22,473 nt of DNA from Boseongicola sp. SB0675_bin_26 (GTDB taxonomy: Bacteria; Pseudomonadota; Alphaproteobacteria; Rhodobacterales; Rhodobacteraceae), in contig VYCX01000497.1 in assembly GCA_009843725.1 (NCBI GenBank), forward strand, positions 1 through 22,473, written 5' to 3'. Shown in pieces: positions 1-22,473 of this stretch. The notes beneath the pieces were generated by a model. The model did no database searches. It was not told where the DNA came from and worked only from the letters and a program-made list of their open reading frames with translations. The position numbers were made by a program, and so were the translations under genes. Position 1 is the first letter of the stretch, and every line of letters starts with the position of its first letter.

Positions 1-1821
1 AACCGGATCGGCGCGAAGAGCGACTCCGGCGAGGGCGGCGAGGATCCGGCGCATTTCACGCCGGAGCCCAACGGCGACAATCCTTCCGCCAGGATCAAGC
101 AGGTGGCCAGCGGCCGCTTCGGCGTGACGGCGGAATACCTGAACCAGTGCGACGAGCTTGAGATCAAGGTCGCCCAGGGTGCAAAGCCCGGCGAGGGCGG
201 ACAGCTGCCCGGCGCGAAAGTGACGGAACTGATCGCGCGGCTCCGGCATTCCACGCCCGGGGTCTCGCTGATCAGCCCGCCGCCGCACCACGACATCTAC
301 TCGATCGAGGATCTCGCGCAGCTGATCTACGACCTCAAGCAGATCAACCCCCGCTGCAAGGTGACGGTGAAGCTGGTCGCTTCCTCGGGAGTCGGAACCA
401 TTGCGGCCGGCGTCGCCAAGGCGATGGCGGACGTTATCCTGATCTCGGGCCACAACGGCGGCACCGGCGCGTCTCCGGCGACCAGCATCAAGTATGCCGG
501 CCTGCCATGGGAGATGGGGTTGACCGAGGCCCACCAGGTGCTGGCGATGAACAATCTGCGTGATCGCGTGGTGCTGCGCACCGACGGCGGGCTGCGGACG
601 GGCCGCGATATCGTCATGGCCGCGATGATGGGTGCCGAGGAATACGGAATCGGCACCGCGGCGCTCATTTCCATGGGATGCATCATGGTACGCCAGTGCC
701 AGTCGAACACCTGCCCGGTGGGAGTCTGCACCCAGGACGAGCGCCTGCGGGCGAAGTTCACGGGTTCGGCGGACAAGGTGGTGAATCTGGTCACCTTCTA
801 TGCGCAGGAGGTGCGCCATATCCTGGCGTCGATCGGAGCGCGATCGCTGGACGAGGTCATCGGGCGCGCGGACTTGCTGAGCCAGGTCAGCCGGGGATCG
901 GCGCATCTGGACGACCTGGATCTCAACCCGCTCCTGATCACTGTCGATGGCTCCGAGAAGATCGCCTACGACCGGACGCGCGACAGGGCGCCGGTACCGG
1001 ACACGCTTGACGGCGAGATCGTGAAGGATGCGGAACGGTTCCTTGAGGATGGCGAGAAGATGCAACTCTCCTATGCGGTCCAGAACACGCAGCGGACGAT
1101 AGGAGCGCGCATCTCAAGCCATATCGTTCGGAAGTTCGGAATGCGTAACAACCTGCAGCCGAACCACCTGACGGTGAAACTTCAGGGATCCGCTGGCCAG
1201 TCGCTGGGGGCTTTCGCGACGTCCGGACTGTGGCTGGAAGTGTCTGGCGATGCCAACGACTACGTCGGCAAGGGCCTGTCTGGCGGCACGATCGTTGTTC
1301 GCCCGCCGATGGCCTCGCCGCTCGCGGCCGACGAGAACGTGATCATTGGCAACACCGTGCTTTATGGCGCGACGGGCGGCTACCTCTTTGCCGCCGGTCG
1401 CGCTGGCGAGCGGTTCGCGGTGCGGAATTCGGGGGCAAGTGCCGTTGTCGAGGGCTGCGGGAGCAATGGCTGCGAGTACATGACCGGCGGCGTCACCGTC
1501 GTTCTCGGCAGGGTCGGCGCGAATTTCGCTGCAGGCATGACGGGGGGCATGGCCTATCTGCATGATCCCGACGGTGCATCAATGCCCCTCATAAACCTGG
1601 ACACGGTCGTGTGCGTTCCGGTCAGCAAGGGTCATTACATGGACCAGCTCAAGGGGCTTGTGGGGCGGCATCTGGAAGAGACCGGAAGCAGGAAGGCGGC
1701 AGCGATCTTGCAGCATTGGGAGGGCGAAAGGGGCAATTTCCTCCAGGTCGTGCCGAAGGAAATGCTGGACAAGCTGGCCGCGCCGCTGGAGGAGTTGGGT
1801 GAGGCCGTCCCGGCCGAGTAG
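1..1821 (+). CDS. gltB: Glutamate synthase large subunit, C-terminal 606 residues (5' end outside window)
   Basis: This is the 3' part of the NADPH-dependent glutamate synthase (GOGAT) large subunit, which makes two glutamates from glutamine and 2-oxoglutarate in the cytoplasm. The frame is open from base 1, so the gene starts upstream; the GTG at 103 is internal. The fragment begins within the FMN-binding synthase domain (GEGGEDP, then AQGAKPGEGGQLPG). The 3Fe-4S cysteines lie in CIMVRQCQSNTC (fragment residues 227, 233, 238). The C-terminal glycine-rich beta-helix domain follows, with repeats such as GLSGGTIVV, GATGGYLFAAGRAGERFAVRN and GMTGGMAYLHDPDG. The stop is TAG. The end matches the family's usual end and no damage is visible. 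gltD is not in the window. Confidence 0.97.
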   Translation, partial: NRIGAKSDSGEGGEDPAHFTPEPNGDNPSARIKQVASGRFGVTAEYLNQCDELEIKVAQGAKPGEGGQLPGAKVTELIARLRHSTPGVSLISPPPHHDIYSIEDLAQLIYDLKQINPRCKVTVKLVASSGVGTIAAGVAKAMADVILISGHNGGTGASPATSIKYAGLPWEMGLTEAHQVLAMNNLRDRVVLRTDGGLRTGRDIVMAAMMGAEEYGIGTAALISMGCIMVRQCQSNTCPVGVCTQDERLRAKFTGSADKVVNLVTFYAQEVRHILASIGARSLDEVIGRADLLSQVSRGSAHLDDLDLNPLLITVDGSEKIAYDRTRDRAPVPDTLDGEIVKDAERFLEDGEKMQLSYAVQNTQRTIGARISSHIVRKFGMRNNLQPNHLTVKLQGSAGQSLGAFATSGLWLEVSGDANDYVGKGLSGGTIVVRPPMASPLAADENVIIGNTVLYGATGGYLFAAGRAGERFAVRNSGASAVVEGCGSNGCEYMTGGVTVVLGRVGANFAAGMTGGMAYLHDPDGASMPLINLDTVVCVPVSKGHYMDQLKGLVGRHLEETGSRKAAAILQHWEGERGNFLQVVPKEMLDKLAAPLEELGEAVPAE

Positions 1822-2019
1822 CGGCGCACGATTCAAGTTTGCTGGCTGTTGAGTGGCGATGTCGGGGCGGCGCCACAGCGCCTTGGCGGCTGCGCAACTG
1901 CAGCCGGAGTGGATCAGGCCTCCGAATCCGGACTGTCGCATGGGCACTGCATGCGAGTGACGGGCCTGGTCGTCAGGGCTGTGTTGGGCGAAGGGCAACA
2001 GGGAACGTTGCCCGGAAAT

Positions 2020-2174
2020 TGGCTCAAGCGGGCGATTTGGACGTCCAGGGCGTCCAGTATGCGAGAAAGCGGATGCTGACGGTTCAGGAGATGCTGGACG
2101 GCAAGCGAGTTCTGACGCCTTCGGCTGCGCGGGCGAAGGAGAGTCCGCGCTCAAGCGCCGAAGTTGCCACTTGA
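2020..2174 (+). pseudogene. Possible 3' remnant of a DNA-methyltransferase-like gene
   Basis: The frame ending at the TGA at 2172-2174 encodes a coding-looking tail (YARKRMLTVQEMLDGKR, LTPSAARAK). The similarity to adenine-methyltransferase C-termini is remembered, not computed. Sequence upstream in the same frame looks non-coding, so only a fragment could remain. This is a weak call; chance resemblance is possible. Confidence 0.2.
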
Positions 2175-2206
2175 CGAGAGCCAGCCGCAGTACGTGCAGG
2201 CCTATA

Positions 2207-2228
2207 GCGACCAATCGCGATTTTTTTT
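2207..2228 (+). terminator. Weak hairpin plus T8 tract
   Basis: A 4-bp stem GCGA/TCGC with a CCAA loop is followed by GA and eight consecutive T residues. The T tract is the only one of its kind nearby and suits an intrinsic terminator. The stem is short, and the site lies almost 390 nt after gltB, so its assignment is doubtful. Confidence 0.25.
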
Positions 2229-2319
2229 GTCCGTTCGGCGAAGGCTGCCCTGAAGGTTGAAGCCGGGATTGCGGCCGGCACCTCGCCCGCGGGGTGCCTG
2301 GGTCAGAATTCCGCTCCGC

Positions 2320-3504
2320 CTACCATGGCTGCGACTTCTCGTGCTTGACGTGGTCGGGCAAATTGTAGGTCAGGCCGCTCTCTTCATAGACGGAAATCTG
2401 TAGGAGCTGGCTGAAATTGTCCGCACGGACCATCAGCCCGCTCTTCAGGTAGCGCTGGAGACGCTGCTTCATGCGGAACCCGAACAAGGTTCCGAATGTC
2501 CGGACCTTGGGATACTGGAAGTGCCTGGCCAGCTCGTTCCCGATGAGCGCGCGAGACAGCTTGTAGGCAAGGGCGATGACCTGTTTTCGCTCGTCATCGT
2601 CCCTGATGTCCACGATTCCGGGAACGGCGCAGATCAGTGCGTTCGCCATTGCTGCCGAGTCCGAATCGGGCGGCGGCTCGCACATGTTCGCAATCCGGTG
2701 AATCCTGTCCGCCTCCGCGCCGCCCTCGTAAAGGATCGACTCGGGAATGCCCATCAGGTAGCCGGTATAGCGCCAGACGTCCAGAATGCTTGCCTTTTCC
2801 TCCTCCGTGAAGGACGCGCCCACCAGTTGGGAATAGTCCAGGAGCCGCTTGGAAAAGACCGAAATGGCAAAGCCGAGATGGGCCGCACTGAGCGGCGTGC
2901 CCCAGGCTTCGGCGTTCCATTCCTCGTGCCTCGCCAGCAGGTTCCTGATCCGTGCATGCACGAAGCGCACGCGGGTCGAAAGCTTCCATCCGTCTCCGTT
3001 CCGCAGCAGGCCGCCGGGGAAGAAGATCTCGAGCAATTGGCGGTTGTTCTGCTGGAGGCGTCTCTTGGTGGCCGCGACTCGGCCGGTCATGGTGAACGAC
3101 TTGGCTATGAGCGTCGCGAACCCTTCCACGAGGACGCCTGCGACGAACGCGACCAGCATGAGGTCCGCATTGGCGTGAAAGGCGCGCACACCCGGCTGAA
3201 AGGCGTCGTGGTCCAGCCACTCCGGCTCCCGGAAGTCCTCGAAGAACCGGCGAAGCGGCTCCGGCGCCGCCCGCAACTCCGCGTCCCGTTGCTCGATGCC
3301 CGCGCCAACGAACTTGTGGAGCTTCGCGGGATGCAGCGCATAGATCTCCTCCATAACCGGATCAAGCTCCGGATCGCCGATCGTGGTGTGCCGGACATAC
3401 TTGTCGGCCAGCGCACTGTCGAAACGCCGGGCGCTTTCGTAGCCTTCGACATAAGCCGAAGGCGCTTCAATCGTGTCCGCCACGTTCTGCGTGTGGGTAT
3501 TCAT
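2320..3504 (-). CDS. MpaB/DUF2236-family oxygenase-like protein (latex-clearing-protein-like fold)
   Basis: The 394-residue protein belongs to the DUF2236 / oxygenase MpaB family, whose characterised relatives (rubber oxygenase Lcp, fungal MpaB) are b-type haem enzymes that cleave isoprenoid chains or act on lipids. Family landmarks are the hydrophobic helix around residues 110-140 (LMLVAFVAGVLVEGFATLIA), the arginine/histidine motif STRVRFVHARIRNLL (177-190, His183 a candidate haem ligand), WGTPLSAAHLGFAISVFSKR (201-220) and YTGYLMGIP (246-254). Start ATG at 3504; the ribosome site (GTGGCGG) is mediocre. No export signal is evident. The gene stands alone and is transcribed away from the fadH relic. 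A 10-bp inverted repeat lies just upstream. The true substrate is unknown. Confidence 0.85.
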   Translation of the reverse strand: MNTHTQNVADTIEAPSAYVEGYESARRFDSALADKYVRHTTIGDPELDPVMEEIYALHPAKLHKFVGAGIEQRDAELRAAPEPLRRFFEDFREPEWLDHDAFQPGVRAFHANADLMLVAFVAGVLVEGFATLIAKSFTMTGRVAATKRRLQQNNRQLLEIFFPGGLLRNGDGWKLSTRVRFVHARIRNLLARHEEWNAEAWGTPLSAAHLGFAISVFSKRLLDYSQLVGASFTEEEKASILDVWRYTGYLMGIPESILYEGGAEADRIHRIANMCEPPPDSDSAAMANALICAVPGIVDIRDDDERKQVIALAYKLSRALIGNELARHFQYPKVRTFGTLFGFRMKQRLQRYLKSGLMVRADNFSQLLQISVYEESGLTYNLPDHVKHEKSQPW

Positions 3505-3530
3505 GCGCGACCGCCACTGGTTTGGTGGAT

Positions 3531-3613
3531 GCTTGGCATGCAGTTCAAGTCCATGTCAGCCCATTCTGACGACTACCTGAAACCTTCCAGCAACGGGCCC
3601 ATCCATGCCAAGC
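3531..3613. repeat. 10-bp inverted repeat upstream of the MpaB-like gene
   Basis: The arms GCTTGGCATG (3531-3540) and CATGCCAAGC (3604-3613) are exact reverse complements, separated by 63 nt. The first arm is about 27 nt upstream of the MpaB-like start codon, where an operator would be expected. No regulator gene for it is adjacent. Confidence 0.4.
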
Positions 3614-4082
3614 GCCGATTTGAGTCGTCCATGCGCACTGACGTATCACCTTGAGCGCTGACCTTCAATGCCCGCGCCGGAACGGTTTAGGGCCATCGGG
3701 TCTGGAAAATTCGCCATGGCATCTCGATCGCTGCGTGTTTCTCCTTTGGAAAACAGTGACCTCGGGAAATGCATGCGGCGGAAAAGTCCGGGACTTCGAA
3801 CCTGCAATCGACGAGGCGGAAGACCTCCCCGCCAGCATGGCGACCCTTCACGATCACCATGAAGCGCTGATGATTGCTTCTCCCGGCATGAATTGCGGTA
3901 GCCGGACATGCACCGCCGTGGAGCCCTTCAGGGTTCCGGGCTCGGCGTGCCGGAAAGGGGCGCTTCCGCGCCCTGTCGCGGACTGGGTCGGGCGGCGTCG
4001 CTCCCCGTAGCCCGCCGCGGCAGGTCGATGCAGGCGCCATGCCGTGTCCGCTGCTCCTCGAGGAGTTCTGCGTCCTGCCAAT

Positions 4083-4101
4083 TCGGGGACCGCGTCCCCG
4101 A
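4083..4101. repeat. Perfect 8-bp hairpin TCGGGGAC/GTCCCCGA
   Basis: The stem arms at 4083-4090 and 4094-4101 pair perfectly around a CGC loop. There is no T tract after it, so it is not a standard intrinsic terminator on the + strand. It may be a leftover terminator or a structured element. Confidence 0.4.
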
Positions 4102-4225
4102 CATCGGAACGCAAGTGGACGGGACGTCTTCAGCGGCATGACGGATAGTGCTCAGGCAAGGCCAGGTGCTGACGACTCCGTCCCGGGACAGGAAAGGCGC
4201 TGTAGCCGGGCGCCGTTCGGTCATG

Positions 4226-5722
4226 ATCGCCGATCTCTCCGTGTACCCCGATCGAATTCGATGAAGAGGGGATCGAGAAGCGGATATCGGACATCGTCGA
4301 ATCGGCGCGATGGGCCCGGCAGGCCGGGCATGACGGAGTCAAGTTGATGGGATCCGAAGGCTATCCGCTGAACCAGTTCCTCGTGACCCTCACCAGCAAG
4401 AGGGCGGACCGCTGGGGCGGTTCCTTCGAAAACCGGATGCGACTGCCGGTCGAAGTCTTGCGTCGGGTGCGGCAGGCGACAGGGCCCGACTTCATGCTGA
4501 TCTGCCGCTTGAGCATGATCGACCTCGTGCCAGACGGCTCGAACTGGGCCGAAGTCGCCAAACTGGCCAAGGCCGTAGAGGATGCTGGGGCCCGGCTCCT
4601 GAATTCCGGAATCGGGTGGCATGAAGCCCGGATCCCGACGATTGCCGCGAGCGTGCCCCGCCGCGCATTTTCTTGGGTCACGAAGAAGCCCATGGGACAG
4701 GTCGGGATACCGGCAATTGCGTCGAACCGGATCAACGCGCCCGAGGCGGCGGAGGCGATCCTGACGGAAGGTGCCGCGGACCTGGTTTCGATGGCCCGGC
4801 CCTTTCTTGCGGATCCGGACTTCATGAGAAAGGCGCGTGACGCAAGGTCTGCCGAGATCACGCCCTGCATCGCATGCAACCAGGCATGCCTTGATTTCAT
4901 CTTCGAGCCGAAGATCGCGACATGTGTCGTCAATCCGCAGGCGGCGCACGAATCCGAACTGATCTATTGTCCGGCGAGCAAGCCGAAATCGGTCGCGGTC
5001 GTGGCCGCAGGCCCAGCTGGACTTTCCGTTGCGCTGGCTGCGGCCGAATGGGGTCATGTGGTGACAGAGTTAACACGGTTTCGAAGAGGTTGTTGTGGCC
5101 ACGGGCGTCATGCCCAGGAATCCGAACATTTCGGTCGAAGGCGGTCGCGTGGTGAGCTGCGCCGGCATCCTGACGGGAAAGGAAGTGGCAGGAGAACGGG
5201 TGGCGATCATGGGAGCCGGAGACATCGGCTTCGATGTTGCAGAATTCCTGACCGTGGAGCCAAATTCGACCGCAAATCTCGACGCCTGGCTCGATGAATG
5301 GGGCGTGACGGATCCGGAATTGCATCGGGCAGGCCTTGCCCAAGATGGGGCGAATCCGGCGCACCGGCTGCGGCAGGTTTCCTTGTTCCAGCGGAAGGAC
5401 GAGCGACCAGGAAGGCGGCTTGGCCGCACGACAGGATGGATTCATCGCACGTCGCTTCGGATGAATGGTGTTCGGATGGAAGGTGGCGTCACGTACGAGA
5501 AGGTCGACTCTGATGACCTTCACATCACGCGTCGGGACGGTGCGCGCGAGGTTGTTCCCGCCGATACCGTTGTGCTCTGCACCGGGCAGCTGAGCGACCG
5601 TGCCCTTGCAGATGCGCTCATCGCTTGCGGTGCGTCGCCGCATGTCATTGGCGGCGCCGATTTGGCGTCCGGGCTGGACGCCAGACGGGCAATGGATCAG
5701 GGCGCGCGTCTGGCGGCCCGCC
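4226..5722 (+). pseudogene. fadH: Decayed NADPH-dependent 2,4-dienoyl-CoA reductase
   Basis: Intact FadH (about 670 aa; FMN barrel, 4Fe-4S cluster, FAD and NADPH domains) reduces 2,4-dienoyl-CoA during beta-oxidation of unsaturated fatty acids. Similarity begins near 4226 (SPISPCTPIEFDEEGIEKR; a TGA lies just upstream in frame), so roughly the first 150 residues are missing. It runs through MGSEGYPLNQFLVTL, RWGGSFENRM and NSGIGWHEARIPTIA to the 4Fe-4S cysteines CIACNQACLDFIFEPKIATC. The FAD motif reads AAGPAGL where GAGPAGL is expected. Near 5065-5080 about 60 residues are lost and the frame changes. It resumes with FEEVVVATGVMPR and GAGDIGFDVAEFL and ends at MDQGARLAARL (about 5722) without the natural stop. 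The continuation of the open frame to 6159 is not FadH. Confidence 0.87.
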
Positions 5723-6151
5723 TTTGGGCCGACTCCAGAACTCGGCTGAAGAACTTTTGCTCGTCTTGTTCCCGCGCCGGGAAGTGTGGTCGCATGATCG
5801 CCGCAGCAATCCAACTCGCGGTGCCGGGTAAGGCGACGCTCATGAATTGCGTCCCGATGCGCGTGCGGGAGGTGTCGAGACGGTCGCTATTGCTGTCTGT
5901 TCGCATGTGGCCGGCCTTGGATCGGACGGATCGCGGGGACGCGCCGAACGGCTTGCGGAACCCGGATGACCTCCGATTCAGTACGCCCTTGATTGGCCGC
6001 ATCGACACCCACGAAATTCGCGATGTGCGGTCGCGTACCGACCATCCCCGTTGCATGGAAGAAGCGCAGGCAGAGCCGGCTGCGTCACCATGGAGGTGGC
6101 GCTGGGTGAAAACATCTGGACTCGTCATCCATCTGATGTTTAGATTTGCCA
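5723..6151. other. Gap between the fadH relic and the GntR gene
   Basis: No recognisable gene is seen on either strand. The frame from the fadH relic runs on but loses similarity. The last 50 nt form the upstream region of the GntR-family gene and contain a 7-bp inverted repeat (6110-6141). Confidence 0.5.
6110..6141. promoter_or_regulatory. Possible operator: AAACATC ... GATGTTT upstream of the GntR gene
   Basis: The 7-bp arms at 6110-6116 and 6135-6141 are exact reverse complements, 18 nt apart, and end 10 nt before the regulator's ATG. The same heptamer AAACATC occurs again at 7066-7072 beside the importer's ribosome site. Position favours autoregulation, but characterised FadR-type operators usually have shorter spacing. 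Confidence 0.3.
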
Positions 6152-6925
6152 ATGAGTGAGTTGCTCTACTACGACCTGAAGGATGCGGCCGGCGTCGTTC
6201 CCAGCTTGGCAACCCAGGTCTGCCGGGAGCTCGGCCGTCGAATCGTGGCGGGCCACTTGCGCGAAGGCGAGCTGATCGACGACGAGAACAGGCTTTGCGA
6301 GCGGTTCGGAGTCAGCAAGTCGGTGATCCGTGAAGCGGTGAAACTGCTGGTTGGAAAAGGCATGCTGGAAGTGCGACGCGGCCACGGTACCCGGGTGCGG
6401 CGGCGGGCAAGCTGGAACCTGCTCGACGACGACGTGCTGGCCTGGCACCAAGGTTTCGAGCCAAGGTCGGACTTTCTGCGTCAACTCATGGATGTCCGGC
6501 AGGTGATCGAGCCAAACGCGGCTGCTTGGGCCGCACGATCTGCGACAGAGGCTCAGATTGCCGCAGTTCGTCTGGCACAGGCGAACATGGAAGGGGCACC
6601 GTCCGTGCAGGATTTCGTGGTGGCAGATGCCCAGTTTCACAGGGCAGTGCTCCGGGCAGCGAACAATGAAGTGCTGATGGCGATGGAGGGAGTCATCTTT
6701 TCCTCGTTGCTCAGCTCGATCCGCTTGACCAACGCGGACCCGCGCGACAACAAGCGTTCAGTGCCACTGCACCGAAAGGTCCTCAATGCCATCGAAGCTC
6801 GCGATGCCGAAGCGGCGTCGAATGCGATGAAGGAGCACTTGGAGGACACGCGCGCGCGCCTCGCTGGCGCCTTGTCTGCCAAGGACACCAAGGGAGGACA
6901 TCGACACCTGCGGGATCGAACTTGA
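6152..6925 (+). CDS. GntR-family transcriptional regulator, FadR/FCD subgroup (DgoR-like)
   Basis: This 257-residue DNA-binding protein probably represses the sugar cluster that follows it and releases DNA on binding a sugar-acid metabolite. The N-terminal winged helix covers about residues 15-80 (ELIDDENRLCERFGVSKSVIREAVKLL, then VRRGHGTRVR). The linker WNLLDDDVLAWH is typical of DgoR-type regulators. The C-terminal FCD domain keeps the metal-binding pattern: D and H in DAQFHRAVL, H in LHRKVLNAIEARD, and H in MKEHLEDT. ATG 6152 was preferred to the in-frame TTG at 6146. It is co-oriented with the importer genes 160 nt downstream, and a hairpin lies between them. The effector is inferred only from neighbours. 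Confidence 0.92.
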   Translation: MSELLYYDLKDAAGVVPSLATQVCRELGRRIVAGHLREGELIDDENRLCERFGVSKSVIREAVKLLVGKGMLEVRRGHGTRVRRRASWNLLDDDVLAWHQGFEPRSDFLRQLMDVRQVIEPNAAAWAARSATEAQIAAVRLAQANMEGAPSVQDFVVADAQFHRAVLRAANNEVLMAMEGVIFSSLLSSIRLTNADPRDNKRSVPLHRKVLNAIEARDAEAASNAMKEHLEDTRARLAGALSAKDTKGGHRHLRDRT

Positions 6926-6970
6926 CGCACAGCAACAAGACACGCGCCTGATTGGTGGTCAGGCTAGTGG

Positions 6971-7011
6971 TGGCGGCTTGAGACAAGCTGGAAACCAGGC
7001 TCAAGCCGCCA
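6971..7011. promoter_or_regulatory. Nested hairpin in the leader of the sugar cluster
   Basis: A 12-bp perfect stem (TGGCGGCTTGAG at 6971-6982 with CTCAAGCCGCCA at 7000-7011) encloses a second 4-bp stem, CTGG-AAA-CCAG, offset by a small bulge. It lies 45 nt after the GntR stop and about 77 nt before the importer's start. No T run follows. It could end or attenuate transcription from the regulator, process the transcript, or act as a protein-binding site. Confidence 0.6.
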
Positions 7012-7048
7012 GATCGCCCTGAAAATGGGAGAGTACCACCAGACGATC

Positions 7049-7068
7049 CGGCGCCGAAAGCGCCGAAA
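7049..7068 (+). repeat. Tandem 9-mer and hairpin next to the ribosome-binding site
   Basis: GCGCCGAAA is repeated twice without a gap (7051-7059, 7060-7068). The same bases form a 6-bp stem CGGCGC/GCGCCG with a CGAAA loop (7049-7065), ending 11 nt before the Shine-Dalgarno sequence at 7077. It could affect translation initiation of the binding protein or mRNA stability. Confidence 0.45.
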
Positions 7069-7076
7069 CATCCATG

Positions 7077-7082
7077 AGGAGG
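7077..7082 (+). promoter_or_regulatory. Ribosome-binding site AGGAGG that selects ATG 7088
   Basis: The perfect AGGAGG is only 2 nt from the first in-frame ATG (7085) but 5 nt from the second (7088), so 7088 is the better start. The longer frame from 7025 is not needed and would spoil the signal peptide. Confidence 0.75.
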
Positions 7083-7087
7083 ATATG

Positions 7088-8149
7088 ATGATTCCCAAAC
7101 TGAAGAAAGGCCTGTTGGCAGGAGCCATCGCGACATCCGCGCTGGCCACGGCAGGGACCGCAACGGCTGCGGACATGGTGGCGCTCCTGCTGCCGGAGAA
7201 CGTGAACCCGCGCTGGGAACAGCAGGACGCAGCTGCGTTTCTTGCGACCATGGCCGAGATCGCGCCTGACATAAGAGTTGAGGTGTTCAATGCGAACAAT
7301 GACACCGCCACCCAGCAACGTCAGGCGGAGCAAGCCTTGACCCAAGGCGCGAAAGTGCTTGTGGTGATCCCCATCGACGGCGAAAGCTCGGCCATCATCG
7401 CCGACACTGCTGCCGAGGAAGGCGTGCCTACGATCGCCTACGACCGCATGATCAATTCAGCCAATACTACGTTCTGGGTTCAGGCCGATCTGGAAGGCAT
7501 GGGCTACGACCAGGCGATGCATGTGATCGAGAACACAATGGACGGCGACACCCTGGTGCTTCTCAAGGGATCCCCCACCGATCCCAATGCCGCGGTAATT
7601 CACAACGGGCAGCTTCGTGCACTTCAGTCGCTTTTCGATAGCGGCAAGCGGGTCATGGGCTACGAAAACTGGACCCCTGGCTGGGATCCGGCAATTGCGC
7701 GGCGCTCCATGGACCAGGCGCTGACGCAACTCAACAACAACGTGCAGGGCGTGGTTTCTTCCAATGACGGGAATGCGGGTGCAGCCATTGCCGCGATGGA
7801 AGAACAGGGCATGGCTGGCACCGTCCCGGTCTCGGGTCTCGACTGTACCGTGCAAGCCCAGCAATTGATGCTTCTAGGGAAGCAGACGCAGTGTGGCTGG
7901 CGTCCGCTGGCTGACATGGCCGATGCCGCTGCACGGGTAACGGTCCGCCTGGTGAACGGCGAAGATTTCTCGGATCTTGCGCCGCAGACCGTGGTCAACG
8001 GCGTTGGCGCCGAAGTGGCCTATGTCCCGGTCGGTTCATATTCGGCCGTGGGCGCGGATGGCGTCGCCTACGTGATCGAAAACGATCCTTCGATCACAAA
8101 GGAAATGGTCTGCCAGGGCGAAGCCGCGGCAACCGGATTCTGCCAGTAG
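7088..8149 (+). CDS. Sugar ABC transporter periplasmic substrate-binding protein (XylF/RbsB type)
   Basis: This 353-residue protein captures a monosaccharide or related compound in the periplasm and delivers it to the permease encoded two genes downstream. A signal peptide is clear: KLKK, a hydrophobic stretch, and ATATAAD, with cleavage near residue 27-28. The mature part is a type-1 periplasmic-binding fold: AEQALTQGAKVLVVIPIDGE, the hinge-region PTIAYDRMI, LVLLKGSPTDPNA, GVVSSNDGNAGAAIAAMEEQG and PVSGLDCTVQ match the XylF-like pattern. Three C-terminal cysteines (CGW, VCQG, FCQ) plus the one in LDCT could form disulfides. It is first in the importer operon and 12 nt from the ATPase gene. 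The ligand cannot be determined from sequence. Confidence 0.94.
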   Translation: MIPKLKKGLLAGAIATSALATAGTATAADMVALLLPENVNPRWEQQDAAAFLATMAEIAPDIRVEVFNANNDTATQQRQAEQALTQGAKVLVVIPIDGESSAIIADTAAEEGVPTIAYDRMINSANTTFWVQADLEGMGYDQAMHVIENTMDGDTLVLLKGSPTDPNAAVIHNGQLRALQSLFDSGKRVMGYENWTPGWDPAIARRSMDQALTQLNNNVQGVVSSNDGNAGAAIAAMEEQGMAGTVPVSGLDCTVQAQQLMLLGKQTQCGWRPLADMADAAARVTVRLVNGEDFSDLAPQTVVNGVGAEVAYVPVGSYSAVGADGVAYVIENDPSITKEMVCQGEAAATGFCQ

Positions 8150-8161
8150 TCAGGACCTTCG

Positions 8162-8977
8162 ATGGGACCCGAGAGCAACAAGGTGGGGCATTCTGCCCCA
8201 CCTGCACATCTGAGCGTGCGCGGCATCCAGAAACGATTCGGGGGCGTTCATGCCTTGCGTGGAGTGGACTTTGAGGTCGCTCGCGGCGAGGTCATGGCGC
8301 TTGTCGGCGACAATGGAGCAGGAAAGTCAACGCTCATGAAAGTGCTCGCGGGCGCCTATGTCGCCGACGAGGGACAGTTCTTCCTCGATGGTGCCAACGT
8401 CAGCGTCAACAACCCGAACGATGCCGCCGATCTGGGAATTCAAATTGTCTACCAGGATCTTGCATTGTGCGAGAATCTCGATGTTGCCGCCAACCTGTCG
8501 CTCGGGTCGGAACCGGTGAAACCGGGCTGGACAATTCTGCCTCGCATTCTGCGCCCGCTGGATGACCTCGAGATGGAGGTCAAGGCAAAGGAGGCCTTCG
8601 ACAAGCTTGAGGTCCGGACATTGCAGTCGGTGCGGGCGAAGGTCGGCGGACTTTCCGGCGGACAACGTCAGGCGATCGCGATCGCGCGCGCGGTCGGGGC
8701 GGACAGCACCGTCGTAATGCTCGACGAGCCTACCGCCGCGCTTGGCGTGGCGCAGACACGGCAGGTGCTGGAGGTGGTCAAGCGTCTGCGCGAGACGAAC
8801 CACGCGGTCGTCTACATTTCGCACAACATGCGTGACATCTTCGACGTCGCCGACCGCATATGCGTTCTTCGCCACGGCGGCAATGTCGCAACCTACCAGC
8901 GTTCCGACACGACTCCCGACGAAATCGTGGTCGCGATGACACGTGGTCGTGCCAGTGAGGTCAATGATGCAGCCTGA
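8162..8977 (+). CDS. Sugar ABC transporter ATP-binding protein, single-domain (FrcA-like)
   Basis: This 271-residue cytoplasmic ATPase powers sugar import. All motifs are intact: Walker A GDNGAGKST, Q-loop region QIVYQDLALCENLD, signature LSGGQRQAIAIARA, Walker B VVMLDEPTAALG, and switch histidine in VYISHN. It has one nucleotide-binding domain, unlike the double RbsA/XylG forms, so it presumably acts as a homodimer as in FrcA-type systems. The ATG lies 12 nt after the binding-protein stop, and the 3' end overlaps the permease start by about 11 nt, indicating one transcript and coupled translation. Confidence 0.95.
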   Translation: MGPESNKVGHSAPPAHLSVRGIQKRFGGVHALRGVDFEVARGEVMALVGDNGAGKSTLMKVLAGAYVADEGQFFLDGANVSVNNPNDAADLGIQIVYQDLALCENLDVAANLSLGSEPVKPGWTILPRILRPLDDLEMEVKAKEAFDKLEVRTLQSVRAKVGGLSGGQRQAIAIARAVGADSTVVMLDEPTAALGVAQTRQVLEVVKRLRETNHAVVYISHNMRDIFDVADRICVLRHGGNVATYQRSDTTPDEIVVAMTRGRASEVNDAA

Positions 8978-10187
8978 CGGCAAGATTTCCGTGCTCGACC
9001 GCTTTCGGACAATGCGCGAAACTCGCATCGGATCATTCGCGCCCGTGCTGCTGGCATTGGCGGCGATCTGGGCCTGGTTTGGACTGGCGCTTCCACTCTG
9101 GGACCTTGCGTCAGGCGAGGCCGACGGCTTCCGCGCGATTTTTCTGAGCCCGCGCAACATCTACAACCTGTTCATGCAGTCAGCGCTGATCGCCACGTTG
9201 GCTGTGGGAATTACAACCGTGCTCCTGCTTGGCGAAATCGACTTGTCCGCGGCGGCAACCGCTGGGGTGTGCGCAGCGCTCTTGGGCGTTATGGTGCTGG
9301 CCGGCGTGCCAGGATGGCTTGCTTGCTTGATCGTGATGGCCATCGGCGTCGTGATGGGGGCAGCGCAGGGCGTGCTGGTCGCCTATATCGGCATTCCCTC
9401 CTTCGTCGTCACGCTAGCCGGTCTCCTTGGTTATCAAGGCTTGATGCAGAAGATCCTGCCGACGGGGAACCTGAACGTTGGCGACCCGTTCGTTCGAGGC
9501 TTCACGCGTGTGCTGATTCCGGACATCTGGGGGCTGGCGCTCGGGACGCTCTGCATCTTGCTCTTTGCTTATGCGAGCCTGCAAAAGCAGGCTCGGCGGC
9601 GCGCACTTGGGCTGGAGGTTGACCCACCGCTTGCCCTCTGGGGACAGGTGCTGGCCTTTGGCACAATCGTGATTGCCGTGATCTTGACGCTCAATGCCTA
9701 TCGCTCCTTGCCGCTCTTGCTGGTCCTGCTCGTCGGGATCACCACGCTCCTTGGCTGGATCACGACATCCACACCGTTCGGGCGCTCGCTCTTCGCCGTT
9801 GGCGGCAACGCCGAAAGCGCACGTCGCGCTGGCTTCAATGTCAATCGGATCCGCGTGGCGGCATTTGGGATCGTAGGGCTGATGGCGGCTATCGGTGGCA
9901 TCTTCGGGGCATCTCGATTTGGATCGGTGTCTTACACAGCCTTTGCAGGCGGCTCGCTTCTGCTGGAAGCCATCGGCGCGGCCGTCATTGGTGGGACCTC
10001 GCTTTTCGGCGGACGCGGCTCGGTATGGAACGCAATACTTGGCGCACTTGTGATCGGATCGCTCGGCAACGGGCTCGATCTGACCGGCGCAAGTGCCGCT
10101 GACAAGCTCATGGTTTCAGGAGCGATCTTGATCCTTGCCGTGGCCATTGACGCACTGTCGAGAAGAGACGGCAGTGTGGGACAGTAG
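8967..10187 (+). CDS. Sugar ABC transporter permease (XylH/RbsC type)
   Basis: This 406-residue integral membrane protein forms the sugar channel. There are about ten hydrophobic segments; the family-specific stretches are TLAVGITTVLLLGEIDLSAA, GIPSFVVTLAGLLGYQGLM, the loop FAVGGNAESARRAGFNVNRI and the terminal IGAAVIGGTSLFGGRGS. ATG 8967 was chosen (6 nt after GTGAGG) over ATG 8964 and the upstream GTG 8943. The start overlaps the ATPase stop. The next gene begins 9 nt after the stop, so importer and dehydrogenase genes belong to one operon. Confidence 0.94.
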   Translation: MQPDGKISVLDRFRTMRETRIGSFAPVLLALAAIWAWFGLALPLWDLASGEADGFRAIFLSPRNIYNLFMQSALIATLAVGITTVLLLGEIDLSAAATAGVCAALLGVMVLAGVPGWLACLIVMAIGVVMGAAQGVLVAYIGIPSFVVTLAGLLGYQGLMQKILPTGNLNVGDPFVRGFTRVLIPDIWGLALGTLCILLFAYASLQKQARRRALGLEVDPPLALWGQVLAFGTIVIAVILTLNAYRSLPLLLVLLVGITTLLGWITTSTPFGRSLFAVGGNAESARRAGFNVNRIRVAAFGIVGLMAAIGGIFGASRFGSVSYTAFAGGSLLLEAIGAAVIGGTSLFGGRGSVWNAILGALVIGSLGNGLDLTGASAADKLMVSGAILILAVAIDALSRRDGSVGQ

Positions 10188-10196
10188 GAGTTCGGA

Positions 10197-10676
10197 ATGG
10201 CCGACTTCCCCATGCCGCCAAAGGAGCGCCACTTGCTTGCCTCGATCCTTGACCAACTGATTCCGGGCAGTTGCGAAAGGAACATTCCCGGTGCCGGCGA
10301 AACTGGAGTTGCCGACTACTTGGCGCACGTGGCCGCACGCAGGTCCCGTTTCGATACTGCGCTAAGGCGGCTGCTGGCCCGGGCGTCAGAACTTGCGGAC
10401 GGTATCGACTCCGATGCCATTCGCCGGCTCGAGCAATCCATGCCGATGGAATTCGCGGAGCTTCTCACCGAAACCTACAAGGGATACTACAGCCGCCCGG
10501 ACATGCGCGCCAAAGTCGGCGTTGGTGCGCACCCGGTTCACCCTTCGGGATATGAGGTTGCCCAAGAAAGCGCAGAATTCATGGACAGTCTCGTTGAACC
10601 TGTCCGGGCTCGCGGGCCGTTCTACCGTGATCCGAGCAAAGCCGGAGGTGGCCGAGATGGCGAGCGATCCGGTTGA
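10197..10676 (+). CDS. Small subunit of a GMC-type dehydrogenase (gluconate 2-dehydrogenase subunit 3-like)
   Basis: The 159-residue protein sits immediately before the FAD subunit and overlaps it by 20 nt. Its N-terminal half (LLASILDQLIPGS, IPGAGETGVADYL) resembles the gluconate 2-dehydrogenase subunit 3 family, small partners needed for maturation or export of GMC dehydrogenases. Many family members carry a Tat signal peptide; this one starts MADFPMPPKERHLL and has none. The enzyme may therefore stay in the cytoplasm or be carried by another protein. Family assignment is from pattern memory and position; length is near the usual range. Confidence 0.72.
   Translation: MADFPMPPKERHLLASILDQLIPGSCERNIPGAGETGVADYLAHVAARRSRFDTALRRLLARASELADGIDSDAIRRLEQSMPMEFAELLTETYKGYYSRPDMRAKVGVGAHPVHPSGYEVAQESAEFMDSLVEPVRARGPFYRDPSKAGGGRDGERSG
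10644..10648 (+). promoter_or_regulatory. Ribosome-binding site GGAGG fixing the FAD-subunit start at 10657
   Basis: GGAGG lies 8 nt before ATG 10657, which is directly followed by the FAD-binding strand. The open frame reaches back to 10393, but that part only overlaps the small-subunit gene in another frame. Confidence 0.7.
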
Positions 10677-12276
10677 CGTGCTGATCGTGGGCGCCGGCGC
10701 TTCGGGTGCGGCAATCGCCTGGTCGCTGCTGGAGACGCGGATGCGAATCCTGTGCCTGGAACAGGGTGATCACCTGCAGGACAGCGACTTTCCTTCACGA
10801 CGCGATGACTACGAGCTGGCGCGATACGCCGAGTTTTCCTGCGACCCGAATGTACGAAAATTGAAACAGGATTATCCGATCAACTCGGAAGGCAGTTGCA
10901 TCACTCCGGTGAACTGGAACGGCGTGGGCGGTTCCACGATCAACTTCCTGGGTCACTGGCCGCGGATGAAGCCTTCGGACTTCCGGACAAGATCCTTGGA
11001 CGGCGTGGGCGAGGATTGGCCTTTGGACTATCATGACCTGGCCCCATTCTATGACATGAACGACGCCAATACCGGGGTGTCGGGTCTGGGCGGCAATCCG
11101 GCGTACCCTGACTACACGCCGCCGTTGCCACCCATTCCAATAGGCAAGCTGGGTCAGACACTTGCCATGGGGTTCAACAGGCTCGGTTGGCATTGGTGGC
11201 CGTCGGATGTCGCGATTCTCAGTCTGGATCACGACGGCCGGCAGCGTTGCGTCAATGCTGGCACCTGTGATCTGGGCTGCGCAGCCGGAGCCAAAGGCGG
11301 AACAAATTTCACCTACTGGCCGGTGCTCGAAAACGCTGGCGTCGAATTGCGAACCAATGCGCGGGTTCGGGAAATTCTCGTGGACAGGAACACGGGTCTT
11401 GCCAAGGGCGTGCTCTACCACGGGTCCGACGGACAGGTGCATGAGCAAAGGGCCGAAATGGTGGTCATGGCCTGCAATGGCGTGGGAACGCCACGCATGT
11501 TGCTGCATTCAACCTCCAGGCTCTTTCCCGATGGTCTTGCCAACCGTTCAGGACTGGTCGGAAAGAACCTGATGTTCCACCCGTTGACCGGTATTTCAGG
11601 TGTCTTCGACGAGCCGATGAAGGGACACGAGGGACCCATGGCGTGCTCGATACTCAGCCAGGAATTCTACGAATCCGATCCCTCGCGAGGATTTGTCCGC
11701 GGTTATGGCCTGCATTCAGGCCGCTCCACAACGCCGATGACCTATGCTCTCGGCGGATTCGGAATCGACGACCCGATCCCTTGGGGCGCCGAACACCGCG
11801 AGATCATGGACAATGTCTATCCCTATCTTGCCGGGCTGACTGTGGTCACGGAGGATCTTCCTGAGGAGCACAACAGTGTCACTCTTGATCCGGAACTGAC
11901 TGACGGCGACGGAATTCCCGCACCAAGGATCAGCTACCGCTTGAGCGAGAACACCCGCGCCATGCTCAAGCACGGCGAGGATCGCGCCAATGAGGCACTT
12001 CTGGCAGCAGGGGCCAGGCGGATTCTCCCGAATGACAGCGACAAGGTCTGGAGGCGCGCCGGCTGGCATCAAATGGGCACCTGCCGGATGGGAAACGATC
12101 CCAAAAACTCGGTCGTTGACGGGTGGGGGAGGTCCCATGACGTGAAGAACCTCTTCATCGTCGATGGGTCCATCTTTGTGACGTCGGGTGCTGTCAACCC
12201 GACCGCGACGATTCAGGCGCTGGCTCTCTACATCGGCGACCGGATCAAGACCAATATCGGCAATCTCTTCGACTGA
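10657..12276 (+). CDS. GMC-family FAD-dependent sugar/polyol dehydrogenase, large subunit
   Basis: This 539-residue flavoprotein of the glucose-methanol-choline family probably oxidises the imported sugar or sugar acid to a lactone or keto form, passing electrons to an unknown acceptor. The FAD motif is VGAGASG (GxGxxG at 12-17), with LEQGD at the end of the second strand. GVGGSTINFLGHWPRM is the family's flavin-loop region. Cysteines 198, 204 and 208 (RCVNAGTCDLGCAAG) match the gluconate 2-dehydrogenase/fructose dehydrogenase branch. Catalytic His471 (GWHQMGTCRMG) and Asn514 (NPTATIQALA) are present. No signal peptide is seen, and no cytochrome c subunit is encoded next to it. ATG 10657 with its ribosome site sets the start. 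Confidence 0.93.
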   Translation: MASDPVDVLIVGAGASGAAIAWSLLETRMRILCLEQGDHLQDSDFPSRRDDYELARYAEFSCDPNVRKLKQDYPINSEGSCITPVNWNGVGGSTINFLGHWPRMKPSDFRTRSLDGVGEDWPLDYHDLAPFYDMNDANTGVSGLGGNPAYPDYTPPLPPIPIGKLGQTLAMGFNRLGWHWWPSDVAILSLDHDGRQRCVNAGTCDLGCAAGAKGGTNFTYWPVLENAGVELRTNARVREILVDRNTGLAKGVLYHGSDGQVHEQRAEMVVMACNGVGTPRMLLHSTSRLFPDGLANRSGLVGKNLMFHPLTGISGVFDEPMKGHEGPMACSILSQEFYESDPSRGFVRGYGLHSGRSTTPMTYALGGFGIDDPIPWGAEHREIMDNVYPYLAGLTVVTEDLPEEHNSVTLDPELTDGDGIPAPRISYRLSENTRAMLKHGEDRANEALLAAGARRILPNDSDKVWRRAGWHQMGTCRMGNDPKNSVVDGWGRSHDVKNLFIVDGSIFVTSGAVNPTATIQALALYIGDRIKTNIGNLFD

Positions 12277-12284
12277 GGTGAACC

Positions 12285-12542
12285 ATGGACTTTCCAACCA
12301 GAACGTGTGTCGCTGGCGGGCCGTCAGATAGTCAGGGACACCCGGGGCCCATGAACCCGGGCACGGAAGGGCCCGGCGATCCCGTCCAGACCGCATTCAC
12401 GGAGGATGTCGACCTTGCGTGGCAGACGGACGGGGAGTCCTTCCCCGCAGAACCCGAAGTGTCGGAGCATCACGACCCCGCGGTCACGAGGCGCATGCCC
12501 GGCGCGCCGCGCGCTGATCGACTCGAAGGGGTGAGTGCATGA
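12285..12542 (+). CDS. Small ORF of unknown function between dehydrogenase and cycloisomerase
   Basis: An 85-residue frame starts at ATG 12285, 4 nt after GAGGTG, and its stop overlaps the next gene's start as ATGA. It fills an otherwise unusually long 262-nt gap within a tight operon. The product is polar, rich in Pro, Gly, Glu and Asp, with no membrane segment or recognised domain. CCCGGG-rich inverted segments around 12340-12380 could fold in the mRNA. Three readings are open: a true small protein, a leftover of a lost operon gene, or a structured spacer. Confidence 0.38.
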   Translation: MDFPTRTCVAGGPSDSQGHPGPMNPGTEGPGDPVQTAFTEDVDLAWQTDGESFPAEPEVSEHHDPAVTRRMPGAPRADRLEGVSA

Positions 12543-13708
12543 AAATCACCCGAGTAACCAGCCACGTTCTGCAATATGACCTGCCGGAAGAACTTGGATA
12601 TTCCCAGCAATTCTATGCGCGCCGAACCGCCCATCTGGTCAAGGTCGAGACCGATGAGGGCGTCACCGGCTGGGGCGAGTGTTTCGGCCCGGGCAACGTG
12701 GCGCTCGCAAACAAGGGGATAGTCGAAAAGGTCATTCAGCCCATGGTGATTGGCGATGACCCGATGGACCGGGACGTGACTTGGCACAAGGTCTATAATC
12801 TCCTGCGCGACCATGGACAGAAAGGTATGCCGCTTCAGGCACTTTCCGGGGTCGACATCGCGCTATGGGACATTGCTGGCAAGGTCGCCGGACTGCCGCT
12901 TCACAAGCTGATCGGGGGCGCGCATCGAACCCGCATTCCCGCCTACGGCTATGGCATGATGCTCAAGCGCGAGAGTCTGGAGGATCACATTGCACGGTTT
13001 GGCGATGAAGCGGCCGGAATCCTCGACATGGGATTCCGCTCCGTCAAGATGAAGGTGGGGCTGGGCCCGAAGGCAGACGTGAAGCTGTGCGAAGCAGTCG
13101 CTGCAGCCGTTGCCGGCAGGGGCCGTTTCATGGTCGACGCAAACCGCTGCTACACCACGTCAGACGCCTTCCATGTGGGACGTGCACTGGAAGAACTCGG
13201 CGCATATTGGTTCGAAGAGCCGGTCGCGCCCGAGGATCTCGACGGCTACCGGGAACTGCGAACAGGACTCAAGGTCAACATCTCGGGTGGCGAGGCTGAG
13301 TTCAACCGATGGGGCTGGCGGCAGATCCTGGAGAATCGCGGGCTTGACATCGCCCAGCCCGAGGTTTGTGCCTTGGGAGGAGTCAGCGAATATCTGCGCG
13401 TTCTGGCACTTGCGCACGCGCACTTCACGCCAGTCGTCAATCATGTCTGGGGTTCGGCCATCGCGGTGGCTACGAACCTGCAGCTGCTTGCCGCCATGCC
13501 CGCGATGCCTGGCGGGCTCAATCCGTGCGAGCCGATGCTGGAATTCGACACGACCCACAACGCATTTCGGGACGAATTGCTGTCCGAGCCGCTGAACATT
13601 CAGGGCCAGGTCAAGTCAGGAAACGGCTATGTGAACGTGCCCGACCGTCCCGGACTTGGAGTGGAGCCTGACGCGGAATTCGTTCGCCACTATGAAGTCG
13701 CCTGCTGA
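12539..13708 (+). CDS. Enolase-superfamily enzyme, mandelate-racemase group (galactarolactone cycloisomerase-like)
   Basis: The 389-residue enzyme is predicted to abstract a proton next to a carboxylate, using a bound Mg2+, to isomerise or dehydrate a sugar acid or its lactone. The N-terminal capping domain contains VTGWGECFGPGN and QALSGVDIALWDIAGK. In the barrel, Lys170/Lys172 (VKMKVGLG), metal ligands Asp200 (VDANRCY), Glu226/227 (FEEPV) and Glu252 (SGGEAEF), and His302 (NHVWGSAIA) are in place. From memory the layout resembles galactarolactone or 3,6-anhydrogalactonate cycloisomerases (LRDHGQKG, EPMLEFDTTHNAFR). The start overlaps the preceding frame by ATGA. It closes the sugar operon. 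Exact substrate is unproven. Confidence 0.9.
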   Translation: MKITRVTSHVLQYDLPEELGYSQQFYARRTAHLVKVETDEGVTGWGECFGPGNVALANKGIVEKVIQPMVIGDDPMDRDVTWHKVYNLLRDHGQKGMPLQALSGVDIALWDIAGKVAGLPLHKLIGGAHRTRIPAYGYGMMLKRESLEDHIARFGDEAAGILDMGFRSVKMKVGLGPKADVKLCEAVAAAVAGRGRFMVDANRCYTTSDAFHVGRALEELGAYWFEEPVAPEDLDGYRELRTGLKVNISGGEAEFNRWGWRQILENRGLDIAQPEVCALGGVSEYLRVLALAHAHFTPVVNHVWGSAIAVATNLQLLAAMPAMPGGLNPCEPMLEFDTTHNAFRDELLSEPLNIQGQVKSGNGYVNVPDRPGLGVEPDAEFVRHYEVAC

Positions 13709-13829
13709 GCCCGCAAGTGTTGGAGGCTCGGTCGCCGTGGGCGGGGAAACCGGTTTGGCGCTCGTGCGACAGCATGATCCCAAGGTCCGTCAGGTCGAGC
13801 GGCCGGACGTGATGCTCCGGCCCGCGACT

Positions 13830-13848
13830 CCGGACCATGCAAGTCCGG
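13830..13848. terminator. Hairpin CCGGAC/GTCCGG after the sugar operon
   Basis: A perfect 6-bp stem (13830-13835 with 13843-13848) encloses a 7-nt loop about 120 nt after the cycloisomerase stop. There is no T tract. With the next hairpin it may close the two convergent transcripts. Confidence 0.35.
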
Positions 13849-13886
13849 TGGCAAATGCAAGGCCTGCTTCGTCGGATGCGCCGCAA

Positions 13887-13915
13887 GACCCCGTCCCGTC
13901 AGGGCGGGAGCGGTC
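13887..13915. terminator. Hairpin between the convergent cycloisomerase and sodC genes
   Basis: An inner 5-bp stem TCCCG/CGGGA with a 6-nt loop continues through a one-base bulge into three more pairs. It sits between two converging genes and touches the sodC stop codon at 13914-13916. A bidirectional terminator is plausible, though no T run is present. Confidence 0.4.
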
Positions 13916-14435
13916 ACTGCGTGATGACACCGCAGGCGATGCGAGGGCCGGCTGCGCCTGCCGGATCTGACACATAGTCATCCGGCCCATCGTGGATCAC
14001 GATGGCCGCGCCATCGGCGTCGAACAACGTGGCATCCAGCTTGAGCAGCGTGTTCAGCACCTCTATCTCCAGCGTCCCGGAGTCCGGCACGTGGATGTTG
14101 GGCATGTCGCCCGCGTGCATGCCCTCGGCGCTGTCGAACCCGTGCTTTTTCCCGTCAGGATTGAAGTGCCCGCCCGACGATGTGAAAGGCGGTTCGCAGA
14201 CGCCCGCCGCATGGATGTGGAAGGCATGAGCGCCCGGCGGCAGATTCTCGAGCTTCGCGTGCAGGAGCGTGCCGTGCGGAGTGGCGCGCAGCGTGACAGA
14301 GCCCACGGACTCCCCGTTCGCGTTCATCATCGCAGCCGATGCCTGCCCGGTCGCGTCAGCCGCATCTGCTGCGACGAACAACGCCGCCGCGGCCATGAGT
14401 GCCGGCCCCATCACCGGCATGTAGGATTTCAGCAT
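13914..14435 (-). CDS. sodC: Cu/Zn superoxide dismutase, periplasmic
   Basis: This 173-residue enzyme converts superoxide to oxygen and hydrogen peroxide in the periplasm. A signal peptide covers about the first 23-26 residues (hydrophobic MAAAALFVAADAA). Copper ligands are His73, His75 (FHIH), His90 and His148 (VIHDGPDDY); zinc ligands are His90 (GGHFNP), His98 (KKHG), His107 and Asp110 (HAGDMPNIHV). Cys80 and Cys168 make the conserved disulfide, and Arg165 is the active-site arginine. ATG 14435 has GGAGG 8 nt upstream (14444-14448 on the opposite strand), so the longer frame from 14474 was rejected. It converges with the sugar operon and lies 236 nt after the OmpA-family gene. Confidence 0.94.
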   Translation of the reverse strand: MLKSYMPVMGPALMAAAALFVAADAADATGQASAAMMNANGESVGSVTLRATPHGTLLHAKLENLPPGAHAFHIHAAGVCEPPFTSSGGHFNPDGKKHGFDSAEGMHAGDMPNIHVPDSGTLEIEVLNTLLKLDATLFDADGAAIVIHDGPDDYVSDPAGAAGPRIACGVITQ

Positions 14436-14464
14436 GGCGATTTCCTCCGTCATTGCGTGATTGA

Positions 14465-14494
14465 TGCATAGCACGGCGTCGCGGGAAGCGTCAG
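14465..14494 (-). promoter_or_regulatory. Possible sodC promoter
   Basis: On the minus strand CTGACG (14494-14489) and TATGCA (14470-14465) are separated by 18 nt and lie about 30 nt before the sodC start. Both boxes are imperfect matches to a sigma-70-type promoter. Confidence 0.28.
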
Positions 14495-14671
14495 GGGGTA
14501 CATCGGCCCGGGAAATGCATCGGGCGCATTCATTTCATGCCGTCGCCGGACCGCATCGCGCAGCAAATGCGACCATGCAAGCGCCGACCAACACCACGTT
14601 GAGGCGATCAGCGTGCGCGCTGACGCCGGCATGCACCGCCCAAAGTGGACGCAAGCCTTCGTAACGCAGCG

Positions 14672-15607
14672 TCATTCCACGGAGATCAGAACCGCTTCCA
14701 CGCGACGGTTTGCGGTCCGTCCCCCATCGGTCAGGTTCGATTCGATCGGCGACAGGTATCCGGCACCGGCTGCCTCAAGACGGCTCGGGTCGATGCCAAA
14801 CGCCTCGATCAATCGGCCCGCCACGGCCTCTGCCCGCCTGCGCGAAAGCGTGGTGTTTGTCTCAAGCGACCCCATTGAATCGGTATGTCCCACCAGGACA
14901 ATGCGGGCCGACGGATTGTCCAGCAGCCAGGCCGCGAGTTCCGCCAGCACAGGATACGGTCCGTTTCCCAGGTCGGCGGACCCCGAGCCGAATTCAAGCG
15001 CATCCAGCACCACGTGACCTCTCTTCAACAAGGACGCAGCCAAGGTGCCGGGTCTTTGTGTGCCGTGGTCCGCATCCTCTTCCGTTTCCGCCTCTACGTC
15101 TTCTGCATCCTGCGCCACCTCGGGAAAGTGCGCGCCGGAAACTTCCGTGACGTGAACATTGCCTGCGCTGGTTGTCGGCGATGCGACCAGGGCGACGGAA
15201 TGAGGCTCTTCCGACGGATGCCGCATCAGGAGGTAACGGTAGTTCCCGAGATCGACATACATGTCCGGCTCGCCGATCAGATCGAGCTGGAAGCGGAAGT
15301 CAAATCCGCCGCACTCTGCGTCCGCGCAGGAGAAGACTTGGACATATCCCGCCCTTTCCAGCTCGACGCGAAGCGGCGCGATGAGCTGGAGCGTCGTCCA
15401 TTGCGCACCGGGCAACCTAAGCACCGTCTTTCGGATCGCGCCCTCCGTGCCCGGCACGACGATGCCTGGCGACCAAGGGGCCTCAGGCAGGCGGGCACTA
15501 GCGGCGGCGCTGGTCTCGACGGCCACGGTCACCGTGTTGGGAAACGCAAGCTCAAGGGCTGACGCCGGTGCCGCGATGACAAGGCATATGACGGGTGCAA
15601 GTCTCAC
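14672..15607 (-). CDS. OmpA-family envelope protein with peptidoglycan-binding C-terminus
   Basis: The 311-residue protein is predicted to be exported and to bind peptidoglycan. The start is GTG 15607 (VRLAP), preceded by AGGGCGG and overlapping the upstream stop as GTGA; the signal peptide ends near ASA-LE (17-18). Residues about 25-150 form a domain typical of Rhodobacterales OmpA-family proteins (TTLQLIAPLR, CGGFDFRFQLDLIGEPDMYVD). An acidic linker (DAEDVEAETEEDAD, about 167-180) leads to the OmpA domain (about 199-311) with LEFGSGSADL, VLVGHTDSMG and NRRVEAVL. No Cys lipobox is seen at the cleavage site. It is the third gene of a coupled set with the CinA-like gene. Confidence 0.9.
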   Translation of the reverse strand: MRLAPVICLVIAAPASALELAFPNTVTVAVETSAAASARLPEAPWSPGIVVPGTEGAIRKTVLRLPGAQWTTLQLIAPLRVELERAGYVQVFSCADAECGGFDFRFQLDLIGEPDMYVDLGNYRYLLMRHPSEEPHSVALVASPTTSAGNVHVTEVSGAHFPEVAQDAEDVEAETEEDADHGTQRPGTLAASLLKRGHVVLDALEFGSGSADLGNGPYPVLAELAAWLLDNPSARIVLVGHTDSMGSLETNTTLSRRRAEAVAGRLIEAFGIDPSRLEAAGAGYLSPIESNLTDGGRTANRRVEAVLISVE

Positions 15608-16062
15608 GAAACCGCCCTGCTCGCATGATCGCCGCTTGATGCCCAGGCCGCCGACAGGTCTCCTGCGCACCTGCAGCACGATATCGCGACACCGATCTTG
15701 CAAGCGACTGAATGGACCAGCCGGCGGACGGTGTTTCCTGATGTCTGTGCCACCGTGATGTGCGCGGACGTATCACCCGACCCACTTTGCGGCGCGGCTG
15801 GCATCAGCGGCAAGGCATGCGGATTTGCAGCATCGACCATCGCCGTGAAGACGCCGGACATGAATGGAGTCTCGTCGGCAGAGATGAGAGAGGCCACTTC
15901 CGGCTCTGCAGCAAGCCCTGTCGCTTCGGGAAGAGTAGCGGGCGCAGGCCGATCATCTCTTCCGCCGCTGCGACCCGTTCGTTGCCGGCCTTTGGAGGAT
16001 GAAGCCGGCGCCGCTGCGCCTTCGCGCGGGACATCCAGAATTCCTGAAGCAGGCACGGTCAC
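15604..16062 (-). CDS. Unknown 152-residue protein coupled to cinA-like and OmpA-family genes
   Basis: No domain is recognised. The frame begins with GTG 16062, sharing the four bases GTGA with the CinA-like stop, and ends with TGA overlapping the GTG of the OmpA-family gene in another GTGA. Two such junctions in a row strongly suggest translational coupling and a real gene. The product starts MTVPASGILDVPREG, is rich in Ala, Ser and Pro through its middle, and has a Cys cluster near the C-terminus (CKIGVAISCCRC). There is no signal peptide or membrane segment. The alternative is that the overlaps are coincidental in GC-rich DNA. Confidence 0.5.
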   Translation of the reverse strand: MTVPASGILDVPREGAAAPASSSKGRQRTGRSGGRDDRPAPATLPEATGLAAEPEVASLISADETPFMSGVFTAMVDAANPHALPLMPAAPQSGSGDTSAHITVAQTSGNTVRRLVHSVACKIGVAISCCRCAGDLSAAWASSGDHASRAVS

Positions 16063-16790
16063 GATGCGTCGTCGCCGAACGCGGCACGCAACTGCGCCGC
16101 CGCATGGCCGATCTGTCGGCGGTCCGTGCCCCGGATCACGACATTCGCGCCATACCGGCCATTCTGCCGGAACGGGTAGGAACCAAGGCTCAGATGCGCG
16201 AATTCCTCTGCGATCTCGTTCAACCGGGCGGCGATGTCCCCCTCCGCCCGATCAATCCGTACGCTCTCGGAGAGCACGGGGTCGCCTCCCGAAATCATGG
16301 GCAGAATGCTTGCGACCATTGCTTCGAAGATTGCCGGAATTCCTGCCAGGACATGGACATTTCCAATCGTGAACCCCGGTGCGGCGGAGATCGGGTTCGT
16401 GATCAGCGTGGCACCTTCCGGAATCCGTGCCATGCGCAGCCTGGCCTCGTTCATTTCGATGTCCTGCCGGTCGTAGTGCGCCTGAAGAATGGCGCGCGCG
16501 TCCGGGCGGACATCGATGGAGGCGTTCATGGCCTCGGCCACGCAGTCGGCCGTTATGTCGTCATGTGTCGGCCCGATGCCGCCCGAAGTGAAAAGGTGGT
16601 CGTGCGTCCGTGCAAGCGCCCTGACTCCCTCCACGATTGCCGTGCGGTCATCCGCAACCATGCGCACCTCCGCGAGATTGATTCCCGCCTCGGTCAGCTT
16701 TCCGGCGAGGTGGTGCATGTTGGAGTCGCGGGTACGTCCGGAAAGTATCTCGTCGCCGATCACCAGCATGGCGGCGGTTGGGTTGGCCAT
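16059..16790 (-). CDS. CinA-like molybdopterin-binding-domain protein (short form)
   Basis: This 243-residue protein has only the MoaB/MogA-type domain of CinA and lacks the C-terminal PncC amidase domain; such short forms are common in alphaproteobacteria. Landmarks are AAMLVIGDEILSGRTRDSN (6-24), the family hallmark FTSGGIGPTHDDIT (67-80) and IPEGATLITNPISAAPGF with LAGIPAIFEAM. The full-length family is linked to nucleotide repair (ADP-ribose/NMN); the short form's role is unsettled. ATG 16790 is preferred because the domain begins directly after it; the frame extends to 16910 but would run into sfsA on the other strand. It is divergent from sfsA with only 47 nt between start codons. Confidence 0.88.
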   Translation of the reverse strand: MANPTAAMLVIGDEILSGRTRDSNMHHLAGKLTEAGINLAEVRMVADDRTAIVEGVRALARTHDHLFTSGGIGPTHDDITADCVAEAMNASIDVRPDARAILQAHYDRQDIEMNEARLRMARIPEGATLITNPISAAPGFTIGNVHVLAGIPAIFEAMVASILPMISGGDPVLSESVRIDRAEGDIAARLNEIAEEFAHLSLGSYPFRQNGRYGANVVIRGTDRRQIGHAAAQLRAAFGDDAS

Positions 16791-16837
16791 GGAGTCTGTC
16801 CTTGTCCCTTTCCCTGCACCGGTATAGGGCCCGAGGC

Positions 16838-17563
16838 ATGCGCTTTCAAACGCCTTTGGTGCCGGGCCGCCTGATCCGCCGCTACAAACGGTTTCTTGCG
16901 GACGTGGCACTGGAGGAGGACGGCCGCACCGTGGTGGCCCATTGCCCCAATCCGGGGTCGATGCTGGGACTCGCCGAGGAGGGCATGCGCGTCTGGCTTG
17001 AACCCAATGACGATTCGAGGAAGAAGCTGAAATTCGGCTGGCGCCTGGTCGAATTGCGGGATGGCCATCTCGCGGGCATTGATACCTCGGTGCCGAACCG
17101 CATCGTTGCCGAGGCGCTTGCTGCCGGACATTTCCGAGGTCTTTCCGGATACGGCAATGTCCGGCGCGAAGTGCCGTACGGCGCCAGCAGCCGCGTGGAC
17201 TTTCTGCTCAGGGAGCCCGGATTGCCCGACGCCTACGTGGAGGTGAAGAACGTGCATCTGAACCGCACCGGCGATCTGGCGGAATTCCCGGATTGCGTGA
17301 CCGAACGTGGCGCCAGGCATCTGGCCGAGCTTTCGGCCATGGTTGCGAAGGGGTTCCGGGCGATGATGCTCTACGTCGTGCAGCGGACGGATTGCGCCGG
17401 GCTTGTCCTGGCTCGTGACCTGGATCCCGGCTACGGCGCCGCGTTCGACCGGGCCTGCGCGGCTGGCGTGGAGACGGTATGCCACGGGACGACGATCACG
17501 CGGGACGGTGTCGAAATCGCTTCCGAACTGCCGGTTCTTGAACAAGCCGCGGCCAGCGGATGA
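16838..17563 (+). CDS. sfsA: Sugar fermentation stimulation protein
   Basis: SfsA family proteins have an N-terminal OB-like domain that binds DNA and a C-terminal PD-(D/E)XK nuclease-like domain; the cellular role is still unclear. The product is 241 residues, a normal length. HCPNPGSM (35-42) is diagnostic, and the nuclease-like residues are Asp121 (SRVDFLL) and Glu135/Lys137 (YVEVKNVHL). Start ATG 16838 gives the usual N-terminus MRFQTPLVPGRL. TATAGG at 16823-16828 could be a -10 box, but the start would lie very close. The stop overlaps a possible upstream map ATG at 17560. Confidence 0.96.
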   Translation: MRFQTPLVPGRLIRRYKRFLADVALEEDGRTVVAHCPNPGSMLGLAEEGMRVWLEPNDDSRKKLKFGWRLVELRDGHLAGIDTSVPNRIVAEALAAGHFRGLSGYGNVRREVPYGASSRVDFLLREPGLPDAYVEVKNVHLNRTGDLAEFPDCVTERGARHLAELSAMVAKGFRAMMLYVVQRTDCAGLVLARDLDPGYGAAFDRACAAGVETVCHGTTITRDGVEIASELPVLEQAAASG

Positions 17564-17604
17564 CTGGCGGTTTTCTCCGGAAGGCACTATATGGCGGGCA
17601 GGAA

Positions 17605-17612
17605 AAGGAAGG
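17605..17612 (+). promoter_or_regulatory. Ribosome-binding site AAGGAAGG selecting GTG 17620 for map
   Basis: The site is 7 nt from GTG 17620. The alternative ATG 17560, which overlaps the sfsA stop, has no such site and would add 20 unusual residues. A TATAT sequence at 17588-17592 might be the -10 element of a map promoter. Confidence 0.6.
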
Positions 17613-17619
17613 ATGTCCC

Positions 17620-18432
17620 GTGTACGACCACAGCAAGGGCCGTCTGACCAAGGACGGCATCCGCATTCATGATTCCGGAGATCTTGCCGGCATGCACCGT
17701 GCCGGCGCGCTCGCCGCGCACATCCTGGACGAGATCGCACCGCTGGTGGAACCGGGCGTGGCCACCGGCGAAATCGACAGGGCGATAATGCGGATGATAG
17801 GCGATGCGGGCGCCACGTCGGCCACAATCGGCTACAAGGGCTACCAGCACGCCAGCTGCATCAGCGTCAATCATGTCGTCTGCCACGGCATTCCCGGGAA
17901 GAAGCGGCTCAAGGACAAGGACATCCTGAACGTGGACGTGACCGTGATCGTTGACGGCTGGCATGGAGACACGAGCCGGATGTACGTTGCGGGCGGGCTT
18001 TCCCGAAAGGCGGAGCGCCTGATCCAGGTGACACATGATGCGCTCATGAAGGGCATCGAGGCAATCAGGCCCGGCAACACGTTCGGCGATATCGGGCATG
18101 CCATCCAGGCCTACGTTGAGGCGCGCCAGATGAGCGTGGTCCAGGGCTTTTGCGGCCACGGTCTCGGGCGCCTGTTCCATGCCCCGCCCAACGTTCTGCA
18201 TTTCGGGAGACCTGGAACGGGCGCGGTGCTGGAGCCCGGCATGTTCTTCACCGTCGAGCCGATGGTGAATCTTGGCAGGCCCGAAACCAAGATTCTGTCA
18301 GACGACTGGACGGCCGTCACGAGAGACAAGTCGCTTTCCGCGCAGTTTGAGCATTCGGTCGGCGTGACCGATGACGGCTGCGACATCTTCACGTTGTCGC
18401 CCGCCGGCAAGTTTCATCCGACCTGGCTCTGA
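17620..18432 (+). CDS. map: Methionine aminopeptidase, type I
   Basis: The enzyme removes the initiator methionine from new proteins and is normally essential. From GTG 17620 the product is 270 residues, close to the usual size. The five metal ligands are Asp106 (NVDVTVIVDG), Asp117 (HGDTSRMY), His180 (GFCGHGLGRLFH), Glu213 (FTVEPM) and Glu244 (QFEHSVGVT); His89 (VVCHGIPG) is the catalytic histidine. No N-terminal zinc-finger extension is present. It follows sfsA in the same direction and is closed by a strong hairpin 2 nt after the stop. Confidence 0.96.
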   Translation: MYDHSKGRLTKDGIRIHDSGDLAGMHRAGALAAHILDEIAPLVEPGVATGEIDRAIMRMIGDAGATSATIGYKGYQHASCISVNHVVCHGIPGKKRLKDKDILNVDVTVIVDGWHGDTSRMYVAGGLSRKAERLIQVTHDALMKGIEAIRPGNTFGDIGHAIQAYVEARQMSVVQGFCGHGLGRLFHAPPNVLHFGRPGTGAVLEPGMFFTVEPMVNLGRPETKILSDDWTAVTRDKSLSAQFEHSVGVTDDGCDIFTLSPAGKFHPTWL

Positions 18433-18433
18433 A

Positions 18434-18456
18434 GGCCGGGCCACTCCGGCCCGGCC
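18434..18456 (+). terminator. Strong hairpin after map
   Basis: A perfect 9-bp GC-only stem, GGCCGGGCC (18434-18442) and GGCCCGGCC (18448-18456), with loop ACTCC begins just after the map stop codon. There is no T tract, as is common for high-GC alphaproteobacterial terminators. Confidence 0.75.
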
Positions 18457-18822
18457 CGGCGGAGGGAGACGAGGAGCCGTGGGGTTCACTGCTGAATCCG
18501 AACGTCGCGGCTTCACCTTCATCGGGGCCAGGCACCTTGCGCACAGTGCCCGAAATGACGCGCCCGTGACGATCGCCTCAGCGGCGCGGACCTGCCGAAT
18601 TCATCATTTGTCGTGCGCGACCCCGGCCATTGAAACCGGCGTGGCGGATCGGCTTCGGAAATCGGAAGTCATGATCAGGCTGGCCGATGGAGTCGCGCCG
18701 ATGCAAGGCAGGCCCCGGCGGCAAAGGAGGCGGATTTCATGGTGACGCACAGCCATGCGACCAGATTTTCCTGTTGTGAAGAACCGGCAATTTTGTCTCT
18801 TGGTCACCAGGAGGAACTTGCA
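18457..18822. other. Upstream region of the 2-oxoglutarate oxygenase gene
   Basis: No gene is recognised in this stretch. Its 3' part is less GC-rich and contains the ribosome site AGGAGG at 18809-18814. It presumably carries the oxygenase promoter, but no clear -35/-10 pair could be chosen. Confidence 0.45.
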
Positions 18823-19611
18823 ATGCAGCACCTGCTTGATCTTGAGACCTATCCAATCGACCGTCCTGGCAGCGACGAATGCAAAGCCTTGTGCGAGCGG
18901 TGCCGGGCCGATCTGGCCGCACACGGCATGTACAATCTGGATGGGTTTCTGAAGCCGAAGGTCGCGCAGGCCGCCGCCGACGACCTCAAGCCGACAATGG
19001 CCAGCGACGGCTTTACCCACAGGCGGACGCACAACATCTATTTCAAGAAAGAGCTGCCGGACCTGGCTCCGGATCATCCGGCCTTGACACGGTTTCAGAC
19101 CGTCAACCATACGCTGTGCGCTGATCAGCTGGGCGCCAATCCGGTCACAGAGATCTACGCCTGGCCGCCACTGGTTGACTTTTTGGCGGTGACGATGGGC
19201 AAGCGGGCGCTCTTCGTCATGGATGATCCGCTCGCTCGGATCAACGTGATGGCCTACCACAAGGGCGAAACGCTGAACTGGCACTTCGACCGCTCCGAGT
19301 TCACCACGACGCTGCTTTTGCAGGCGCCGGAAGCAGGCGGCGACTTCGAGTATCGTACCGACTTGCGCACTGCGGACAATCCCAACTACGACGGCGTTGC
19401 CAGGCTGTTGCGGAACGAGGATCCGGACCTGCGGGTGGTCACGCCAAGACCTGGCGCCCTGAACGTCTTTCGCGGCATCAACACTCCGCATCGCGTGACC
19501 AAGATCCGCGGGGACCGGGAACGGATGATCGCGGTGTTTTCCTACTACGACAGGCCCGGCGTCATGTTCTCGGAAGACGAACGGATCGGGTTCTACGGCC
19601 GCCCGGCCTGA
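18823..19611 (+). CDS. Fe(II)/2-oxoglutarate-dependent oxygenase, HalD/BesD-like family
   Basis: This 262-residue protein resembles proteins named HalD/BesD-family halogenases, which act on free amino acids. The metal triad reads His154-x-Asp156 (LNWHFDRSEF) and His223 (TPHRVTKIRG), with Arg234 (RERMIAVFSYYDRPG) the likely 2-oxoglutarate anchor. True halogenases replace the HxD aspartate by Gly or Ala to make room for chloride; here Asp is present, so a hydroxylase is predicted. Other landmarks are TTTLLLQAPEAGGDFEYR, PGALNVFRG and MFSEDERIGFYGRPA. ATG 18823 has AGGAGG 8 nt upstream; the in-frame extension to 18739 is rejected. A stump of an M24 peptidase gene follows 52 nt later, perhaps once in the same operon. 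Substrate unknown. Confidence 0.8.
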   Translation: MQHLLDLETYPIDRPGSDECKALCERCRADLAAHGMYNLDGFLKPKVAQAAADDLKPTMASDGFTHRRTHNIYFKKELPDLAPDHPALTRFQTVNHTLCADQLGANPVTEIYAWPPLVDFLAVTMGKRALFVMDDPLARINVMAYHKGETLNWHFDRSEFTTTLLLQAPEAGGDFEYRTDLRTADNPNYDGVARLLRNEDPDLRVVTPRPGALNVFRGINTPHRVTKIRGDRERMIAVFSYYDRPGVMFSEDERIGFYGRPA

Positions 19612-19663
19612 CGCCGGCCGCCTTGCCCGCCGCTCGCCGGCCTGCCGAGGAATCCGCACCGAA

Positions 19664-19985
19664 ATGACCGAGATGCCGTCACTGCTCAAGGACGAGCGCA
19701 CGCTGGCGCATTTGAACAGCGAGGGCGCAGACACGCCCCTGATCAGCCCCGTCGCACCGGATGAGCTGGAAAGGGCCTGCGCCCATCGGTCGGGACGGTT
19801 TCGCAAGGCGATGGCGAATGCCGATGTCGCTGCACAGTTGCTGCACGATCCGGCCAACATCCGCCACGCCTTCGACAGTTCGAGCAAGCAGGTCCGGACT
19901 GCGCACAACCCGATGCGCTCCGCGCTGATCCTGACTGACGGCCCCCTGATCATGCTCGAGTTCAGGGGCGAACACCGCAATGACG
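19664..19985 (+). pseudogene. 5' fragment of an M24 (Xaa-Pro / creatinase-type) peptidase gene
   Basis: From ATG 19664 (CGAGGAA upstream) about 107 residues resemble the N-terminal domain of M24 metallopeptidases such as Xaa-Pro dipeptidases: DVAAQLLHDPANIRHAFDSS, KQVRTAHNPMRSALILTDGP and LIMLEFRGEH. The similarity then stops. The whole catalytic pita-bread domain, with its five metal ligands, is missing. The frame remains open into unrelated DNA and into a transposase fragment. Truncation by insertion-sequence activity is the simplest reading. Family call is from pattern memory. Confidence 0.65.
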
Positions 19986-20581
19986 GCCGTCCGGTCCATG
20001 CAGGGACCGCGCCGGGGCGCCGTCGCATGACGTCCATAGGACGCCCATTCCGAACAGCCGGAGGATCTTCGCGGATCACGCAGCCGTCACGCCCCGGTGC
20101 AATGACCGATTGGCGGCGCCAGCGCTGCCTTGCGCATTCTCGGTCAAGGGCGTCGCCGAACTCGGTCCGGGTCGTGCGGTTCGCCAACGAGATCGGTGCG
20201 CAACGCATTTTCTCGCGAACCTCCCGCGCCGCGGCCGAAATCGGGCGGAAGACCGGCGAACGACTGCGCCAGGCGCCCGGCCTGGCGACCGGAGGGCGGT
20301 CCCGCAGCCGGGTGTGGCCCAACTTTTTTGACTCTGGCGTTTTCTGGTCCAATGTCTTGGGAGGCATGGCGACATCGGCCGGACGAACCGGCCGGCGATG
20401 CGCCGTTGCAGGTGACGGGCAGAAGCACGAACCATGGCGCATGGCAAAGGGGATCACGGGCATCGGTATCCGGACGCGGTGGCGTGTCCGGAAGGTCTGG
20501 GGGAGGAGGGCGCGGCGGTGGTTCGCACGCGCGAGGGCGGCTACGTCCGGCACTGGCTGCAGGACGGCGAGGTGCGGAGCC
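19986..20581. other. Unassigned DNA between the peptidase stump and the transposase fragment
   Basis: No convincing protein on either strand. A coding-looking segment at 20434-20580 (YVRHWLQDGEVRSLD, another frame) may be an out-of-frame start of the transposase. TTGACT at 20328-20333 could be a -35 box near a former IS end, with no good -10. Confidence 0.4.
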
Positions 20582-20947
20582 TGGACGTTCCCGGAGGAAA
20601 GGCTGCTCGAGGCGCTTCTGGAGGCGGTTTTGGCGGAGTTCAGACCGCAGCTTCCGGGCCTGGCGGCGGATCTTGCGTCGGACGCTCCGGGACTGATGCC
20701 CTCGGCGGCGGTGGCGAAGTCCTTCCTGACCCGGCTGGGACGGGTCGAGGTGGAACGGACGTGCTTCCATTGCCGGTCGTGCGACAAGGGAAGCTTCCCG
20801 CCGGACCGGGCGCCGGACCTGGAGGGAAGCGCTTTCGCGCCGGGGATGGCGAGCGTCATCGCCGGGACTGCGCAGCTCATGAGCTTCGAGGCGGCGAGCC
20901 GTCACGTCGCGAATCTTGAGGGTCTGGACCTGGTGACCTCCCAGGTC
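20582..20947 (+). mobile_element. N-terminal fragment of an ISKra4-type transposase
   Basis: The frame reads ERLLEALLEAVLAEFRPQLP, then RLGRVEVERTCFHCRSCDKG (a Cys-x2-Cys-x2-Cys knuckle), SFPPDRAPDLEG, APGMASVIAGTAQ and SFEAASRHVANLEGLDLVTS. This is the typical start of ISKra4-family transposases, which have a zinc-binding N-terminus and a DDE domain further on. Similarity ends abruptly near 20947 and the catalytic part is absent here. It is fused in frame to the upstream peptidase stump as an accidental 452-codon frame (19664-21022). A further piece of the same type lies at 22238. Confidence 0.7.
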
Positions 20948-21251
20948 CCGGTGAAGTGCTTCTGCGCGTGCCATGGTTCCTTGACCCCGGGATGCCCCAC
21001 TTCGCCTCACCAATTCGGCTGATGGGTGCTGCCTTCGAACCATAAGGCAGTCTCGGCGCATCCGATCAAACCCATTTCAAGGTCCAATCGCCCGGCCCAT
21101 GCATGCCGCTTCCGACGCTTCGCCTGACACCTCGCGATGTCCGACGCACGGCTCGCGGTGAAAGTGGTGGTTAGCCTTTCCTTCCTGCGGGACTTTCACC
21201 CGCTGCACTCACGCCTGTTGACCTTGCGCACCCTATGTTGGGTTCAGGCCA
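20948..21251. other. Unassigned spacer with a small hairpin
   Basis: No gene recognised. The stretch 21087-21245 contains a GCGGG/CCCGC hairpin (21187-21203) and has the look of a conserved non-coding mobile-element border, but I cannot name it. Confidence 0.4.
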
Positions 21252-21704
21252 TCACTTTGGCTTGGGACGCCATACACTAAGTGCAAAAAGTATCACGCCT
21301 GCGATCATGAATGGCAGGTTGATCACGCTCCCAGGGGCGGTTCCGGTCGTCTCAATTGCCTTGTTCGCCCCAACCCAAAGACGCATCGCGTATTCAACCG
21401 TGAACAGCAGGTAGAGCATTGGTATTAGCGCGCGGTATCGGACAGCAGCGAGCAGGTAAATCAAACCAATTATCAACTGGGACAATCCCCATAAGCCGAA
21501 TATCCCAATCACCGTCGCAGCCGCACTATCTTGATATGAATCCAGCGGGATTGAGGCAATGCTCTGCGCGCCGCCATCGTGTGCAAACAGATGATGCTGA
21601 CTGCGCCAAAGGGTGAGAGCCGTGAGCGCGTAGAATAGGTACAGTGCGATTTTGTGACCGGGAAACTGGTTGTCTAGCGATGTCGGGAAGATGTGGAGAA
21701 ACAA
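21252..21704 (-). CDS. Small membrane protein of unknown function, about four membrane helices
   Basis: The 150-residue frame has hydrophobic segments near KIALYLFYALTALTL, ATVIGIFGLWGLSQLIIGLI, YLLAAVRYRALIPMLYLLF and LPFMIAGVILFALSVW. The segment NQFPGHKIALYLFYAL and GGAQSIASIPLDSYQDSAAA recall a family of uncharacterised bacterial membrane proteins. The only practical start is a TTG at 21704 without a good ribosome site, so the 5' end may have been altered or lost; the frame is open upstream to about 21765. Base composition is lower in GC (about 50% in 21421-21480) than the neighbouring genes, which suggests a different origin. It lies between transposase fragments. Confidence 0.62.
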   Translation of the reverse strand: MFLHIFPTSLDNQFPGHKIALYLFYALTALTLWRSQHHLFAHDGGAQSIASIPLDSYQDSAAATVIGIFGLWGLSQLIIGLIYLLAAVRYRALIPMLYLLFTVEYAMRLWVGANKAIETTGTAPGSVINLPFMIAGVILFALSVWRPKPK

Positions 21705-21989
21705 ATGAAAGCGCTCCTCTTTGGGTTCGGCGAACAGCGGAACAATTGCGGTTGCTTGCGCTCACGAGATAAGACACGATCTTCTGGACTGCAACGCGTC
21801 TTTCGCCAAGTCCAGGTTGCGATCAGATCACGAATCGCTTCGCGCATTGACCTCCTTGCACATGTCGTCCTCCATGGACGGGCCAAGTTTGGCCCGGGTT
21901 GACGCGCCGCGCACGATTGCGGCACCCGCTGGAGACAATCACGGCCGGCACCGCACGTTCTGGAATGCTTCGGCGTCTAGTGGTTTGAT

Positions 21990-22235
21990 TCACTCATTTG
22001 ATGTCATTTCCTGAAGCATCTGGTGGCCTCGCTTCCACGCCTCGATGAGGTCCTCCGGCTTACTGCTACAGCGGACCGGGCGGGCGTCGTTGGCGTTGTG
22101 GTGTTCGATGTAGCCCTTGATGGCGGCGATGCGTTCGTCGGGCGAGTCGAAGAGCGTGTCCTTCCGCCTCTGCCTGGGCAGCTTCGAGAAGAACCTCTCG
22201 ACGGCGTTCATCCAGGACGCCGAGGTCGGGGTGAA
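21990..22235 (-). mobile_element. 3' fragment of an IS630-type transposase
   Basis: The minus-strand frame FTPTSASWMNAVERFFSKL, then NDARPVRCSSKPEDLIEAWK and GHQMLQEMTSNE, is the C-terminal end of an IS630-family (Tc1/mariner-like) DDE transposase; the Glu in NAVERFF is the usual third catalytic residue. Only about 82 residues remain of roughly 340. The reading breaks at 22235, where ISKra4-type sequence begins on the other strand. A TA at 21978-21979 followed by GTGGTTTGATTCA may be the element's right end. Confidence 0.8.
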
Positions 22236-22237
22236 TC

Positions 22238-22473
22238 GTCGCCGTCTCCGACGGGGCGGAATGGACGCGGAACACGTGCGACGAGATCTTCGGGGGCGGG
22301 AAGGTCACCTTCGTGCTCGACCTGTGCACGCCCTGGAATACGCGTCCGACGCCGTGAAGGCGGTCCTCACCGAAGGGGCGGAGCGGGACCGGCGTTTCGA
22401 GGAGGTCAGGGCGGACATCGGGGCGGGGCGGGGCGCGACGGAGGTCCGGGAACTCGATCCCTTCAGCGGCCGG
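22238..22473 (+). mobile_element. Central fragment of an ISKra4-type transposase, frameshifted, continuing beyond the window
   Basis: The frame VAVSDGAEWTRNTCDEIFGG, then KVTFVLDL, changes frame near 22323-22327 and resumes as HALEYASDAVKAVLTEGAER, FEEVRADIGAGRG. This matches the catalytic region of ISKra4-type transposases; one missing base explains the shift (expected LDL-x-HALEYA). The fragment runs off the end of the window. It has the same orientation as the N-terminal piece at 20582-20947 and could be the other part of one broken element. Confidence 0.7.

Follow-up and report, generated by a model that had tools for sequence, protein, structure and literature searches.

Within the analysed stretch of DNA (22,473 nucleotides of a Boseongicola contig, in the following called the window), the + strand carries at 6152..13708 a gene cluster with a kept gene set and order, kinship to the dau genes, a lost dehydrogenase gene, purifying selection on the remaining genes and a covarying leader RNA. 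Judging from these features, there is about an even chance that these genes form an operon for the uptake and initial breakdown of 3,6-anhydro-D-galactose (D-AHG), or a very close anhydrosugar, in which an FAD-dependent GMC dehydrogenase replaces the aldehyde dehydrogenase DauA. D-AHG is a sugar of kappa- and iota-carrageenan, i.e., of red seaweed. Uptake of this sugar, or of a close anhydrosugar, is the most likely function because of the kinship to dau genes, the DauA-like aldehyde dehydrogenase in relatives, and a kinase and an aldolase encoded on another contig (C107) of this assembly.

Table 1. Features of the cluster with their positions in the window.
Feature	Positions	Strand	Match or remark
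GntR/FCD regulator, DauR/DgoR-like	6152..6925	+	FCD 8e-29, GntR 9.3e-15
Structured leader RNA	6942..7090	+	covariation, covariance-model matches; regulator-importer gap
Leader hairpin P1, GGTGG loop	6946-6964	+	
Leader hairpin P2	6971-7011	+	
Leader CCACC segment	7036-7040	+	
Leader hairpin P4	7050-7064	+	
Ribosome binding site and start codons in leader	7078-7090	+	
Periplasmic sugar-binding protein, XylF-like	7085..8149	+	Peripla_BP_4 4.4e-46; start at ATGATG
Single-domain ABC ATPase	8162..8977	+	ABC_tran 1.1e-29, one domain in 271 aa
ABC permease, GguB-like	8943..10187	+	BPD_transp_2 1.7e-26
Small partner of GMC (subunit-3-like)	10197..10676	+	159 aa; under Gluconate_2-dh3 cut-off
FAD-dependent GMC dehydrogenase	10657..12276	+	GMC_oxred_C 1.2e-28, GMC_oxred_N 1.2e-12
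Remnant of deleted DauA-type dehydrogenase	12285..12542	+	85-codon open frame; stop overlaps cycloisomerase ATG
DauB-type cycloisomerase (enolase superfamily)	12539..13708	+	MR_MLE_C 4e-55

Gene content and conserved order

The sequence-only reading of this DNA had described an intact cluster of a DgoR-like regulator, a XylFGH-type importer with a single-domain ATPase, a two-subunit GMC dehydrogenase and a galactarolactone-cycloisomerase-like enolase. Its gene content and coordinates are borne out by open frames and profile matches, i.e., regulator, binding protein, ATPase, permease, 159-aa protein, GMC and MR/MLE enzyme are all open frames (Table 1). The regulator is indeed a GntR/FCD protein (best solved chain 7c7e, 99.7 bits), and the importer comprises an XylF-like binding protein, one ABC domain and one permease. 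The binding protein, with 3m9w as best solved chain, reaches 202.6 bits with the xylF equivalog model (cut-off 389.55) and the permease 228.5 bits with the GguB model (cut-off 450), i.e., both stay below the respective cut-off. For the enolase, 4ggb is the top solved match (300 bits), followed by 5olc (267 bits); according to the accessible part of PMC5698469, the former is a galactarolactone cycloisomerase (Gci) and the latter a 3,6-anhydro-D-galactonate cycloisomerase. The cluster is not intact, since in 19/29 GMC loci GMC and cycloisomerase are separated by an aldehyde dehydrogenase gene, of which an N-terminal remnant is all that is left in the window. Neither this deletion nor the RNA leader had been mentioned in the earlier reading.

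Gene order, which that reading had proposed to check across genomes, is conserved far more often than chance would give: 27/29 GMC loci carry the three importer genes (binding protein, ATPase, permease) upstream of GMC, and the remaining two are truncated by contig ends. The GMC-type operon is patchily distributed (Rhodobacterales, Roseibium, Granulosicoccus and others) and lies on plasmids in three cases. The binding protein and GMC are found in an identical set of 5/390 genomes, several of the compared ones being incomplete MAGs, and the cycloisomerase is present in all 5. We also assessed which downstream enzymes co-occur. A kinase directly follows the enolase in 5/29 GMC loci, together with an aldolase in 3 of these 5; the operon of Sulfitobacter SK012 runs on into both. 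That no later aldolase or kinase is present holds for the window alone, but contig C107 carries the two side by side (DGOK 3.6e-95, Aldolase 5.3e-29), which we assign by these matches to 2-keto-3-deoxygalactonate kinase and aldolase.

Relation to the dau genes

The dau pathway of D-AHG is described in the accessible parts of PMC5698469, PMC6262041 and PMC6923384, and P. carrageenovora grows on D-AHG according to an excerpt of the second. Two regulators next to dauABCD of this species (locus L092) share 51% and 53% identity with the window regulator, and the regulators of five DauA-only loci share 48-53% with it. The cycloisomerase keeps the catalytic K172 and H302 as well as the metal ligands D200, E226 and E252 when aligned to the residues given in the available text of PMC5698469. 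It shares 42% identity with Gci. With regard to close orthologues of proven pathway, which the sequence-only reading had named as a counter-argument, the outcome is split: identity is only 37% to the proven DauB, whereas the dau-cluster enzyme with 65% identity belongs to P. carrageenovora, for which growth on D-AHG has been shown. The route that had been called undescribed is most likely, for the greater part, the known dau pathway, as recognised by the related regulator, the cycloisomerase and the DauA-like enzyme of relatives.

Some observations run contrary to D-AHG. The cycloisomerase is about equidistant from Gci and DauB, sulfatase genes are scarce at GMC loci (nearby in 8/15 DauA-only, 2/19 GMC+DauA and 0/10 GMC-only loci), and no GH127 or GH16 family matches are found in the window genome. 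Furthermore, that genome holds a 77% identical enolase copy among TRAP transporter genes and TRAP genes are present at 23/85 loci, such that close relatives may serve another acid.

Oxidation and the loss of the DauA-type gene

The GMC enzyme is closest to FAD glucose and fructose dehydrogenases. His471, Cys198, Cys204 and Cys208 are kept in 28/28 alignment rows and Asn514 in at least 90%; the His/Asn pair and the cysteines align to 6a2u. We take the former to be the catalytic pair and the latter a cysteine cluster. The gene of the small partner is found in 28/29 GMC loci (complete in L009 and L010), with conserved GYYSRPD and PVRARG stretches. Two annotated relatives are named "gluconate 2-dehydrogenase subunit 3 family protein" and one "hypothetical". 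A two-subunit dehydrogenase is plausible, but the profile support is weak, i.e., 20.6 bits for Gluconate_2-dh3 with a cut-off of 23.4. Inspection by eye revealed no export signal in the small partner, and the operon genes include no cytochrome c subunit; the electrons may perhaps pass to an electron-transfer flavoprotein.

GMC is present in 27/27 loci and 5/5 genomes with the importer, while in 10/29 GMC loci from several lineages no DauA gene adjoins it. From this pattern, GMC is probably the main oxidase where DauA is absent. Our literature search, in which subscription journals were thinly covered, returned no published account of the GMC step or of the present gene order in Alphaproteobacteria.

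The aldehyde dehydrogenase of the L012 operon scores 576 bits with the solved chains 6pnu/6pop (next best 317) and can on these grounds be classified as DauA-like; activity and structure of DauA, with 6pnu and 6pop among the deposits, are reported in the accessible part of PMC6923384. Beyond the remnant, no DauA was found in the window genome, whose best aldehyde dehydrogenase is 38% identical to the DauA-type query. Overall, 8/10 GMC-only genomes hold no aldehyde dehydrogenase above 38% identity to this query. A DauA-type enzyme (73%) is encoded elsewhere in the genomes of L044 and L050, and G021 has one at 60% with an internal stop. The gene has eroded repeatedly, often to an open frame that terminates within the start codon of the gene behind it: the GMC-only state corresponds to 5 changes on a quick enolase tree, at least 4 of them forced by starred branches. 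The remaining operon genes are under purifying selection (dN/dS 0.04-0.12 for six genes, window vs. L009 vs. L010, all without the dehydrogenase). A Zobellia dauA mutant shows no growth on D-AHG in the available account of PMC5698469, and a loss of DauA without substitute should therefore end the pathway. A generic aldehyde dehydrogenase could take its place. Both enzymes are retained at 19/29 GMC loci, i.e., GMC and the dehydrogenase may not be equivalent.

The likely course is import, FAD-linked oxidation and then cycloisomerisation, as the sequence-only reading had put it. In our proposal, the GntR regulator and the structured leader RNA would control the operon and the XylF-like ABC importer would take up D-AHG. 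In the cytosol, the FAD-dependent GMC enzyme would, together with its small partner, oxidise the sugar, ultimately to 3,6-anhydro-D-galactonate, and so stand in for the NAD(P)-dependent DauA, of whose gene the remnant is left. The DauB-type cycloisomerase would then open the anhydro ring to 2-keto-3-deoxy-D-galactonate, and the C107 kinase and aldolase would finish with pyruvate and glyceraldehyde-3-phosphate. Here, every function, including substrate and GMC reaction, is deduced from the sequence.

Leader RNA

The covariance model of the leader gives 19 matches (E up to 2.3e-5) in 93 sources, all at the regulator-importer site. In three additional leaders (L030, L032, L089), the arms of the likely pseudoknot differ in sequence and stay complementary. 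Unpaired segments are nearly invariant, and in 9/22 leaders a stem of 7-9 bp covers the ribosome binding site and the start codon. Rfam 15 yields no match at gathering threshold; the best weak match is C4 on the opposite strand (24.4 vs. 45 bits). Since the structure of this 5' leader is conserved and covaries, we consider the RNA a riboswitch candidate that would control translation of the binding protein.

Alternative readings

Instead of replacing DauA, GMC could act before it: the importer would carry an alcohol form or derivative of D-AHG, which GMC oxidises to the aldehyde and DauA or another aldehyde dehydrogenase to the acid, followed by the cycloisomerase. Such a sequence would explain why GMC is found wherever the importer is seen while the dehydrogenase is lost repeatedly, and why many loci retain both; Hoeflea and Neorhizobium operons also pair a 56-57% identical GMC with another aldehyde dehydrogenase and another MR/MLE enzyme. 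We rate it as unlikely, since dehydrogenase-less lineages keep the operon under strong selection, most of them without a DauA-type gene elsewhere, and since in Zobellia, as far as the accessible part of PMC5698469 states, DauA is not replaced by another dehydrogenase. A different aldose or a uronate as substrate, the enolase then being a galactarolactone cycloisomerase or sugar-acid dehydratase, seems even less probable. The lead of Gci over DauB in solved match and identity, the resemblance of the binding protein to D-xylose-binding proteins and the enolase copy in the TRAP operon agree with this; the kinship of the regulator and the DauA-type enzyme adjoining the enolase indicate D-AHG, and neither a uronate dehydrogenase nor a lactonase was seen among the operon genes.

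For the leader, a role other than ligand sensing is a serious competitor, at somewhat less than an even chance. The RNA might stabilise the mRNA of the binding protein, insulate it from the regulator gene or melt with temperature. In favour of such a role, cells often require more binding protein than other products of the operon. RNA thermometers upstream of ABC transporter genes are reported in the available parts of PMC11342760 and PMC12857270, but no thermometer family is among the weak Rfam matches here. Nearly invariant unpaired segments and sequence-changing, complementary pseudoknot arms look more aptamer-like, and the stem at the start resembles an expression platform. The full combination, i.e., a new riboswitch class that senses D-AHG or its derived acid and switches importer translation, together with GMC replacing DauA as a second, previously unseen way of scavenging a carrageenan sugar in marine Alphaproteobacteria, is rather doubtful on present sequence comparisons.

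Comparison with known systems

In the accessible parts of PMC5698469, PMC6262041 and PMC6923384, D-AHG use is that of polysaccharide degraders. If our proposal is true, a stand-alone uptake operon would add scavengers of D-AHG released by others and, with GMC, an FAD-linked substitute for DauA. How genes die inside operons might be studied on the dehydrogenase gene with its repeated erosion, and the compact leader with its covarying pseudoknot arms is a candidate for a new riboswitch class.

With dauABCD of Zobellia galactanivorans and Pseudoalteromonas, the window shares a DauB-type cycloisomerase, and its genome a kinase and aldolase; the GntR regulator is related to that of Pseudoalteromonas, and operons of the window's relatives hold a DauA-type enzyme. 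In contrast to dauABCD, the window has an ABC importer, GMC with a small subunit and a leader RNA, its DauA is deleted and its operon lacks carrageenan-degrading genes. Gci of Agrobacterium (4ggb) has the same fold family and catalytic residues as the cycloisomerase, but the gene context differs and the identity to the P. carrageenovora dau enzyme is much higher.

With the FAD glucose and fructose dehydrogenases (6a2u, 7w2j), the GMC enzyme has in common the fold, the aligned His and Asn, and three cysteines. Unlike those systems, the operon has no cytochrome subunit gene, no export signal was seen, and its small subunit is distantly similar at most. Binding protein and permease match the models of XylFGH and multiple-sugar (GguB) importers best, yet well under the family cut-offs, and the ATPase is a single-domain protein where those importers have two domains. 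Finally, the leader resembles short pseudoknotted riboswitches such as the SAM/SAH riboswitches of Rhodobacterales, as outlined in the accessible parts of PMC7367207 and PMC2864571, in its hairpin and pseudoknot, its 5' position adjoining the ribosome binding site and the bacterial order, while it is larger, has other conserved bases, precedes other genes and has no Rfam gathering match.

Gene set and conserved order

The window is part of contig C14 in a 4.14-Mb assembly of 574 contigs (Table below). The sequence-only reading had proposed seven neighbouring genes, and we confirm all of them on the same strand: a GntR/FCD regulator, a XylF-like binding protein, a single-domain ATPase, a permease, a small protein, a GMC oxidoreductase and an enolase-superfamily enzyme (called enolase in the following).

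Features with coordinates in the window and in related loci
Sequence	Positions	Strand	Feature	Remarks
Window	4227-6156		Old-yellow-enzyme/BaiCD-like gene	Looks broken; two overlapping frames, Oxidored_FMN matched in the C-terminal half only
Window	6942-7090	+	Leader RNA	Regulator-importer gap
Window	10657-12276	+	GMC dehydrogenase gene	FAD-dependent
Window	12285-12542		Gap remnant frame	Eroded dehydrogenase gene, old start position kept
Window	12539-13708	+	Enolase gene	DauB-type cycloisomerase
Window	20975-21196	-	Group II intron domain	RF02005, 137.7 bits
L105 (Agrobacterium plasmid)	7905-13686		Operon	GMC, small subunit, hypothetical protein, ETF-alpha, Fe-S protein
L077 (related locus)	3294-3383		Short leader	Without P2 and P4; P1, CCACC and ribosome binding site kept
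L116 (contig C438, window's own genome)	1382-2545		Second cycloisomerase	77% identical, flanked by TRAP transporter genes

We compared 85 loci, i.e., the best 80 of 194 enolase relatives from one GTDB contig scan, four plasmid loci and the window. Among these best 80, the closest enolases are those of two MAGs that carry the labels Silicimonas (96%) and Rhodobacter (89%). The GMC gene is found in 29/85 loci. A DauA-type aldehyde dehydrogenase (ALDH) lies between GMC and enolase in 19 of these 29 and is absent from the other 10 (GMC-only). It occurs without GMC in 15/85 loci, a count that takes in contig-end or broken loci (L016, L022, L038, L046, L082). TRAP genes are present in 23/85 loci, and 18/85 show none of the GMC, DauA-type or TRAP genes. 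Upstream of GMC, the binding protein, ATPase and permease are found in 27/29 GMC loci, the remaining two being truncated at contig ends; the small subunit is present in 28/29.

Among 390 genomes of the order, the window's own among them, the 5 that match the binding protein (E up to 1e-120) are also the 5 that match GMC (E up to 1e-230). The enolase (E up to 1e-170) is found in 36 genomes, these 5 among them, and the DauA-type enzyme in 7/390 at the E limit used for the enolase. In a family sample, a GMC match with E no higher than 1e-150 is found in 8/149 genomes, and identity is 76% or more in 5 of these. The operon's distribution is patchy, and it is plasmid-borne in Paracoccus, Sulfitobacter and Roseibium; from both observations we infer that it probably moves between genomes. 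Among the window and two relatives' loci, L009 and L010, six genes have a dN/dS of 0.04-0.12; for the small subunit, whose ends in L009 and L010 were overrun by a few codons, the values are 0.22-0.27.

A deleted DauA-type gene

GMC and enolase are separated by 262 bases in the window. The start of this gap is matched by the relatives' DauA-type proteins (best identity 42% over 55 aa, with E 1.4e-9 against a database made up solely of the ten gaps), and the match begins at the relatives' distance from the GMC stop. The L009 gap likewise matches DauA-type proteins, the L010 gap weakly. L044 and L050 retain a C-terminal DauA-type piece with a stop. By eye, a DauA-like start is seen in L031 and L045 and a DauA-like end in L031. 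In 8/10 GMC-only loci a frame starts 8 or 11 bases downstream, counted from the first base of the GMC stop codon, and in 5/10 it continues until its own stop overlaps the ATG of the enolase gene; tested locus by locus, single gap frames are not significant (P 0.04-0.61). The eroded dehydrogenase is an open frame at the old start in the window, L009, L010, L031, L045, L047 and L066; for the window, L009, L045, L047 and L066 its stop codon overlaps the ATG of the following gene. Perhaps these remnant frames are retained for translational coupling.

GMC-only status requires 5 changes on the enolase tree, at least 4 of them forced by starred branches, where the tree stems from a quick method with SH-aLRT support only and has numerous weak forks. 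Relative to the ALDH of L012, a related locus, no ALDH above 38% identity is found in 8/10 GMC-only genomes, and those of L044 and L050 encode one at 73%. Outside this set, L115 (genome G021) has about 30 bases between GMC and enolase, and this genome holds a DauA-type ALDH at 60% with an internal stop.

Predicted role of the GMC dehydrogenase

GMC is closest to FAD glucose and fructose dehydrogenases; its aligned His and three Cys are found in 28/28 rows and Asn in at least 90%. Every locus with this importer has GMC, while DauA is often missing, and according to PMC5698469 nothing else replaces DauA in Zobellia. GMC is therefore the likely main oxidase of the imported sugar, acting either straight on the aldehyde or in two oxidation steps that start from an alcohol. 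Whether it is simply equivalent to DauA is doubtful, since 19/29 loci carry both and since operons of Hoeflea and Neorhizobium (L102, L104) combine a 56-57% identical GMC with a small subunit, another ALDH, another MR/MLE enzyme (2oo6-like) and a sugar importer different from the window's.

No cytochrome gene is found among the operon genes, and no export signal of GMC is seen by eye. An Agrobacterium GMC relative (46%), with ETF-alpha and Fe-S protein genes one gene beyond the small subunit, gives a hint of the electron route. The L105 operon is possibly an electron chain for cytosolic GMC enzymes.

A structured leader RNA

An operator search turned up shared words upstream of the importer that are parts of a structured RNA. 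Its order is P1 (loop GGTGG), the long hairpin P2, a small hairpin, CCACC, hairpin P4, ribosome binding site and start codon. P1, with at least 5 pairs and GGTGG in its loop, is found in 13/14 training leaders, whose stems differ strongly (L014: 3 pairs). A covariance model applied to 93 sources (1.77 Mb) yields 19 matches with E up to 2.3e-5, all directly upstream of the binding-protein gene and 5 of them in leaders that the model was not trained on. Two partial matches follow at E 0.71 and 0.82. Including three cases from a sequence-blind scan, the plan is found in 22/28 readable leaders. L077 possibly represents a minimal core.

In the 19 leaders, aligned by fitting to the model itself, 87.7% of cells are paired and both sides change in 16/27 pairs. 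Covariation is 0.310 vs. 0.172 in shuffles (0/500 reach this value), and slid structures do not exceed 0.084; a free alignment of 14 leaders gives 0.258 vs. 0.168 (0/500). The number of pair types is no higher than in shuffles for either alignment. The pseudoknot pairs show no two-sided change among the 19 leaders; their support comes from the blind-scan leaders outside the model: L030 (GGCGG/CCGCC), L089 (TCTGGCG/CGCCAGA) and L032 (GGCAATG/CATTGCC), with 3/60, 1/60 and 0/60 shuffles equally good, respectively. Single-sequence folding gives z of -2 or below in 7/14 leaders tried (window -4.2, L090 -4.1) and is unremarkable in others (L014 -0.9, L030 -0.5); P1 is missing from some best folds of these 14.

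A stem of 7-9 bp between an ACATC-like stretch (once ATATC-like, once GCATC-like) and the start codon encloses the ribosome binding site in 9/22 leaders (raw count). This suggests translational control, which would be weaker or different in the window, where the stem has 4 bp only. Rfam 15 gives no match at the leader at gathering, and we found no report of it in the literature searched, including the available parts of PMC2864571 and PMC8632094.

Comparison with the dau pathway

The enolase shares 65% identity with the cycloisomerase of the P. carrageenovora dau cluster, 42% with galactarolactone cycloisomerase and 37% with the proven DauB, and it keeps base, acid and all three metal ligands. 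Residue 203, three residues past a metal ligand, is Arg in the window and L010, and His in L009 and 42 other dau-type rows compared. The dau-cluster genes are named for strain 9T in PMC6262041; our locus L092 is from strain KCTC 22325 and was equated with that cluster by gene order and neighbours. Identity of the window's regulator is 51% and 53% with two regulators in L092 and 48-53% with those of five DauA-only loci. The L012 ALDH matches 6pnu/6pop with 576 bits (second-best match 317); PMC6923384, which reports activity and structure of DauA, lists both codes.

The substrate is the weakest of the protein-level claims, because the 77% identical enolase sits among TRAP genes and GMC-bearing operons are seldom near sulfatases (2/29). 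Perhaps this TRAP-flanked L116 serves a route importing the sugar acid itself.

In the proven route, as given in PMC5698469, 3,6-anhydro-D-galactose is oxidised by DauA, the acid is opened by DauB to 2-keto-3-deoxygalactonate, and a kinase and an aldolase follow. Sulfitobacter SK012 has kinase, then aldolase, after the enolase. In the window's genome, both genes are adjacent on contig C107, adjoined by a lactonase-like frame (by eye), so the last steps, absent from the window, are encoded in trans. The sequence-only reading had considered the route undescribed; it is largely known already. We regard the operon as a novel form of this pathway, with a GMC dehydrogenase of predicted role and a leader RNA that is conserved and lies outside Rfam 15.
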